Assembly (NCBI GenBank): GCA_016936255.1
Contig: JAFGYE010000091.1
Coordinates: forward strand, 62,001-126,000
DNA: 64,000 nucleotides
Reading direction: 5' to 3'
Source: Marinifilaceae bacterium
GTDB lineage: Bacteria; Bacteroidota; Bacteroidia; Bacteroidales; Marinifilaceae
Both the position numbers and the translations under genes were made by a program. Shown in pieces: positions 1-64,000 of the stretch. Positions within the stretch are counted from its first letter, which is position 1. Every line of letters starts with the position of its first letter. The notes under the pieces are model-generated. The model saw only the letters and a program-made list of their open reading frames with translations. It did not search any database and had not been told where the DNA came from.

Positions 1-4
1 CGAA

Positions 5-3000
5 ATGAAAAAAATTACTTTACTACTTCTGATTTTTACGAATGTACTGATCGTAAATGCTCAGATAAAATTATCGGGTCGGGTTAACGATCAGCAAGGC
101 AATTCGTTGCCGGGCGTTAATGTTGTGCTGAAAGGGACAGTAAAGGGAACGGTTACTTCTCTTGATGGTAATTACAGTATCGAAGCAAAATCTGATGATG
201 TTCTGGTATTTTCGTTTATGGGATTTGCTTCGAAAGAAGAGCCTGTTAACGGACGTACGCTGATTAATGTAGTGCTTGGCGAAGATGTGCAGCAGCTTAA
301 TGAGGTTGTAGCTACAGCAATAGGTATTAAACAGCAAAAGAAAAAAATTGGATATGCAACAGAAAAAATTGTTGATGATGTAATTGTTCAGGCGAAAAGT
401 TTGAATTTGGGAGGTGCTTTAACCGGGCAGGTTGCAGGCTTAACGGTAACCAACCCAACAGGTATTTTTCAATCTCCTGATTTTCAGCTTCGGGGTAAAA
501 AACCTCTGATTGTATTGGATGGAATTCCGGTTGAGACCGATTTTTTTGACATCCCCACTGAAAATATTGAGAGCATAAACGTATTGAAAGGAACTTCGGC
601 TTCTGCTCTTTACGGAAGCAGAGGAAAAAATGGAGCAATACTTTTGACTTCTAAAAAAGGGACATCAAAAGAATTGCAAACAACAGTTTCAACAACTTTG
701 ATGGTGTCAGCCGGATATGCTGCTTTCCCTGATCCGCAGCATGAGTACGGCAGTGGCTCTAACGGACAATATGAATTTTGGGATGGAGCTGATGGTGGTA
801 TCTCTGATGGAGACATGACCTGGGGACCTAAATTTGAATCTGGAAAAATGATTGCGCAATGGAACAGTCCGATACGCGATAAAGTAACCGGTGAAACAAT
901 TGAATGGTATGGCGGGGTTAAAAACACTAAATATGATGATCGGTCGCGTTATGAGAGAGTTCCAACTCCATGGATTCAGCACAACAATTTAAAGAACTTT
1001 TTGAGTACCGGAATTATTTCGAATACCGATATGTCAATCAGTATGAAAACAGACCGTGGACAATTTATGATGACCGGTAAGTATGCTTATCAGAAAGGTC
1101 AGGTTCCCAGTTCCCGTGTTAACAGCGGCGGTTTAAATTTTAATGGAAGTTATAAACTGACAGAAGATCTTACGCTGGAAGGTGGTTTGTCTTATTCTAA
1201 GGTATATTCTCCAAACTATCCGCGATACGGATACGGACCTAAAAATCACATGTACACAGTTTTAGTGTGGATGAGTGACGATGTGGATGGTGAGGCTTTA
1301 AAAAACCACTTTTGGATACCGGGACAAGAAGGATATCAGCAGGCAAATTACAATTATGCGTGGTACAATAATCCATATTTTGCGTCCAGCGAATTAAAGC
1401 AGGCTCACGACAGAAATGTGATATCGGGTCAGGTGAAACTGCGTTGGGATATTCTTCCAAATCTTTCAATACAAGGACGGGGCGCTGTTCGAATGAAGGA
1501 TTTGTTTGAGAACATGCAAAGTCCTAAATCGTATATGAATTACGGTGATTCCCGTGAGGGTGATTACAAGACCTGGAATAGCGAGCAGACTAATTTCGAT
1601 ACCGATGTATTGCTTACATACACAGCCAATATTTCTGATGATCTTAATTTAACAGTGAATGGAGGAGCATCTTATTTTTACAGAAAATATCAGCAGGAAT
1701 ATGCGGCTACCGATGGATTAATTGTGCCGGGAATTTACAATATGGGGAATTCTCAGGGGCCCGTTATGGCTACTAACTATTTAGAGGAAAAAGCGACATC
1801 GAGTGTGTATGCTACGGCAACTCTGGATGTTTTTAAATCGTGGTTTTTAACACTAACAGGTCGTAACGATAAGTCGTCAACCATGCCTACTCAAAACAAC
1901 TCTTATTTTTATCCATCAGTTGCTTTGAGTACTATGGTTTCCGATTATATCACTATGCCAAAACAGGTCGATTATCTTAAAGTATATGGTTCATGGGCAC
2001 AGGTATCCAGTGATTTGGATCCTTATCAGATAGAGTCAACCTATTCCAATAACGGGACATTCGGGATGAATCCAAAAATTAGCTATCCGGCAGGAATTGT
2101 GAATTCAAATATAAAACCCGAAAAATCAACTTCAACAGAGTTTGGCTTGTCAACTTCATTTTTCAAAAATCGTTTGGGACTAGAAGGAACTTATTATAAA
2201 GTTGTTGATGAAAATCAAATTATACAACTGCCTTTATCCAAAGCTTCCGGATTTTCCAGTCGTTATGTAAATGGAAACGAATATGAAACAAAAGGTTTGG
2301 AGTTTGCGCTTTCTGCTAAATTAATTAACAAGGCTTTTAAATGGAATGTAAGAACCAATTGGAGCTTTAATAAAAAGACGCTTACAAAAATTTACGGAGG
2401 AGAAGAAAAATATAACGATCTGCGTGTTGGTGACAGAGCTGATGATATGTGGGGAACACAATGGCAAAAAACTGATGACGGGCGGTTGATTATTGATCCC
2501 AACACCGGATTGACTATAAAAGACAGTGAAAAAGGATATTTGGGGCATACAGATCCTAATGCCCGCTTCGGATTTCAAAATACATTTAACTACAAAAAAT
2601 TCACTCTTAATGTCGATTTCGATGGAGTAATTGGTGGTGTAATGTCATCGAAAACCATTCAGAAATTATGGTGGGGAGGACGCCATCCCGAATCTACAAC
2701 CGGCAGAGATGCTGAGTATGCAGCTGGAAAAGCAGTGTATGTTCCTAAAGGTGTTAATGTTCTTGCAAATGGAGATATCGTAGAAAACACCACTGCAGTC
2801 AGCTGGCAAACCTGGAGTCAGAATTATCCATACCGTGCAAATGTAACCGAAGATGAAAACAAGAAATTTGCCAATGTTTTTGATCGTTCCTATGTGAAAC
2901 TTCGCAAGGTCGCTCTTACTTATAATTTTGATAATAACAATAAGGTGAGGCTGTTGAATGGGGCCACTATTACCCTGTTTGCAAATAATGTGGCGGTTCT

Positions 3001-3106
3001 GAAAAATATTCCGCTTGTCGATCCTGATTTTACAACTGGGAATGATGATGATTTGCAGGATCCATCAGCACGTTACATTGGTGTAACAACAAAATTCACT
3101 TTTTAA
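5..3106 (+). CDS. SusC/RagA-type TonB-dependent outer-membrane transporter
   Basis: A 1033-residue protein of normal SusC length. It has a signal peptide (about residues 1-19), then a carboxypeptidase-like beta-sandwich (about 22-100, with GVNVVLKGT and FSFMGF), then the TonB plug (about 105-225, including VLDGIPVETDFFDIPTENIE and the LYGSRGKNG end), then a long barrel ending in phenylalanine. SusC proteins form a pedal-bin complex with a SusD lipoprotein and import ligands using TonB energy. The SusD gene starts 12 bases downstream, so they form an operon, followed by a secreted phosphatase. The ligand cannot be read from sequence; the phosphatase suggests a phosphorylated compound (inference). 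The upstream regulator lies outside the window. Confidence 0.95.
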   Translation: MKKITLLLLIFTNVLIVNAQIKLSGRVNDQQGNSLPGVNVVLKGTVKGTVTSLDGNYSIEAKSDDVLVFSFMGFASKEEPVNGRTLINVVLGEDVQQLNEVVATAIGIKQQKKKIGYATEKIVDDVIVQAKSLNLGGALTGQVAGLTVTNPTGIFQSPDFQLRGKKPLIVLDGIPVETDFFDIPTENIESINVLKGTSASALYGSRGKNGAILLTSKKGTSKELQTTVSTTLMVSAGYAAFPDPQHEYGSGSNGQYEFWDGADGGISDGDMTWGPKFESGKMIAQWNSPIRDKVTGETIEWYGGVKNTKYDDRSRYERVPTPWIQHNNLKNFLSTGIISNTDMSISMKTDRGQFMMTGKYAYQKGQVPSSRVNSGGLNFNGSYKLTEDLTLEGGLSYSKVYSPNYPRYGYGPKNHMYTVLVWMSDDVDGEALKNHFWIPGQEGYQQANYNYAWYNNPYFASSELKQAHDRNVISGQVKLRWDILPNLSIQGRGAVRMKDLFENMQSPKSYMNYGDSREGDYKTWNSEQTNFDTDVLLTYTANISDDLNLTVNGGASYFYRKYQQEYAATDGLIVPGIYNMGNSQGPVMATNYLEEKATSSVYATATLDVFKSWFLTLTGRNDKSSTMPTQNNSYFYPSVALSTMVSDYITMPKQVDYLKVYGSWAQVSSDLDPYQIESTYSNNGTFGMNPKISYPAGIVNSNIKPEKSTSTEFGLSTSFFKNRLGLEGTYYKVVDENQIIQLPLSKASGFSSRYVNGNEYETKGLEFALSAKLINKAFKWNVRTNWSFNKKTLTKIYGGEEKYNDLRVGDRADDMWGTQWQKTDDGRLIIDPNTGLTIKDSEKGYLGHTDPNARFGFQNTFNYKKFTLNVDFDGVIGGVMSSKTIQKLWWGGRHPESTTGRDAEYAAGKAVYVPKGVNVLANGDIVENTTAVSWQTWSQNYPYRANVTEDENKKFANVFDRSYVKLRKVALTYNFDNNNKVRLLNGATITLFANNVAVLKNIPLVDPDFTTGNDDDLQDPSARYIGVTTKFTF

Positions 3107-3118
3107 TAAACATCCAAA

Positions 3119-4624
3119 GTGTCCAAAAAGATAATAAAAATGAAAATGATTGTTAGAATATGTATTTGTATATTATTAGCTGCAGCAGCTGTTTCATGTA
3201 CTGATTTTGAGGAGCTTAATGAGGATCCGAATAAACCAACCCAAACCTCACCTCAGCTTTTGCTAACTACAGCATGTTGGGATGTATTTAGCGAATTTGA
3301 CAATTTTCAATACGAATCGCGAATGCTTGTAGCTACTGATGGAGAAAGCTCTGAACAGTTTTACAACTGGACAAGAGGAGATTTTGGTTCTTTTGATAAT
3401 TTGAGAAATATACAGAAACTGGAAGAGGAGTCCGTACGTGTAAGCTCTGATGCTAACTTGGCTCTTGCAAAATTTTTTAAGGCATGGTATTTCTATAACT
3501 TAACCATTAAGTATGGAGATATTCCTTTTTCTGAGGCTTTGCAAGGGGAGACCAACGAAATATATACTTCAAAATACGATACACAGGAAGATGTTTTTGT
3601 TGGAATTTTAAATCTACTGAAAGAAGCTGATACTTTGTTGGAAGGAAATAGTGAGATTATTACCGGAGATATTCTGAATGATGGTTCGTTGTCAAAATGG
3701 CAAAAATTAGTAAATGCCTTTCGTTTAAAGGTCTTGCTTACCTTATCTCACAAATCAACCATTGGAGGAGAATCTGTAGCATCACGTTTTGCAGTTATTT
3801 ATTCCGGTAAAGCTTTAATGAATGATGTAAGTGAAAGTACACAGATAAACTTTTTGGATCAATCGGGAAGCAGATACCTGAATTTTAATTCAAGCAGCTT
3901 TGGATCGGGATTGTATATGGATTCAACCTTTGTTCAAAAATTAATTGACCGGGAAGATCCCCGTTTGTTTGTGTATTGTACCCAAACACCAAATGCTCTT
4001 AAGGCAGGTAAAGCTGTTAACGATTTTACATCTTACGAAGGAGGAAATCCAACAGTACAATATAGTCTTGTAAACGCAAAAGCAGTGGCCGGAAATATTT
4101 CCAAGCCCAATTCCCGTTATTACGACGATCCGGTATGCGAATCAATGATGTTATTAGGATACCCTGAACAGCAGTTTATTATTGCTGAAGCAATTTTAAG
4201 AGGTTGGATTAGCGGCGATGCTGTGGCTGAGTACAACAAAGGAATTAAAGCATCTTTTTCATTTTTTGCGGGTCAGGCATCAACAAAAGGTTATAGTTCG
4301 TATTTAAGTGCCGAAGCATGTGATCAATACCTGTTAAATTCTTTTGTTGATTTGGATCAGGCTCCATCGGTAGATATGAAGATCTCGTATGTTATCACAC
4401 AAAAGTATCTTCAGACTTATTTTCAGGCTGGTAAAACGCCGTTTTTTGAGCAGCGCCGAACAGGTTATCCAATTTTCGAAACAGCACCGGGGGTAACAAT
4501 ACCTAACCGTTGGATGTATCCTCAAACGGAATATGATTACAACAAAACAAATGTAACCGAAGCGGTAACCCGCCAATTTTCCGGTAAGGATGATATCCGC
4601 GAAACTCCCTGGTATTTGAAATAG
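3119..4624 (+). CDS. SusD/RagB-family surface lipoprotein (SusD-like_2 type)
   Basis: A 501-residue lipoprotein. A hydrophobic signal ends in a lipobox with the acylated cysteine at about residue 27 (AAVSC), followed by DFEELNEDPNKPT, typical of SusD-like proteins. Other family features are FKAWYFYNLTIKYGDIPFSEAL in the TPR-like region and the final MYPQTEYDYN segment. It should cap the SusC barrel on the outside of the outer membrane and bind ligand. It is 12 bases downstream of the SusC gene, so translation is probably linked. Methionines at residues 8 and 10 are possible alternative starts that would still give a signal peptide. Confidence 0.94.
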   Translation: MSKKIIKMKMIVRICICILLAAAAVSCTDFEELNEDPNKPTQTSPQLLLTTACWDVFSEFDNFQYESRMLVATDGESSEQFYNWTRGDFGSFDNLRNIQKLEEESVRVSSDANLALAKFFKAWYFYNLTIKYGDIPFSEALQGETNEIYTSKYDTQEDVFVGILNLLKEADTLLEGNSEIITGDILNDGSLSKWQKLVNAFRLKVLLTLSHKSTIGGESVASRFAVIYSGKALMNDVSESTQINFLDQSGSRYLNFNSSSFGSGLYMDSTFVQKLIDREDPRLFVYCTQTPNALKAGKAVNDFTSYEGGNPTVQYSLVNAKAVAGNISKPNSRYYDDPVCESMMLLGYPEQQFIIAEAILRGWISGDAVAEYNKGIKASFSFFAGQASTKGYSSYLSAEACDQYLLNSFVDLDQAPSVDMKISYVITQKYLQTYFQAGKTPFFEQRRTGYPIFETAPGVTIPNRWMYPQTEYDYNKTNVTEAVTRQFSGKDDIRETPWYLK

Positions 4625-4719
4625 GGTAGTTTCATTTGTAATTAATTTTTCCTCGCTTCTCATCTGTAAGGATCAGGAGTGGGGAAATGCTTTTATTAAG
4701 TTTAAAAATATAGTAAGTA

Positions 4720-5694
4720 ATGAAAAAATTAAGTCTGATATTATTCAGTTTTTTAATCGTTCAAATGTCTTTTTCTCAATCTGTTGAGTTTAAGTTTAAC
4801 TCGAATGGGGAATTTAAAATCCTGCAACTGACAGATACGCATGTCACTGCAGGTAAAAACAATCAGCAGCACGTTATGGATTTGCTCGCAACTTTGGTTC
4901 AGGAAGAAAACCCTGATTTGGTAGTGTTTACCGGCGATGTAGTAACAGGTAGTGACAATCCTAAACCTTGTTATGAAATATTCGCGGAGTTCTTTAAAAG
5001 GCACAAGCTGCACTGGGCTGTAACACTTGGAAATCATGATTCAGAGAATAAAATGCCTAGAAACAATGTTGCGTCTATTCTGAATGGTCTTGATTTTTGC
5101 ATTAACCGACCTACAGATAATTTAAAGGGTACAAATTTTTTGTATGAAGTAAAAAGCAATACCAACCCGGATAGCAAGGCGATACTTTATTTTTTAGATT
5201 CTCAGGATTACAGCACAATAAAACCAAGAGTGGATGGTTATGGTTGGTTTTCAACCGAACAGGTGGTTTGGTACAAAGAGCAAAGCCAGAAGTTCATTGA
5301 TGAAAATAAGGATACAATTCCTGCATTAGCATTTTTTCATATCCCCTTGCCGGAGTATACTGATGCCTGGTGCAATGGTAAAGCATTTGGAACAAGAAAA
5401 GAGGTAGAGTGCTGCTCGAAAATTAATAGTGGCATGTTTGGGGCAATGGTAGAGCAAGGCGATGTTATGGGGACTTTTGTTGGGCACGATCACGTGAACG
5501 ATTATGTGGCATCATATTACAATATTGCTCTTGCATACGGTCGTGCTTCAGGTGCGGAGAATACCTATGGTGACTTAAAGCAGGGGGGCCGGGTTATTGT
5601 ATTGAAAGAAGGTAAACGAACATTTGATACATGGATTCGTGAAAAAGACGGAAAAATAAAGCAGGTTTGTAATTTTCCTGATTCGTTCCAATAA
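4720..5694 (+). CDS. Secreted calcineurin-like metallophosphoesterase
   Basis: A 324-residue protein with a signal peptide (about 1-20, ending SFSQ). The dimetal phosphoesterase motifs appear in order: DTH (D39, H41), GDVVTG (D73), GNHD (105-107), a lone His in FFHIPLPEY, and GHDH near residue 255. All metal ligands are present. The family hydrolyses phosphomonoesters or diesters; the overall arrangement resembles the Dcr2/purple-acid-phosphatase-like group. It follows SusC/SusD by 95 bases with no obvious terminator, so the three genes may form a locus that removes phosphate from a captured ligand. The substrate is unknown. Confidence 0.9.
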   Translation: MKKLSLILFSFLIVQMSFSQSVEFKFNSNGEFKILQLTDTHVTAGKNNQQHVMDLLATLVQEENPDLVVFTGDVVTGSDNPKPCYEIFAEFFKRHKLHWAVTLGNHDSENKMPRNNVASILNGLDFCINRPTDNLKGTNFLYEVKSNTNPDSKAILYFLDSQDYSTIKPRVDGYGWFSTEQVVWYKEQSQKFIDENKDTIPALAFFHIPLPEYTDAWCNGKAFGTRKEVECCSKINSGMFGAMVEQGDVMGTFVGHDHVNDYVASYYNIALAYGRASGAENTYGDLKQGGRVIVLKEGKRTFDTWIREKDGKIKQVCNFPDSFQ

Positions 5695-5740
5695 TATCCT
5701 GTTAAAATCTATATCAAGCTTTCGCGGATTTGGGTGAGTT

Positions 5741-5907
5741 TAATACCAATTTAATTTCAAAACAGACTTTAAATAAAATGAATTAATTTTTAGCTGTATC
5801 GAGGCAAAAAAGTAAAGCACAGCCATGTTACGATGCATCTTTTTTAACGAAGATATAGCTGAAAAGAAACATTTTATAAGGCATGTTTTGATGTTAATTT
5901 GGTATAA
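5741..5907. repeat. Palindromic MITE-like element
   Basis: The 300-base gap between the phosphatase and EamA genes is mostly one long imperfect inverted repeat. The arm at 5741-5780 (TAATACCAATTTAATTT start) is matched in reverse complement by 5870-5907 (ending TTAATTTGGTATAA). The interior also pairs with itself (TAGCTGTATCGAGGC against AGATATAGCT). There is no coding potential. The form fits a non-autonomous miniature element or a chromosomal palindromic repeat. No target duplication was identified. Confidence 0.6.
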
Positions 5908-5940
5908 ATACCAAACACGATATTATTTAAGACATGATTG

Positions 5941-5986
5941 AATACATCGTTTTTAGCAATTGGTATTTTGTTGAAAACGATGTATT
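5941..5986 (-). terminator. Hairpin downstream of the EamA gene
   Basis: A 13-bp perfect stem (AATACATCGTTTT at 5941-5953 against 5974-5986) lies 10 bases past the minus-strand EamA stop. There is no strong T-run, so it may be a weak terminator or mRNA end stabiliser. Confidence 0.45.
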
Positions 5987-5996
5987 TGCTTATCGG

Positions 5997-6920
5997 TTAA
6001 ATTTTGTTTTTCCTTGAGAAAAGAACTGCCGTAATTGCGCCGCCAATCACTAATACCGCACCAAGCATTGAATAGATACTTAAACTGTCTGTTTTTATCC
6101 ACGCTACATTCATCGAGGATAAAACGGCCATGGATGTTAGTGTAATAATTGGATTCACAGTAACAATTATACTTACTTTATAGGCTTCGGTGTACTTGAA
6201 AGCCAATGCCAGACAGCCATAGGCCACGAGAGTATTCATGCCCAGAAAAATCACGATCACCCACGAGGAAAAATCAAGATTTGAGAAGGCTGCAAAATCA
6301 ACAAAAGGAGCGTAGAGAATAGCCGGTATTCCGTAAAGAACCATATTTAACAGTTGAGCCGGGTGTTTTTGCACCAGTTTTTTTTGCAGTGAAGCATACA
6401 AAACCCACATTACTGCTCCTAATTCGATCCAGAAAAAACCCGTGTTGAATGCTTCGGTATCTTGTATAAAGGCTTGCAGCTGATTTCTGTAAAAAAGAAA
6501 TAAACCCAATCCTGCAATTCCAAATCCAAGTAATTGTTTGCTGTTTAATTTCTCTTTAAAAAAGAAAACTCCAACCATCGCTAATAAAATAGGAGCTGTT
6601 TGCATCGTAATTTGCGCATTACTCGGGCTGGTATAATTTATTCCCTGCATAAAACCCAGATAATTTACACCCAAAGCAAGTGCAGCAATTATCAAGATGA
6701 AAGGAGGTCGTTTTATAATATTTAATTGCTTTTTGTCGGTTATTAAATAGTAGAGAAACAGAATAGAAAAGGCAAGCGTAAAACGAAACCAGACTATAGA
6801 AACGGGATCCAGATCTTTCAGGCTGACTTTTAAGAAAATTGGGAGAAAACCCCATAAAAGTGCTGTAACCATGGCGTACAAAACACCTTTGTAATTGTTT
6901 GAAATCCCCTTTAGACTCAT
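5997..6920 (-). CDS. EamA/DMT-family membrane transporter
   Basis: A 307-residue protein with about ten hydrophobic helices arranged as two EamA repeats. The first repeat carries LYAMVTALLWGFLPIFLKVSL and DPVSIVWFRF; the second ends with VSIIVTVNPIITL, the usual drug/metabolite transporter signature. The family exports amino acids, nucleosides or other metabolites across the inner membrane; the substrate cannot be assigned. It appears monocistronic, convergent with the phosphatase gene and downstream of the S24 regulator on the same strand. Confidence 0.9.
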   Translation of the reverse strand: MSLKGISNNYKGVLYAMVTALLWGFLPIFLKVSLKDLDPVSIVWFRFTLAFSILFLYYLITDKKQLNIIKRPPFILIIAALALGVNYLGFMQGINYTSPSNAQITMQTAPILLAMVGVFFFKEKLNSKQLLGFGIAGLGLFLFYRNQLQAFIQDTEAFNTGFFWIELGAVMWVLYASLQKKLVQKHPAQLLNMVLYGIPAILYAPFVDFAAFSNLDFSSWVIVIFLGMNTLVAYGCLALAFKYTEAYKVSIIVTVNPIITLTSMAVLSSMNVAWIKTDSLSIYSMLGAVLVIGGAITAVLFSRKNKI

Positions 6921-7050
6921 GTTTTTGTTGGATTAAACTAATTTATTTAGAATGATTTTACAGAGCTAAAAGTAGGAAAAAAAAGGAGGAAGCAATTCGC
7001 TGTCAGGATTTAAATTTGAAGATTTTTATCGTCTTTTATTTTTTATTATT

Positions 7051-7755
7051 TCAAGCCGGTTCAGGCAATGTAAAGCTTACAAATCCCAAGGATTTCCATA
7101 CCTCCAACACTTGATTCAGGCTTACCTCAAAAGATAAATATTCCGGGTTGTCAGAAGTGAGCAGCAATTGATTGTTTTGAAAATCTTTTTTTACTCTTTT
7201 ATATACTATTCCATCGTCGTCAGTCAATACAATACAGCAGCTGTTATCTTTTATTAGTTCCCAATCCTGAACGTATTCACAAATTATGTATGCGGCGGAA
7301 GGAATTGGCAGCATGCTGTCTCCTTCAATCTGAAAAGCCCGGTAGGTTTTGTTTTCCGATAGCTCGGCAAATGGCATTCTGAAATTGGGCAATTCGCTGA
7401 TAAATTCAGCATCAGAATATCCGTTAAGATAACCTGCAGCAGCTTTTACTGGAACCAGACTGATCATTTCTTCATTTTGTGCATCTACTAAAATGGGCAA
7501 AACCCGAAGTTTGTCTCCTTTGGTGTCCTGTGTTTTTTCCTGATCCAATTTGCTGATATCCTCGTTAACCAATTCGTCTAAATTACGTTTGAAGAATTTC
7601 GAATATTTCATCAATGTGGTAATTTTTGGGACACTTCTTTTTTTCTCGTACGCACTGATTGATGAGGCTCCTATGCCAATTCGGTTCGATAATCTGCCTT
7701 GAGACAATCTTTTGCGCAGGCGTAAATGTTTAAGATTTTTATTTAAGTTTTCCAT
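7051..7755 (-). CDS. XRE-type regulator with S24 (LexA-like) autoprotease domain
   Basis: The N-terminal HTH (about residues 5-60, LRKRLSQGRLSNRIGIGASSI) is followed by an S24 peptidase fold: a likely cleavage segment AAAGYLNG, the nucleophile Ser in EGDSMLP, and the general-base Lys in GIVYKRV. All catalytic parts are present, so it may self-cleave on a stress signal as LexA and phage repressors do. I chose the ATG at 7755 (MENLNKN), not an upstream in-frame start at 7872, because the extra 39 residues are unlike the family and lie where the promoter should be. The aldehyde dehydrogenase gene is divergent, so the intergenic region could carry shared control sites (inference). Confidence 0.85.
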   Translation of the reverse strand: MENLNKNLKHLRLRKRLSQGRLSNRIGIGASSISAYEKKRSVPKITTLMKYSKFFKRNLDELVNEDISKLDQEKTQDTKGDKLRVLPILVDAQNEEMISLVPVKAAAGYLNGYSDAEFISELPNFRMPFAELSENKTYRAFQIEGDSMLPIPSAAYIICEYVQDWELIKDNSCCIVLTDDDGIVYKRVKKDFQNNQLLLTSDNPEYLSFEVSLNQVLEVWKSLGFVSFTLPEPA

Positions 7756-8015
7756 GATGAGGCTTTGTTCCGGTGAAATTTTTCGAGTTGCAAATGTACA
7801 TGTTTGGAGCTTCTTTCGGAGAATAGGAAAGAACAATTTACCGGATTTTCTGTCTGTTCCGGTATAGTTCATTGAAGATTAAGGAATTATAATGTGCAGA
7901 TATCAACTCTTTGAATTTAGTCCGTTCAATTATTGATTAAAATCAAAAGGTTTTGAATGAAGATCTTTACGCGAAAACCTGTATTTTGTAGTATCAAAAT
8001 AAATAAGTTGATACA

Positions 8016-9407
8016 ATGAACACAATAAAAGTAAATTCCCCGTTCGATGGCAGTTTAATTCAGGAAATTCCTTTGCACGATGAGTATCAGGTAGAAGAAA
8101 AATTGGCCAAAGCCTACGCCTTGTTTCAGGACCGGTCCCGCTGGCTGAAACCCTGCGAACGCATTGCCATATTGGAAAAAACAAAAGCCATTATGCAGAC
8201 GAGGGTCGAAGAACTCACAAAAACGGCAGCTTCCGAAGGCGGAAAACCTTATCAGGACAGTAAAGTGGAAGTGCTTCGTGCAATTAACGGCGTACAATTG
8301 GCCATTGAGCACATTGGTCAGTTAAAAGGAGAGCAAATTCCCATGGGAACCACAGTGGCTTCTATAAATCGATGGGCATTTACCCTGCGCGAACCAATTG
8401 GCATAGTTCTCAGCATAAGTGCTTTTAATCATCCGCTAAATCTGGCAGTGCATCAAATAATTCCGGCTTTTGCCGTTGGCACACCCGTTATCATCAAGCC
8501 GGCAACATCAACGCCACTGTCGGCAATCGAGTTGGTGAAAATTATGAAGGAAGCCGGATTGCCAGAGGATTGGGCACAGGTGGTTATTTGCAACCGCCAA
8601 AATGCCGAGAACATGGTGAAAGATTCACGGATCAACTACCTTTCATTCATAGGTTCGGCCGAAGTGGGATGGAATCTTCGGTCTAAGCTGTCGCCGGGAA
8701 CCCGATGTGCATTGGAGCACGGAGGTTCTGCACCGGTAATTGTCGAGGCAGATGCTGATCTTTCGCAAACCGTTCCCGCATTGGCAAAAGGAGGATTCTA
8801 TCATGCCGGTCAGGTATGTGTATCCGTTCAGCGGGTATATGTTCACGAAAATATCATCGAAGAATTTACCGCTCAACTGGTCGCAAAAGCCAATGCTTTG
8901 CATGTTGGAGATCCTATGGATCCTAAAACAGAAGTGGGACCGCTGATTCAGACTTACGAGGTCGATCGGGTAGAGCAATGGGTAAATGAAGCTAAAGCCG
9001 AAGGCGCGAAAATAATGTGTGGCGGGAAACGGATTTCTGATACCTGTTATCAGCCAACGGTTCTGCTGAATCCTGATTCTGAATCGAAAGTTTCTCAGCA
9101 CGAGGTGTTTGGTCCGGTGGTTTGTGTCTATGCTTATTCCAAATTGCAGGATGCCGTTAATCGCGCAAATTCATTGCCTTTGGCCTTTCAGTCAGCCATT
9201 TTTACCTCTAATTTAGATGTGGCTCTTGATGCCGTCAATCAACTGAATGCATCGGCTGTAATGGTAAACGATCACACCGCTTTTCGTGTCGATTGGATGC
9301 CTTTTGGCGGGCGCGATGCATCAGGAATCGGCATGGGAGGCATTCCGTATTCCATGCACGAAATGACCCGCGAAAAACTCATGGTGATTAAATCGAAAGT
9401 ATTGTAA
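8016..9407 (+). CDS. NAD(P)-dependent aldehyde dehydrogenase
   Basis: A 463-residue ALDH-superfamily enzyme. Visible motifs are FNHPLNLAVHQI and IIKPATSTPLSA (cofactor site), FIGSAEVG, the catalytic Glu in LEHGGSAPV and the catalytic Cys in GQVCVSVQRVYV. It oxidises an aldehyde to the acid through a thiohemiacetal. The CVSVQ context resembles the subgroup acting on small or phosphorylated aldehydes such as lactaldehyde or sulfolactaldehyde, but the substrate is uncertain. It is transcribed divergently from the S24 regulator and seems to be a single-gene unit. Confidence 0.92.
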   Translation: MNTIKVNSPFDGSLIQEIPLHDEYQVEEKLAKAYALFQDRSRWLKPCERIAILEKTKAIMQTRVEELTKTAASEGGKPYQDSKVEVLRAINGVQLAIEHIGQLKGEQIPMGTTVASINRWAFTLREPIGIVLSISAFNHPLNLAVHQIIPAFAVGTPVIIKPATSTPLSAIELVKIMKEAGLPEDWAQVVICNRQNAENMVKDSRINYLSFIGSAEVGWNLRSKLSPGTRCALEHGGSAPVIVEADADLSQTVPALAKGGFYHAGQVCVSVQRVYVHENIIEEFTAQLVAKANALHVGDPMDPKTEVGPLIQTYEVDRVEQWVNEAKAEGAKIMCGGKRISDTCYQPTVLLNPDSESKVSQHEVFGPVVCVYAYSKLQDAVNRANSLPLAFQSAIFTSNLDVALDAVNQLNASAVMVNDHTAFRVDWMPFGGRDASGIGMGGIPYSMHEMTREKLMVIKSKVL

Positions 9408-9557
9408 TTAATAGTCCGTTAGATTTTAGTAATTAGTAACTAGTTTGATTTACAAGATGCTTATTTTTAATATTTTAACCGGTAATTCTTTGTTCGTAAA
9501 ACACACTAAAAATCAAATATTTACAAAAGCTTAACGAACTGTTTGTAATAAAAATCA

Positions 9558-9584
9558 GGGCGGAATTCATTTTTCGCCTTTTTT
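9558..9584 (+). terminator. Possible rho-independent terminator
   Basis: A short GGCG/CGCC stem with a 12-base loop is followed by six Ts. It lies 150 bases downstream of the aldehyde dehydrogenase stop. Confidence 0.4.
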
Positions 9585-9592
9585 CATATTTT

Positions 9593-9680
9593 GGGCGTGT
9601 CCCTCCGGGTCAGGCTTTCCGTTACTACTCCTCGCTCATTCTTCGCTGTGGGGTATACACTCCAATCCTTCACGCAGGCC
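9593..9680. repeat. GC-rich interspersed repeat (GGGCGTGTCCC ... CACGCAGG)
   Basis: A sharply GC-richer block in an AT-rich spacer, starting GGGCGTGTCCCTCCGGGTC and ending near CTTCACGCAGG. From memory, similar GGGCGT...CACGCAGG blocks recur in many Bacteroidota intergenic regions. It has no open frame. Its role is unknown. Confidence 0.45.
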
Positions 9681-9755
9681 GATATTAGCTTTCGCTTCAA
9701 TAAATAGTACAAACCAAACGCAATTCTGTCCATTTACCAGCAAGCACCTCTATAT

Positions 9756-9787
9756 TAACTTTGTAGTAAAGATTTATAACAGGAGGT
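9756..9787 (+). promoter_or_regulatory. Promoter -7 element and strong ribosome-binding site of the pirin gene
   Basis: TAACTTTG at 9756-9763 matches the Bacteroidota TAnnTTTG box. AGGAGGT at 9781-9787 is a full Shine-Dalgarno sequence just before the ATG at 9792, which is unusual in this phylum and fixes the start. Confidence 0.65.
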
Positions 9788-9791
9788 AAAT

Positions 9792-10505
9792 ATGGATAAG
9801 GTATTTCACGAAGCAGGAACAAGAGGAAGTAGTCAATTGGATTGGTTGGATAGCAAGCACAGTTTTAGTTTTGCTGATTATTACTGTCCGGAGCGAATCC
9901 ATTTTGGAGCGTTAAGAGTGCTTAATGATGATGTTGTTAAAGCAGGAATGGGTTTTGGAACTCACTCGCATCAAAATATGGAAATCATTTCAATTCCATT
10001 AAAAGGGGCATTAAAGCATAAAGACAGTGCAGGACATTCCGAATTAATTAAAGTGAATGATGTTCAGGTAATGACAGCAGGAAAAGGGATTATGCATTCT
10101 GAATACAATGCATCTGAAACGGAAGATGTACATTTTCTTCAGGTTTGGATCATTCCTGAAAAAGAAGGACTGGAACCAGGTTACGATCAACGATCATTTC
10201 CGGAAGTAAATGAGAATGGTGAATTGCAACTGCTTGCTGCTCCAAAATCATCACAACATAATGCTTTAAAAATTAATCAGAATGCATATGTGTTCCGGGC
10301 AAAAGTAGCTAGTGGAAATACACTCGAATATACAATAAACGGTAACGCAAACGGAGTTTATGTTTTTGTTCTTAACGGAGAGCTGACAGTTGATGGAGAA
10401 ATTCTTCGGCCGCGGGATGGTGTAGGCGTGAACGGAGTTCATTCACTGGATATTATGGGTATTGTTAATTCAGAATTTTTGATTTTTGAAGTGCCAATGC
10501 ATTAA
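9792..10505 (+). CDS. Pirin-family cupin protein
   Basis: A 237-residue bicupin. The N-terminal metal site is clear: GTHSHQNMEIISIPLKG with the His-x-His and Glu ligands and a further His in GKGIMHSEYN. The C-terminal cupin is the shorter YhhW-like version. Pirins bind iron; some bacterial members act as quercetin dioxygenases, others as redox sensors or protein partners. It stands alone with its own promoter and strong ribosome-binding site, so it is probably expressed well. The cellular role is unknown. Confidence 0.92.
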   Translation: MDKVFHEAGTRGSSQLDWLDSKHSFSFADYYCPERIHFGALRVLNDDVVKAGMGFGTHSHQNMEIISIPLKGALKHKDSAGHSELIKVNDVQVMTAGKGIMHSEYNASETEDVHFLQVWIIPEKEGLEPGYDQRSFPEVNENGELQLLAAPKSSQHNALKINQNAYVFRAKVASGNTLEYTINGNANGVYVFVLNGELTVDGEILRPRDGVGVNGVHSLDIMGIVNSEFLIFEVPMH

Positions 10506-10607
10506 TTAAATGTTAAGAATGGCTTAAGTTGGCCTGTGATGTTGAAAATGGGTGTAATCAACCACTAAAAAGTAGATTTCACAGGATGGAAGCTGTCTAA
10601 ATTATAT

Positions 10608-10615
10608 TATCTTTG
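10608..10615 (+). promoter_or_regulatory. Promoter -7 element of the LacI-family gene
   Basis: TATCTTTG is a perfect TAnnTTTG match, 82 bases before the start codon at 10698. Confidence 0.6.
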
Positions 10616-10697
10616 TTTTTTGTCAGGAAAAGTGATATAAATCAGTATTTTTATTACAATTTCAGACAATCGAATGTAAGATTCTAAAATTATTACT

Positions 10698-11717
10698 ATG
10701 GCAAACAGACCTGTAACCATTAAAGACATAGCTGAAAAACTAAGTATTTCAGTTTCCACTGTCTCGCGTGCTCTTAAAAACAATCCCGAAATTAGCTTAA
10801 CAACCAGAGAAGCAGTTCAGAAATTGGCAAAGGAATTAAAGTATCAGCCAAATCCATTAGCTGTTGCTTTAAAAACACAAAAGTCGAATACTATTGGTGT
10901 TGTTGTTCCGCAAATTGTTAGTTCTTTTTATGCTACTGTTGTAAAAGGAATTGAGCAGATTGCTGATGAGCACAACTATCAGGTATTTGTTAGTTCTTCA
11001 AATGAAAGAATCGAAAAGGAAGAGAAAAATGTAAATGGGTTCCTGAACATGAGAATGGATGGAATTATTCTATCACTTACCCGTGCAACAACTACATACG
11101 ATCATATTCATAAAATACAGGATATGGGAGTGCCAATGGTACTTTTCGATAGAACATCTAAAGAATTAGAGGTTTCTAAAGTTGTTGCTGATGATGCAGC
11201 CGCAGCTCATACTGCAGTAACTCATTTGATTAATGGTGGTGCCAAAAGAGTCGCGTTCATGACTGGACCTGAGTTCATGTTGTTTGGAACAAACAGACTA
11301 AGAGGTTATAAAAAAGCCCTGGAAGACAAAAATATCCCTCTTGATGAAACATTAATTTCCCGATGTGATTTTACTGTGGAAGATGCGAAAAGCCTGGCAT
11401 TGGATTTATTGTCCAGAGCCAATCGTCCGGATGCTATTTTTGCTATAAATGATGATATGGCAATTGGAGCAATTGCAGCCGCAAAAGAGTTAGGCCTTAA
11501 AATTCCTAATGATCTTGCAGTAGTAGGATTTTCAAATAGTCGCAGATCGCGTTATATGGAACCTTCAGTTTCTACAATGGATCAGAATCCAAAAGAGGTT
11601 GGTCGGGAAGCCGCAAGATTACTGTTTGAACAAATGGAAAAAACACCTGATGCCAAAGCAATAAAAGAAGTTGTTGTTCATGCTGATTTGATTGTTAGAA
11701 CATCAAGTGACAGATAA
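10698..11717 (+). CDS. LacI-family transcriptional regulator
   Basis: A 339-residue protein of standard length. The N-terminal HTH is VTIKDIAEKLSISVSTVSRAL with the hinge helix near YQPNPLAVAL, followed by a periplasmic-binding-like effector domain (TIGVVVPQIVSSFYA, DGIILSLT, AINDDMAIGA, STMDQNP). The family binds palindromic operators and responds to a sugar or nucleoside. There is no transport or catabolic gene in the same unit, so the target is unknown. The gene converges on rlmN and they share a terminator. Confidence 0.93.
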   Translation: MANRPVTIKDIAEKLSISVSTVSRALKNNPEISLTTREAVQKLAKELKYQPNPLAVALKTQKSNTIGVVVPQIVSSFYATVVKGIEQIADEHNYQVFVSSSNERIEKEEKNVNGFLNMRMDGIILSLTRATTTYDHIHKIQDMGVPMVLFDRTSKELEVSKVVADDAAAAHTAVTHLINGGAKRVAFMTGPEFMLFGTNRLRGYKKALEDKNIPLDETLISRCDFTVEDAKSLALDLLSRANRPDAIFAINDDMAIGAIAAAKELGLKIPNDLAVVGFSNSRRSRYMEPSVSTMDQNPKEVGREAARLLFEQMEKTPDAKAIKEVVVHADLIVRTSSDR

Positions 11718-11734
11718 AATATAAATGACAAAAA

Positions 11735-11763
11735 AATCCTGCTTGGTTAAGCAGGATTTTTTT
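11735..11763. terminator. Bidirectional terminator between the LacI-family gene and rlmN
   Basis: A 10-bp perfect stem AATCCTGCTT/AAGCAGGATT with a GGTT loop, flanked by an A-run on one side and a T-run on the other, so it can end both convergent genes. Confidence 0.85.
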
Positions 11764-12807
11764 TTAGAAATCTTCTTCTTGTCTTTTTATCAGTTCTTTT
11801 GTAGAAAGCAAACCGCAGGCCGCAAAAATATCAAGTCCTCTCGATTTTCTGATCGTTGTGGTAATTCCTTTTTTCGTTAACTGCTCCTTAAAATCTTCCA
11901 TTGTTGCATCATCAGATCCGTCAAGCGGAGTATCTGGAATTGGATGAAAACGAATCAAATTGATTCTGCATTTAATCCCATCCAAAATCCGGCAAAGCTC
12001 TTTTACATGACGTGGCGTATCGTTAATTCCTTTAAACATGATGTATTCAAAAGAAATTCTGCGCTGAAGGCCAAAATCAAAATCACGAATTATTTTCAAT
12101 ACATCTTTTATTGGATATACATTTTGAACCGGCATCAATCTTTTTCTTTCATCTTCGAAAGGAGTATGCAGACTAACAGCCAAATGACATTCGCTATGGT
12201 TAAGAAATTCAATCATCCCTGGAATTATCCCAATTGTAGATACGGTGATTCTTCTTGGACTCATCGCCATTCCATAATCCGAGGTTAGGATCTCTAAGGA
12301 TTTCATGAGTTCAGGAACATTATCCAAAGGTTCTCCCATTCCCATATAAACAATATTGCTTAGATTTTCTCTTTCGGGCAAACTTCTTATTTGATTGATG
12401 ATTTCGCCACTCGTTAATTGTCCCTGAAAACCTTGTTTGCCTGTCATGCAGAACAAACAACCCATTTTGCAGCCAACTTGAGAAGAAACACAAAGTGTAT
12501 TTCGTTTCTGATCTGGAATGTAAGCAGTTTCTATAAATTTGTGGGCATGAGCAGTTGGATAAAGGTATTTTTTTGTACCATCAACCGAAACCTGTACTTT
12601 GGTTGATGCAGTAATACCGAGATCGTAATTTTCCTGTAAAGCAGTTCTTGTCTTCAACGAAAGGTTCGACATTTCTTCAATACTGGTAATGTCTTTTTTG
12701 TACAACCAGTCGGCAATTTGCTTAGCTGTAAATTTTGGAAGTTTTAATTCAGTAACAATTTGAATCAGTTCTTCAAGTGTTTTTCCTAAAAGGGTATCTT
12801 TAGCCAT
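11764..12807 (-). CDS. rlmN: Dual-specificity 23S rRNA/tRNA adenine-C2 methyltransferase RlmN
   Basis: A 347-residue radical-SAM enzyme. The cluster motif CKMGCLFC (Cys at about 113, 117, 120), the SAM-binding MGMGEPLDN and the two mechanistic cysteines (TLCVSSQ and the C-terminal FAACGLL, near residue 331) are all present. RlmN methylates A2503 of 23S rRNA and A37 of some tRNAs. The second Cys and the RIVTVSTIG-like stretch distinguish the family from unrelated radical-SAM proteins. It converges with the LacI-family gene. Confidence 0.95.
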   Translation of the reverse strand: MAKDTLLGKTLEELIQIVTELKLPKFTAKQIADWLYKKDITSIEEMSNLSLKTRTALQENYDLGITASTKVQVSVDGTKKYLYPTAHAHKFIETAYIPDQKRNTLCVSSQVGCKMGCLFCMTGKQGFQGQLTSGEIINQIRSLPERENLSNIVYMGMGEPLDNVPELMKSLEILTSDYGMAMSPRRITVSTIGIIPGMIEFLNHSECHLAVSLHTPFEDERKRLMPVQNVYPIKDVLKIIRDFDFGLQRRISFEYIMFKGINDTPRHVKELCRILDGIKCRINLIRFHPIPDTPLDGSDDATMEDFKEQLTKKGITTTIRKSRGLDIFAACGLLSTKELIKRQEEDF

Positions 12808-12875
12808 TATTCTATTTTATAATTACAGATAAACAGCGATTTTTATCCAGTCTGTTTTCATGTAAATTAATTGCA

Positions 12876-13547
12876 TTAAAAGTAAATTTCAGCTACAATT
12901 CTTTCGTATTCAACTCCACGTTTAATCAAAAGGTCGCGAACTTCAACTACCATTTCAGGACTGCCGCATAAAAAGAAACGGCAATTTTCCGGTAGTTTCT
13001 TTACATCCTGCAAATATCGTGTTAATCTTCCATGATACAAACCCTCAGCTTTATCTTGTGAGCAGCAACGAATGTAATTATCTTTTAAAACAGGAATAAA
13101 TTCTTTTTCAAAATAGAAAGAATGATCATATCTGCCTCCATGAATAAGGGTTTTATTTTTAAGCAAACCTGAGCGAAACATTGCCGCATAAGGTGCAATT
13201 CCTGTTCCCGATGCAATCCACCATGCCGGTGATTCATCATCAATAAAATCTCCGTCAGGATTTGTCACATAAAGTTCTGATCCAGGCTTAATTTCACTAA
13301 GTCTTGGTGTTAACCAGCCATCATCCTTCAAATTGTATAACACCTGAACTTCAGTGTCGTTTTCACCACTGGCTATGGTGTACAATCGTGGTGTTACGCT
13401 TAAATCGGTGGTTAATCCAATGTACTGTCCGGCAGTAAAACTCTTTACTTTTTTATATTTTAAAACAAACACTCCGGGAGCGATTGCCTTATTTTCTATT
13501 ACTATGGTGGTTGAAAGTTTGTTTTTCTGATCTATTTGCGATTCCAT
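12876..13547 (-). CDS. Ferredoxin/flavodoxin--NADP-type reductase
   Basis: A 223-residue flavin reductase. The FAD-binding domain carries FTAGQYIGL and RLYTIASGE, and the NADP domain has SGTGIAPYAAMFRSG and FFLCGSPEMV. It lacks an extra ferredoxin domain, so it is the short FNR type that moves electrons between NADPH and a small carrier. It is the last intact chromosomal gene before the integrative element. A consensus -7 box lies about 110 bases upstream. Confidence 0.85.
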   Translation of the reverse strand: MESQIDQKNKLSTTIVIENKAIAPGVFVLKYKKVKSFTAGQYIGLTTDLSVTPRLYTIASGENDTEVQVLYNLKDDGWLTPRLSEIKPGSELYVTNPDGDFIDDESPAWWIASGTGIAPYAAMFRSGLLKNKTLIHGGRYDHSFYFEKEFIPVLKDNYIRCCSQDKAEGLYHGRLTRYLQDVKKLPENCRFFLCGSPEMVVEVRDLLIKRGVEYERIVAEIYF

Positions 13548-13654
13548 ATATTCTTATTGATTTATTAGTTGCCCGATGGAATTTCCCTTGCTGAGATAAT
13601 CATCTTCTTATGTGCCAAAATCATTTTGTCATTGATGTTTTATTGTAATGAGCG

Positions 13655-13662
13655 CAAAGATA
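13655..13662 (-). promoter_or_regulatory. Promoter -7 element of the reductase gene
   Basis: Read on the minus strand this is TATCTTTG, a perfect TAnnTTTG box upstream of the reductase start at 13547. Confidence 0.55.
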
Positions 13663-13820
13663 ATAAATTATTTAAAAAGATTCTAAATTGTAATAGAATC
13701 AAATTTCTTTCCTTTTTGTGACTTTTATCTCGGGTTAAGCATCCTGCAATACGGGATGGATAGATTGAGAATCTGTTCTTGCTTATTAATTTACTAATTC
13801 AATTTTAAAAACTCGAATAA

Positions 13821-14322
13821 AATGAAAACTCAAAATATAATTAAAGGGAATTTATTGCTTGCAACTAAATTCGGGAAATCATGAATACAACAAAGTGATA
13901 GGAAACGTAAAATGTACTGCAACCTCAGGTGATATAGAGATGGTAAATGTGATTGGAGATATTTCTTCCCGAACTTCTTCCGCACATCAGGAGTTTGATA
14001 ATGAGTAAGGGCAAATTAAAAGTATTTCTTCTTCGGGAAATGTTGGGATTCTTAATTAAAAAATCATTTTAAATCTAAGTAGTGGTTCTGGTAATTTGAG
14101 AGGACAAGGATTGGTTTTGTTGGGTGAATCCTATTTTAAAGCCACCTCGGGAGATGTTAGCATGAACTTGTTAAATGATTTTGAGCAGTTGAGTTTTGAT
14201 CTTTCAGCATCTTCAGGATCGCTTAGGGCGGGTAACCGTAAAGGAGATGATAATCCGTATTTTAAGGGTGGGAAAATATGGATTTACGGAAAAATAAGTT
14301 CTGGAAATCAAACATTTAAATA
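13821..14322 (+). pseudogene. Decayed DUF4097-like beta-helix protein
   Basis: An ATG at 13821 opens a short frame that ends at once. Downstream, fragments in shifted frames encode typical DUF4097 repeats: CTATSGDIEMVNVIGDIS, then SISSSGNVG, then LSSGSGNLRGQG, KATSGDVSMNL and SASSGSLRAGN. Internal stops at about 13880, 14006 and 14057 separate them; only the last 75 codons are open. Such proteins form Ser-Gly-rich beta-helices, usually in the envelope. Decay next to the insertion site may be coincidence or may follow the arrival of the element. Confidence 0.7.
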
Positions 14323-14521
14323 AGTAGTTGGAGCTGTTCGAAAACGAACATTGTGTGTGATGTTTACGAACACTTTTGAAGATGTAAATATTACGTTTTC
14401 TGGTGTAATTGTATGAAAAAGAGTATTATATGTATTTTGGCCTATGGATTGTAATTATACATTCGAAATCATTTATTGGATGGTTTCCCAAATATTGGGA
14501 GTGGTGTCCCGGGATTTTGGT

Positions 14522-14551
14522 TTTAATAGCATAATTAATTGGTTTTCTTGA
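14522..14551. repeat. Left attachment-site core (attL)
   Basis: 30 bp, starting TTTAATAGCATAATTAATTG, identical to 36546-36575. The flanking bases diverge at once on both sides, as expected for a site-specific recombination core. It is not in a recognisable tRNA gene. Confidence 0.85.
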
Positions 14552-14552
14552 T

Positions 14553-14590
14553 TGTCCTGTAACTATCAATTAGTTACAGGACATTCTTTT
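14553..14590 (+). terminator. Hairpin next to attL, inside the element
   Basis: A 13-bp perfect stem (TGTCCTGTAACTA against TAGTTACAGGACA) with a 5-base loop is followed by a T-rich tract (TTCTTTTT). It would stop transcription crossing the left junction on the plus strand. Confidence 0.7.
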
Positions 14591-14595
14591 TAAGT

Positions 14596-14615
14596 TAGGT
14601 CGCAATTAGGTCGCA
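14596..14615. repeat. Candidate integrase arm site, left
   Basis: TAGGTCGCAATTAGGTCGCA is itself a doubled AGGTCGCA. A copy with one mismatch in the same orientation lies at 36380-36399. In the circular form the two would flank the core, like lambda-type arm sites (inference). Confidence 0.55.
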
Positions 14616-14897
14616 TATCAACTAGAAATACACCATTTGTGTTAATGAAGTTGAGCTACTAAAGAATTATTGTAGTTTTCAACCAACAAGTGATGTGTTA
14701 GTCCCAATAGAACCCGCCTTTAAATATGTATATTTTTAATTGTGAACTATTTTATGAGGTTTTGCTTAGGTGGGAGTGTTCTTTTTTTGTCCCCTTGAAA
14801 ATTTTAATTGATTTGTACAGGGAGATGGTTTAAAAAGAGCTGTATTGCACCATTTAACACCAAAAACCGTATGATATTATTGGTAGGTGCTTTTATT
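14616..14897. other. Non-coding stretch at the left end of the element
   Basis: No gene, repeat or clear RNA structure was recognised in these 280 bases between the left arm site and the first cargo gene. Confidence 0.5.
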
Positions 14898-15725
14898 TTA
14901 ATTTCTATTATATCCGAATATTCTTGTTTGTAAAACTTCCTTCCACCAACTTTCTCTAGATATAATAACTTTATCATCAGTGGTTGATTTAAAGATATCT
15001 AAAATCGAATATTTGAAATTGTTTTTAATATAGTCAAATTCAAGGGCTTTAAGTTCGTTGTTTCCTCCATGTCCAGTTTTAATATAAGACTTCCATCTTC
15101 CTAGTAACATATTCTCTCCATACGCAGAACCAATATACATTTTCCCATTGGATTTATCTGAAATTAAATAAACTCCTTTTTGATTTTCTAATGCAGTTCT
15201 CCAACTTTCTTTAGTGACCACTCTAGATAATTCATTCCATGATACATCTACTTTGTCATAGCCAGGGAATATATCGTTATCAAAAGTATCAGGAAGTATT
15301 TGATGTATCTCACATTCATTAATAACAGATGTAGCCAACCGTATCATTGCTTGTGACTTATTTTTAAACTTTACAATTAATCTACCAAAATATTTTTCGT
15401 ATTCTGATAAAGTTTCATATTCATAACCGACACCATTTAATATATTTAAATCCTTTGTTATTCTTCCGATATGAAAAAGAAGCCAAGAATCCTTTTCGTT
15501 AAGCCTTATAAAACCAATAGTTATCTGACCTTCTTTGTACGATTTATTTTTATTATAATTCCCATATTGACCGTTAAGAAGTGTTTCAAAATCTGCATTT
15601 TTAAAAAACTCTACTGGATTCCAATTACCATCAAACATTAGATTAAATCTAATCTTTACGTTTTCGAGGTTATCCAACTTCAATAACTCATTAAGTAATA
15701 TTTTATGTGATACTTGTTCCATCAT
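14898..15725 (-). CDS. GIY-YIG nuclease-domain protein
   Basis: 275 residues. The C-terminal third is a complete GIY-YIG nuclease domain: GVY at 184-186, YIG at 197-199, the catalytic Arg at about 210 (LLGRW) and the metal-binding Glu at about 258 (RESWWKE). The first 180 residues are a domain I do not name; such N-terminal domains often choose the target. GIY-YIG enzymes cut DNA in homing, repair and restriction. Its place at the end of a cargo block beside HEPN genes suggests defence, but a stand-alone role is equally open. The start could be the first or second Met. Confidence 0.82.
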   Translation of the reverse strand: MMEQVSHKILLNELLKLDNLENVKIRFNLMFDGNWNPVEFFKNADFETLLNGQYGNYNKNKSYKEGQITIGFIRLNEKDSWLLFHIGRITKDLNILNGVGYEYETLSEYEKYFGRLIVKFKNKSQAMIRLATSVINECEIHQILPDTFDNDIFPGYDKVDVSWNELSRVVTKESWRTALENQKGVYLISDKSNGKMYIGSAYGENMLLGRWKSYIKTGHGGNNELKALEFDYIKNNFKYSILDIFKSTTDDKVIISRESWWKEVLQTRIFGYNRN

Positions 15726-15747
15726 ATTTTATTTTCTTCTAATAAAT

Positions 15748-15957
15748 TTAAAATAGCGTCAACATTAAAGATAACCAAGTCAAGACAAATAATATTAAGC
15801 TTGAATTTTCAGATTTATTATTAATATGAAGAAAAAGAACAGTAAAAAAAATAGCAATTGGAGTATTAAAAATTTCAGTAGGTAAAGAATCTTTGTTTTT
15901 TGATATAAAATAAATCATCTTCATTATTAATACTATAATTGAAATAAAAAAGAACAA
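15748..15957 (-). CDS. Small hydrophobic protein, possible membrane protein
   Basis: 69 residues with two hydrophobic segments (FFFISIIVLIMKMIYF and SLILFVLTWLSLMLTLF) joined by a polar linker. It is on the same strand as the GIY-YIG gene, 22 bases upstream. I do not recognise it. Small two-helix membrane proteins occur as toxins or sensors in defence clusters, but nothing here proves it. Confidence 0.35.
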   Translation of the reverse strand: MFFFISIIVLIMKMIYFISKNKDSLPTEIFNTPIAIFFTVLFLHINNKSENSSLILFVLTWLSLMLTLF

Positions 15958-15962
15958 ATAAT

Positions 15963-16148
15963 CTACAATCTTAAATTATCATCTGACGACATTGGATTAA
16001 TTCTCCTTAATTGAAAAACTTCTTTCAGAATTCCTATGATCTCTTTATCTGTTTTATTCATTTTTATCATTGGTTGGGATTCATTGAATCTAACGTGTGA
16101 TGCTATGAATGGTAGTCGAATGCTTGGTGCTTTTCTATCAAGATACAA
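15963..16148 (-). CDS. Short hypothetical protein
   Basis: 61 residues, mostly polar, with NKTDKEIIGILKEVFQLRR as a likely helix. It ends 5 bases before the small membrane protein and shares its strand. No family recognised. A palindrome GGGCTACAGCCC (about 16156) lies just upstream. It may be a remnant or a chance frame. Confidence 0.25.
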   Translation of the reverse strand: MYLDRKAPSIRLPFIASHVRFNESQPMIKMNKTDKEIIGILKEVFQLRRINPMSSDDNLRL

Positions 16149-16208
16149 GAAAGTTGAAGCGGGCTACAGCCCTTTAACAAACTGCCATTTCGGCTATTAT
16201 TTTATATG

Positions 16209-16217
16209 TTAGCGGTT
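16209..16217. repeat. Inverted boundary repeat of the HEPN gene pair
   Basis: TTAGCGGTT here is matched in inverted orientation by AACCGCTAA at 18021-18029. The two copies enclose exactly the two HEPN-type genes. The short length makes chance possible. Confidence 0.35.
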
Positions 16218-16228
16218 GTTATTAATCA

Positions 16229-17176
16229 TCATTCATTTTCCATTCTTTCCTCTTTGCAATCTACACACATTCCCCAGTCACCATCGGATTCTTCATATAG
16301 CTGATTACACCAATCGCAACTTCGTAATTCATCAGATTTCCATTCATTTGTACATGAAAAGCATAAAAAGGTATCATCTTTAACGAGTAAAGTCCGCTGT
16401 TCACATTTTGGACAGGTTTCTAAAGGGAAGTAGCCACCATCTTTTACTTCTGAATACTCATTTAATCCCCAGATATTTTCAATATATGCATAAGCGACAT
16501 TTTCAGGAGTATCTTGATATCCGCAGAATAAACACTCTAGTTCTTCATTTAAGGGTAAAGTATGTTGAAAACATTCAGGGCAATCAAATAGTCTAACTTT
16601 TTGGGTTTGTAATTGTTCAAGTCGATTTTTTAATTTAGCATTGGTTAAAGATGTAAATTCCTGAAATTTAGCAGACTTCTTTAAGATATCCTTAAATAAA
16701 TTCTGTGATTTTTTTGAATATTTTTTTATGTCAAGGTTTTCTCTTATTATTTCTAACACATGAGATAATACTTTTGAAACATTACTTTTTAAAGCAGAAT
16801 CAATTTCTTTGAATGCAAAATGTTCTATTCGGTTTCTCTTTTTCCTTAATTCCCGAATATATCTTTTTGCACTTTCTGAGATTTCTATATTAGCAATATT
16901 TTCAAGACGATACAAAATTGTTTCGAAAGAAGCACTTTGAAAATCTCCTGTTCGTAATTTTTGAAAATTAGCATTATCAATATTTTCAAATATTAAAGAC
17001 CAATGCTCAGTTCTTAAAATCTCTTTCAAAATTAATTCTGTACCTGCAGAAATGTGCAATACAGAATATTTTAAATCATGGTGGTTCTTTGATTCAAGAA
17101 TTGGTTTTAATGAATTATCAATGAAATCCAACCCGTTTTCTAATAAATCAAATTCTATTTCCTTTGTATTTCTCAT
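16229..17176 (-). CDS. HEPN-like protein with three zinc ribbons
   Basis: 315 residues. The helical N-terminal half contains RNRIEH (R114-N115 to H119), the RN-x3-H pattern of HEPN ribonucleases, with the usual preceding helix (ISAGTELILKEIL). The C-terminal part has three Cys pairs-of-pairs: CPEC/CLFC, CPKC/CFSC and CDWC/CVDC, likely nucleic-acid-binding zinc ribbons. HEPN proteins often act as RNases in abortive infection. The upstream gene on the same strand also carries a HEPN-type motif, 12 bases away, so they are one operon. The exact family is not recognised; RNase function is inferred. Confidence 0.7.
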   Translation of the reverse strand: MRNTKEIEFDLLENGLDFIDNSLKPILESKNHHDLKYSVLHISAGTELILKEILRTEHWSLIFENIDNANFQKLRTGDFQSASFETILYRLENIANIEISESAKRYIRELRKKRNRIEHFAFKEIDSALKSNVSKVLSHVLEIIRENLDIKKYSKKSQNLFKDILKKSAKFQEFTSLTNAKLKNRLEQLQTQKVRLFDCPECFQHTLPLNEELECLFCGYQDTPENVAYAYIENIWGLNEYSEVKDGGYFPLETCPKCEQRTLLVKDDTFLCFSCTNEWKSDELRSCDWCNQLYEESDGDWGMCVDCKEERMENE

Positions 17177-17188
17177 ACAGATATTGAA

Positions 17189-17992
17189 TCATCTAATTTT
17201 ATGTGAATTATCTAGTCTCCGATGAAAAAGAGATGCTAAAGTCATAATGTCCAAAGCATCATTCTCATTAATATTCCATTTAATCTTTGGTGCATGAGCA
17301 GTCGTATTACGAAACATCCCAAAAAAACCGCGCAATAAATTTGCGAATCCTTTGTGTTCGCTTTTTTCTGTTTCAGTTGTTAAATTATTGATTATAAGAA
17401 TAGGATTATTAACAGCAAAAACCGAATCAATTAAATCATTACCATCAGAAGTTATTCCAGACAATTCTCTGATTTTGTCAGCAACACTTTTAGTTGACTC
17501 AAAAACTGCATGAAAATAATTCTCTTGTAATAATTCGGACTTACAAAAGCGCAGTACGTCGCGATGCACATTTCTTTCTGACAATAAATGCTTTAATCTA
17601 TCTGCTTTCCTTTCAGCTTCGCTAATTGTCTCAACTTTACTTGTTTTTAGAATTTTACCAGTCTCGGCAATTTCAAAACCAATAAAACTTAGTCTTTTGT
17701 TAAGCTCAATTCTTCTAAAATCAAATTTATCTTTATCATTAAGGTATCTTACTGGAGCCATTGCCCTTTTTATAAAATCCCAAATATTATTTGAGCATTG
17801 ATGTTCATTCTGCCAATTAGCAAAAGCATTGTATAATCTTTTCCTTTTTGTTATTTTCGGATCGGTATCTTTAATTTTTGAGTCTAATAATAATTTACCA
17901 ATCTCAGTCCCCGAAAGACCTAAATTTGTATCTGCAATTATCTTGCAGATGCCTTCAATTAGTTCTTCTTTTAGTGGTTCTTGTTTTGCCAT
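17189..17992 (-). CDS. TIGR02391-type (Ymh/Abi-like) HEPN protein
   Basis: 267 residues from the ATG at 17992. A longer frame would need a TTG at 18019 and is unlikely. The C-terminal half matches the TIGR02391 pattern: NYFHAVFESTKSVADKIREL, NPILIINNL, then GFANLLRGFFGMFRNTTAHA. The RN-x3/4-H of FRNTTAHA is the HEPN catalytic motif. The N-terminal region is a helical domain of unknown role. Members occur in prophages and defence islands, and some are abortive-infection proteins. This is the first gene of the operon, about 100 bases from the conserved regulatory element at 18094-18138. Confidence 0.78.
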   Translation of the reverse strand: MAKQEPLKEELIEGICKIIADTNLGLSGTEIGKLLLDSKIKDTDPKITKRKRLYNAFANWQNEHQCSNNIWDFIKRAMAPVRYLNDKDKFDFRRIELNKRLSFIGFEIAETGKILKTSKVETISEAERKADRLKHLLSERNVHRDVLRFCKSELLQENYFHAVFESTKSVADKIRELSGITSDGNDLIDSVFAVNNPILIINNLTTETEKSEHKGFANLLRGFFGMFRNTTAHAPKIKWNINENDALDIMTLASLFHRRLDNSHKIR

Positions 17993-18093
17993 TTTTATAT
18001 GTTTGGAGGTCCGTTTCAATAACCGCTAAATTTGTTAGAATGTTCACTTATTGTGAAGATGATCATTAATATCATCTATAAGCTGTCACCAAA

Positions 18094-18138
18094 ATTCTCA
18101 CTAAATTATCAATTTTTAATTAAGATTCATACTGTCAA
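18094..18138 (-). promoter_or_regulatory. Conserved 45-bp regulatory element, copy 1
   Basis: It contains TAAGATTCATACTGTCAA (18121-18138), an 18-bp match to 26746-26763. Then come 12 non-conserved bases and a second conserved block (ATTCTCACTAAATTA here, ATTTTCACTAAAGTA there), with no gaps between the copies. On the minus strand it reads TTGACAGTATGAATCTTA ... TAnTTTAGTGA. It sits upstream of the HEPN operon, as copy 2 does for the caspase/ABC-3C operon, so it is likely their shared promoter or operator. Confidence 0.7.
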
Positions 18139-18175
18139 CTTTCCGATATGGAAAATCTCATTTTAAAGAAATCGT

Positions 18176-18469
18176 TATCCCGATTATTTTTCCTTCTTAA
18201 ACGATCTTTCTGATAGCAAAACAAATCAATTTGGTAGAAATTTTCATTTCGCTAGGAAAATAAGCACGGACAAAGCCTACAAATAGAGCCATTACAAAGG
18301 GTTCTTAAGGGGTATTTATCCCGATCTCATCAGTTCCTATCTAGATCACTTATCCCGCTTCTATCCCGTTCGTTTATTCTACTTAAACGATCTTTTTGTA
18401 AGCGAAACAAATCAATTTGGTATAAATTCTCATTTTTCTAGGAAAATAAGTGGATAAAACGCTCGAACT
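18176..18469. repeat. Repeat array B, left part (about 187-bp units)
   Basis: About 85 bp starting TATCCCG at 18176 recurs at 18362, offset 186 bp (shared CTTAAACGATCTTT, ACAAATCAATTTGGTA and CTAGGAAAATAAG). Between lies GGTTCTTAAGGGGTATTTATC, repeated again on the far side of the IS. TTATC-like pentamers at 18316, 18327, 18337, 18350 and 18361 are spaced 11, 10, 13 and 11 bases. There is no coding frame. Confidence 0.75.
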
Positions 18470-18616
18470 TGTGCCAGATATATCGGAGCAAAGTGTGCCA
18501 CAGATTTCGGTCTAACTTGTGCCACTTTAGCTTGAAGGTATTTCGGAGCAATTTGTGCCGCTTTCGATAAAAAAGAATGATTTCTATCTTGTCTGTGTAC
18601 CTATACACAGATATTT

Positions 18617-20161
18617 ATGGCTGCAAAACGGATAGACATCATGGATATATTACAATTAATCCAATTAAAACTCAGGGGAGAAAGCAATCGCTCCTGTTCA
18701 AAGATTTTATCGATTCATCGCAATACGATTAACTACTACGTTCGTCAATTAAAGGCCAGTGGTCTGCAGTTTTCGGATTTATTAGAGCTGAGTGACACAG
18801 AACTGCGTGAGCTTTTTCCAACACCTAATACAACGGATACTGATCGTTATCAGGAGCTTTCGGCTTACTTTTCATATTTTAAGAAACAAATGCTGTTGCC
18901 GGGCTGTACCCGGGAGACCCTTTGGCGGGAGTATCTTCAAAAGCATCCTGAAGGATATGGATATACGCAGTTTAATGAGCATTTGAATAAGTGGCTGAAT
19001 AAAGCTAAGGCAAGTGGAAAGCTGAATCATAAAGCCGGAGAAAAAGTATTTGTTGACTATTGCGGAAAGAAACTCCGGATTGCTGACAAGGAAAGTGGAG
19101 AACTTCGGGATGTGGAAGTTTTTGTAGGCATTTTGCCTTGCAGTGGCCATACCTTTGTAGAGGCAAGCTACTCCCAGAAAAGAGAAGATTTTATTGGTTC
19201 AATGAATAACTGCCTGCAGTTTTATGGAGGCAGTCCAAAAGCGATTGTCACTGATAATTTAAAGGCCGCAGTAAGCAAAGCCAGCAAGTACGAGGCAGTT
19301 CTGAACAAAAGTTTAAAAGCTTTCGCTCTTCATTACAATTGTGTGGTTAATCCAACCCGCACTTATTCTCCTCAGGACAAAGCCTTGGTTGAAGGTGCGG
19401 TAAAACTTGTCTATCAGCGTATTTATTTCCCTTTGCGCAACATGATTTTCTTTAGCCTGGAAGATCTTAACAGGCAACTTAAAACAGAACTTGAAAAGTA
19501 TAATAATTACCTGATGAACACTTATCAGGCAAGCAGAAAAAAGCTGTTTCTGGATCAGGAACAAGCCTACTTGCAGAGCCTGCCACCTGCTCCTTACCAG
19601 ATAAGGCATTACAAAAGAGCCAAGGTGCAGAAAATGGGCTATATATACTTGTCTGACAACAAGAACTATTACAGTGTGCCCTATCGTTATATCGGCAAAA
19701 TGGTGGAACTGCAATACAACTCAGAAATGCTGGAGATTTATTATCAGGGAGAACGAATATCCAGCCATAAACGTAGCCAACAGACAGGGTATTACAGTAC
19801 CATAAAAGAACATCTGCATAGTTCTCATCGGTTTTACAGTGAGTGGAGTCCGGAGTATTTTCAAAAATTATCTGCTGATGTTGGTCCCAATACAAGCACC
19901 TATATCGGTAAGCTTATTCAGCAGCAAGATTATCCGGAACTGGGTTACAAACAGGCTCTGGGTATTATTGCATTAAAAAAAGCATTTAGCCGGTCAAGAA
20001 TAGAGCTTGCCTGCAGTATGGCTCAGTCTCATGACAGATACTCCTACCGAACCGTTAAACGAATACTGGAAAATAATATGGACAAGGCTCTTCAGGCTCA
20101 GCCACAAGAGAGATCCATCCCAATACATTTAAATATCAGAGGATCAAAAGCGTATTGCTAA
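18617..20161 (+). CDS. istA: IS21-family transposase IstA
   Basis: 514 residues. The N-terminal HTH (about 20-42, NRSCSKILSIHRNTINYYV) precedes the DDE catalytic core: D147 (VFVDYCG), D213 (IVTDNLK) and E259 (DKALVEG). The C-terminal beta-barrel includes YSVPYRYIGK. It joins the IS ends to target DNA together with the IstB ATPase, encoded 10 bases downstream. The frame is intact, so the copy may be active. Confidence 0.95.
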   Translation: MAAKRIDIMDILQLIQLKLRGESNRSCSKILSIHRNTINYYVRQLKASGLQFSDLLELSDTELRELFPTPNTTDTDRYQELSAYFSYFKKQMLLPGCTRETLWREYLQKHPEGYGYTQFNEHLNKWLNKAKASGKLNHKAGEKVFVDYCGKKLRIADKESGELRDVEVFVGILPCSGHTFVEASYSQKREDFIGSMNNCLQFYGGSPKAIVTDNLKAAVSKASKYEAVLNKSLKAFALHYNCVVNPTRTYSPQDKALVEGAVKLVYQRIYFPLRNMIFFSLEDLNRQLKTELEKYNNYLMNTYQASRKKLFLDQEQAYLQSLPPAPYQIRHYKRAKVQKMGYIYLSDNKNYYSVPYRYIGKMVELQYNSEMLEIYYQGERISSHKRSQQTGYYSTIKEHLHSSHRFYSEWSPEYFQKLSADVGPNTSTYIGKLIQQQDYPELGYKQALGIIALKKAFSRSRIELACSMAQSHDRYSYRTVKRILENNMDKALQAQPQERSIPIHLNIRGSKAYC

Positions 20162-20171
20162 TACATTAAAA

Positions 20172-20927
20172 ATGAAACAAATGAACAATCAAACTACCAT
20201 TGAAAAAATGAAACAAATGAGGCTCTCAGCCATGGCTGAGACTTATCACAACTCACTGCAAAACAACATACACAAAGATTATACGCTGGATCAGTATATT
20301 GCTTTACTTGTGGATCAGGAATGGGAATACCGGCATAACAAACGAATCAAAAACCTTATCTTTTCTGCAGGTTTTCGACAATCAGCTTCCATTCGGGATA
20401 TAGATTATACAGTCAATCGCTCTTTGGATAAAACCGTTTTTGAAAGGCTGGCTCAGATGGATTTTATTAAAAATCGGGAAAATGTAATTATTACAGGAGC
20501 TACAGGTACTGGTAAAAGCTACTTGGCACAGGCTTTGGGGAACAACGCCTGCTTGCTGCAACACAAAACCCTGTACTTTAATTTTGCTCGTCTGACAGAT
20601 CAAATCAAACTGGCAAAACTGGAAGGTACTTACCTGAAATTAATGAAGAAGATCGAAAAAACAGATTTGCTAATACTTGACGATTTTGGCTTAACCAGTT
20701 TTGATGAGCAAATCAGAAATGCATTAATGGACATAGTGGAAATGAAATACGATAAATCATCAGTGATTATAGCTGCTCAAATACCCGTAAAATGCTGGCA
20801 TGAAACAATCGGTGAAGGAACTATTGCTGATGCAATTTTAGATCGGTTGGTTCACTCATCTCATCGGTTAGAACTTACCGGGCAATCATTAAGGAAAAAC
20901 AAATTAAATAAATCTCAAAATAATTAA
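20172..20927 (+). CDS. istB: IS21-family helper ATPase IstB
   Basis: 251 residues. AAA+ ATPase of the DnaC/IstB group: Walker A GATGTGKS (109-116) and Walker B LLILDDFG (about 165-172), with the N-terminal helical domain starting EKMKQMRLSAMAETY. It selects the target and stimulates IstA. A nearby in-frame Met at residue 4 is an alternative start. Confidence 0.95.
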   Translation: MKQMNNQTTIEKMKQMRLSAMAETYHNSLQNNIHKDYTLDQYIALLVDQEWEYRHNKRIKNLIFSAGFRQSASIRDIDYTVNRSLDKTVFERLAQMDFIKNRENVIITGATGTGKSYLAQALGNNACLLQHKTLYFNFARLTDQIKLAKLEGTYLKLMKKIEKTDLLILDDFGLTSFDEQIRNALMDIVEMKYDKSSVIIAAQIPVKCWHETIGEGTIADAILDRLVHSSHRLELTGQSLRKNKLNKSQNN

Positions 20928-20989
20928 TATTTTTAGCCTGGAAACCATTCTTTTTCTAGTGGCACAACATCACCGAAACAGGCGGCACA

Positions 20990-21125
20990 ATTACACCGAA
21001 ATATCCAAAATAAGCCTTTACAGAGAATTAAACCTATAAACAGAGCTGTAATAAAGCGGTTTTAAGGGGTGTTTATCTAGGTCTTATCTAGTTTTTATCC
21101 CGATCTTATCTAGATCGCTTATCTG
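20990..21125. repeat. Repeat array B, right part, cut off by the IS
   Basis: Continues the array beyond the insertion: CGGTTTTAAGGGGTGTTTATC parallels the left part. Five TTATC pentamers start at 21073, 21084, 21095, 21106 and 21119, spaced 11, 11, 11 and 13, i.e. on one face of the helix. CTTTACAGAGAAT (about 21015) is also found at the start of array A (26897). Confidence 0.7.
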
Positions 21126-21138
21126 TTTCGGAGGGCAT

Positions 21139-21206
21139 AAAAAAAGCCAAGTAATATTTTAGTGACTCAGGTCTCAATTGCCCGAAGTCTAAAATATCAG
21201 TTGGCT
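21139..21206 (-). terminator. Long hairpin, copy 1
   Basis: Stem arms of about 18 bases (AGCCAAGTAATATTTTAG against CTAAAATATCAGTTGGCT) surround a 26-base loop. On the minus strand it ends in a T-run, so it can terminate the zinc-ribbon gene remnant next to it. It is nearly identical to 29640-29707. Confidence 0.75.
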
Positions 21207-21233
21207 CAATTACAAATATAAATAACCAGACAA

Positions 21234-21389
21234 TTACACATCTTTGTTTTCCTCTGATTGCATCAAGTAGGCTTGTAAAGTGCTGAATATTTCCATTTGT
21301 TCTTCAGGAGGTTTTGCAAACAGGACATACAGCATTTGAACCAGATAGCTTTGTGCATTGGACTGCATTCTTCGAATGTCATCAGCAAA
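21234..21389 (-). pseudogene. C-terminal remnant of a second zinc-ribbon/coiled-coil gene
   Basis: The minus strand encodes about 50 codons ending in a stop: DDIRRMQSNAQSYLVQML, then LFAKPPEEQMEIFST. They align with the last 50 residues of the gene at 29753-30427 (AIRRMQPDAQGYLVQML, LFAKPYEEQMEIFST). Everything upstream is missing and the sequence becomes unrelated after about 21395. It marks the boundary between the two cargo slots. Confidence 0.8.
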
Positions 21390-21624
21390 ATATAAAACCC
21401 TCATAACCCAATTAAGAATAGATTGATTGCAGAATATCTGTGACTTAAGACACCTTAAGTGAATAAATATACCCTTATTTGTCCCTCATGTAAATATAAA
21501 TTGAGTATTGGGTTTTGCGGATGGTGCCTGAGTTGATTTATCTTATTATCCTTCCGTTATTATTTAACACGTATTAGTTTCGAAAACCTGCTATACGCCC
21601 ATTACATAGCAACGCGTGTTGGTA

Positions 21625-22437
21625 TTAGTTTTTCTCGTAGGTTTTCCTTGTCTTAAAAAAAGAATCAGGGTTATAAAATATAGCAAACATATCAGACATA
21701 AAAGGTATGTCATCATTTTCTAAAGACATAGCTTTATGCTCTAATTTTCTCAAGATTTCAACCCAATATCTAATAATTTGCAAAACATACAATTGCCGAT
21801 ACTTAATTATAGATTCAGTCACTCCTGTCAAATAGCTTGCGGTTTCCACGTCTGTAATTGAATTTCTTGACTCGTCTGTATGTCTCACTATAGTAAAAGA
21901 ACCAATCATTGAATTTACTAATCTAGCATTATGTCTAATTTTTTCTTTTTTAGGTTTAGAAACTCTTAGTTCAAAAATAACTTGGTCTACATTTTTACTC
22001 CAATCTTGGATGGGATCACTTTGAAATTTACTTTTTACTAAAAAATTAATATTTGAATACCTATCACCTTTTGCAAATTTTGATAGGATAGATAGTATTT
22101 CTGAATGAATCGGTTCAGTTTGTTCCTTTGAAAAACGGAAAGAAATATTATGGTGTAATATTATTAACTTGGATTTTTTGAAAAGAACTTCTAAATCATG
22201 ACCAATTTCTTTTTTTACATATTTTTCTTTAGGAAATTCGCCATCATTAAGTATATAATAGTCTAGTATTAAACACAATTTCCCAATCCGTTCAAGACCT
22301 GTAGTTAAACTTGTAAATGCTTGGAAATAAATTCCTTTTTGTCCATAATTAGCTTTTCCTAATTGAGTTATTCCACTTGCAAGCATATCTTTTGTGAATT
22401 TAGCTTCATCTGCGATTACGTGAAAAATTTTGTTCAT
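21625..22437 (-). CDS. Unknown cargo protein, possibly HEPN-like helical
   Basis: 270 residues from the ATG at 22437; an in-frame start at 22545 would add 36 atypical residues. The protein is helix-rich. QAFTSLTTGLERIGKLCLILDYY followed by GEFP...KKEIGHDLEVLF resembles helical HEPN-like proteins that share a GHDL motif, but no clear catalytic R-x4-6-H is seen, so the assignment is tentative. It is the last gene on the strand of the ABC-3C operon, 197 bases past the ATPase, so it may be a fifth member or a separate cassette. Confidence 0.45.
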   Translation of the reverse strand: MNKIFHVIADEAKFTKDMLASGITQLGKANYGQKGIYFQAFTSLTTGLERIGKLCLILDYYILNDGEFPKEKYVKKEIGHDLEVLFKKSKLIILHHNISFRFSKEQTEPIHSEILSILSKFAKGDRYSNINFLVKSKFQSDPIQDWSKNVDQVIFELRVSKPKKEKIRHNARLVNSMIGSFTIVRHTDESRNSITDVETASYLTGVTESIIKYRQLYVLQIIRYWVEILRKLEHKAMSLENDDIPFMSDMFAIFYNPDSFFKTRKTYEKN

Positions 22438-22633
22438 GTAAGGATTTTTATAATTAATGCTAACGTTGGGCTTCCCCAACCTAATTGGTTTATTCCTTAA
22501 ATAGGGCAGTGCAATCCAACCTTTAGGTACTTTTATCACAAGCAACTTAGATCAATAAAATAGTACTGTAGATAGAAATAACAAAGCCCTTAATAAAATC
22601 TCTTCAAAGGCTATGTTTAGTAATAAAAGTTGG

Positions 22634-24550
22634 TTATATCATATCATCAATCAATCCATATTTTATACCGTGTGACCCGTCTCCGTCAAATTTCACAATG
22701 ATATCTTCATCTCTAATATCATCTGTATAATGATTGTTTATCAATATCAACTGTATGCTATCCTCATTTTTTTGCGCAAAATCTGATAAGTATTTCATCA
22801 TTAGTCTAAATATCTTATGATCTCTAAATTCATCTTTTTCACTATTATTTTCAACAGCTCCTAAATTTTTCCCAATCGTATCTAACATTAAAACACCAGG
22901 ATGATATGTTTTTTGTAATTGAAGACAAGTCCTTAATATTGAAACAAAATAAGCAATAGTAATTAAGGTTACGGCACCACCACTACCAATATTATCATAT
23001 TTTACATTTCTAACAAACGGCAAATAGGTTTTCCCCTCAATACAAGCATCTGTAAGTTTTGGGAAGTCAAATTCTTTAAGCACAGAAGAGAAAGTTTTAC
23101 TAAGTTGTAGCAAGATTAAATCAAAATTTACATTCTCTTCTTCTAAGTCCTTAATTTGCTTAACCAAATCCTCATATCTGAGTTCTGCTATTCTAATTTC
23201 TCTAGATATTTCTGCAAGCTCTAACTGAACCTTATTTGAAGAATCAATATTTTCAATTTGATTATCAACTTCACCAAGTTCCCTGTTTAGTTCTTCAATT
23301 TTTGAAATTAAAGGGCTTATATATACTTGTTGGACTGTATTAAGTTTTTCTTCTGATTTGGCTCTTTTTTTAACTATCGTTTCTATTTCTTTTGAAATCT
23401 GGTTCAGCTCATTATTTTGCAATTCTATAAAATCAATCAGTTCATTGATCTTAGAATTTAAACGTTTCTTTTCAAGAGTCAAGGCTTTAACTTCTTCAGG
23501 TTCAAGTTCTGTTAAATCACTACCACACAAAGAACATTTGCCATATTCAGAAATCTTCAATTCCGAATTACAGGATGGACATTCTTCAAATTCAAGACTT
23601 TGAATTTTTCCTTGTGCCATTAATAAATAATCATATTTGACTGACTCTTTACTATATTGATTTCTTAATAAATTAAGTTTGTTTTTATAGTCAAGTATTT
23701 CTTGATGATTAGTTTTAAAGCTTTTGATTTCTCTATCATACAGAAAAAGTTGAGCCTCCAATGATTTCGTGAAATCATCTTTTACTTTACTAGTCTGCTT
23801 TATATCGTTTAATTCAGTAGAAATAGCTAATTTTCTTTCAGTTAATCTGTTTTTCTCTACTATAATACTTTCAGTAGTTATATTTAATTCAACACTTGTT
23901 AAGAAATCTACAATTGCATTTTTACGCACATGATATTCATTAATTGCTTCTTTTTTCTGCTTTTTCAACTCCTTTAAATGATGCAATATTTGATTTAAAG
24001 AATTGAGAATTATTTCTAGTGTTGGTTTTCGTTTGAAATTTGATTGATAGTTTTTCTCATTTAAAAGATTCTCTGAATCAATATGTGATTGGTTTACATA
24101 GCAGTATTTAAATAAATCTCTAAAACTAAAAGCTTGATTTGAAATCGTAATCTCAGGCACATCTAATTTATCTAGTAGGAAATTAGATAATGAATTATTA
24201 TTTCTTGGAGAAGAAACTTCAAATATCTCAAATTCATCAGTAAAATCATTAAATAACTCATTCCAAGTATATAATTTAAAAGGTCGATCAAAATAGAAAA
24301 GAGGTCGTACTATTTTATATTTAATAGCCTTTATCTCAATCACCAATTCGACATCAGTACAACTACTCTTTACTTCTTGATAATCTTTATGAACCTTACT
24401 ACCTAGAGCATAGTTAATTAACTCTAATATCGAAGATTTTCCAGTCGCTATTGGACCAGTAATAAAATTCAGACCTCTCTTAAAATTTATAGAATAATCT
24501 TTTCTGTAGCCTTTTAATGTTAAGCTATGTATATATAGGTTTTGTGCCAT
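22634..24550 (-). CDS. SMC/Rad50-like ATPase of an ABC-three-component system
   Basis: 638 residues. Walker A is GPIATGKSS (32-40). A long coiled coil is interrupted by a zinc hook (CPSC...CSLC, about 323-342), followed by the signature-like GSGGAVTLITIAYF (about 522) and Walker B VLMLDTIGKN (about 553). This matches the DUF3732-type ATPase of ABC-3C systems, in which an ATPase, a small middle component and a C-terminal-domain protein act together in biological conflict (known from genome surveys; mechanism largely inferred). It is adjacent to the middle component with no gap. It probably senses abnormal DNA or RNP and controls the nuclease subunit. Confidence 0.82.
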   Translation of the reverse strand: MAQNLYIHSLTLKGYRKDYSINFKRGLNFITGPIATGKSSILELINYALGSKVHKDYQEVKSSCTDVELVIEIKAIKYKIVRPLFYFDRPFKLYTWNELFNDFTDEFEIFEVSSPRNNNSLSNFLLDKLDVPEITISNQAFSFRDLFKYCYVNQSHIDSENLLNEKNYQSNFKRKPTLEIILNSLNQILHHLKELKKQKKEAINEYHVRKNAIVDFLTSVELNITTESIIVEKNRLTERKLAISTELNDIKQTSKVKDDFTKSLEAQLFLYDREIKSFKTNHQEILDYKNKLNLLRNQYSKESVKYDYLLMAQGKIQSLEFEECPSCNSELKISEYGKCSLCGSDLTELEPEEVKALTLEKKRLNSKINELIDFIELQNNELNQISKEIETIVKKRAKSEEKLNTVQQVYISPLISKIEELNRELGEVDNQIENIDSSNKVQLELAEISREIRIAELRYEDLVKQIKDLEEENVNFDLILLQLSKTFSSVLKEFDFPKLTDACIEGKTYLPFVRNVKYDNIGSGGAVTLITIAYFVSILRTCLQLQKTYHPGVLMLDTIGKNLGAVENNSEKDEFRDHKIFRLMMKYLSDFAQKNEDSIQLILINNHYTDDIRDEDIIVKFDGDGSHGIKYGLIDDMI

Positions 24551-25024
24551 CTAGAATGAATATTTGATATTTTCTTTTGTCTTTAAATGAATTGCTTCTT
24601 TTACTTTCAAATCACTCAACTTTGATACATTTTTCGAAATTAAAGAGGAGTAATCTAATAACCGAGAGCCATATGGACTATCAATATCCAATATTACTTT
24701 TTTTCCTAAGTCTGTAATCTGATAAATAAAAGAACCTTTTAGAATTTGTCTAGCTACAAGTCCTTTCGAAATTAAAAACCGCAATATTTTATGATAGCAG
24801 TCCCTGTCTGGTTCAGAATGATAGAACGAAAAAAGTTCTTCAAAATCATATTGTTTAACTTTTTCCATTTCTCCAAACATTGTTACTGGATACTTCAAAT
24901 AGAAGTCATAAAGAATTATTTTATCAAATGTCATTTGAAAAGACCTTTTATCTTTAAATTCATGAAGTAATGTCAGGACTCTCATATAACCACTTAGAAA
25001 TTCTAATTTATCCTTGATTTCCAT
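24551..25024 (-). CDS. ABC-3C middle component
   Basis: 157 residues. The N-terminal part (LTLLHEFKDKRSFQMTFDKIILYDFYLKYP) and a following winged-helix-like region (HKILRFLISKGLVARQILKGSFIYQITDLGKKV) are what is expected of ABC-3C middle components. It overlaps the upstream nuclease-subunit gene by 17 bases and abuts the ATPase, so the three are translationally linked. The middle component probably bridges ATPase and effector. Confidence 0.7.
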   Translation of the reverse strand: MEIKDKLEFLSGYMRVLTLLHEFKDKRSFQMTFDKIILYDFYLKYPVTMFGEMEKVKQYDFEELFSFYHSEPDRDCYHKILRFLISKGLVARQILKGSFIYQITDLGKKVILDIDSPYGSRLLDYSSLISKNVSKLSDLKVKEAIHLKTKENIKYSF

Positions 25025-25967
25025 CTTTGTTCTTAGTGTAAGTAATTAATTTTTCCTTATAGTTTTTCACCCAACCTATTTCACAATTATCAGCAAACTG
25101 ATGTAATATCCCTTTTTTTTCTAGTACACTGATATTAAGAGATGTCTTTAATGCCGATTCATTCAAATCTTCTATTCTTTCATTAACATTACCTAGCAAG
25201 TTGTTTCCATCTTCTTTATCAGCATGCTTGGTATATTGGGTTAACCATAAATCATGGACATTTAGCTTTAAACTGGACAATTCATTAATATCTTTCTCAA
25301 TTCCTTTACTTAAAAGTGTTTTTTCAAGTATTTCAGCATTAAAAAACTGTCTTTCGTAATTAATATGATGCTCCTTAATATTTGCAGAATTCAGTTTTGA
25401 TATAAAAACACTATTCCTGTAGTCAATTTCAGTTGGTTTACTTAATACTTCTTTAATGGTATTCTCTCTTTCAATCAGATATTTGTGAATATCTGCTATA
25501 AGCCGACTGTCTTCTAAACCAAAAACCTCTTCATCAACTTTATGCTTACGCAGAAATCCCAAGAGAGAAGTACTGTCTAGTAACTCTATTTTTATATTAT
25601 ATTTCTTCGTGGTCTTCTTTTTCCATGTAGCCCACCATCTATGCTCATCTATATTAAGAGCTTTTGGAACACAAAGATTCCATTCTTTTAATTCATAGGC
25701 TTTTGATTCATAGGCCGTTTTAAAAGAATCTCTTATTTGTTTTCTTTGAGATTCTCCAATAGAATAAATGAAGAATTTGCATTGGTAAACAATTATTGGT
25801 TCGTCAAAATTGCCTACGAATATATCAATACCTTCATCCCCAGGGTTACATTCTACGGCAAAAGAGTTTTCAAACTCTTTCTTGAAGGTCTTTTCGCAAG
25901 CACTTTCAAAAATATATCTTGCACCTTCTTTGTGTTTAAGCAATAAATATTTAAAGTCTAACTCCAT
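25008..25967 (-). CDS. ABC-3C effector: restriction-endonuclease-like domain plus ABC-3C C-terminal domain
   Basis: 319 residues. The N-terminal 70 residues carry a PD-(D/E)xK-type nuclease signature: FESACE, VECNPGDEGIDIF (D48) and IVYQCKFF (Q62, K64), as in Mrr-like enzymes. The C-terminal third (LTQYTKHAD...NERIEDLN...KKGILHQFADNCEIGWVKNY) looks like the ABC-3C C-terminal domain that docks on the other subunits. It is thus the likely DNA-cutting effector. It overlaps the middle-component gene. The caspase-like gene lies 119 bases upstream on the same strand. Confidence 0.78.
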   Translation of the reverse strand: MELDFKYLLLKHKEGARYIFESACEKTFKKEFENSFAVECNPGDEGIDIFVGNFDEPIIVYQCKFFIYSIGESQRKQIRDSFKTAYESKAYELKEWNLCVPKALNIDEHRWWATWKKKTTKKYNIKIELLDSTSLLGFLRKHKVDEEVFGLEDSRLIADIHKYLIERENTIKEVLSKPTEIDYRNSVFISKLNSANIKEHHINYERQFFNAEILEKTLLSKGIEKDINELSSLKLNVHDLWLTQYTKHADKEDGNNLLGNVNERIEDLNESALKTSLNISVLEKKGILHQFADNCEIGWVKNYKEKLITYTKNKDGNQG

Positions 25968-26086
25968 ATTTTACAGATAATTATTATCCTATTTTCAGTA
26001 TTGAATATTCAACTATCATTTTTCTTAAGCCAAGAAATATAACACTCGCTTTTTGTATGTATGCATCTTACCAATATTGGTTGCAT

Positions 26087-26695
26087 TTATATCTCGTAGT
26101 CATGTCGTATTTTATGATCATCGCACCTATAAATGTATTCTTTCATTTTGTTTTCATTTTTAATAAACGAATAATAATGCATAGTAATTTTGTAAAATCT
26201 TACGATCAATTTCAGTGACTTATCTAATTCGGAAAAATTAACTTCAAAATTGTTCAATCTCACAAATAAAATTAACATCGTCGGCCACATTGCAACAGCG
26301 ACTATCTGAGGAAGATTATCAGGGGTACCAATGACCGAATAAGCTCCTCTCTTTATAAAATACTTTGCGAATAAAAATGAACCACCCTTACATGAAGACA
26401 TAAATATTCTTTTTTTACTAAGATCTATTTCAATATCATCTAGATCATACGAATTGACAATCTCATTATTGAGTTCCAAATTTTCTTCATCACCGTGCGT
26501 TGAAATGAATAAATATTTATAATTTGACTTTGCAAATTCAGTTAAAACTTTTCTCAACCCCTCAAATTCATCAACTTTAAAATACTTAGGATTGAAATCA
26601 TTAATTGACTTTAAAGACTCGAAAAATATTTTCCCATCCTTAATATCCTCTTGGCCTAATGACTCAATAATATAAAAGTCATCTATTAGATTCAT
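26087..26695 (-). CDS. Caspase-like (CHAT-type) protease
   Basis: 202 residues. The caspase-fold dyad is visible: His in LFISTHGDEE (H67) and Cys in IFMSSCKGGS (C102), followed by GAYSVIGTPDNLP as in CHAT proteases. There is no signal peptide and no added sensor domain, so activation must come from a partner. It is the first gene after the conserved regulatory element at 26719-26763 and precedes the ABC-3C genes on the same strand; co-transcription is likely but the 119-base gap leaves room for another promoter. Bacterial caspase-like proteases act in defence by cutting host or toxin proteins (known for the family). Confidence 0.72.
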   Translation of the reverse strand: MNLIDDFYIIESLGQEDIKDGKIFFESLKSINDFNPKYFKVDEFEGLRKVLTEFAKSNYKYLFISTHGDEENLELNNEIVNSYDLDDIEIDLSKKRIFMSSCKGGSFLFAKYFIKRGAYSVIGTPDNLPQIVAVAMWPTMLILFVRLNNFEVNFSELDKSLKLIVRFYKITMHYYSFIKNENKMKEYIYRCDDHKIRHDYEI

Positions 26696-26718
26696 CGCTA
26701 CTGTTTTTTTATAATAAT

Positions 26719-26763
26719 ATTTTCACTAAAGTATTAAAACTAAACTAAGATTCATACTGTCAA
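26719..26763 (-). promoter_or_regulatory. Conserved 45-bp regulatory element, copy 2
   Basis: Partner of 18094-18138 with the same length and block spacing: the 18-bp identical block at 26746-26763, 12 variable bases, and ATTTTCACTAAAGTA at 26719-26733. It ends 24 bases before the caspase-like start codon, which suits a promoter or operator. Confidence 0.7.
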
Positions 26764-26896
26764 ATCTGCCAACTTACTTATATACACATAAAATTCATTT
26801 CAGGGAGGTCGATATCTCAATAAAGGGATAGTCTGAATAAGGGACTTAGAAATAAGATCAATGTATTTGGAATGACTAATCACTATTAAAATAATT

Positions 26897-27915
26897 CTTT
26901 ACAGAGAATCACAGCCTACTATAAGCTCCTTCTAAGACGGCTAATAAACGGCTAGACGGATAAATAGGTAGTTTCTATTGGTGAAAAGGCTTTTATACCT
27001 TTAAAACGGGGGCTTTTCAGATAATCACACCCGACAGTAAGCTACTTCTAAGACGGCTAATAAACGTTTAGACGGATAAATAAGTAGTTTCCATTGGTGA
27101 AAAGGCTTGCATGTCCTTAAGATAGGGGATTTCCAGATAATCACACCCGACATTAAGCTACTTCTAAGATGGCTAATAAACGGCTAGACGGATAAATAGG
27201 TAGTTTTCATTGGCAAAAAGGCTTGTGTGTCCTTAAAATTAGGGCTTTCCAGATAATCATACCCGACCGTAAGCTCCTTCTAAGACGGCTAATAAACGTT
27301 TAGACGGATAAATAGGTAGTTTCCATTGGTGAAAAGGCTTGTGTATCCTTAAAACAGGGGTTTTCCAGATAACAACACCCGACAGTAAGCTCCTTATAAG
27401 ACGGCTAATGAACGTTTAGACGGATAAATAAGTAGTTTCCATTGGCAAAAAGGCTCTTATACCCTTAAAGCAGGGGGATTTACAAATAATCATACCTGAC
27501 CGTAAGCTCATTTTAAGACGGCTAATAAACGTTTAGACGGATAAATAGGTAGTTTCTATTGGTGAAAAGGCTCTTATACCTTTAAAACAGAGGCTTTCCA
27601 GATAATCATACCCTGCCGTAAGCTCCTTATAAGACGGCTAATAAACGTCTAGACGGATAAAATAAGTAGTTATCTATTGGCAAAAAGGCTCTTATGCCCT
27701 TAAAACAGGGAATTTGCAGATAATAACACCCGAATGTAGGCTACTTATAAGACGGATAATAGATGGCTAGACGGATAAATAGGTAGTTTCCATTGGAGAA
27801 AAGGCTTGTGTGCCCTTAAAAACAGGGGGTTTCCCTGATAATTATACCCGCGTAAGCTCCTTCTAAGACGGCTAATAAACGGCTAGATGGATGAATAAGT
27901 AATTCCAATTATTGA
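26897..27915. repeat. Repeat array A: nine tandem 116-bp units
   Basis: GACGG(C)TAAT cores begin at 26936, 27052, 27168, 27284, 27400, 27517, 27633, 27751 and 27867; spacing is 116 except 117 and 118 once each. Each unit contains, in order: CCAGATAATCACACCCGAC, GTAAGCTCCTTCTAAGACGG, CTAATAAACG, TAGACGGATAAATAGGTAG, TTTCCATTGG and a GCCCTTAAAACAGGGG mini-hairpin. Units differ by scattered substitutions, not by spacer-like blocks. The period is not a multiple of three, so it is not coding. The last unit is incomplete. Confidence 0.95.
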
Positions 27916-28086
27916 CATGAAATAAGAAAACGATTATTTGGAAGGGGGAAATAAAAATGAACTTAAAAATTAATTGCCGCTAAAATTCATTTCCAATTTC
28001 ATTCTGGATAATGTGAAAAAAAACGAAAATGTTATTGAATTACTAGCAAAACTGAATTAAACTATATATGAAATAAACATATTTTC

Positions 28087-28094
28087 TATCTTTG
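28087..28094 (+). promoter_or_regulatory. Promoter -7 element of the DUF3800 operon
   Basis: TATCTTTG is a perfect TAnnTTTG box, 58 bases before the ATG at 28152. It overlaps a candidate TTG start at 28092, arguing against that longer frame. Confidence 0.6.
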
Positions 28095-28151
28095 AGTTTA
28101 GTTCTTTTAATGAATTTACTTAATAACAATATCATCAGATACTTATTCTAC

Positions 28152-28829
28152 ATGAGTCAAAAAACTTTTAACATTTATTGCGACGAAAGTTGTCATCTGG
28201 AAAATGATAAGAAAAAATATATGTTGCTTGGTAATGTCAGTTCTGCTTACAATCAGGTAAAGAGGCATACTGAACGAATTAAAGATTTAAAAAAGAAGCA
28301 TAATTTTTATGGTGAAATTAAGTGGTCGAATGTTTCGAACTCGCAATTAAAATTTTACAAAGAATTAATTGATTATTTTTTTGATACAGATCTACGTTTT
28401 AGATCTGTTGTAGTTGATAAGTCAAGGATTAATAATCAAGCATTTGATCAAGATTATGATACGTTTTATTATAAAATTTACTATTATTTGCTTAATCATA
28501 GAATTAACAGTGCATACACCTACAATGTATATCTTGATATCAAGGATGATTTGAGTGCCATTAAGGTTGATAAACTTAGAAAAATATTAAATACACAATT
28601 TGGAGTATTTCGAAATGTGCAAAACATTAGATCTCATGAGAGTATTTTATTGCAATTAGCGGATTTTATTATGGGAGCACTATCATACAATTTGAATGAT
28701 GATAAAAAAAGGGTATTGGGTAAAGTTCAAATTATTGAAAAAATAAAAAAACATACTAATCAAAATTTAACTTGTACCTCTAACTATAATGAGGATAAAT
28801 TGAATCTTTTCTTTATTGATTTAAAATAG
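28152..28829 (+). CDS. DUF3800 protein
   Basis: 225 residues from MSQKTFNIYCDES. The start at 28152 is chosen because the promoter overlaps the upstream TTG and the family begins right at this strand. DUF3800 features are IYCDESCHL, LLGNV, GEIKWSNV, FRSVVVDKSRI, DYDTFYYKIYYYLL, YLDIKDD and LQLADFIMGALSY; the acidic residues fit an RNase H-like nuclease fold. The family is common in mobile and defence regions but poorly characterised. The next gene begins 3 bases after its stop, forming a two-gene operon. Confidence 0.8.
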   Translation: MSQKTFNIYCDESCHLENDKKKYMLLGNVSSAYNQVKRHTERIKDLKKKHNFYGEIKWSNVSNSQLKFYKELIDYFFDTDLRFRSVVVDKSRINNQAFDQDYDTFYYKIYYYLLNHRINSAYTYNVYLDIKDDLSAIKVDKLRKILNTQFGVFRNVQNIRSHESILLQLADFIMGALSYNLNDDKKRVLGKVQIIEKIKKHTNQNLTCTSNYNEDKLNLFFIDLK

Positions 28830-28832
28830 ATT

Positions 28833-29330
28833 ATGCCATTTAACTTACTGAAAAGATATAATCATCTACTGGAAATTGATGATTTAAATTTTTCTAATAG
28901 AATAGAATCTTTAAGAGGTGTTTTTGATAGAGATATCGTAAATAATGATAATTTTTCATTTAGAGGTAAATCCCTAAATCCTACTCCAAAAGATGGTGAA
29001 ATTCCAATTGACACCTTGTTTTCTCATTTAACGACAACTATTGTTGACGGTAAAACAAAAAAACGAGAATTTGAAAGAGACCGTTCTATACGGATACATT
29101 GGATAAAAAATCATTTGCGAGAAAAAGAAGGAGACCTAATGGTATTTAGTACAAAAGATAAGGGAGGAATTAGAACATACGTATATGATAAAAAAGAACT
29201 ATATGTAATTGTTCTTGAACCATTAAGGAAAATAGATGAATATTACCTTCTTACAGCATATTATCTTACAGGAAAAAATCGATTTAAAATCGAAAAAAAA
29301 TATAAAAGAAGACTAGATGAACTACTATAA
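28833..29330 (+). CDS. Small protein resembling BECR-fold RNases, partner of DUF3800
   Basis: 165 residues. Conserved-looking parts are FDRDIVNNDNFSFRGK, HLTT, FERDRSIRIHWIKNHL, the RTYVYDKKELYVIVLEP strands and YYLLTAYYLTGKNRFKIEKKYKRRLDE at the end. The strand order and the YYLLTAYY motif recall barnase/EndoU/colicin/RelE-fold (BECR) nucleases of phage origin; this is a fold-level guess. Being 3 bases downstream of the DUF3800 gene, it probably works with it, as toxin and partner or as a two-part nuclease. Confidence 0.55.
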   Translation: MPFNLLKRYNHLLEIDDLNFSNRIESLRGVFDRDIVNNDNFSFRGKSLNPTPKDGEIPIDTLFSHLTTTIVDGKTKKREFERDRSIRIHWIKNHLREKEGDLMVFSTKDKGGIRTYVYDKKELYVIVLEPLRKIDEYYLLTAYYLTGKNRFKIEKKYKRRLDELL

Positions 29331-29337
29331 AACGCAA

Positions 29338-29367
29338 AAAACGCAAAGCATCTAGGCTTGCGTTTTT
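29338..29367 (+). terminator. Terminator of the DUF3800 operon
   Basis: Stem AAAACGCAA/TTGCGTTTT with an 11-base loop and a T-run, 8 bases past the stop codon. Confidence 0.85.
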
Positions 29368-29436
29368 CGATTTCCTTCCTCCGTACGGTAGGATGAACTC
29401 GGTACAAATTTAAACCAAATCTAAACCAAAAACAAC

Positions 29437-29460
29437 AATGTTATAATATATTATAACATT
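29437..29460. other. Perfect 24-bp palindrome
   Basis: AATGTTATAATA followed by its exact reverse complement, in an AT-rich non-coding stretch between the DUF3800 operon and the zinc-ribbon gene. Two TAAACCAAA direct repeats lie just upstream. It could be a regulator site; nothing else was recognised in this 420-base gap apart from the two hairpins. Confidence 0.5.
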
Positions 29461-29639
29461 TATAAATTTAGTCGAATACTGAAATGGACGTAATTAGCTT
29501 CTTGTCAGATATTTGTATTTATTGTCGATTACGGATATGACGATCTTTTATTTAAATTTATTATATTATCATTCTCTAATAACCTTATTTTTTTTGTGTC
29601 TTACAAATCAGGTTATTTCAATTATTAAGAATTGGAATG

Positions 29640-29707
29640 AAAAAAGCCAATTAATATTTTAGTGGCTCAGGTCTCAATTGCCCGAAGTCTAAAATATCAG
29701 TTGGCTT
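29640..29707 (-). terminator. Long hairpin, copy 2, after the zinc-ribbon gene
   Basis: AGCCAATTAATATTTTAG pairs with CTAAAATATCAGTTGGCT around a 26-base loop (CAGGTCTCAATTGCCCGAAG core). The minus strand ends in GGCTTTTTT. It lies 46 bases past the stop of the gene at 29753. Copy 1 at 21139-21206 is nearly identical, including the loop. Confidence 0.8.
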
Positions 29708-29752
29708 GCTTACAAATTAAAATCCTTAGATGGTAAAGGCTTACTTTGTTCA

Positions 29753-30427
29753 TTAAATATCTTCGCTTTCTTCGGATTGCATCATGTAGGCATGTAAGGT
29801 GCTGAATATCTCCATTTGCTCCTCATAAGGTTTTGCAAACAAAACATAGAGCATTTGTACCAGATAGCCCTGTGCATCGGGTTGCATTCTTCGAATGGCA
29901 TCAATAATTTGTTTTTCCTGAACATTGTATTGATCCGCCACACCGCCCAAAGCATCGGGTTTACTTGGAATCAAATTGTTTGCAAAAGCCCCTAATACGG
30001 ATTGAATTGCTGGCATTTGGCTAATTGCCTGAACCGTATCTTTGGTTGTGCTGGTACTTGCTTCTGCTATATCTCTGGTGTATTTTTCCTTTTGGTCATT
30101 TAGTTTATCATTTAGCTTTTCAATGGTAAATTCATGCTTTAGATTCGTATCCTCTAAAGCTCTGATTTTTTCCCCGTACTCGTTTCTTAAGCTTAAGATT
30201 GTATTGAAATGTTCCCGTTCGATGGTTCGTAATTCTGCCGAAGCGTTTTGGTTCATTTGCTGATTTTCCCTGCTGTCAATATCGATGAGCGGATAAGTGC
30301 CATCGAATTCATCCAGATGTTTTTCAGTAGTTCTCATTTTATATGCCTTGTTTCTACAGGCAGAGGAACAATAGCGACTGTCAGACCGCTTTCCTCTTAT
30401 TGGCTGATTGCATACTTCACATTTCAT
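29753..30427 (-). CDS. Zinc-ribbon coiled-coil protein of the element core
   Basis: 224 residues. A CxxC...CxxxC zinc ribbon at the N-terminus (CEVC...YCSSAC) is followed by a long coiled coil (about 60-125) and a small helical C-terminal domain (RRMQPDAQGYLVQML). The ribbon closely resembles the one near the C-terminus of the replication initiator in the same operon (CLTC...YCNDQRKC). It may be a DNA-binding accessory factor for replication or copy control. A truncated second copy exists at 21234-21389. Last gene of the minus-strand core operon, with its own hairpin terminator. Confidence 0.65.
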   Translation of the reverse strand: MKCEVCNQPIRGKRSDSRYCSSACRNKAYKMRTTEKHLDEFDGTYPLIDIDSRENQQMNQNASAELRTIEREHFNTILSLRNEYGEKIRALEDTNLKHEFTIEKLNDKLNDQKEKYTRDIAEASTSTTKDTVQAISQMPAIQSVLGAFANNLIPSKPDALGGVADQYNVQEKQIIDAIRRMQPDAQGYLVQMLYVLFAKPYEEQMEIFSTLHAYMMQSEESEDI

Positions 30428-30510
30428 TTTCTGGTTTTTTTAAGTTGTTGATTTTTTTTAATTCTTACAATTTGTTGTAGGGTTTGCTGTGTTTGAAAAT
30501 TCCTGCCTGA

Positions 30511-30753
30511 TCAGTCATCAAATCTGGTATCCTTTATTCGTCTGATATTGGGATAACCTTGTTTGATTTCCCAAGGAGTTCTCCATTCGATATGATCATG
30601 AATGTATTTCACTTCATTTTCAAAAAGCAATTGTCGGTTTTTGATGTGCTCCAAAAAGACAGGATCAAGTTTTTTCATTTTCCGATTAAGAATATCATAG
30701 GAAATATCTAATTCCATGGCAAGCTCTTTTCGGTTCATTGTTCTGTATTTCAT
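30511..30753 (-). CDS. Small HTH protein, paralogue of 31501-31695
   Basis: 80 residues. MNRKELAMELDISYDILNRKMKKLDP is an HTH-like start and LLFENEVKYIHDHI follows. It is related over its first 55 residues to the protein at 31501-31695. The two genes flank the serine recombinase. Likely a small DNA-binding regulator; function unknown. Confidence 0.6.
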   Translation of the reverse strand: MKYRTMNRKELAMELDISYDILNRKMKKLDPVFLEHIKNRQLLFENEVKYIHDHIEWRTPWEIKQGYPNIRRIKDTRFDD

Positions 30754-30898
30754 TTTTTAATTTTTGCAGTTTGCTTATTCCTGAATTCTGTTTTTTTCGT
30801 GTTTGTATTCTTTTTAGAGTGTACCCTGTCAGGCTCATACTAAAAGCATCCTTTTTGCCTTGATTTGGTGTGTTCATTTTGACACCCTTAAATGAATA

Positions 30899-31504
30899 CT
30901 AGATTTCAAGCTCTACGAACTTTTTTACCCGCTGAACTGTGGAAACCGATTTCTTGACCAATTTTGAAATATTTCGGATTGACTTCCCATCGTTTAAAAG
31001 TTCAATGATGTCTGAATGTTGCTCTCTGTATTTTTCATCGCTCATTTTTCCTTTTCCAGCATGAAGCTGATAAATGCCCTTTACTTTTGCGACTGCAATT
31101 CCTTGCCGTTGGGCTTCTCGATTACTCATGTAATCCATTTCAGCCATTGAAGCCATAATGCCAGTCATTAAAGTGAAAAAGAAATTATCTTTTCCTTTGG
31201 TTTTACTGATCAGGTTATGCCTGACAATCTCAATGGTACAATCTTGCTTTATAAGTGTGTTGATCGTTTCAAGAACGTCAAAAGTGTCTCTGCCAAGTCT
31301 GTTTATGTCCTCAACAATAATGTAATTAATCACCTTGTTTTTGGCATCAGCTAAAAGTTTAGAGCCTTGTTTTCTTTCTTTAAAGGGGATTCGTCCGCTT
31401 ATTTTTTCAATGTAGGCTTTGCCCTGTATGATTTCTTCCTGTCTGCCTGTGTTTTGCCCTTCGGTTGAAACACGTACGTAGGTTGCTTTTCTTTCGGTGC
31501 TCAT
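30899..31504 (-). CDS. Serine recombinase (resolvase/invertase type)
   Basis: 201 residues from the ATG at 31504, which overlaps the upstream stop (ATGA); a start at 31516 is possible. The catalytic Ser is in YVRVSTEGQN, and IIVEDINRLGRDTFDVL and GIMASMAEMDYMSNREAQRQGI are standard resolvase motifs, followed by a short C-terminal HTH (SIRNISKLVKKSVSTVQRV). It may resolve multimers of the excised circle or invert DNA. It lies between two paralogous HTH genes. Confidence 0.88.
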   Translation of the reverse strand: MSTERKATYVRVSTEGQNTGRQEEIIQGKAYIEKISGRIPFKERKQGSKLLADAKNKVINYIIVEDINRLGRDTFDVLETINTLIKQDCTIEIVRHNLISKTKGKDNFFFTLMTGIMASMAEMDYMSNREAQRQGIAVAKVKGIYQLHAGKGKMSDEKYREQHSDIIELLNDGKSIRNISKLVKKSVSTVQRVKKFVELEI

Positions 31505-31695
31505 AGTGTAGGCCATTTTTGCATTCCTGAAATCTGTTCGTGAATGTATTTTACTTCATTTTCAAACAGTAAGTAACGTCCTTTGATCTGCTCTTTAAAT
31601 TTTGGGTCTAAATCTTCCATTCTTCGACCAAGAGTTGATCTGGAAATATCTAATTCCATGGCAAGCTCTTTTCTGTTCATTGTCTTGTATTCCAT
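31501..31695 (-). CDS. Small HTH protein
   Basis: 64 residues: MNRKELAMELDISRSTLGRRMEDLDP, then LLFENEVKYIHEQI. Related to the protein at 30511-30753. Its stop overlaps the start of the serine recombinase (ATGA), so the two are translated together. Possibly an accessory DNA-binding protein for the recombinase or replication. Confidence 0.6.
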   Translation of the reverse strand: MEYKTMNRKELAMELDISRSTLGRRMEDLDPKFKEQIKGRYLLFENEVKYIHEQISGMQKWPTL

Positions 31696-31726
31696 TTTTG
31701 GCTGGTTGCTTTGATTGTTAAAAGGA

Positions 31727-32050
31727 TTAGGATGCTTTTAAATAGGGAAACTGTTTTAAGTGTTCTTTGATTAGATCATCAAACTTTTTATAGACTAAAA
31801 CCGCGGTATCCCTGTTGGTATTTTCTTTTTTGATATACATTTCAAATGTGGTATGGTATTCATCTTGTAGATGTTCATTTTGCTTAATCATTTTGTCAAG
31901 ATCAATTCCCATTAAATAAACGATCGGATACCAACTGTTTATAACCAGACCGCAACACTCGGTTACCTTTTCAATATTTTCAAATATTCGAGAGGTTAAA
32001 ACGCTATCCTCTATTAGATCAATAATGATGTTTTCTTTTTTCGTACTCAT
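31727..32050 (-). CDS. Unknown small protein of the replication operon
   Basis: 107 residues from MSTKKENII; a longer frame begins at 32083 within the end of the replication gene. Predicted mainly helical, with VTECCGLVINSWYPIVYLMGID in the middle. No family recognised. It starts 4 bases after the replication initiator stop, so it is part of the same operon. Confidence 0.5.
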   Translation of the reverse strand: MSTKKENIIIDLIEDSVLTSRIFENIEKVTECCGLVINSWYPIVYLMGIDLDKMIKQNEHLQDEYHTTFEMYIKKENTNRDTAVLVYKKFDDLIKEHLKQFPYLKAS

Positions 32051-32054
32051 TTTA

Positions 32055-33467
32055 TTATTGTGCATGTTCAAGCCTTGTATCATCAGGGCATTGGGTTAAT
32101 ACTTCGGTTTTGGTTTTCTTATCAAATTCATTGAGGAAGAATCGGGCATCAGCACCGTGGTAATATTTTTTCTTTCCTCCTATGGTTGCGATGATCGATG
32201 TTTTTCGACTCGGAACTCCTTTTCTCTTTTTTCTGTTTGGGTTGGTAGTTCTAATCAGGTTGAATTCATTTCCTAAATCTTTAATCAGGTTGATAATCTC
32301 TTTTTCCTTTTGGCTTCGTTTGGCTTGTCTTTTTTCAGATACTTTCAGGTTGTATGCTTTATCCCTACATTTTCTTTGATCGTTGCAGTACTTGGAATCG
32401 CTTTTCTGATGGGTTATCTCTTTACCGCAGGTCAAACAATATTTCTTTTTCTCTTTTCCCTCCCTCTGGTCGTGATTATCGCACCGTACAATACGTGGTG
32501 TATCCGTAACATCTTTTTGTGCGTTTTTTTCTAAGTAGTTCCACTTTTTTAAGGGTTCAAATTCGGTGTATTCGTAACAGTTTTTTGTGCGTATAAAGGC
32601 TGATAATTCCAATGAAATCAAGTCTTTCAGGATGTTTTTAATGTCCCGTTTTGCGTAGGTTTTTATCAGTTTTTCAAGTTGTTCCTTATTTCGTTGGCGG
32701 TCTATGCGACTTCTTTTGTCTTTAATCCACCAATTGGGATTCCGTAAGTCCTTAAACTTGCTTTTGTATTTGGTTGGAAGTCTTCGGGATGTTTTGATTT
32801 GATCCCACTCAAAATAGATGGTCTCATCGATGAATTTCAAATACTTATCTATTATCAGCTTGGTAAGCTTTGTTCGATCCAGAAGATCGGCTAAACAGAT
32901 CATTCCGTAGTTTTCAACCGCTCTCATTCGGGTAAACTTGGTTTCGATGCGAAGCAGTTGTACTTGTGTGGTCGATTGTTCGGATTTATTGTAGAACTTG
33001 TATTTTGCATTGGTGCTTTTGTAGGCATACCCATAACCTGCTTTTCCATTGATTTCCATATCGGAACGCTCAACGCCACGACAATACAGAATACTATCTA
33101 AAAAGGTGTTGTTGTCAATTTTAGTGGCGGTTGTATCTAGGTTTAAACCAATTTCAAAACCTCTTAACAGTGCCGTTTGTGGGTTTACTCCAAATTCACA
33201 CAAGCGGTTAACGGCTTCCTGAAAATCATCATAGGTAAAGCGGTTTGCATTATGAGCACCATCATTAAAGAACTTGTGGATAGAACCTTTGATCTTCGCT
33301 TTTCCTCTGGGTTCAATGATAAAGTCCAATCCTTTGTAATTGGCTTTTCTGCTTCCTTTTTCCTCTTTTGATTTAAGACTGGTTACGACTAGAAACTCCA
33401 GCTCTGGATGGTTTTCCCAAAGGCTAAAATTAAAATTCGTAAGTTCTATGTTGATACCGTCAATCAA
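32055..33467 (-). CDS. Inovirus-type replication initiator (Phage_CRI-like)
   Basis: 470 residues. IKGSIHKFFNDGAHNANRF, a following LCEFGVNP and FEIGLNL match the pattern KGSlhky.n...N...F...EfGvNi of Phage_CRI/gpII proteins, which nick the origin in rolling-circle replication of filamentous phages. LRIETKFTRMRAVENYG and LADLLDR also fit. A zinc ribbon (CLTC...YCNDQRKC) and a basic tail follow. Two copies of a 26-bp motif lie inside the gene and two just upstream. No filamentous-phage structural genes are near. Annotation rests on motif memory, so the nickase role is likely but unproven. Confidence 0.65.
   Translation of the reverse strand: MIDGINIELTNFNFSLWENHPELEFLVVTSLKSKEEKGSRKANYKGLDFIIEPRGKAKIKGSIHKFFNDGAHNANRFTYDDFQEAVNRLCEFGVNPQTALLRGFEIGLNLDTTATKIDNNTFLDSILYCRGVERSDMEINGKAGYGYAYKSTNAKYKFYNKSEQSTTQVQLLRIETKFTRMRAVENYGMICLADLLDRTKLTKLIIDKYLKFIDETIYFEWDQIKTSRRLPTKYKSKFKDLRNPNWWIKDKRSRIDRQRNKEQLEKLIKTYAKRDIKNILKDLISLELSAFIRTKNCYEYTEFEPLKKWNYLEKNAQKDVTDTPRIVRCDNHDQREGKEKKKYCLTCGKEITHQKSDSKYCNDQRKCRDKAYNLKVSEKRQAKRSQKEKEIINLIKDLGNEFNLIRTTNPNRKKRKGVPSRKTSIIATIGGKKKYYHGADARFFLNEFDKKTKTEVLTQCPDDTRLEHAQ
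32498..32591. repeat. 26-bp motif pair inside the replication gene
   Basis: GTGTATCCGTAACA...TTTGTGCG at 32498-32523 and GTGTATTCGTAACA...TTTGTGCG at 32566-32591. The same DNA is read in different codon frames (AQKDVTDT and TKNCYEYT), so protein constraint cannot explain the similarity. Confidence 0.75.
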
Positions 33468-33515
33468 GGGAATAAAGTGCTAAAATAGGAGTGAGTTAAT
33501 TGTCTTAAAATAGTG

Positions 33516-33619
33516 GTGTATGCGTAACACAAATACGTGCGTTTCCTTTGCTGATTTGAGCAATTTTCGAAAAAAAACAGGCTTAAAAAACCTGTGCATT
33601 CGTAACACTTTTATTTGCG
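33516..33619. repeat. 26-bp motif pair upstream of the replication gene
   Basis: GTGTATGCGTAACA...GTGCG at 33516-33541 and GTGCATTCGTAACA...TTTGCG at 33594-33619. Between them is a small stem ACAGG/CCTGT. The arrangement resembles initiator-binding or origin repeats. Confidence 0.75.
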
Positions 33620-33663
33620 TTATTCGTTCTGTATTATCAGTGAAAACGATGTGTGTAGCCGAT

Positions 33664-33915
33664 TTAAAGGATGCCGTTTTGCAAAGTCAAAATGACAAAT
33701 CCTTTTTCAATTCCAAAGCTTCCACCCTCTAAAATGTAGGTGACTTTCTTTTTAATTACTCTGCCTGTGAATGATTGTATAGAGGTGCAATATTCTGCAA
33801 GAATTAAAATGTCACCGACCTTAAAGTCTCTATCATTTTTTCGGACTTCAAAAGGCTTGTTTCCTTTTACCACTTCTTCGAAGTATTCAGGTAAAATCTT
33901 TAAAAGGTGTTTCAT
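33664..33915 (-). CDS. DUF3850 (ASCH-like) protein
   Basis: 83 residues: HLLKILPEYFEEVVKGNKPFEVRKNDRDFKVGDILIL is the DUF3850 signature, a small beta-barrel related to ASCH/PUA RNA-binding domains, common in phages. It starts with an ATGA overlap with the small membrane-protein gene upstream. Role unknown; RNA binding is inferred from the fold. Confidence 0.85.
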   Translation of the reverse strand: MKHLLKILPEYFEEVVKGNKPFEVRKNDRDFKVGDILILAEYCTSIQSFTGRVIKKKVTYILEGGSFGIEKGFVILTLQNGIL

Positions 33916-34076
33916 GATACTTGCTTTTTTGCTGGTTCAGCAAAGCTGAATTGTAGCGTTAAACACATTATTAGAGTAATGATATGCTGATAGTAACCCA
34001 TTGCAATCCCGAGCAAAGCCATAAGGGCAAGAAACAGGAATAGTATTCTGAGTGCTTTGTTAATTGTTTTCTCCAT
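33912..34076 (-). CDS. Small membrane protein
   Basis: 54 residues, not previously delimited: starts MEKTINKALRILFLFLALMA and ends FAEPAKKQVS. Two hydrophobic stretches (ALRILFLFLALMALLGIAM and HIITLIMCLTLQFSF). The stop overlaps the DUF3850 start (ATGA) and the gene begins 1 base after the excisionase-like gene ends, so it is a real operon member in all likelihood. Confidence 0.6.
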   Translation of the reverse strand: MEKTINKALRILFLFLALMALLGIAMGYYQHIITLIMCLTLQFSFAEPAKKQVS

Positions 34077-34077
34077 T

Positions 34078-34332
34078 TTAAAAATTTTCCTTTTCCCATT
34101 CCTCTATAACAGATAAACGGAATAGCATTTTAGTACCCGAAACTTTACAAGAGGGTAGTCCCTTTTTCATCTGAGAATAAATAAGTGCATACTTGCAGTA
34201 CCATCGCTCTTTAAGTTCATCGGTTGTTATAAAAACAGGTTTTTTTGGCTGTGGTTTAAATTTGGTTAGTAGTAATTCGTTTGATTTTTGTAAACCTTGA
34301 ATTGCTTTGGCTAATAATTCTATTTCGCTCAT
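34078..34332 (-). CDS. Excisionase/MerR-like HTH protein
   Basis: 84 residues. A coiled N-terminus is followed by FITTDELKERWYCKYALIYSQMKKGLPSC...GTKMLFRLSVIEEWEKEN, the winged-helix pattern of helix_turn_helix_17/Xis-type proteins. Probably the recombination-directionality factor of the integrase at 35189, or a transcription regulator. Position in the early operon supports excisionase. Confidence 0.75.
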   Translation of the reverse strand: MSEIELLAKAIQGLQKSNELLLTKFKPQPKKPVFITTDELKERWYCKYALIYSQMKKGLPSCKVSGTKMLFRLSVIEEWEKENF

Positions 34333-34363
34333 GGTGGTGTTTTTTAACTTGCTTTATGTGTTG

Positions 34364-34558
34364 TTAGGAGATTCTTTTTATTTCAATTCCGTAGTCTAAT
34401 GTTTTGGTATTGAATGAAATGCCAGATTTTTCTTTTTCTCTTGATGCGGCCATTCGTGCATTGCCTACCTCTTTGGCATTAAGTTTGAACTGATGAGTTT
34501 CACCAACGGTAAATTGACGTAAGGTTTTTGACCAACTGATTTTTGTTTGAATTTCCAT
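34364..34558 (-). CDS. Unknown small protein, first gene of the early operon
   Basis: 64 residues, e.g. WSKTLRQFTVGETHQFKLNAKE and MAASREKEKSGISFNTKTLDYGIEIKRI. No family recognised. It is immediately downstream of the operator region, so it is transcribed first when the repressor is lifted. Confidence 0.55.
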   Translation of the reverse strand: MEIQTKISWSKTLRQFTVGETHQFKLNAKEVGNARMAASREKEKSGISFNTKTLDYGIEIKRIS

Positions 34559-34605
34559 TATGAAAGCTTAAATTTGTTATTACCAATGTTATTTCACACG
34601 GCAAA

Positions 34606-34654
34606 TGTGCGCACAATTGTTTGAAAAAGCAATAAGAATGCGCACAAATGTTTA
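34606..34654. promoter_or_regulatory. Operator repeats between the early operon and the repressor
   Basis: TGCGCACAATTGTTTG (34608-34623) and TGCGCACAAATGTTTA (34639-34654) are direct repeats 31 bases apart; the first also holds the palindrome TGTGCGCACA. They lie between the divergent transcription units and are the likely binding sites of the XRE repressor. Confidence 0.7.
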
Positions 34655-34674
34655 CAAAATCATTTAACTTGCTT

Positions 34675-35061
34675 ATGAATAGTGATATATCAATCCGAAT
34701 AAAAAAAGTAGTTGCGCATTTTTGTGATGGCAATAACAGGAAGTTTGCATCTATTGTTGAGACTGGAGAAACTAATATTCGTAATTATATAGCTGGAAGA
34801 CAGCCAAAATTCGATGTTGTCTCTGCAATAGCTTCAAAGTTTGCGGTTAATTGCGAGTGGTTGCTACTTGGAAAGGGGGAAATGCTCCTTACAGAAGAGG
34901 AAAGACCTCTATCTCGTACGGCGGAGGAATGTAAAGAATGTGAGAAGTTGAAGAAAGAAATTTCTATGCTTGAGCAATTACTTGAAAGTAAGAATGAAAC
35001 AATAAGAGCTTACCAATCGGCAACAGAAAAAGAACCTAGTAAAGGTCGCAACTCAGCATAG
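34675..35061 (+). CDS. XRE-like phage-type repressor
   Basis: 128 residues from the ATG at 34675. An earlier in-frame ATG at 34648 lies inside the operator repeat, so it is rejected. N-terminal HTH domain (IRIKKVVAHFCDGNNRKFASIVETGETNIRNYIAGRQPKFDVVSAI with CEWLLLGKGEML at its end) matches the Bacteroidota prophage repressors; a coiled coil follows. It has no protease domain. It faces the integrase in the same direction and is divergent from the early operon, forming a lambda-like switch. Confidence 0.8.
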   Translation: MNSDISIRIKKVVAHFCDGNNRKFASIVETGETNIRNYIAGRQPKFDVVSAIASKFAVNCEWLLLGKGEMLLTEEERPLSRTAEECKECEKLKKEISMLEQLLESKNETIRAYQSATEKEPSKGRNSA

Positions 35062-35188
35062 TTTTTAATAAGGGATTACGAAAGTAGAAAAAGGATTTAT
35101 TAATATGGTAAATAAGATTTTTTTATTATTGTTAAAAATTTAAAAAGAATTATTTTAAATATCTGTATTGTAAAAGCACTGCCTTATT

Positions 35189-36349
35189 ATGAACAAAGCC
35201 AAATATGCAAAAGTATATAATAGGAACAACCGCCTAGATAAGAATGGTAAAGCACCTGTTAACATAGCTGTATATTTCTCTCGAAATGTGAGGCGATTTG
35301 TAAAAACAGGTGTTTCGATTACCCCTGCTGAGTGGAATGAGACAAAAAAGATTGTCAAGAAGCATAAAAATTCGATTCGATTAAATTACGTAATAGACTC
35401 TTTGATTTCCAAAATTGAAGCATTTGAGCTTGGATTGTTGAATAGAGATTTTGAATTTACCCCAGCGACACTTGATTCTTATTTGCAAAAAGGGAATGAA
35501 AGAGAATCATCTTTTATAACCTATGGTTGGGCTTATATTGAAGATTTAAAGCCAAATAAAGCAAAGGGTACAATAAATGTTTATACTAGTCATTGGAGAG
35601 CTTTTGAGACTTACAATTCTGATATAAAATTTAGAGATGTTACAAGATCTTTTATTGACGAGTTTGATCAATATTTAAAGGCTAAAAAATATTCAGTTTC
35701 AGCAATACAGGGCATTCACGGACTTGTAAAGAATGTAATAAAAAAGGCTATGAATGCTGAACCGCCTTTAATCGACCGTTCACCCTATGTTAATTTAAAG
35801 ATTGAGATACCCTCTAATTCTAAAGATGCTTTAACACCGGAAGAATTTAAAGCATTTTTGGAGGTTGAGCCAACAACTAAAAGAATGGGTATTGTAAAAG
35901 ATATGTTTTTAGTTTCAGCTTATACGGGGGTGAGATATTCGGATATAATAAGAATGGGGGCGCATTTTTTTACAGATGATGAAACAATGAGTTTTAAAAT
36001 GCAAAAAACAAAGCACGATGTAACAGTACCCATAGGGCAATTGTTCGGAGGTAAAGCTTTGGAGATTTTAAATAAATACGCAGGCAATGATTTGTATTTT
36101 GGTGCATATCCATGTCTAACAACTATTGAAAAATTTTTATCTGATATAGCCTGTAAAGCCGAAATAAAAAAGCACATTACTTTTCATGTTGCCCGTCATA
36201 CTTTTGGCACAACATTAGCTGACTTGTCTGGTGATCCATTTTTAGTAATGTCATTAATGGGGCATAAGAATATTAAAACCACTATGGGATACTTTCATGA
36301 TAATCCTGAAACAAGAAAGAAAAAGATATTAAAAATAGAATGGGAGTAA
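35189..36349 (+). CDS. Tyrosine recombinase (integrase)
   Basis: 386 residues. Arm-binding and SAM-like core-binding domains precede a full catalytic set: R249 (TGVRYSD), H333 and R336 (HVARHTFG), H359 (LMGHKNIKTT) and Y368 (MGYFHDN). The stop is 197 bases from the right core repeat, the classic position for an integrase acting on the adjacent site. It should integrate and, with the excisionase-like protein, excise the 22-kb element. Confidence 0.95.
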   Translation: MNKAKYAKVYNRNNRLDKNGKAPVNIAVYFSRNVRRFVKTGVSITPAEWNETKKIVKKHKNSIRLNYVIDSLISKIEAFELGLLNRDFEFTPATLDSYLQKGNERESSFITYGWAYIEDLKPNKAKGTINVYTSHWRAFETYNSDIKFRDVTRSFIDEFDQYLKAKKYSVSAIQGIHGLVKNVIKKAMNAEPPLIDRSPYVNLKIEIPSNSKDALTPEEFKAFLEVEPTTKRMGIVKDMFLVSAYTGVRYSDIIRMGAHFFTDDETMSFKMQKTKHDVTVPIGQLFGGKALEILNKYAGNDLYFGAYPCLTTIEKFLSDIACKAEIKKHITFHVARHTFGTTLADLSGDPFLVMSLMGHKNIKTTMGYFHDNPETRKKKILKIEWE

Positions 36350-36379
36350 TTAAGTTTCGTTTTACAGTCCTTTTATTTT

Positions 36380-36399
36380 TAGGTCGCAATTAGGCCGCA
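36380..36399. repeat. Candidate integrase arm site, right
   Basis: TAGGTCGCAATTAGGCCGCA, one mismatch from 14596-14615, same orientation. 147 bases inside the right core. Confidence 0.55.
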
Positions 36400-36545
36400 A
36401 ATGACTGATTAATTCAATTAACAGCAAAGAATCCCAAATAGTAACAAAAAAATAAAATCCCCCTGTAACGCTAGTGTTTTCGCGGTTTTTAATTAGAAAC
36501 ATCTGTTTTTTAAGGGTTTGGAAATGTATATTTAGGGTCGATACA

Positions 36546-36575
36546 TTTAATAGCATAATTAATTGGTTTTCTTGA
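36546..36575. repeat. Right attachment-site core (attR)
   Basis: Identical 30-bp partner of 14522-14551; flanks diverge immediately. Confidence 0.85.
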
Positions 36576-36578
36576 ATT

Positions 36579-36610
36579 GAGGGTCTGCGTTGTAGGCTCT
36601 CATTCTTTTT
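36579..36610 (+). terminator. Hairpin directly outside attR
   Basis: GAGGGTCT pairs with AGGCTCTC (two G-U pairs) followed by ATTCTTTTT. Before integration it would have followed the core site directly. Confidence 0.55.
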
Positions 36611-36665
36611 GCATCTTTTTTTTCTTCTAAAATACAGAAGCAGATAGCAATAGCAGGCCTAAATA

Positions 36666-36695
36666 AAAACAGCTATTCCAAAGGACAGCTGTTTT
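36666..36695 (-). terminator. Terminator of the MFS gene
   Basis: AAAACAGCT/AGCTGTTTT stem, 20 bases past the minus-strand stop at 36715, with a T-run on that strand. Confidence 0.75.
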
Positions 36696-36714
36696 GTGAG
36701 TAGAATACTTTATG

Positions 36715-38079
36715 TTATTTGTGGTTTGATGGCAATTCTAAGCCGTAACCTGAGACTTTATCTTCTCTTTTAAGAAGTAATGCGAAAATTAATCCTAAAA
36801 TTCCCAAACAGGCAAACATGATCATGGTGTAGGTGTAATCAAGATTTTCTGATCCTGCAGGATTTGTTTTGTCAAGAACAAGCCCTGCTAGAATTGGGAA
36901 TGCCCATAAACCAAGATTCTGAACTGAGAACATCAAACCGTAGGCAGAACCAATTCGTTTTTCGTCAACCATTTTTGCTACCGATGGCCACATAGATGCC
37001 GGAACTAATGAAAATGCAAGACCAAGTATCACCATTAAAACATAAGGAGACAAACTTGTGAAGGCGAAGGTTAGATGAACAACTACAAGAATTACAGATC
37101 CATAAATCATTAAGGAGGATGCTTTACCAAATCGATCAACAAAAAAACCAAATAGAGGAGTGAATATCATTGTTCCAATAGGGAGCATGGATGAAATAAA
37201 GCCACTTTCTTTTATGGATAGGTTGAATTTATTTAGAAAAAAATCGGATGAAAAAGAAAGGAAAGGAAATACTGCGGAGTAAAAAGTCAAACACAAGAGT
37301 GTTACATATATGAATGAATGGTTTGTGAGTAATTTGGTGATGTCTGAAATGTGAAATTCATCCGTGGTTGAAAGCAAACTTTCCTGTTTTACCTGCCTGT
37401 CGAGTTTCAAGTCAAACATCATGTAAATCATGAATACGAGTAAAGCGGAAAGTACTAAAAATGCTGCAAACCAAATGGCCAGGGTCCATCCCGATTGAGA
37501 TTTAATTAATACAGGAGAAAGATTAAATGCCAGAAATGATCCTGTTCGTGCTAATCCTAGTTTTACACCAAATGCCAAGGCTAATTCTTTTCCTTTAAAC
37601 CATTTTACTATGATTTTACTGATGACTACAATACTTGTTTCAGCACCCAAACCAAATAGAAATCGTCCCAGCAACATCATTTTAAGTTCAGGAGAATATC
37701 CAGGAAAAATGGAAGACATAAATGAATATCCAAAACCATCGTTGCGGTACAAATTACTGGCGCCATAAGCTGTTACCAAAGCTCCAAAAGCCATAAAAGC
37801 AACAAATAGAAAACCAGTACGTCGAATTCCTAACTTATCCAGAATAATTCCTCCCAATACAGCCATCAGGAAAAAAACATTGGGAATCGAATAAACGGAT
37901 ACAAACAACCCAAAATCGGTACTTGTGAATCCGAATTCTTTAGTTAAAGTTGATTTTAAGGGTGACAGAGCATCGTAAAAATAGTAGTTTGCTGCCAGCA
38001 CAAAACCTACAAGCAACAGCATAATCCAACGGGTTACGACAGAATCTCTTAGTGAGTTTTTTATTGTATTTGTGTTCAT
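36715..38079 (-). CDS. MFS transporter
   Basis: 454 residues with about twelve membrane helices. LGGIILDKLGIRRTG between helices 2 and 3 is the MFS A-motif, repeated in degenerate form as LFGFFVDRFGKASS. It shares LRDS...TRW at its N-terminus and most helices with the next gene upstream on the same strand, so the two are paralogues. From memory both resemble the MFSD1-like group, which moves dipeptides in eukaryotes; the substrate here is open. First intact chromosomal gene right of the integrative element. Confidence 0.88.
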   Translation of the reverse strand: MNTNTIKNSLRDSVVTRWIMLLLVGFVLAANYYFYDALSPLKSTLTKEFGFTSTDFGLFVSVYSIPNVFFLMAVLGGIILDKLGIRRTGFLFVAFMAFGALVTAYGASNLYRNDGFGYSFMSSIFPGYSPELKMMLLGRFLFGLGAETSIVVISKIIVKWFKGKELALAFGVKLGLARTGSFLAFNLSPVLIKSQSGWTLAIWFAAFLVLSALLVFMIYMMFDLKLDRQVKQESLLSTTDEFHISDITKLLTNHSFIYVTLLCLTFYSAVFPFLSFSSDFFLNKFNLSIKESGFISSMLPIGTMIFTPLFGFFVDRFGKASSLMIYGSVILVVVHLTFAFTSLSPYVLMVILGLAFSLVPASMWPSVAKMVDEKRIGSAYGLMFSVQNLGLWAFPILAGLVLDKTNPAGSENLDYTYTMIMFACLGILGLIFALLLKREDKVSGYGLELPSNHK

Positions 38080-38136
38080 TCGTATAGTGTTTGTTTAAAC
38101 AAGTTTCGAAAATACAAAAGCTTTACGAAACCGCAT

Positions 38137-38168
38137 AAAAAAAGCCGTCGCTTAGGACGGCTTTTTTT
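38137..38168. terminator. Bidirectional terminator between the two MFS genes
   Basis: A-run, AGCCGTC stem, 6-base loop, GACGGCT stem and T-run. It separates the two transporter genes into different transcription units. Confidence 0.88.
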
Positions 38169-38196
38169 ATATAAGAGATTTTATAAGATCACCTGT

Positions 38197-39741
38197 TTAG
38201 CTAGGTAATTCCAAACCATAGTTTTGTTTTTTATCAGCCTTTTTCAGTAAGAATGATAAGAAAATGGAAATAACACCACAGCCAACCAATACCAAAATCG
38301 GGATTGTATAATCTTTAGGTTGTCCTTCAGGTATGCCTTGATTCACAAAATCAAGCAGTGCTCCGATTCCCCAGAAGAATAATGCCAAACCCCAGTTCTG
38401 AAGGGTAAACATGGTAGCGTAAGCAGTTCCTAATCTGTTTTCAGCAACAATTTTAGCAACCGAAGGCCACATGGCAGCAGGTACTAAAGAGAATGCTACA
38501 CCTAAACTTAATAATCCAAAATAAGCTATATATACATTATCTAATATTGATAGAGAGATATGAGCAAAAATCAGAAGTAATGATCCAAGAATCATTAAGG
38601 ATGCAGCTTTACCTTTTTTATCTACATAATTACCAAAAATAGGAGTGAATATAATTGTTCCAAGAGGGATTAAACTTGCTGTTTTAGCTCCATTGCCTAA
38701 CCAAATAGCTAAAATGTCTTTCATCACAAACAGATAGATACAGAAAGCAATCAACGCTCCTGTTTTAAACAAAAATCTGGTTTGTTTATTTTCAAAATTA
38801 TTAGGTACAACAGCAAAAAGAATTGCAAACAAAAAGAAAACAAAGTACACGCTTGAAGCTCCTATTGCTTTGCTTCCCCATAATATTATTTCTCCTGCTT
38901 GAGGTAATATTTCTGAGAAACCGAATTTGTTTATCAATAAATCAGGAGCATATTGCATGAATGGGAAAATTGCAGCATAAAAAGTTACACAAAGAAGAGC
39001 AATATATAAAAATGACTTGTTCTTGATTAATGCAATTAAATCAGAGAATTTAAAATCTTCTTCAGGATCGCAAACTTCACCACTTTTATCACTATTAGCA
39101 CGTTCTTGTTTGTCCAACTTAATATCAAATACGGTATAAATCAGGAACATGATAAGAGCCAAACCAATAAGTGAAGCGGCAAAAGTAACAGCAGGAGAAA
39201 CATGTCCACCTCCAATATCTAAAGAAAGAGCTGTACCCATAGCACTACCTAACCGACCAAATCCCATATTGATTGCCATCGCCAAAGCAAGATCGTATCC
39301 TTTAAACCATTTTACAATAGTTCTTGTGGCAACAACACATACAACTTCAAGTCCGGATCCAAATAGAACCCGACCTACGATAATCATGTTTAGCATGGTG
39401 CCGTGTTCAGTTCCGAAAAATCCGGAAGCAGCTAAAGCCGAAATAGATCCGCCCAGAACTGCAAGACCACCGAATACAATCCCTGCAACCCTTATTCCCC
39501 ATTTATCGAGCATGATACCACCAATGATAATCATACCAAACATATTGGCAATGGTAGTTAGAGCAAGAATTCGACCAAATTCTTCACTGGAAAATCCCAT
39601 TTCCGATTCCATCAGCCCTTTTAAGCCGGAAAAGAAATCCTGAAACCAGTAGGTACTAAAAGTAAGTCCTGAAAGGAGGATTAACATTGCCCAACGCATT
39701 GCTGATGAGTCGCGCAACGTTCTTTTTAATGTTTCTGTCAT
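38197..39741 (-). CDS. MFS transporter, paralogue of 36715-38079
   Basis: 514 residues, twelve or more helices. A-motif IGGIMLDKWGIRVAG and IFGNYVDKKGKAAS. It carries an inserted stretch of extra hydrophobic helices in the middle (about residues 285-335) that the neighbouring paralogue lacks. Expressed as its own unit behind the terminator at 38137. Substrate not assignable; a peptide-related role would fit the dipeptidase gene 4 kb away, but that is a guess. Confidence 0.88.
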   Translation of the reverse strand: MTETLKRTLRDSSAMRWAMLILLSGLTFSTYWFQDFFSGLKGLMESEMGFSSEEFGRILALTTIANMFGMIIIGGIMLDKWGIRVAGIVFGGLAVLGGSISALAASGFFGTEHGTMLNMIIVGRVLFGSGLEVVCVVATRTIVKWFKGYDLALAMAINMGFGRLGSAMGTALSLDIGGGHVSPAVTFAASLIGLALIMFLIYTVFDIKLDKQERANSDKSGEVCDPEEDFKFSDLIALIKNKSFLYIALLCVTFYAAIFPFMQYAPDLLINKFGFSEILPQAGEIILWGSKAIGASSVYFVFFLFAILFAVVPNNFENKQTRFLFKTGALIAFCIYLFVMKDILAIWLGNGAKTASLIPLGTIIFTPIFGNYVDKKGKAASLMILGSLLLIFAHISLSILDNVYIAYFGLLSLGVAFSLVPAAMWPSVAKIVAENRLGTAYATMFTLQNWGLALFFWGIGALLDFVNQGIPEGQPKDYTIPILVLVGCGVISIFLSFLLKKADKKQNYGLELPS

Positions 39742-39896
39742 TTGTGTGAGTGAATTAAAAGATTTATATTATTGTTTAAGTTTTATTTCTAAAGCTTGCT
39801 AAATTAAGATTAATCCTGAAAGAAACAAAAAGCATATATCATGTTTTATTTAAACATATCGATTCCATATTTCTGGGCATAGTAGCAGATAATCCC

Positions 39897-39904
39897 TATA
39901 TTTG
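39897..39904 (+). promoter_or_regulatory. Promoter -7 element of pncB
   Basis: TATATTTG, a perfect TAnnTTTG box, 27 bases before the ATG at 39931. Confidence 0.6.
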
Positions 39905-39930
39905 GTTTGATTTTCATTTAATTTAATCGA

Positions 39931-41352
39931 ATGAACACTTTAACAGAAAACACCGGGTTATATACCGATTATTATGAGCTGACCATGGCTCAGGGATACT
40001 TTTTAAGTGGTAAGGAAAATGAACAAACCGTTTTCGACTACTATTACAGAACCAATCCGTACGAAGGTGGTTACCTTATTTTTGCAGGATTGCAAGACCT
40101 TCTTCAAATATTAAAAACTTTTAGTTACAGTAAAGAAAATATTGAATTTCTGAAGAAAACAGGATTGAAAGATGAGTTTTTGGAGTATTTGAAGGATTTT
40201 AAATTCACGGCTACTGTTTATAGTATGAAAGAAGGTGAAATTGTATTTCCAAATGAACCATTGGTAAGGATTGAAGGAAATATTATTGAAGCACAATTAA
40301 TTGAGACATTGCTTCTGAATTATTTAAATTTTCAGTCGCTAATCGCCACAAAAGCTTGTCGGATAAGAAATGTGATCGGGGATAAAGACTTTGCGGATTT
40401 TGGTTTACGCAGGGCGCAAGGCTTGGGCGGAATACATGCCAGTCGTGCCGCTGTAATTGGTGGAGCAAATACAACATCGAATGTTTACAGTGCATTTAAT
40501 TACGACATTCCGGTAACGGGAACTCAGGCTCATTCATGGATTCAGAGTTTTGACTATGAACTGGAAGCATTTCGTCGTTATGCTACTATTAATCCTGATT
40601 CGACAGTATTGCTGGTTGATACTTACAACACACTTAAATCTGGTATTCCTAATGCAATAATTGTGGCAAAGGAATTGGAAGCCCAAGGTCATAGAATGAT
40701 TGGCATTCGTTTGGATAGCGGCGATTTGGCATATTTAAGTAGAAAGGCAAGAAAAATGCTCGATGATGCTGGTTTGGATTATGTGAAAATTATTGCATCA
40801 AACCAGTTGAATGAGTACGTAATTAAAAGTTTGAACGATCAGGGAGCGGAGATTGATGGTTATGGGATTGGTACGGAATTAGTAACGGGAAAAGATGCCG
40901 GAGCTTTGGATGGTGTTTATAAATTAGTTCAGAACAATGGGATTCCAAGATTAAAAATATCAGAGAACATTGAAAAAATAACCATGCCGGGAAAGAAAAA
41001 GGTCGTGCGTTATTTCGATGAGGACGGAATGTTTTTTAGGGATGGAATTCTTTTAGAGAATGAAGAATCGACGAATCGTCTGTTTCATCCTTTTCATAGT
41101 CATAAGCATACTTACGTTACGGATTATAAATGTGAAGATCTGATGAGTAAGGTGATGGAAAATGGAGAGATATTAATTGAAAATCAATCTCCTGTTGAAA
41201 TAAATGCCTATGTAAGGAAACGCTTTGCTCAGTTGCCGGATGGACATAAACGATTTATTAGTCCACATATTTACAAGGTTGGATTCTCTGAAAATATTTT
41301 GAGTGTGAGAGATCATATTTTAATGGATATTCGATCAAAAATAGGACATTAA
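39931..41352 (+). CDS. pncB: Nicotinate phosphoribosyltransferase
   Basis: 473 residues. LYTDYYELTMAQGYF at the N-terminus, FGLRRAQGL, GTQAHSWIQSF, VDTYNTLKSG and IRLDSGDL are the hallmark NAPRTase segments. It converts nicotinate and PRPP into nicotinate mononucleotide in NAD salvage (Preiss-Handler route), in the cytoplasm. The next gene starts 38 bases downstream, suggesting co-transcription with the PLP enzyme. Confidence 0.94.
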   Translation: MNTLTENTGLYTDYYELTMAQGYFLSGKENEQTVFDYYYRTNPYEGGYLIFAGLQDLLQILKTFSYSKENIEFLKKTGLKDEFLEYLKDFKFTATVYSMKEGEIVFPNEPLVRIEGNIIEAQLIETLLLNYLNFQSLIATKACRIRNVIGDKDFADFGLRRAQGLGGIHASRAAVIGGANTTSNVYSAFNYDIPVTGTQAHSWIQSFDYELEAFRRYATINPDSTVLLVDTYNTLKSGIPNAIIVAKELEAQGHRMIGIRLDSGDLAYLSRKARKMLDDAGLDYVKIIASNQLNEYVIKSLNDQGAEIDGYGIGTELVTGKDAGALDGVYKLVQNNGIPRLKISENIEKITMPGKKKVVRYFDEDGMFFRDGILLENEESTNRLFHPFHSHKHTYVTDYKCEDLMSKVMENGEILIENQSPVEINAYVRKRFAQLPDGHKRFISPHIYKVGFSENILSVRDHILMDIRSKIGH

Positions 41353-41390
41353 CAAAGAGTGCCTATTGAACAATAAAATTCAAATCAATT

Positions 41391-42512
41391 TTGATGCAAA
41401 ATTTAGATTCCAAAATAATTCGTCCTACTTTTTTGCTTGATAAAGCAAAATGCATTACCAATATCGAAACAATGCTGACCAAGGCAAAGCGTTCAAATAC
41501 GCGTTTGAGGCCTCATTTTAAAACACATCAATCGGCTGAGATTGGGGAGTGGTTTAGGGAACGAGGAGTAGATGCTATTGCTGTTTCGTCTGTAAAAATG
41601 GCGGAATATTTTGCAAATTATGGATGGGCAGATATTACAGTTGCTATTCCAATAAATGTACGTGAAATTGATTTGATTAACGAATTGGCTTCGAAAATTC
41701 AACTGAATTTGGTTGTTGAATCGCAGGAAGCTATATTGTTTTTGCAATCAGAATTAAAACACAGGGTAGAGGTATTTATTAAGGTAGATACAGGTTATCA
41801 ACGCTCTGGTATTCCTGCTGAAGCAACCGGGTCTATTCGTTTGTTGGTGGATTTGATGAAGGAATCCGATAAGCTAAATTGCAAGGGTTTTTTGGCTCAT
41901 ACAGGACAAAATTATCAAGCAAAAAACCAAGAGGAAATACACAAGAATCATAGCAGAACATTATTGGCTTTAAACGAATTGAAGGATGTTTTCCGAAAAG
42001 AAATTCCAGGCATTGAAGTATCCTTGGGTGATACCCCAGCTTGCAGTATCAGCGAAGAATTTTACGGGATTGATGAAATAAGGCCGGGGAATTTTGTTTT
42101 TTATGATATTATGCAATACGTATTGGGCTCGTGCGATGAGGATCAGATAGCAGTGGCTGTGGCCTGCCCGGTAATTGCAAGAAATATTGATCGTAATGAA
42201 TTGGTGATTCATGGTGGTGGCGTGCACTTTTCAAAAGAGTATTTGGAAGCAGATGATGAAGGAACTAAGCTATTTGGCAGTATTGTTCGCATAACAGAAA
42301 ATGGATGGAGTAGGATTTTAGGTGGAGGATATTTAGCAAGCTTGTCACAAGAACATGGAATTATCCGTTGCAGTGATGAATTATTTGATGAGTTTGTGAT
42401 TGGTGATTTGATTGGAATATTACCGGTTCATTCGTGTATGACTGCTAACTTAATGGGGCGATTTATGACTACAGAGGGGGAATGGATTGAAACAATGAAC
42501 AGTAAGCAGTAA
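41391..42512 (+). CDS. DSD1/D-threonine-aldolase-type PLP enzyme (alanine racemase fold)
   Basis: 373 residues. The N-terminal TIM barrel holds the PLP lysine in RPHFKTHQ (about residue 43). The C-terminal part has the zinc-site motif PVHSCMTANLM (about 344-354) and HGGGVHFSKE of D-serine dehydratase/D-threonine aldolase-like proteins. The enzyme probably cleaves or deaminates a D-amino acid or beta-hydroxy amino acid; the substrate is not fixed by sequence. Co-oriented with pncB, 38 bases away. Confidence 0.85.
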   Translation: MMQNLDSKIIRPTFLLDKAKCITNIETMLTKAKRSNTRLRPHFKTHQSAEIGEWFRERGVDAIAVSSVKMAEYFANYGWADITVAIPINVREIDLINELASKIQLNLVVESQEAILFLQSELKHRVEVFIKVDTGYQRSGIPAEATGSIRLLVDLMKESDKLNCKGFLAHTGQNYQAKNQEEIHKNHSRTLLALNELKDVFRKEIPGIEVSLGDTPACSISEEFYGIDEIRPGNFVFYDIMQYVLGSCDEDQIAVAVACPVIARNIDRNELVIHGGGVHFSKEYLEADDEGTKLFGSIVRITENGWSRILGGGYLASLSQEHGIIRCSDELFDEFVIGDLIGILPVHSCMTANLMGRFMTTEGEWIETMNSKQ

Positions 42513-42561
42513 AAAAGTAATTGGTGAACAATTACCAGTATGATTTGTTTGTTGATGAAAG

Positions 42562-43026
42562 ATGAAGAAGATGAATTATCAGAAGGTATTGCGCCGATTC
42601 AATTTAGACAAAATAAAAAAATCCATTCTTGCAGAGATTGCTTGTACCGATACTTCCAATGCGACAATAGCATTATCATTGACGTTGGGAATATTTCTTG
42701 CCTTTTCTCCGGCTTGGGGATTTCAAACGGTACTTGCAATATCATTCGCTTTACTATTAAGATTGAACAAGGTTCTTGCCTTAATTACAGTGAATATTAG
42801 TAGTATACCGCCATTAATTCCTCTTATTTTTATTGCAGGATATCAGACCGGAGCACTTATTTTGCATGGAGAATTTCAGAAGGATCTTCCTGATTTAATG
42901 AATTTAAAGACTTTGGGTGAAAATTACCTGCAATTTGTTTTGGGTTCGCTGGTGTTTGCGGTATTGATTGGTTTCATTTTCTATTTGGTGATTTCTCTGA
43001 TTTTAGGAAGGTATCGGAAAGTTTAA
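42562..43026 (+). CDS. DUF2062 membrane protein
   Basis: 154 residues. AIALSLTLGIFLAFSPAWGFQTVLAISFALLLRLNKVLALITVNIS...PPLIPLIF is the DUF2062 core, with three to four membrane helices. The family is often encoded with glycosyltransferases or stands alone; the function is unknown. 49 bases after the PLP enzyme gene, same strand. Confidence 0.85.
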   Translation: MKKMNYQKVLRRFNLDKIKKSILAEIACTDTSNATIALSLTLGIFLAFSPAWGFQTVLAISFALLLRLNKVLALITVNISSIPPLIPLIFIAGYQTGALILHGEFQKDLPDLMNLKTLGENYLQFVLGSLVFAVLIGFIFYLVISLILGRYRKV

Positions 43027-43218
43027 AAGAAAGAGAAGGTTTTTTTTGTGATACACCCTTTCGCCTGTCGGCACTTTGTTCACAATATGATTTCAAATTG
43101 CGTTCACAATCTTCACTGCTTTACGGTACCCTGTAAAGGATAAGAATCAGTTCTTTTTTCTTTGTGTGACTTAGTGGTAATCCTTCGAGTTTACTTTGTG
43201 GTTAAATTATTATGCCAT

Positions 43219-43251
43219 AAAAAAAAAGGAACGCACAATTGTACGTTCCTT
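43219..43251 (-). terminator. Terminator of the dipeptidase gene
   Basis: AAGGAACG/CGTTCCTT stem with a run of As on the plus side, giving a T-run on the minus strand. Confidence 0.85.
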
Positions 43252-43272
43252 ATAAATCATTATTTGATTGTA

Positions 43273-44733
43273 TTATTTTACTGGAATATTTTTCAATGTT
43301 TCAACTAAGAAATCCCAGAATTTAACAACGGTATCAATTTTTACTTTTTCATCCGGAGAGTGAGGGAAACGGATCGTTGGTCCGAAAGAAATCATATCCC
43401 AATGAGGATAAACAGCTCCTAATAAACCACACTCTAAACCTGCGTGAATAGCTTTGATTTCAGGAATTTTTCCGTATTTTTTATTGTACACTTCCTGCAT
43501 GGTTTTCAAGATTGGAGAATCCATGTTCGGTTTCCATCCCGGATATTCACCTTCCAATTTTACTTTACCACCAGCCAATACAAAAGTTGAAACAATTGCT
43601 TGTCCCAAATCTTCTTTTGCAGAGTTTACTGACGAACGCAATAAGGCTTGAATGGTAACAACACCATTTTCACTTACCACGCGTGCAAGGTTAGTTGATG
43701 TTTCAACCAAGCCAGGCATAGCATCGCTCATGCGGATTACACCGTTTGGACAAGCGTAAATAGCGTTGATTAAGTTTTTCTGGCTCTTGTTTTTGAATAC
43801 ATGTTTTGGAGCATCGGTTGGCTCGGCAAAAAATGCTAAATCAGGCTCTACTGCTGATAATTCTGCTTTGTAAATAGCTTCGTATTCAGCAACTCCGGCA
43901 AGGAATTTTTCGGTGTATCTTTCTGGAACAGCAACAATTGCAAATGATTCACGGGGAATCGCATTGCGCAATGATCCACCGTCAACAGAAGACATTCTTA
44001 ATTTGTATTTTTTAGTTGCCACTTTTAAGAAGCGGAACAACAATTTGTTTGAGTTTCCACGTCCTAAAATGATCTCCATTCCTGAGTGCCCCCCTTTTAA
44101 GCCTTTCATGTATAGCTTGTAGCCAACATATCCTTTTTCAAGCTTATCTTCCTTGTATTTGAAAGTAACATTGGCATCGATACCACCGGCACAACCAACA
44201 TACAATTCGCCTTCATCTTCCGAATCCATGTTTAGAAGGATATCTCCATCTAAAACGTCGTTTTTAAGACCAAAAGCACCAGTCATGCCAGTTTCTTCAT
44301 CGGCAGTAAATAAAGCCTCAATAGGGCCATGCTCAATATCTGAAGCCTGAAGAACAGCCATTGCAGCGGCAACCCCCATTCCATTATCAGCTCCAAGAGT
44401 GGTTCCGTTTGCGGTTACCCATTCGCCATCAATTACTGTTTCGATAGGATCTTTTTCAAAATCATGAACGGTGTCAGCATTTTTTTGAGGTACCATATCT
44501 AAGTGGCCTTGCAATACAACCCCTTTACGATTTTCAAAACCTGCTGTAGCGGGTTTTTTAATGATGATGTTTCCAACAGCATCTTTGATAGTTTCCAATC
44601 CTAAATCCTGTCCGAATTTCATCATGAAATCCTGGATTGCATCTTCGTGCTTCGATGGGCGTGGTATTTGAGTTAATGAATAAAAGTTTTCCCAAATAGC
44701 CTTAGGTTCGAGGCTTAAAATTTCTTTGCTCAT
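43273..44733 (-). CDS. pepD: Cytosol non-specific dipeptidase (aminoacyl-histidine dipeptidase)
   Basis: 486 residues, M20 metallopeptidase of the PepD subgroup. Metal and catalytic motifs: LQGHLDMVPQ, GADNGMGVAA, TADEETGMTGA, LLNMDSEDEGELYVGCAGG and HAGLECGLL. It hydrolyses unblocked dipeptides including Xaa-His in the cytoplasm. Single-gene unit with its own terminator. Confidence 0.95.
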   Translation of the reverse strand: MSKEILSLEPKAIWENFYSLTQIPRPSKHEDAIQDFMMKFGQDLGLETIKDAVGNIIIKKPATAGFENRKGVVLQGHLDMVPQKNADTVHDFEKDPIETVIDGEWVTANGTTLGADNGMGVAAAMAVLQASDIEHGPIEALFTADEETGMTGAFGLKNDVLDGDILLNMDSEDEGELYVGCAGGIDANVTFKYKEDKLEKGYVGYKLYMKGLKGGHSGMEIILGRGNSNKLLFRFLKVATKKYKLRMSSVDGGSLRNAIPRESFAIVAVPERYTEKFLAGVAEYEAIYKAELSAVEPDLAFFAEPTDAPKHVFKNKSQKNLINAIYACPNGVIRMSDAMPGLVETSTNLARVVSENGVVTIQALLRSSVNSAKEDLGQAIVSTFVLAGGKVKLEGEYPGWKPNMDSPILKTMQEVYNKKYGKIPEIKAIHAGLECGLLGAVYPHWDMISFGPTIRFPHSPDEKVKIDTVVKFWDFLVETLKNIPVK

Positions 44734-44979
44734 TAGTATATTCCTCCGTTAAATTTTAGTGTTAATTATTCAAGAGCACTAAAGGTAGTATTTTTTAATA
44801 AAGCCGAAAAGAGAATCAGTAAAAGTGATTGTGAATTAAGGATTTTTAAGGGTGCAGAAAAATTAATGCCGGGATATAACGGTTCTTTACTAAGGGGATA
44901 AGTAATTTTTTGTTTGCTTGGGGAGTTAATTGGATCTAGTAATTGTAGGTGTTTTATTGATAATTATATTTTAAACCGT

Positions 44980-45013
44980 CAACATCTTTTAAAATATTTT
45001 TTAAAAGATGTTG
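44980..45013. promoter_or_regulatory. 15-bp perfect inverted repeat before the ROK regulator
   Basis: CAACATCTTTTAAAA, a 4-base loop, and its exact reverse complement, 62 bases upstream of the ROK regulator start. It may be the regulator's own operator. The rest of the 340-base gap between the dipeptidase and ROK genes shows nothing recognisable. Confidence 0.6.
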
Positions 45014-45074
45014 ATTCTTTGTAAAAACTATATATATTTATCCTTTGAAAAAAATGATTTAAAGCGAGATTAAA

Positions 45075-46301
45075 TTGGAATTAGAATTTCTATACGAAAA
45101 GACACTGGAAGGCACTGTTAATGCTAAAAAAAGGAAGCAGGATCAGTATCGTAAAATAATATCCCATTTGTATTATAATGGAGTGGCTTCCATTGCGGAG
45201 ATAGTGAAAACGGCAAAAATGAGTCAACCTCTGATTGCTTCGCTTGTTGAAGATCTTCTTGGTTTTGGAGTAATTCTTGAAAATGGAATTGGAGAATCAA
45301 TTGGAGGAAGACGTCCGAATTTGTATTGTGTGAATCCTGAATATCAATATGTAGTTGGTGTTGATATTAATTTGCACACACTCAATTTAGCGGTTTTCGA
45401 TATGAATAATCAGTTGGTATATCGCGAGGAGTTTAAGGATTTTGAGTTGGAAAACAGCAGAGAGTACTGTTATGCATTGGTTGAAAAAGTCAATATCGCA
45501 CTTGATGCTATAAATATTAGAAAGGAAAAGGTGTTGGCTGTAGGAATTTCAATTCCTGGTTTGGTTGATGCTGAAAATGGGTTGACACATACACATTTAT
45601 CGTTTGCCGAAGAAGGATTAAGGGCATACTTAAATCGGGAATTGGGATTTCCAATTTTGCTCGACAATGATGCACGTACCATGGCATTAGGCGAGAAAGC
45701 TTTTGGAAAAGCCAAAGACAAAAAGAATGTATTGTGCTTGAATTTAAGTAATGGTATTGGTTTAGGAATGATTTTGAATGGTGAATTGCATAGTGGTAAA
45801 AATGGATTTGCCGGTGAGTTTGGTCATATCTTAATCGATCCGGAGGGAACACTTTGTAATTGTGGAAAAATTGGTTGTTTGGAAACTTTAACATCAGGGA
45901 AGATTTTGGTGCGGCAAATAAAGGAAGGAATTGAGAGAGGGCAGGAAAGTTTTTTAGCTAAGTATCAGATTGAGGGGAAAAAGATTGATTTGAGAGCTGT
46001 TGTTGATGCAATTTTAGCCGGTGATCAGTTTGCTATTGATCAATTAAACAAGATGTGTGAATATCTGGGGAAAGGTTTGGTGACTTTGATTCACTTACTG
46101 AATCCTGAAATGATAATTATTGGAGGAAGATTAGCTCATGCAGGGAAGTATATAATTAGTCCAGTAAGTATGTGGATGAATAAATATGCTATGGATAAAA
46201 TTAGTTCGGAGACAGAGCTTGTAAATTCTGATTTGCTGGATGATGCCGCTCTTATGGGAACCATGGCAAATGTTATGAAGAAAATAGTAAGTAATAGTTA
46301 G
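45075..46301 (+). CDS. ROK-family transcriptional regulator (NagC/Mlc-like)
   Basis: 408 residues with a TTG start; no ATG is available before the DNA-binding domain. Winged HTH at about 24-65 (ISHLYYNGVASIAEIVKTAKMSQPLIASLVEDL) is followed by a ROK domain: VVGVDINLHT, ISIPGLVDAENG, FAGEFGHILIDPEG and the zinc motif CNCGKIGCLE. NagC-type proteins sense amino sugars or their phosphates and repress uptake genes. It heads the amino-sugar cluster, so it probably controls that cluster. Confidence 0.88.
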   Translation: MELEFLYEKTLEGTVNAKKRKQDQYRKIISHLYYNGVASIAEIVKTAKMSQPLIASLVEDLLGFGVILENGIGESIGGRRPNLYCVNPEYQYVVGVDINLHTLNLAVFDMNNQLVYREEFKDFELENSREYCYALVEKVNIALDAINIRKEKVLAVGISIPGLVDAENGLTHTHLSFAEEGLRAYLNRELGFPILLDNDARTMALGEKAFGKAKDKKNVLCLNLSNGIGLGMILNGELHSGKNGFAGEFGHILIDPEGTLCNCGKIGCLETLTSGKILVRQIKEGIERGQESFLAKYQIEGKKIDLRAVVDAILAGDQFAIDQLNKMCEYLGKGLVTLIHLLNPEMIIIGGRLAHAGKYIISPVSMWMNKYAMDKISSETELVNSDLLDDAALMGTMANVMKKIVSNS

Positions 46302-46319
46302 TGATTAGTGAAGAAGAAA

Positions 46320-46393
46320 ATTGTCTCCCTGTTATTTTCAACCTGTGTTGAAGATTTTTGTAGAAGTAGTGTTCTTACAGGGAGCAATTTTTA
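46320..46393 (+). terminator. Structured terminator after the ROK regulator
   Basis: ATTGTCTCCCTGT pairs with ACAGGGAGCAAT across a loop containing a second stem (TTCAAC/GTTGAA), followed by TTTTTAT. Confidence 0.6.
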
Positions 46394-46560
46394 TAAAGAA
46401 TTGTGACCATCTGCCTTTTCTAAAAACCATTGGAACATTGTAGTAGTAGTGATGCATGGCAGGTGGTTGCTTTTTTTTGAAGAAATCTTTACAGGAATGT
46501 ATCAGTAAAAAGAAAATTGAAGAGTTAAAATTAATTTGAACATTGATATTTAAATAAGAT

Positions 46561-47460
46561 ATGCAACCTACGTTATTGGTATTAGCCGCAGGAATGGGAA
46601 GTCGGTATGGGGGATTAAAGCAGATCGATCCGATCGGACCAACGAATGAAACCATTATTGATTATTCGATACATGATGCAATTGAGGCCGGTTTTGGTAA
46701 AATTGTTTTTGTGATTAGAGAGAGTTTTGAGAAAGAGTTTAAGGAACTTTTTAATGCAAAATTAGCCGGGAAGATTGAAGTTGATTACGTAAATCAGGAA
46801 ATAGGAAAGGTTCCTGAGGGAACAGTATATAATTTGGAACGCGAAAAACCTTGGGGAACGGGGCATGCAATTTTAATGGCGAAAGATTGTATTCATGAGC
46901 CTTTTGCGGTGATTAATGCAGACGATTACTATGGTGTTGAGGCTTTTACGACTATTTCAGATTTTTTAAGCAAGTCAATTACTGATGAAGAAAACTGCAT
47001 GGTTGGTTACCAGTTAAGCAATACCATTTCAGAAAACGGTTCAGTATCAAGAGGAGTTTGCGGAACAAATGAGAACGATCATCTGACCACAGTTATTGAG
47101 CGTACGCATATTGAGAAGTTGGAAAATGGAATTGCATACAAAGAGAATGAAGAGTGGATTCCGCTGGCTCCGGAAACAATTGTTTCGATGAATTTTTGGG
47201 GATTTACTCCCAAACTGTTTGATCATTTGGAGTCACAGTTTATTGTTTTTCTGAAAGAAGAAGGAGATCAGTTGAAATCTGAATTTTTTATTCCTTCTGT
47301 AGTTGCCAATATTATTAAAGAAGGAAAAACCCAGGTTAAAGTGTTGAAATCTGATGCTCAGTGGTTTGGAGTGACTTATCGGGAAGATAAAGAAAAAGCG
47401 GTTAAAGCAATTGGTAAATTGATAGAGAAGGGAACATATCCTTCAAAGTTGTGGGCATAA
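46561..47460 (+). CDS. Sugar-1-phosphate nucleotidyltransferase
   Basis: 299 residues. The N-terminal VLAAGMGSRYGGLKQIDPIGP is the nucleotidyltransferase loop, followed by GTGHAILMAKD and NADDYYG (metal-binding Asp). It joins a sugar-1-phosphate to NTP, giving a nucleotide sugar. Its partner is the hexosamine mutase 17 bases downstream, and an anomeric kinase lies in the same cluster, so HexNAc-1-phosphate is the likely substrate (inference). Confidence 0.85.
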   Translation: MQPTLLVLAAGMGSRYGGLKQIDPIGPTNETIIDYSIHDAIEAGFGKIVFVIRESFEKEFKELFNAKLAGKIEVDYVNQEIGKVPEGTVYNLEREKPWGTGHAILMAKDCIHEPFAVINADDYYGVEAFTTISDFLSKSITDEENCMVGYQLSNTISENGSVSRGVCGTNENDHLTTVIERTHIEKLENGIAYKENEEWIPLAPETIVSMNFWGFTPKLFDHLESQFIVFLKEEGDQLKSEFFIPSVVANIIKEGKTQVKVLKSDAQWFGVTYREDKEKAVKAIGKLIEKGTYPSKLWA

Positions 47461-47477
47461 TTTTATAGGAGAGTAAA

Positions 47478-48857
47478 ATGACTTTAATAAAATCAATATC
47501 AGGGATTAGAGGTACTATTGGTGGAAGACCGGGACAATCCCTGACACCAATGGACATCGTCAGCATATCAGGAGCTTTTGGCATGTGGCTGCAAAATAGC
47601 GGTGCTAATAAAAAAGTAATAATTGGCCGTGATGCCAGAATCAGCGGTGAGATGGTAAACCAATTAGTGGTTGGGGCATTGCTTTCAGTTGGTATCGAAG
47701 TGATAGATCTTGGATTGGCAACGACTCCATCAGTGGAAATGGCTGTTACCGATTTAAAAGCCGGTGGAGGTATTATAATTACTGCAAGTCACAATCCTAA
47801 AAATTGGAATGCGCTAAAATTATTAAATGCAGAAGGCGAATTTATTTCCGATCAGGATGGAAAGGATTTGCTGTGTCTTGTTGAAGCACAGGACTTCAAT
47901 TACAATGATGTTGATGATTTAGGAAAGTACTCTAAGAAAGATGATTATTTAGAGACTCATATTCAGCATATTCTTAATTTGCCTTTGGTGGATAAAAAGC
48001 TGATTGAAGAAGCTGATTTTTCCGTTGCAGTTGATGCTGTAAATTCGGTGGGAGGAATTGCAATTCCTCAATTACTGAAAGCTTTAGGAGTGAAAAAGGT
48101 GAAGAAAATTAACTGCAGTCCTGATGGTAATTTTGCTCACAATCCGGAACCTCTTCCTGAAAATATTGTGGAGATATCGGAGTGTGTTAAGAACGAAAAA
48201 TTAGACCTTGGGATTGTTGTAGATCCGGATGTTGATCGTTTGGCTTTGGTTTGTGAAAACGGGCAGGCATTTGGTGAAGAATACACTTTGGTGTCGGTGG
48301 CTGATTATGTACTTCAGAATACAAAAGGCAGTTTAGTTGCCAATTTATCATCAACAATGGCACTTCGCGAAATTGCCAAAAAGCATGGTGTTGAGTTTTA
48401 TGAATCTGCAGTAGGCGAGGTAAATGTGGTGCGCGAAATGAAAAATCATTCGGCAATAATAGGCGGAGAGGGCAATGGAGGTGTGATTTACCCTGAATTG
48501 CACAATGGAAGAGATGCACTTGTAGGAGTGGCATTGTTTCTTACCTATCTGGCTAAATCAAAATTAACTTGCTCAGAACTTCGGGCGGGATATCCTGATT
48601 ATAAAATTGTAAAACAAAAAATAGAATTAGAGGGTGTTTCCAATTTGGATGGCATAATGGATCAGGTTCGTAGAAAATTTATCGATTATCCTTGCAATAC
48701 GATTGACGGATTGAAGATTAGTTTTCCTGAAGGATGGGTACATCTGAGAAAATCAAATACGGAGCCCATTATTCGAATTTACTCCGAAGCAACTACTGAA
48801 GAGTATGCTTGTAATTTAGTGGACTGTGTAAAGCAATTGATAAAAAACACAATTTAA
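47478..48857 (+). CDS. Phosphohexosamine mutase (GlmM/ManB superfamily)
   Basis: 459 residues. The phosphoserine loop TASHNP is at about 101-106, the metal loop DPDVDR at about 248 and the sugar-binding GEGNGG at about 334; RKSNTEPIIRIY closes the phosphate site. It moves phosphate between C1 and C6 of a hexosamine. A good ribosome-binding site (AGGAGAG) precedes the ATG. In this cluster it can link the C1-phosphate made by the kinase to the 6-phosphate used by the deaminase fusion. Confidence 0.87.
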   Translation: MTLIKSISGIRGTIGGRPGQSLTPMDIVSISGAFGMWLQNSGANKKVIIGRDARISGEMVNQLVVGALLSVGIEVIDLGLATTPSVEMAVTDLKAGGGIIITASHNPKNWNALKLLNAEGEFISDQDGKDLLCLVEAQDFNYNDVDDLGKYSKKDDYLETHIQHILNLPLVDKKLIEEADFSVAVDAVNSVGGIAIPQLLKALGVKKVKKINCSPDGNFAHNPEPLPENIVEISECVKNEKLDLGIVVDPDVDRLALVCENGQAFGEEYTLVSVADYVLQNTKGSLVANLSSTMALREIAKKHGVEFYESAVGEVNVVREMKNHSAIIGGEGNGGVIYPELHNGRDALVGVALFLTYLAKSKLTCSELRAGYPDYKIVKQKIELEGVSNLDGIMDQVRRKFIDYPCNTIDGLKISFPEGWVHLRKSNTEPIIRIYSEATTEEYACNLVDCVKQLIKNTI

Positions 48858-48920
48858 AGGAGTGATTATTTTAGACTTTAGAATATAATATAGAAATAGT
48901 AATCTTATAAATTTTAAATT

Positions 48921-50144
48921 ATGGTAAGTGCACAAGTAGTGGATACTAAAGTAAATAGGTACGTAGTTCCTCTTATTATAGTTGGAGTAATGTTTTTTGC
49001 AATTGGATTTGCACTGGGGATAAACAGTTATATTATTCCGCTTTTAAATAAAGCTTTGGATATTTCTTCTGCCGAATCATACTTAGTGATTGCAGCTACT
49101 TTTTCAGCCTTTTTAATTTTTGGATATCCAGCTTCGTTGGTGATCGGTAAAATTGGCTATAAAAAAACAATGGCATTATCTTTTATCATGTTTGCAGTTG
49201 GTTTTTATTTATTTATTCCTTCTGCAAGAATGGAAAGTCTGCCTCTGTTTTTGCTGGCTTCCTTCATTAGTGGTATGGGGAATACTTTTCTGCAGGCTTC
49301 TGTGAATCCTTACATTACCATATTAGGACCGATTGAAAGCGCTGCAAAGCGGATGAGTTATATGGGTATTGCCAATAAATTGGCATGGCCGATTGCACCT
49401 TTATTTTTGGCTTTAATTATTGGAAAAGAAGTAGACAGCGTATCGCTGACTGACATAAATATCCCATTTTACATTATTATTGGTGTTTTTGTACTTCTTG
49501 GAGTATTGGCTTTATTGGCTAAACTGCCCGAAGTAAAAGCAGTGGGAGAGGATGAAGATTCAGCAGATGCTTGTCCTTACGCAGCAACAAAAACATCTGT
49601 TTGGCAATTCCCACACCTTCTGTTAGGCGTACTTGCTCTTTTCTTGTACGTTGGTGTTGAAACCGTCTCTTTAGGAACCTTGGTTGATTATGCAACTACT
49701 TTGGGCTTAGCCAATGCGGAATATTATGCATGGATTGCTCCGATAGGTATGGTTATTGGATACATCTGTGGTGCAGCTTTCATTCCTAAATATCTTAGCC
49801 AGGCTACAGCCTTACGAATTTGTGCGGTAACAGCTTTGTTTGGATCTTTAATGGTTGTGTTTTCACCTGAAGATTTATCGATTTACTTTATTGCTTTTAT
49901 GGCTTTAGGATGTTCCTTAATGTGGCCTGCTTTATGGCCGCTTGCAATGACTGATTTAGGTAAATTTACTAAAGCTGGTTCATCCTTAATGGTTATCGCT
50001 ATTGTTGGCGGTGCTTTAATTCCAACAGTTTACGGTTTAATGAAGGATTCTGTTGGTGCACAAAATGCCTACTGGATTTGTGTTCCTTGTTTTCTCTATA
50101 TTCTTTATTACGGTTTAAAAGGGCATAAAATAAGAACAAAATAA
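48921..50144 (+). CDS. MFS sugar importer (FucP/GluP/NagP type)
   Basis: 407 residues, twelve helices. ASVNPYITILGPIESAAKRM and FAIGFALGINSYIIPLL are the signature of the glucose/galactose/fucose MFS group of Bacteroidota. Placed between the mutase and the anomeric kinase, it probably imports N-acetylhexosamine across the inner membrane (inference from context). 63 bases after the mutase gene. Confidence 0.88.
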   Translation: MVSAQVVDTKVNRYVVPLIIVGVMFFAIGFALGINSYIIPLLNKALDISSAESYLVIAATFSAFLIFGYPASLVIGKIGYKKTMALSFIMFAVGFYLFIPSARMESLPLFLLASFISGMGNTFLQASVNPYITILGPIESAAKRMSYMGIANKLAWPIAPLFLALIIGKEVDSVSLTDINIPFYIIIGVFVLLGVLALLAKLPEVKAVGEDEDSADACPYAATKTSVWQFPHLLLGVLALFLYVGVETVSLGTLVDYATTLGLANAEYYAWIAPIGMVIGYICGAAFIPKYLSQATALRICAVTALFGSLMVVFSPEDLSIYFIAFMALGCSLMWPALWPLAMTDLGKFTKAGSSLMVIAIVGGALIPTVYGLMKDSVGAQNAYWICVPCFLYILYYGLKGHKIRTK

Positions 50145-50200
50145 TTGGTCTAATTTGGGCATCAGCAATCACTTTCCTGTGCCTCATTTAAAGATGAAAT

Positions 50201-51304
50201 ATGACAGATAATTTAAAAGAAATAGCTTCAAAATTCTCTATTGAAGGGGAAATAGCAGAAATAAAACCTCTTGGAGAAGGCTTTATTAACGATACATTTA
50301 TTGTAACAACTCTTGCAGAAGAAACCCCAAACTATTTATTTCAGCGCAAGAACAAGAACATCTTTAAGGATGTTCCCGGAATGATGGGGAATATTTTAAA
50401 AGTGACAACTCACCTTAAGAATAAAATTGCTGCTGCAGGTGGAGACATCATGCGCGAAGCAATGACAATTACACCAACAGAAAATGGTGATCTTTATTAT
50501 AAAGATGAAGAGGGTGATTTTTGGGCAATGTGTCTTTTTATTAAAGATAATCTGACATACGAAGCCGCAGACAGTCCGGAATTGGCTTATGCAGGAGGAA
50601 AGGGAATCGGTAAGTTTCAATCTATGTTATCGGATATGAAAGAGCCGTTGGTAGATATTCTTCCTGGCTTTCATAACATCAGATTCCGTTTTAAGCAGTG
50701 GGATGAAGTGTTGAGAAAAGATCCTGCAGGCCGTAAGGCAGCATTAACAGAAGAGATTGCCTGGGTTGAGAACCGTCGGAAGGAAATGCTAGAATTCTGG
50801 ACTTTGGTTGAGAATGGAACCATCCCTACACGGGTAACTCATAATGACACTAAAATCAATAACATTCTTTTTGATAAGGAGGGAAATGATTTGTGTGTGA
50901 TCGATTTGGATACCGTATTGAACAGCACCGTGTTGAATGATTATGGTGATGCTATGAGATCATACACCAATACTGGTTTAGAGGATGATAAGAATTTGGA
51001 TCAGGTGAGCATGGATATGGAAATATTCAAGGCTTATACCAAAGGATATCTGGAAGAAACAGTTTCGTTTTTAACAGCTCCGGAATTGGAATATCTTGCT
51101 TTTTCCGCCAAATACATCACTTTCGAACAAGTTCTTCGGTTTTTAATGGACTACATCGACGGAGATCAGTATTATAAAATAAAATCACCGCAGCACAATT
51201 TGATCAGAACTCATGCTCAATACAAATTATTAACAAGCATGGAGGAACAATATGAGCAAATGAAGCAAGTGGTATCAAAATACAGCAAAGAATTATCAGT
51301 GTAA
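50201..51304 (+). CDS. N-acetylhexosamine 1-kinase-like phosphotransferase (NahK-like)
   Basis: 367 residues with an APH-type kinase fold: substrate loop GEGFINDTF, catalytic THNDTKINNILFD (about 211-223) and metal-binding VIDLDTV (about 233). The close match to the HGDTKLNNILFD...VIDLDTV pattern of bifidobacterial NahK suggests phosphorylation of GlcNAc or GalNAc at C1. It follows the importer by 56 bases. Confidence 0.8.
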   Translation: MTDNLKEIASKFSIEGEIAEIKPLGEGFINDTFIVTTLAEETPNYLFQRKNKNIFKDVPGMMGNILKVTTHLKNKIAAAGGDIMREAMTITPTENGDLYYKDEEGDFWAMCLFIKDNLTYEAADSPELAYAGGKGIGKFQSMLSDMKEPLVDILPGFHNIRFRFKQWDEVLRKDPAGRKAALTEEIAWVENRRKEMLEFWTLVENGTIPTRVTHNDTKINNILFDKEGNDLCVIDLDTVLNSTVLNDYGDAMRSYTNTGLEDDKNLDQVSMDMEIFKAYTKGYLEETVSFLTAPELEYLAFSAKYITFEQVLRFLMDYIDGDQYYKIKSPQHNLIRTHAQYKLLTSMEEQYEQMKQVVSKYSKELSV

Positions 51305-51444
51305 TAAAAAAAGGAGTTTTATTTCTGATACCAAACCCGGTATTTAATCGTGTGGTAGCGTAATTTAAAACAAACAGTCATTTTCTCACGAAAGTGAAGT
51401 GTTTTAAACGAGTAAGGTTAAGAGATTATAGAAATAAAAAGAAA

Positions 51445-53772
51445 ATGAAAACATTATTTACATCAAAAGTAGAGCATGCATTCTATGAATTATCAGGAGT
51501 GCAGGAAATTACAGCCAAAATACCTTATGTAACGGTTGATAATTTTCCAAAATTGGGTTTGATGACTTCACTTCGTTTTTTGGAGTGGGCAGAACAAAAT
51601 CCTCAGGGAGTAATTAGTTTGCCAACCGGTAAAACTCCGGAGTATTTTATCAAGTATACCCAGTTTCTTCTTGAGAATTGGAACAAGCCTAAAGGAATCG
51701 AAATCCGCAGTCAGTATGGACTTGGAAACATGGCTAAACCAGATTTGAGTGGTTTGCAGTTTGTTCAGATTGATGAGTTTTATCCGATTGATCCGCGTCA
51801 GCACAATAGTTTTTACAACTATGTGATGAAATACTATATTGATGGTTTTGGTTTGGAGAAATCCAATTCATTACTAATTAATTCGGAGGAAATACCTTTG
51901 GTAGATAATAAACATTTTCTGGAAGTTTTTCCCGATTACAATATTGATTTGTCGCTTCGTTACCGCGAGGCAACAAGTGTTGTGGAAGAGATGCAGCAGA
52001 AATCAATTTTCATGATTGATAACTGGTGTACTTCTTACGAGCAAAAAATCCGTGATAAAGGTGGCATCGGGTTTTTCCTTGGCGGAATTGGTCCTGATGG
52101 TCATATTGCCTTTAACACCCGTGGATCGGATCATTTTTCGACGACACGATTAACAAAAACAAATTTCGAGACACAGGCGGTTGCGGCAGGCGATTTGGGA
52201 GGTATTGAAGTATCAAGAAACCGTTTGGTAATTACCATTGGCTTGGATACGATTACTCACGATCCAAATGCTGTTTCCATTATTTTTGCAGCAGGTGAAG
52301 CCAAGGCTGATATCGTAAAAGGATCATTGGAAAGTGAGCCTGACGCGATTTATCCGGCTTCGGTGCTTCAGCGTCAGAAAAACAGTCGTTTTTATTTAAC
52401 AACTGGTGCGGCCTGTAAATTGACTGATAGTGTAAACCAATTCTACAAAACAGGAGATTGGACACATGCGAAAAGCGAGAGAGCGGTTATCGATCTGTGT
52501 CAGAAAATCAATAAATATGGTCACCATTTGACTTTGGAAGATTTAAAGGCTGATCCTTACACCAGTCAAATTCCTAATTTGAATGAAGGAACTGTTCAGA
52601 CTGTTATTGATTCCATCAAAAGGAAGTTGGAAAAAGGGATGAAACCTGATACCAACGAGGTAATTTATCATACCGGCCCTCATCATGATGATATCATGCT
52701 GGGAATTATGCCATACACCAACCGACAGATGCGTTCGGCAAGCAATGAGGTTCATTTTTCTGTTCTTACCTCTGGTTTTACTGCAGTAACGAATGGTTTT
52801 GTGATTGGTGTATTAAAGGAGTGTCAGGAATTTATCGGCAAAGGTGAAATTCAAATGCTGGAATATCCTGATTTCTTTGAAGTAGGATTTAGCAAAAAGT
52901 GGGATAAAGATGTGTATCATTTCCTGAATTCTGTTGCAGCCCGAAATCAAAACGGAAAGCGAAGAGGTTTGTGTCATCGTGTAATCCGTGCCATTGTTGA
53001 AACCTGGAAAGTAAAAAGCAAAAAACATCTGAATGAGACAATTGCTTTTATTATTTCAGATTTGGAAAGCAGTTACGATGGAGGTAAAAATTCTCCTGAA
53101 GTTCAGAAAATGAAAGGGATGATTCGTGAGTTTGAAGAAGAGTTGGTTTGGGCTCATTTCGGTACTCCTGTTAAAAATGTTCATCACCTGCGTTTGGGTT
53201 TTTATAAAGGGGATGTGTTTACCGAAACACCTGAAAAAAATAGGGATATGCTTCCTGTATTGGAGGAATTCAGAAAATACAAACCCACAATTATTAGTTT
53301 GGCTATGGATCCGGAAGGAAGTGGACCGGATACCCATTATAAAGTATTGCAAGCCATTGCCGGGGCAGTTAAAGAGTGGAAAGAAGAGGAAGATTTATCG
53401 AAACTTCGAATTATTGGTTACCGAAATGTTTGGTTTAAATACCATCCTTCCGAAGCCGATTCTATTGTTCCGGTTTCTTTGAATGCTCTTGATGTTATGG
53501 AAAACTCATTTACCGAAAGTTATTTAAGTCAGGTGAATGCATCTTTTCCAAGTTACGAGTACGATGGCAAATTTAACGAGCTGACACAAAAGGTTTGGGT
53601 GCAGCAGTTGAAACAAATTCAATTGCTTTTGGGCAAGAATTTCTTTTACGAAAATAATCATCCGTTGGTAAGAGCTACTCATGGTTTGGTTTATATGAAA
53701 GAGATGAATGCTGAAGAGTTTGTAGCTATGGCACAGGATCTTGAGAAAGCAGTTGAAGAAAATCCGTTTTAA
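51445..53772 (+). CDS. nagB: Glucosamine-6-phosphate deaminase fused to PIG-L-type deacetylase
   Basis: 775 residues from the ATG at 51445; an upstream in-frame start at 51394 adds 17 basic residues and is unlikely. NagB domain (about 1-390): SLPTGKTPEYF, the proton-transfer Asp in QIDEFY (about 108) and GPDGHIAFN (about 215). PIG-L-like domain (about 400-760): PHHDDIMLG (about 411) replaces the usual HPDDE, and DPEGSGPDTHYKVL supplies the later His. Together the fusion could remove the acetyl group and then deaminate to fructose-6-phosphate, replacing a separate NagA. No nagA is in the window. The deacetylase step is inferred, since the Glu of HPDDE is changed. Confidence 0.88.
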   Translation: MKTLFTSKVEHAFYELSGVQEITAKIPYVTVDNFPKLGLMTSLRFLEWAEQNPQGVISLPTGKTPEYFIKYTQFLLENWNKPKGIEIRSQYGLGNMAKPDLSGLQFVQIDEFYPIDPRQHNSFYNYVMKYYIDGFGLEKSNSLLINSEEIPLVDNKHFLEVFPDYNIDLSLRYREATSVVEEMQQKSIFMIDNWCTSYEQKIRDKGGIGFFLGGIGPDGHIAFNTRGSDHFSTTRLTKTNFETQAVAAGDLGGIEVSRNRLVITIGLDTITHDPNAVSIIFAAGEAKADIVKGSLESEPDAIYPASVLQRQKNSRFYLTTGAACKLTDSVNQFYKTGDWTHAKSERAVIDLCQKINKYGHHLTLEDLKADPYTSQIPNLNEGTVQTVIDSIKRKLEKGMKPDTNEVIYHTGPHHDDIMLGIMPYTNRQMRSASNEVHFSVLTSGFTAVTNGFVIGVLKECQEFIGKGEIQMLEYPDFFEVGFSKKWDKDVYHFLNSVAARNQNGKRRGLCHRVIRAIVETWKVKSKKHLNETIAFIISDLESSYDGGKNSPEVQKMKGMIREFEEELVWAHFGTPVKNVHHLRLGFYKGDVFTETPEKNRDMLPVLEEFRKYKPTIISLAMDPEGSGPDTHYKVLQAIAGAVKEWKEEEDLSKLRIIGYRNVWFKYHPSEADSIVPVSLNALDVMENSFTESYLSQVNASFPSYEYDGKFNELTQKVWVQQLKQIQLLLGKNFFYENNHPLVRATHGLVYMKEMNAEEFVAMAQDLEKAVEENPF

Positions 53773-53792
53773 GTACCACACATAAATACCCC

Positions 53793-53828
53793 GGATCGGG
53801 AGACAATTGTCTCTCGGTCCACTTTTTT
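53793..53828 (+). terminator. Terminator after the nagB fusion
   Basis: GGATCGGGAGAC pairs with GTCTCTCGGTCC (G-U pairs allowed) around AATT, then a T-run. Confidence 0.75.
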
Positions 53829-53835
53829 AAAGTAT

Positions 53836-54483
53836 ATGACCGAATATATCGTAAAACGAATAAAACAAGGCCTTTTAACAATTACAGGACAAGAAATGCA
53901 TCCCGTATGGGAAATGGCTGATGTAAACTCTGACTTTACTTTCCCATGGGAAAATCAGAAAGCTCCCAAAACCAACTTCAGAGCTTTGCATGATAATGAG
54001 TATTTTTATTTCCGTTTCGACGCAGAAGATGATGATGTATTGACTTACGTTGATGAAGATCACAAAATGGAAGTGGTGCATAGTGATCGGGTTGAAATCT
54101 TTTTCAGACAAGACGAAAAATTGAATCCGTATTATTGCCTGGAGATGGATGCCCGTGGTCGGGTTTTGGATTACACAACCCGCTATTACCGCGATTTTGA
54201 TTATGAATGGTCGTGGCCCGAACCTAAAGATCTGGATGTAAAAGCTTCGGTAAATACAAACGGTTATGTAGTGGAAGGAACTATAAAACTATCTTCGCTT
54301 GAAGGTTTGGGCTTATTAAAAAATCGGGTATTGGAAGCAGGCTTGTATCGTGGATACTGTATGAAATTACCTGAAGGAAACAAAGAGGCTGACTTGAGAT
54401 GGATCTCCTGGGTGAAACCGGATTCTAAAGAACCGGATTTTCATATTCCGTCATCATTTGGCAGGTTGAAGTTAGAGGTCTAG
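53836..54483 (+). CDS. CBM9-like sugar-binding domain protein
   Basis: 215 residues without a signal peptide. The whole length resembles a CBM9/endoxylanase-type beta-sandwich: FRALHDNEYFYFRFDAEDDDVL, VHSDRVEIFF, YYCLEMDARGRVLDY, VEGTIKLSSLEGLG. Such modules bind carbohydrate; the lack of an export signal is odd and could mean a cytosolic sensor or binding partner. It sits between the deaminase fusion and the ROK kinase on the same strand. Confidence 0.7.
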   Translation: MTEYIVKRIKQGLLTITGQEMHPVWEMADVNSDFTFPWENQKAPKTNFRALHDNEYFYFRFDAEDDDVLTYVDEDHKMEVVHSDRVEIFFRQDEKLNPYYCLEMDARGRVLDYTTRYYRDFDYEWSWPEPKDLDVKASVNTNGYVVEGTIKLSSLEGLGLLKNRVLEAGLYRGYCMKLPEGNKEADLRWISWVKPDSKEPDFHIPSSFGRLKLEV

Positions 54484-54599
54484 TAAAAAGAAAGAATTAG
54501 CTTTGCTAAGTAGTTTGTGTGTAAGTCTTACTTTACACAAGCAGAACAGGAGTAGTATCAGGACTATTTTTATTGGAAAGCAAATTAGAATAAATTGGA

Positions 54600-55553
54600 A
54601 TGACAGATATAGCAATAGGTATAGACATAGGAGGAACCAATACAGTTTTTTCATGTATTGATGCAAACGGAAAATCATGGGGAAATGGTACCATTCCTAC
54701 TCAGGAGCAGGAACGATTTGAGGATTTTCTGAATGACTTATGTAATTTAATTGATAAGACGATTGAAGATTCAAGCGAAGATCTTAAATTAATTGGCATA
54801 GGTATTGGAGCCCCCAATGGAAATTTCCATACCGGGACGATTGAAAATGCTGCCAATTTACGGTGGAAAGGATTGCTGGAAATTTCCCGTTTGGTGAAGG
54901 AACGCATGAATGTACCTGTAAAATTGACCAATGATGCCAATGCTGCCGCTTTGGGTGAACGTATATTTGGAGGTGCCAAAAACATGGATGATTACATGGT
55001 GATTACCCTTGGTACCGGTTTGGGAAGTGGCATTGTTGTAAACGGCGATTTGCTTTACGGACATGATGGATATGCCGGAGAAGTCGGACACATTATTATG
55101 CGCCCGGAAGGACGTGAGTGCGGATGCGGACGAAGAGGTTGTTTGGAGACTTATGTATCGGCTACCGGAGTAAAACGGACTGCTTATAAAATGTTGGCAA
55201 AACATTTGGTTGATAGTTCTTTGCGGGCAATTCCATTTAATGAATTGAATGCGAAAATGGTTGCTGATGCAGCTAATGACGGAGATCTGCTTGCAATGGA
55301 AGTGTTTGCCTATACCGGGAAAATGTTAGGGGAAGCTTTGGCGAATGTGGCATCGGTAACGAGTCCTAAAGCCATTTTCTTTTTTGGAGGATTGGCAAAA
55401 GCAGGTGAGCTTCTTTTTGAACCTGTTCGTGAGGCGATGGAGAAGAATTTACTGTTTCTGTATGAGAACAAAATTAGTTTGTTGCCTTCAGAATTAGGCG
55501 ATGATGCTGCGGTTCTTGGGGCAGCCGCTTTAATCTGGAACGATCGGGCATAA
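54600..55553 (+). CDS. ROK-family sugar kinase
   Basis: 317 residues, no DNA-binding domain. GIDIGGTNTVFSCID is the phosphate-binding loop; LTNDANAAALGE, GTGLGSGIVVNG and GYAGEVGHIIM follow; zinc site CGCGRRGCLE at about 173-183. Probable glucokinase or N-acetylhexosamine kinase, phosphorylating at C6. It ends the amino-sugar cluster and would complement the C1 kinase. Confidence 0.87.
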   Translation: MTDIAIGIDIGGTNTVFSCIDANGKSWGNGTIPTQEQERFEDFLNDLCNLIDKTIEDSSEDLKLIGIGIGAPNGNFHTGTIENAANLRWKGLLEISRLVKERMNVPVKLTNDANAAALGERIFGGAKNMDDYMVITLGTGLGSGIVVNGDLLYGHDGYAGEVGHIIMRPEGRECGCGRRGCLETYVSATGVKRTAYKMLAKHLVDSSLRAIPFNELNAKMVADAANDGDLLAMEVFAYTGKMLGEALANVASVTSPKAIFFFGGLAKAGELLFEPVREAMEKNLLFLYENKISLLPSELGDDAAVLGAAALIWNDRA

Positions 55554-55585
55554 TGAAATTACAATAAATACAATATTTGCTAAGG

Positions 55586-55615
55586 CCGTTTCACAATGTG
55601 GTGAAACGGTTTTTT
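55586..55615 (+). terminator. Terminator after the ROK kinase
   Basis: CCGTTTCAC/GTGAAACGG stem, 6-base loop, T-run. The T-run overlaps the stop codon of the convergent oxidoreductase gene. Confidence 0.88.
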
Positions 55616-56960
55616 ACTTCGGACTACTTCCTGGTTTGGGTATTTCTTTTGAAACAGCAACAGGCCCAATCACATAAGTTTTTGGCCCCAAATACAAATC
55701 AGAATTCATCATTTCTTCCCACGTAACTTCTTTCCCTGTGTAGGCTGATATTCTTCCCATGATACCGGTAAGGGTTGATTCTGCAATTTGGAAAGCCTCA
55801 TTTACCGGCTTCCCGGTTCGAATGGCGGTAAGCAAATCGATATGTTCCTGATCGTAAGGGTTTGTAGCCAGACGACTTAGAGTAGAGCTATTCCCTTTTC
55901 GGGGATAATCAAAAGTCCATTTAACCGATCCATCAGGATTATAAATCGTATTTTCACAATTTGTACTTCCTTTACTGCCTTGAATACGATCAGAAATTGA
56001 ATTGCTGCAATCATTAATTTGACGGCACATGCTATGGTAGTGAATGTCTTTATCATACACAAAGTCTACGCTAAACATGTCGTACTGATCGCCGGTAATT
56101 CTCTGATGCCGGGCACCAAAACCAAGAGCTTTTTCAGGGTGTTTGCCTACAAACCAATTCATGGTATCTAAATTGTGAACATTTTGTTCTACAATATGAT
56201 CGCCCGAAAGCCAGCACCAGTTCACCCAGTTTCGAATCATGTTTTCCAGTTCAGACCAGACGGCACGGGGATTTCTATGCCAGAGCTTCCCTACATTGTA
56301 ATAACTGTTGGCTGATACAATATCACCAATTTGTCCATTGTTCACTCTGCGGAAAGTTTCCAGGTAATCTGCCTGATGGCGTTTTATTGTTCCGGTAACT
56401 ACTGATAATCCCAGCATTTTTGCCTTTTCGGCCGATACCATTACGGAACGGACACCCACCGGATCGACAGCCACAGGTTTTTCCATAAAGACATGCTTTT
56501 TGGCTTTCACACAGGCTTCGAAATGTTGTGGTCTGAAGTGTGGCGGAGTTGCAAGAATCACAATATCAATATCGCAGTTCATCAGTTTTTCGAACGAATC
56601 GATGCCTGAAAAACACTTGTCGGGAGAAATTTCAATACCCTTTTGGTTTTTTATTTCAAGGCGGCATGCATCAATACGGTCTTGAAAAACATCAGCCAAA
56701 GCAACAATTTCAACATTGGGGCCGGCGTTTAAAAAGTTTAATGCAGCACCTGTTCCCCGGTAACCGCAACCAACAATTCCAGCTTTTAGCAGAGGACCAT
56801 CTGGTGCTGTGTTCAACATGGGTGGAAAAGAATATTCTCTTTTTTGACCCGATTGGCAAGAAGTAAGAAAGGGATTTATCCCAATGGCACCTATAATTCC
56901 TGCCGTGGCAGCATTGCGCAGAAAATTTCTCCGGCTGTTGTTGTAATCATTGCTATTCAT
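55614..56960 (-). CDS. Tat-exported Gfo/Idh/MocA oxidoreductase
   Basis: 448 residues. N-terminal twin-arginine signal SRRNFLR with a hydrophobic core and a following LTSC lipobox, so likely a periplasmic or membrane-anchored protein. Rossmann motif GCGYRGTGAALNF, then FMEKPVAVDPVG, then the alpha/beta substrate domain (WCWLSGDHIVEQNVHNLDTM). The family oxidises or epimerises sugars with NAD(P) and includes the NAD-using GH109 hydrolases; I do not see enough to choose. Convergent with the ROK kinase. Confidence 0.88.
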   Translation of the reverse strand: MNSNDYNNSRRNFLRNAATAGIIGAIGINPFLTSCQSGQKREYSFPPMLNTAPDGPLLKAGIVGCGYRGTGAALNFLNAGPNVEIVALADVFQDRIDACRLEIKNQKGIEISPDKCFSGIDSFEKLMNCDIDIVILATPPHFRPQHFEACVKAKKHVFMEKPVAVDPVGVRSVMVSAEKAKMLGLSVVTGTIKRHQADYLETFRRVNNGQIGDIVSANSYYNVGKLWHRNPRAVWSELENMIRNWVNWCWLSGDHIVEQNVHNLDTMNWFVGKHPEKALGFGARHQRITGDQYDMFSVDFVYDKDIHYHSMCRQINDCSNSISDRIQGSKGSTNCENTIYNPDGSVKWTFDYPRKGNSSTLSRLATNPYDQEHIDLLTAIRTGKPVNEAFQIAESTLTGIMGRISAYTGKEVTWEEMMNSDLYLGPKTYVIGPVAVSKEIPKPGSSPK

Positions 56961-56984
56961 ATTATCGGAACGTAAAAATGAAAA

Positions 56985-58385
56985 TTATTTGATTCTGTTA
57001 ATCTGATTTTCCTGCGGCCATTCGCAAACTACACGGAAACCAACATCATTGCAATCGGAATACCACCAAATGCTTTTCGGAATCTGAGGATCGCTTATCA
57101 TCCATTTATCATGTTTGGTATAATCTTTAAAGTTCCAAAGTAGTTCATGAACTGAGCTTTTAAATGATCCTCCTTTGACTATATGTTCAGTTTTTGTGCT
57201 TGCTTTTATCGTATCAAGGCAAAATTCACGAACATTGCCAAGCAGATTTAAAATTCCATATTTGTTTGTTAAAACCTCTTCCGGCAAGCCTGTTTTTCCA
57301 TTGCTGTTTTCTTTCCAAATCACGTAATTATTGATTTCACCGCTCGGTTTTTGAAATAGATTCAGAACAATATTTTTTGCAGTGTAATCTGAAGTTTTAC
57401 CCCCAAAAAAGAATTCTTCATTTTCATTGGTTCCGGTAGCATATTCCCATTCTGTGGCAGTTGGCAGACGATATGTTTTTCCTGTTTTTCGAGAGAGCCA
57501 TCTGCAATAGGTATTTGCAGCATGCCAAGTCATGGTAACTGCGGGTCGGTTTCCCATTCCCCATCCCTGCGAAGGATCCCCGAAGGGTGGGGTTGCTCCT
57601 GAAATTGCATCAATATCAGTATTGGTTTCGGTACGACCTTCTGATTCTGTCTCGCTAAGAAAGCTTTGGTATTCATTCCAAGATACTTCTGTTTTAGCCA
57701 TGAAAAAAGACTTGCTCATTTTGGCCGCGGCAGGTATTGCTATCATTTCGAAAGCAATTGATGTTCCCGGTATTTTTTCGGTGAAATTGATAAAATACTT
57801 CACCTCTGCAGCTTGGTGGTATTTTATTTCCGTTTGTGAAGATTTTAAAAAGTTGAGATTTTCATGAAGTAATTCCTTTTCACCATGTCCAACACCTATA
57901 TGACAATTGATACAATCCAAATCAGCTTTATTGTTTTTATAATATAGATGTGCTTCATCTCCTTTCTTTGATAAGTTTAGGGGAAATAAATTTTGGTGAC
58001 ATTTGATGCAGGATTCATTAAAGGTATGATGCTTTGCATTTTCCAGAGTAGATTTTTCATCCCAGTTGATTTGATCGGTATCCTTACACCAATAGGAGTA
58101 AAGATCTCTTGAGCCTGCTGTTATTTTTTCGGGCCAATATGCGATATGTTCTTTTGGGGGCAGATGGCAATCAACACAGTGAATAACAACTCCACTTTTA
58201 TTGTTGTGGTGAGATGATATTTTCCACTCATTATCTGAATGAGAATGCACATGACAAGACATGCAATATTCATCAGAGGAGCTCAGGTTATCAATTCCTT
58301 TACTACCTGTGACAAGTGCCAGAGCAAAAAGGAAAGACCAAAGGATGAATAGAAGGAATTTATTTTTGTACAGGAATTTATTCAT
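56985..58385 (-). CDS. Tetraheme NapC/NirT-type cytochrome fused to a SUMF1/FGE-like domain
   Basis: 466 residues. A membrane helix (about 10-28) is followed by four CxxCH heme motifs: CMSCH (41), CVDCH (70), CIKCH (126) and CINCH (158). From about 205 a formylglycine-generating-enzyme-like domain begins ([74 protein letters not shown]). The combination suggests a quinol-linked electron carrier delivering electrons to a periplasmic modifying or carbohydrate-binding SUMF1 unit. The start codon overlaps the stop of the hybrid regulator (TGATG), so the two are translated together. Confidence 0.85.
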
Positions 58386-61300
58386 CAGGAAATTATATCT
58401 GGGCTTAAATTATTTGAACAGCTCATCGTTTTATGTTCCAGTTTGTATTGTTTTGGTGTTTTTTTATACTCTTTCTTGAAGCATTTGGAAAAATATTTAG
58501 GATCATTAAAACCTACCTTAAAAGCAATTTCCTGAATGGTTAAATTGTAATTAATTAGTATAACAACTGCTTTTCGCAATCTGAATGTGCGAACAAAATC
58601 GACTAGTGTTTTGCCTGTTAAAGAAAGGAATCTTCTGTAAATATTGGAATAACTCATGTTTAAACTCGTGGCAAGTTCTTCCAATCTAAACTCTGGATCT
58701 TCAAAATTATTTTCTATTTCCAGAAGAACTGATTCAATGAACTTTTCATCTGGTGATTCAATTTCCAGTTCTTTGCAATCTGTTAGTATTTCAGCGCGAT
58801 ATTGTTCGATTACTCTTTTTTGAGCATCTAAAATGTTGTTTACTTTTAATAAGAGCTCTTTTACATTAAATGGTTTGTTAATATATTCAATCGCACCAAA
58901 TTTCAGCCCTTCCAGTTTCGAATTTGTTGTGTTTTTTGTTGTTAGTAATATAATTGGAATGTGACGGGTGCACTTTTTCTCTTTTAAATTTTTGCAGAGT
59001 GTGATTCCATCCATAATTGGCATCATCACATCACTTAAAATGATATCTGCCTTGTAATCAGAGAGGCAATTCAGGGCCTCCTGTCCATTCTGAGCAACTC
59101 TTACATTGTAAAAAATCTTAAAGCTATCCTGCAAAAACAAAAGCATTTCATAATTGTCTTCAACAATCAAGATGTTTTTTTTGTTTTCATCAGGAATCAA
59201 TTCACTTAGTTCTTCATTTAGATTTAATGGCAAAATTGGGGTTTCATTTATTTCTTCCTTGTTGGATTCATGATACGCAAATTCGTCCTGTCTGAAATGT
59301 TGGTTGCCAAACGGGATTGATATGGTAAATGTTGTTCCTTTATGGAGTTCGGATTCAACAGTGATCTCCCCTTTGTGAAGTAGAATTAATTCTTGACTTA
59401 AAGCCAGACCAATTCCAGTTCCGCCAATTGCTTTTCCATCTTTCGACTGATAAAACAGATTAAAGATATTTGTGAGTTCATTGTTTGGAATGCCTATGCC
59501 GGTATCGGTTATTTTAATTTCTACTTTTTTTTCTTCAATATTCTTGTTTAGGTGTATTACTATTTTTCCTTCCCGGGGAGTAAATTTAAAGGCATTGGCC
59601 AAAAGATTGTAAATTACATGCTCCAGTTTTTGCTGATCGTACCAAAGTAGAATTTCTTCTTTTTCAATTCCTTCCACACTAAAATCAATTTGCTTGAATC
59701 GGGCTTGCTCCGTAAAAGAAAGCGCCGTTTTATTAATGTCTTTAATAATGTTATTCTCACTAACGCTGATTTTTAATTTCCCCAATTCCTTATTTCGTAT
59801 AGTCATTAATTCCATTGCAATCCGCGATAATCGGTTGGCATTGTTCTTAATAACCTGCAGGCGTTGTCGAAGCAAGAGATTCCCCTCTGCACGTTCAATC
59901 ATATTTTCAATAGGTGATAAAATTAAGGTTAGCGGCGTTTGAATTTCATGTGACATTTTTGCGAAGAAATTCATCTTCAATTCATACAATTCTTTGTTCT
60001 TTTCATTTTGAAGTTCTTTTAAATACAGTTTTTTCTTTAATCGTGCCCACATAATGGAGTAACGAATTATAAAGAAACTGATGATTGCCAACAGAATTGT
60101 ATAAATCAAATAAGCCCACCATCTTAGCCAGAATGGGGGAAGAATTTTAAGCTCTATTGTTTGAGTCTGAATATCCCAAATGTTTCTTTTTGTTCCTGCT
60201 TTTACTTCAAACGTATAATTGCCGTAAGGGATATTTGTATAGGTAGCCACACGCATGTTTTCGGTTGTGATCCAATTGTTATCGAATCCTTTTAGTCGGT
60301 AGGCGTAAAAATAGTTTGGATCCAGATGGTCGTTTATAACAGAGAATTGAAATGAAAAAGAGGTTTGTTTATGATTTAGCTTTAACGTTTTGATTTGCCC
60401 GATGCCTGCTTTCAGTTGTTCCGGAATTAATTCTTCTGCATCCCGGTTCACAATTTTAAGCTGATTAACGCGAAGGTGTAACTCCATATTTGTTTTTTTT
60501 ATTCGGGAAGGATCAAAATGGTTTAATCCTCCCACACCACCAAAATAGAGGACTCCGTCTTTATCTTTGGCAGCACTTCCTGAAAGAAAACGATCTTTTA
60601 ATGTTCCGTTTTTCCACGAATAAAAATAACTGCGGCCTGAAGCAAGATCCAGATGAGAAATGCCGTTGATTCGTGAAACCCATAAATTAGAACTGTCTGC
60701 AGCAATCACAGCGATAACTCCGTGAATTTCTTCATTGTTAAACCCGTTAATTGGTGCTGTCTTTTTCTCCTTCGTGCTGAATTTGAGTAGTTTGGAATAA
60801 GAATTTACAAAATAGAGATTTCCGTGATCATCTGAAGCTCCATGGCTTATACTATTCTCAGTCTGATTTTTAGTGTTTACTAATTGAAATGGGATGAAAA
60901 AGGAATCTTCCAGTGTTTTTTCTTCTTTAAATAAGAACAATCCACCGTCAACCATACCCATCCAGATCTGATTGTTTTCATCCTTTAAAAAGACTTCTGC
61001 GATACTCCCTTTAAGGCCGTTTTTATTGTGCGGATAAAAGGCCATTTGTTTGCCTGATAGCGAGTAAACTGAGATTCCGACATTGCTGCCAACCCAAATT
61101 CTATTTTTATTGTCGATGAATAAAGACCTGATATCAGTAGCCATCTGTCCGGCCTTATTTACTGCTTTTATCGATGAGAATTTATTTGTTTTTGTATCGT
61201 AATGGAGTAATCCGTTAAGGTAAGTTCCAATCCATTTGTTTTGGTTTTGATCCTCAACCATGGTTTGAATGTAATTCCCTGTCAGTCCATTGGCTGTGTT

Positions 61301-62491
61301 GGTTTTTGCAATGAATTGCTGAATTGCTTTTCCCGTTTTATCAATTATGGTGATTCCTTCCCCATCGGTACCAATCCAAAGATTTTCATTTTCGCATTTT
61401 AATATGGATAGAACTCTTGTTGGAGAACCGGAAAGGCTGCCACTATAGTATCCAAAAGTTGATGATTCACTGGGTAATATATTGATATTGCCATAATTTG
61501 TGAATATCCAGATATCATTATTGTTAGTTTCTCCTAATCCTATAACTGTATTGCTTTGTAATGAAAATTTATTGGTTTTAGAATGAGTATAGCTTTTTAT
61601 CTCTTTTGTTTTCGGATTCACCTGATAAAGTCCGCCACCATCCGTACCTGCCCAAATGGTTCCTTTGCTGTCGCAAAAGATGCGAATGATCATATTGGTT
61701 GGGACGAAATGAGAAGTTTTGGCTTTGTTGTGAAAATGTTCGTAGGTTTCTGTTTCTAAATCATAGACAAATAATCCGTACAGTTCTGTACCAATCCAAA
61801 GATTTCCATTTTTATCGCTGGTTAATATGATTGTATTAAAGGGATTACTGAAAGGTCCTTTTAGTTCGGTAAGTTTCAGGGTCGATGTATTTCCCTTAAA
61901 GATTCGCCCTTTGTTGGTGCTGAACCATATAATATTCTCTTTTCCTTCAACAATGGATGTAATGGTTTCGCCGGATGAGTATATGTCAAATCTGATGATT
62001 GTTGAATCGGCAAGAGACTGACCGATCACCGTTCCGAAATTGCTGCCTAACCAAATTCTCGACGAACTAATATTTACAGATTCCAGTGTTTGATGCTCCG
62101 CTAACATGCTGATGTTGGAATATTGCGGTGCATATTTTTCAGATGGCATCAGTTTGGATATTGAGCCTTTTTTTGATACGCACCAAATGTTTCCATGTGA
62201 ATCTTTTAATAAGCTAAGAATTGAGGCTGCAGATGCTTCCTTACCAAATATTTCGCTGTGGGAATATTGACGGTAATCATAACCATCAAAGCGCAGAATA
62301 CCAGAATGAGAGTTGAGCCACAGATAGCCAAGTGAATCTTCAACTACGCTTGTGGCAATGGTTTGCTGTCTACCAACTTCTGCTCTTACATGGATAAAGT
62401 TGGTAGATTCATCTGCGTATGAAAAGAGATAAGTAGTACAAGCCAATAATAGTAGAATCAGTTTAGCTACAGGTGAATTTTTTCTCAACAT
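58385..62491 (-). CDS. Hybrid two-component system regulator (HTCS)
   Basis: 1368 residues from the ATG at 62491, chosen because it starts a good signal sequence ([26 protein letters not shown]); an upstream in-frame start adds 24 residues. Order: about 14 beta-propeller (Reg_prop) repeats, Y_Y_Y domain, membrane helix (about 800), HisKA with [10 protein letters not shown] (about 845), ATPase ([27 protein letters not shown]), receiver with the phosphorylated Asp in ILSDVMMP (about 1152) and an AraC-type HTH at the C-terminus. HTCS proteins sense a sugar in the periplasm and activate a polysaccharide-utilisation locus. Likely controls the genes just downstream or the lipoprotein and partial gene at 62.9-64 kb. 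Confidence 0.93.
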
Positions 62492-62900
62492 GATGAATCT
62501 ATTTCTAAGTTCAGGTACAAACAAAAATAGACATCTGTTATAAGCCTTCCAAGTAGAATTCAAATAAAATTGGCTGATGGGTTATGTGTAAGTATCTTAA
62601 AATTAATACCATGGGAAAATATCTACCACTTAGCCTAAAATGTCCACCTCTCGATACTAAATAATCCCCAATATTATATTCTCGAATTTAATAGTTCTTA
62701 CTACAAGTAAGAGATAATGCGTGTTAAACCATATAACTCATTCTAAATAATTTCGGTATGAGACGATATTTACACAATGCAGCAAATGAGTTTTAAAAAA
62801 AAACTATCACGTTAGGATTACTAACATTGTTTTCAGTGTGAGTAGTGGAACTATTTATTAACCCAATATCTAAATTTTTTTTTGTATAAAATCTAACCTT
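62492..62900. other. Intergenic region between divergent HTCS and lipoprotein genes
   Basis: About 400 bases that must carry two divergent promoters. I see AT-rich tracts and an 8-bp inverted pair AACTCATT/AATGAGTT near 62727 and 62786, but no consensus promoter I would defend. Confidence 0.4.
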
Positions 62901-63827
62901 ATGAAGAATCAAACAATGAAAAAAAGTGACTATTTAAAAATTCCAAAAATGGGTTTTAAACGGAGCTCATTTTTGTTATTCGCAATCGTTGCCATGACTT
63001 TTGCCACCAGTTGCGACAAAGACGAATCAGTTAATTTACCAGAGACAACCACAGGTGAAGTAACTGATATCACAGGTCAGAATGCTGTTGTGAGCGGCAG
63101 TGTAACATCCAACGGAGGATCAAAAATTCTTGCTATGGGAATTTGCTGGACGGCTAAAGATGTTGAGCCAACTGTAGAAGATAATTTTGCAGCAGTAGGT
63201 GAATTTACTCCGGATGGTATTTTGCAGGAGGATTGGAATTATTCAGCGACCCTAAATGGATTAGCTGTTAAAACGGCTTATAAAGCCAGAGCTTATGCCG
63301 CGAATGAAGCAGGTACTTCTTACGGAGAAACTATTTCTTTTACTTCTAAAGCAGGGAAAACTTTCCATGTATTAACAGCGGATATGATTGATACCTATAC
63401 GCAAGAAGTTGAGGAAGGACCTAAGGAATCTCTTATTGATGACGATTTTGATACCTATTGGCATTCAGCCTGGTCTGATGAACCTGGTGCAGAAGTTATG
63501 CCATTGCCTCATCATATCCAAATTGCATTTGCCGAAGATAAAAACATTGGAGGATTCCAATTCTGGACCAGAAGTACATCCAACAGATCAAACGATCCTG
63601 TCAAATTCGATGTGCAAACAAGTACAAATGGAACTGATTATACAACAGTATGGACTTCAGAAACTATAGCAACTCAGCCACGTCCGGCTGATAACACTAT
63701 TTCACTTGATAAGAATTATTCTTCTAAATATTTTAGGATTAGAGTTCTTGACACACGTACAACAGGATTAACCCACACTACAATGAGTGAGATAAAAGTG
63801 TTCGATGATGGTATGCTGCCTTATTAA
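62901..63827 (+). CDS. Surface lipoprotein with fibronectin-like and F5/8-type (discoidin) domains
   Basis: 308 residues. The signal peptide ends in FATSC (Cys about 38). Then a fibronectin-type repeat (EVTDITGQNAVVSGSVTSNGG, MGICWT, KARAYAANEAGTSYGE) and an F5/8-type C/CBM32-like sandwich (LIDDDFDTYWHSAW, HHIQIAF, GGFQFWTRS, YFRIRVLD). A glycan-binding outer-membrane lipoprotein, probably part of the locus controlled by the neighbouring HTCS. An internal start at residue 6 or 17 would still retain the lipobox. Confidence 0.82.
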   Translation: MKNQTMKKSDYLKIPKMGFKRSSFLLFAIVAMTFATSCDKDESVNLPETTTGEVTDITGQNAVVSGSVTSNGGSKILAMGICWTAKDVEPTVEDNFAAVGEFTPDGILQEDWNYSATLNGLAVKTAYKARAYAANEAGTSYGETISFTSKAGKTFHVLTADMIDTYTQEVEEGPKESLIDDDFDTYWHSAWSDEPGAEVMPLPHHIQIAFAEDKNIGGFQFWTRSTSNRSNDPVKFDVQTSTNGTDYTTVWTSETIATQPRPADNTISLDKNYSSKYFRIRVLDTRTTGLTHTTMSEIKVFDDGMLPY

Positions 63828-63904
63828 AAGGGGGTTAATCTAAAATAATCAAGAACAACATGTATAATAGTTTATTTATCTAATTAAGATTCAAGATAAT
63901 AATT

Positions 63905-64000
63905 ATGAGATATTTGCGACAAATAAAGTTTTTTCAAAAAAACTTTCAGAATAAAACGATGCACCATACTCTCCCAAGTATTCAAAAAGCGATAAGTTTG
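63905..64000 (+). CDS. Start of a gene cut by the window end
   Basis: An ATG at 63905 opens a frame of 32 codons to the window edge (MRYLRQIKFFQKNFQNKTMH...). A basic N-terminus before a likely signal helix, in front of nothing else, fits a TonB-dependent receptor following the lipoprotein, but this is inferred from context only. Confidence 0.4.
   Translation, partial: MRYLRQIKFFQKNFQNKTMHHTLPSIQKAISL

Follow-up and report, generated by a model that had tools for sequence, protein, structure and literature searches.

Tetraheme quinol dehydrogenases of the NrfH/NapC/CymA type (PF03264; structure 2j7a) are membrane-anchored cytochromes with four CxxCH motifs, and proteins of the NapC and NrfH kind normally oxidise quinol. 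Oxidoreductases of the Gfo/Idh/MocA type move hydride via NAD(P); exported enzymes of this type are common in glycan-degrading Bacteroidota and, to our knowledge, the electron acceptor of many of them is not known. The periplasmic 3-keto-glycoside systems, as represented by LacABC with DUF1080 in PMC9007349 and by the BT_2158 family, likewise use exported oxidoreductases acting on glycosides. A further group, the carriers flavinylated by ApbE (e.g. those with FMN_bind, DUF2271 or DUF3570), is described in PMC8238504, whose main text contains neither the word sulfatase nor the word sumf1; the ApbE motif is given as D-x-x-[S/T]-G-A-[S/T] in PMC12052999. The protein described here unites component parts of known kinds. 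Neither their combination nor the possible flavinylation was met in the literature searched, and no description of the fusion or of a corresponding relay was found in the one open-licence library searched.

The relevant features of the window, i.e. the whole stretch of 64,000 nucleotides that was analysed, are the following:

56985-58385, reverse strand: fusion gene encoding 466 aa, with an N-terminal membrane helix, a NapC/NirT-type tetraheme cytochrome and a SUMF1/FGE-fold domain (open reading frame, Pfam, AF2 model)
57882-58358, reverse strand: tetraheme domain, aa 10-168 (Pfam, CxxCH motifs, invariant residues)
57018-57797, reverse strand: SUMF1/FGE-fold domain, aa 197-456 (VIA-align structural matches)
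57591-57611, reverse strand: DAISGAT, aa 259-265, an exact instance of the ApbE flavinylation motif D-x-x-[ST]-G-A-[ST] (motif match)
57063-57092, reverse strand: second family signature, ten residues, aa 432-441 (invariant columns)
55614-56960, reverse strand: partner gene, a Gfo/Idh/MocA oxidoreductase of 448 aa with a twin-arginine signal read by eye, starting 24 bp after the fusion stop (Pfam)
58385-62563, reverse strand: hybrid two-component regulator with Reg_prop, Y_Y_Y, HisKA, HATPase, receiver and AraC-type HTH domains (open reading frame, Pfam)
62901-63827, forward strand: F5/8 type C protein, first gene of a polysaccharide-utilisation cluster (Pfam)

A single open reading frame with an ATG start fills 56985-58385 of the reverse strand exactly (466 codons). 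It has CxxCH motifs starting at aa 41, 70, 126 and 158 and Pfam matches over the cut-offs to both Cytochrom_NNT (PF03264, aa 10-168, 89.6 bits against 24.1) and FGE-sulfatase (PF03781, aa 218-412, 91 bits against 23.3), so that the tetraheme cytochrome and the SUMF1 domain do lie in one frame, as the preliminary description had it. Its reading of a start codon overlapping the stop of the regulator is borne out by the DNA, where the fusion ATG and the regulator TGA have one base in common (reverse strand cctgATGaat), and the SUMF1 domain it had called complete-looking is complete in fold, the structural match running over aa 197-456. An AF2 model of the fusion on 75 alignment rows, which supersedes an earlier one on 19 rows (pLDDT 60.9), has a mean pLDDT of 80.3 and a pTM of 0.75, with much of the SUMF1 domain above 90 and a long helix at aa 9-35.

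The PF03264 score together with the four CxxCH motifs places the N-terminal part in the NapC/NirT family. It has in common with the NrfH/NapC/CymA-type dehydrogenases the N-terminal membrane helix, the four CxxCH motifs and a Lys-x6-Asp pair (K87, D94), which is invariant in the 23 rows aligned for this domain and aligns with that of NrfH (2j7a), where it lies at the quinol site. Four additional histidines (His47, His59, His146 and His167) are also invariant in these 23 rows and could be the distal ligands of four bis-histidine hemes. There are several differences from the described dehydrogenases: whereas NrfH reads CxxCH-x-Met after the first heme motif in the alignment, the methionine presumably being a heme ligand, the fusion reads CxxCH-x-His (His47); its score of 79 bits against the NrfH equivalog TIGR03153 is below the curated cut-off of 134.2; and it is fused to a SUMF1 domain and has as partner a Gfo/Idh/MocA enzyme rather than a nitrite or nitrate reductase.

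Searches covering overlapping sets of genomes (59 from relatives, 395 from the phylum, 247 from the order and 395 from the class) yielded 75 family members besides the source copy, 43 of them fusions and 32 without a heme motif (hereafter heme-less). In family-profile searches the lowest-scoring member reached 287 bits and the best control SUMF1 protein 199.1, the controls being 20 SUMF1 loci that we chose from the weaker matches in the order and class searches. The count of 75 excludes the source copy itself (L072), a fragment (G001:C557, L085), the copies from named organisms (L002-L004) and G006:C144, which has stop codons inside the match; it includes among the fusions L106, which is cut by a contig end and retains one CxxCH. 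The 75-row set used for structure and alignment consists of the source copy, 42 fusions and the 32 heme-less members, and in it FGE-sulfatase is matched by Pfam in all 75 rows and Cytochrom_NNT in 43. The named relatives found belong to Labilibaculum, their best segments being 84-87% identical, and this genus is the most likely source of the window. When the SUMF1 part was placed in a maximum-likelihood tree, all 43 fusions fell on one side of a branch with support 100/100; this, together with the 43-87% identity of the 18 fusions aligned with the fusion protein, argues that the fusion is not a product of chance. The tree rows show fusions in 16 families of the source organism's order and in one family elsewhere in the phylum. 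Since the root is not fixed (midpoint rooting was used for drawing only), a single gain and a single loss of the heme domain both fit. The fetched fusion loci span 3.4-19 kb and the heme-less ones 10-19 kb, each set with a median of 16 kb, so that a neighbour missing from a short locus is weak evidence. The excluded G006:C144:19634-21031 (L006, L004) is a near copy of the fusion protein with a TGA and a TAG inside the match, and its genome also holds a second, intact fusion (L055).

The SUMF1 domain of the AF2 model was compared with solved structures using VIA-align, which matched it to the variable protein of T. denticola (2y3c; Z 22.5, rmsd 2.8, 204 residues), PvdO (5hha; Z 22.1, rmsd 3.0, 212 residues) and human FGE (2aii; Z 17.9, rmsd 3.0, 193 residues). 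Thus, the likeness to FGE (SUMF1; 2aii, 6s07) is one of fold, with Z of 17-18 over about 195 residues. It differs in the active site: the segment GGSY-C-HRSY-C of human FGE, within which lie what we take to be the copper cysteines Cys336 and Cys341, is replaced in the fusion by a twelve-residue segment from which both cysteines are absent, and the cysteine pair was found in the corresponding segment of none of the 75 relatives. Instead, the family has two loops of its own, D-x-x-[ST]-x-[AP]-[ST] and DPQ-x-P-x-S-x-WW, the latter with D432, P433, Q434, P436, S438, W440 and W441 invariant in the 75 alignment rows. Judged by these residues, a formylglycine-generating activity of the domain is not supported. 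The preliminary description had proposed a redox-dependent modification or sulfatase-related step in the periplasm, and had named in advance the loss of the metal-binding cysteines as its refutation; with both missing, neither formylglycine formation nor a sulfatase step is supported. The joining of a quinol-type tetraheme domain to SUMF1 stands, and a periplasmic redox role is likely. Two other identities suggested by the fold were rejected: that of PvdO, against whose model the fusion scores 46.6 bits (cut-off 500), and an EgtB/OvoA-like iron chemistry, the DinB-type domain not being among the Pfam matches of the fusion. The family serves as a warning that a set of SUMF1-fold proteins in Bacteroidota is labelled FGE-sulfatase by general models and lacks the FGE active site.

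The constant companion of the family, absent from the preliminary description, is the Gfo/Idh/MocA gene. In 40 of the 43 fusion loci and 26 of the 32 heme-less ones, a homologue of it comes immediately after the SUMF1 gene, in the same orientation and at less than 350 bp. The nine members without an adjacent partner are the fusions L087, L091 and L092 and the heme-less L071, L074, L113, L117, L120 and L124, and the partner profile at E<=1e-10 had no match in the 20 control loci. This adjacency shows that the SUMF1 gene and its partner function together, not that electrons pass between them. Another SUMF1 protein beside a redox enzyme is NirV of denitrifiers. Among the loci lacking the partner, L117, L120 and L124 represent one lineage that has the signature loop but, within the stretch fetched, no partner and no apbE, while in L071 (9198-17150) and L074 (8059-16364) the heme-less member is followed by YceI-type and PSCyt1/PSD1/DUF1501-type genes in place of Gfo/Idh/MocA, with an apbE in L071 only.

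Pfam places the partner over the cut-offs for PF01408, PF02894 and PF22725, and its Rossmann and C-terminal domains and EKP lysine identify it as a Gfo/Idh/MocA protein. The glycine-rich loop, presumably nucleotide-binding, and the EKP lysine K161 and H262 of VHN(L/I)D, to which we ascribe catalytic roles, are invariant in 19 rows; as these are kept, the partner is predicted to be active. Its twin-arginine sequence, SRRNFLRNA, was recognised by eye. Across 19 relatives the first arginine does not vary and the second hardly does, but the TAT model matches only 4 of 19 partners, the source partner not among them. Among solved structures, inositol dehydrogenases match its sequence best, followed by DgpA, an aldose-aldose oxidoreductase and a glucuronide 3-dehydrogenase. 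The system differs from the 3-keto-glycoside systems in that a Gfo/Idh/MocA enzyme is paired with a SUMF1 protein and in that the source partner reaches none of the NCBIfam cut-offs listed for it. The loci often contain, as a third gene, one for a xylose-isomerase-like TIM barrel, and some of them also contain DUF1080 genes; GMC genes are found in 4 of the 32 heme-less loci and genes for gluconate-2-dehydrogenase subunit 3 in 5 of the 32.

On balance, we lean towards the proposal that the fusion, anchored in the membrane, relays electrons between the menaquinone pool and the exported Gfo/Idh/MocA sugar oxidoreductase, for which we infer the contact, the cofactor, the direction and the substrate. 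The tetraheme part would trade electrons with quinone, while the SUMF1 fold would dock the oxidoreductase and make no formylglycine. A flavin, perhaps held at the DAISGAT loop, would provide the step from two-electron to one-electron chemistry required to link the hemes to a hydride carried by enzyme-bound NAD(H). Electrons would thus run from sugar to NAD, possibly via the flavin to the hemes, and on to menaquinone, a direction chosen because electron flow from NADH to menaquinone is downhill, and glycan oxidation would thereby feed anaerobic respiration. This direction is opposite to the usual quinol oxidation of NapC-type proteins, which counts against the relay.

The possible involvement of a flavin is suggested by the DAISGAT loop and by the gene neighbourhoods of the heme-less relatives. 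In the family loop D-x-x-[ST]-x-[AP]-[ST], the aspartate at position 1 is present in 43/43 fusions and 31/32 heme-less members, and position 7 is Ser or Thr in all 75. By alignment columns, the exact ApbE motif occurs in 15 of the 43 fusions other than the source copy and in 0/32 heme-less members; 25/43 fusions read GPT and 3/43 have I or V at position 4, while 29/32 heme-less members have Arg at position 5. The exact motif is seen in one of 771 other proteins of the family loci, and shuffling of the fusion protein produced it in 25 of 20000 trials, and on these figures it is not random. There is, nevertheless, a possible structural reason for a loop kept across the whole family, and the loop itself is modelled poorly (block pLDDT 48-69 at aa 251-280). 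The loose form of the family motif occurs in two of the 20 control loci. One, L151, carries the DPQ-WW signature as well and is perhaps a short member of the family that lacks a partner; the other, L140, reads DVGANAS, with position 4 not Ser/Thr.

The gene for the FMN transferase ApbE is found in 16 of the 32 heme-less loci and, even at E<=0.001, in none of the 43 fusion loci (Fisher test, p 7e-8, which treats related loci as independent though the fusions are one branch). All of the 11 linked products checked out of 16 belong to PF02424 and score far over the ApbE cut-off. On the tree, 10 changes are required to account for apbE among the heme-less members, and in six loci (L078, L112, L114, L116, L118 and L119) the order SUMF1, Gfo/Idh/MocA, apbE, TIM barrel is found on one strand. 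G403 speaks against a clean split between apbE and hemes: beyond the fetched stretch, at about 13 kb from its fusion, it has an apbE. In support of the relay, an apbE is present somewhere in 18 of the 19 fusion genomes searched. PF04205, which we take to be FMN_bind, is not among the Pfam matches of the fusion at E<=0.001. With the ApbE-flavinylated carriers of PMC8238504 the system has in common the exact motif and the linkage of apbE to the heme-less relatives, and the mutual exclusion of heme domain and apbE resembles the redundancy of flavinylation and cytochromes described there. It differs in its SUMF1 fold and in that a flavin on the fusion is a proposal. As a tentative and still doubtful extension of the relay, the SUMF1 fold might have turned into a covalent flavoprotein: ApbE would put FMN on Thr265 of DAISGAT, and the flavin would link the NAD-type periplasmic sugar oxidoreductase to the quinone pool, via the fused hemes in the source organism's order and by another route in the heme-less relatives that keep their own apbE. 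Against the flavin part, the heme-less relatives never have the exact motif, yet hold the linked apbE; the only exact motif in their loci is in an unrelated protein of L076, leaving their apbE without an obvious canonical target.

An alternative prompted by the SUMF1 fold is that the domain makes formylglycine or another covalent modification, powered by quinol electrons. The source genome accords with it to the extent that it has one Cys-type sulfatase (STVCAPSR), encoded in the adjoining utilisation cluster (G000 contig C43:136518-137513, L157), and lacks a radical-SAM maturase over the cut-off; none of its SUMF1 genes has the FGE cysteine pair, and the three besides the fusion are, on our reading, only GldK-, GldJ- and OvoA-like. 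However, apart from the absence of the FGE cysteines from the fusion, blastp with the source sulfatase found relatives in 0/43 fusion loci and 2/32 heme-less loci. Moreover, 5 of 35 fusion genomes have no sulfatase at E<=1e-45, a strict limit at which weaker sulfatases may be missed, and 17 of the 35 encode a radical-SAM sulfatase maturase over the cut-off. Such a modification is therefore highly improbable, and sulfatase maturation as a general role was rejected on the absent cysteines, the rarity of relatives of the source sulfatase in the loci and the distribution of sulfatases and maturases. For the L157 sulfatase itself, no known maturase was found in the source genome. Among the fusion genomes, G568 has no sulfatase match at E<=1e-45, yet has a radical-SAM maturase, and G656, G600, G041 and G027 have 18 to 48 sulfatase matches (48 being near the number scored) and no radical-SAM maturase over the cut-off.

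Two further alternatives keep the pairing with the oxidoreductase. If the direction followed the usual quinol oxidation by NapC and NrfH, menaquinol would drive electrons via the hemes and SUMF1 to the Gfo/Idh/MocA enzyme, either reducing a ketosugar or resetting the bound NAD of a redox-neutral 3-keto-glycoside enzyme. It would be in keeping with this that each of the 19 partners tested gives a match (E<=0.001) to the BT_2158 model for glycoside 3-dehydrogenase, that the source's own cluster has a GH109 gene, also of the Gfo/Idh/MocA type, and that genes for 3-keto-disaccharide hydrolases are found in at least two family loci (L099, L113). We consider it unlikely, as electrons would have to go uphill from menaquinol to NAD unless the bound cofactor has a shifted potential, and the source partner scores 26.6 bits against the BT_2158 model NF058561, whose curated cut-off is 750. 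Alternatively, the SUMF1 domain may be a mere binding scaffold or carbohydrate-binding tether with no cofactor, electrons passing directly from oxidoreductase to hemes or not at all. Among the top structural matches are proteins with no known enzymatic role, such as the T. denticola variable protein and PorK, and neither Cys nor His occurs in the columns of the SUMF1 part listed as invariant; on the other hand, direct transfer from NADH to heme is chemically unfavourable, and the involvement of a flavin is suggested by the linkage of apbE to the heme-less relatives, and this makes a cofactor-free scaffold a rather unlikely option, if one to be kept in mind. The relay from sugar to menaquinone is accordingly the reading we retain.

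The pairing with a carbohydrate-sensing regulator, which the preliminary description had found unexpected, is real, the regulator gene (starting at TTG 62563 or ATG 62491) lying directly upstream of the fusion, but it is lineage-specific: it is seen in 8/43 fusion loci, which all fall within a single tree branch of nine rows, and in 0/32 heme-less loci. The ninth row is L058, whose contig starts partway through an upstream frame; this frame stops 9 bp short of the fusion. The utilisation cluster continues past the 64,000-nt window with SusC, SusD, GH2, sulfatase, GH20 and GH109 genes, and suggests glycans that are sulfated and rich in hexosamines, for example mucin-type chains. Beyond the partner gene, on the other strand, are two ROK-family genes and phosphoglucomutase-type, sugar-transporter-type, kinase-type and CBM9 genes. 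A 775-aa protein encoded at 51445-53772 on the forward strand is kept in sister loci and matches no Pfam family at E<=0.001; on inspection by eye, the N-terminal portion resembles glucosamine-6-phosphate deaminase.

A quinone-linked cytochrome fused beside a Gfo/Idh/MocA enzyme is a direct candidate answer to the question of the electron acceptor of such exported enzymes. If the relay is real, glycan breakdown would feed anaerobic respiration outside the cytoplasm; and if the SUMF1 domain does carry a covalent flavin, it would add a new class to the substrates of ApbE and open a new route for glycan oxidation into respiration.
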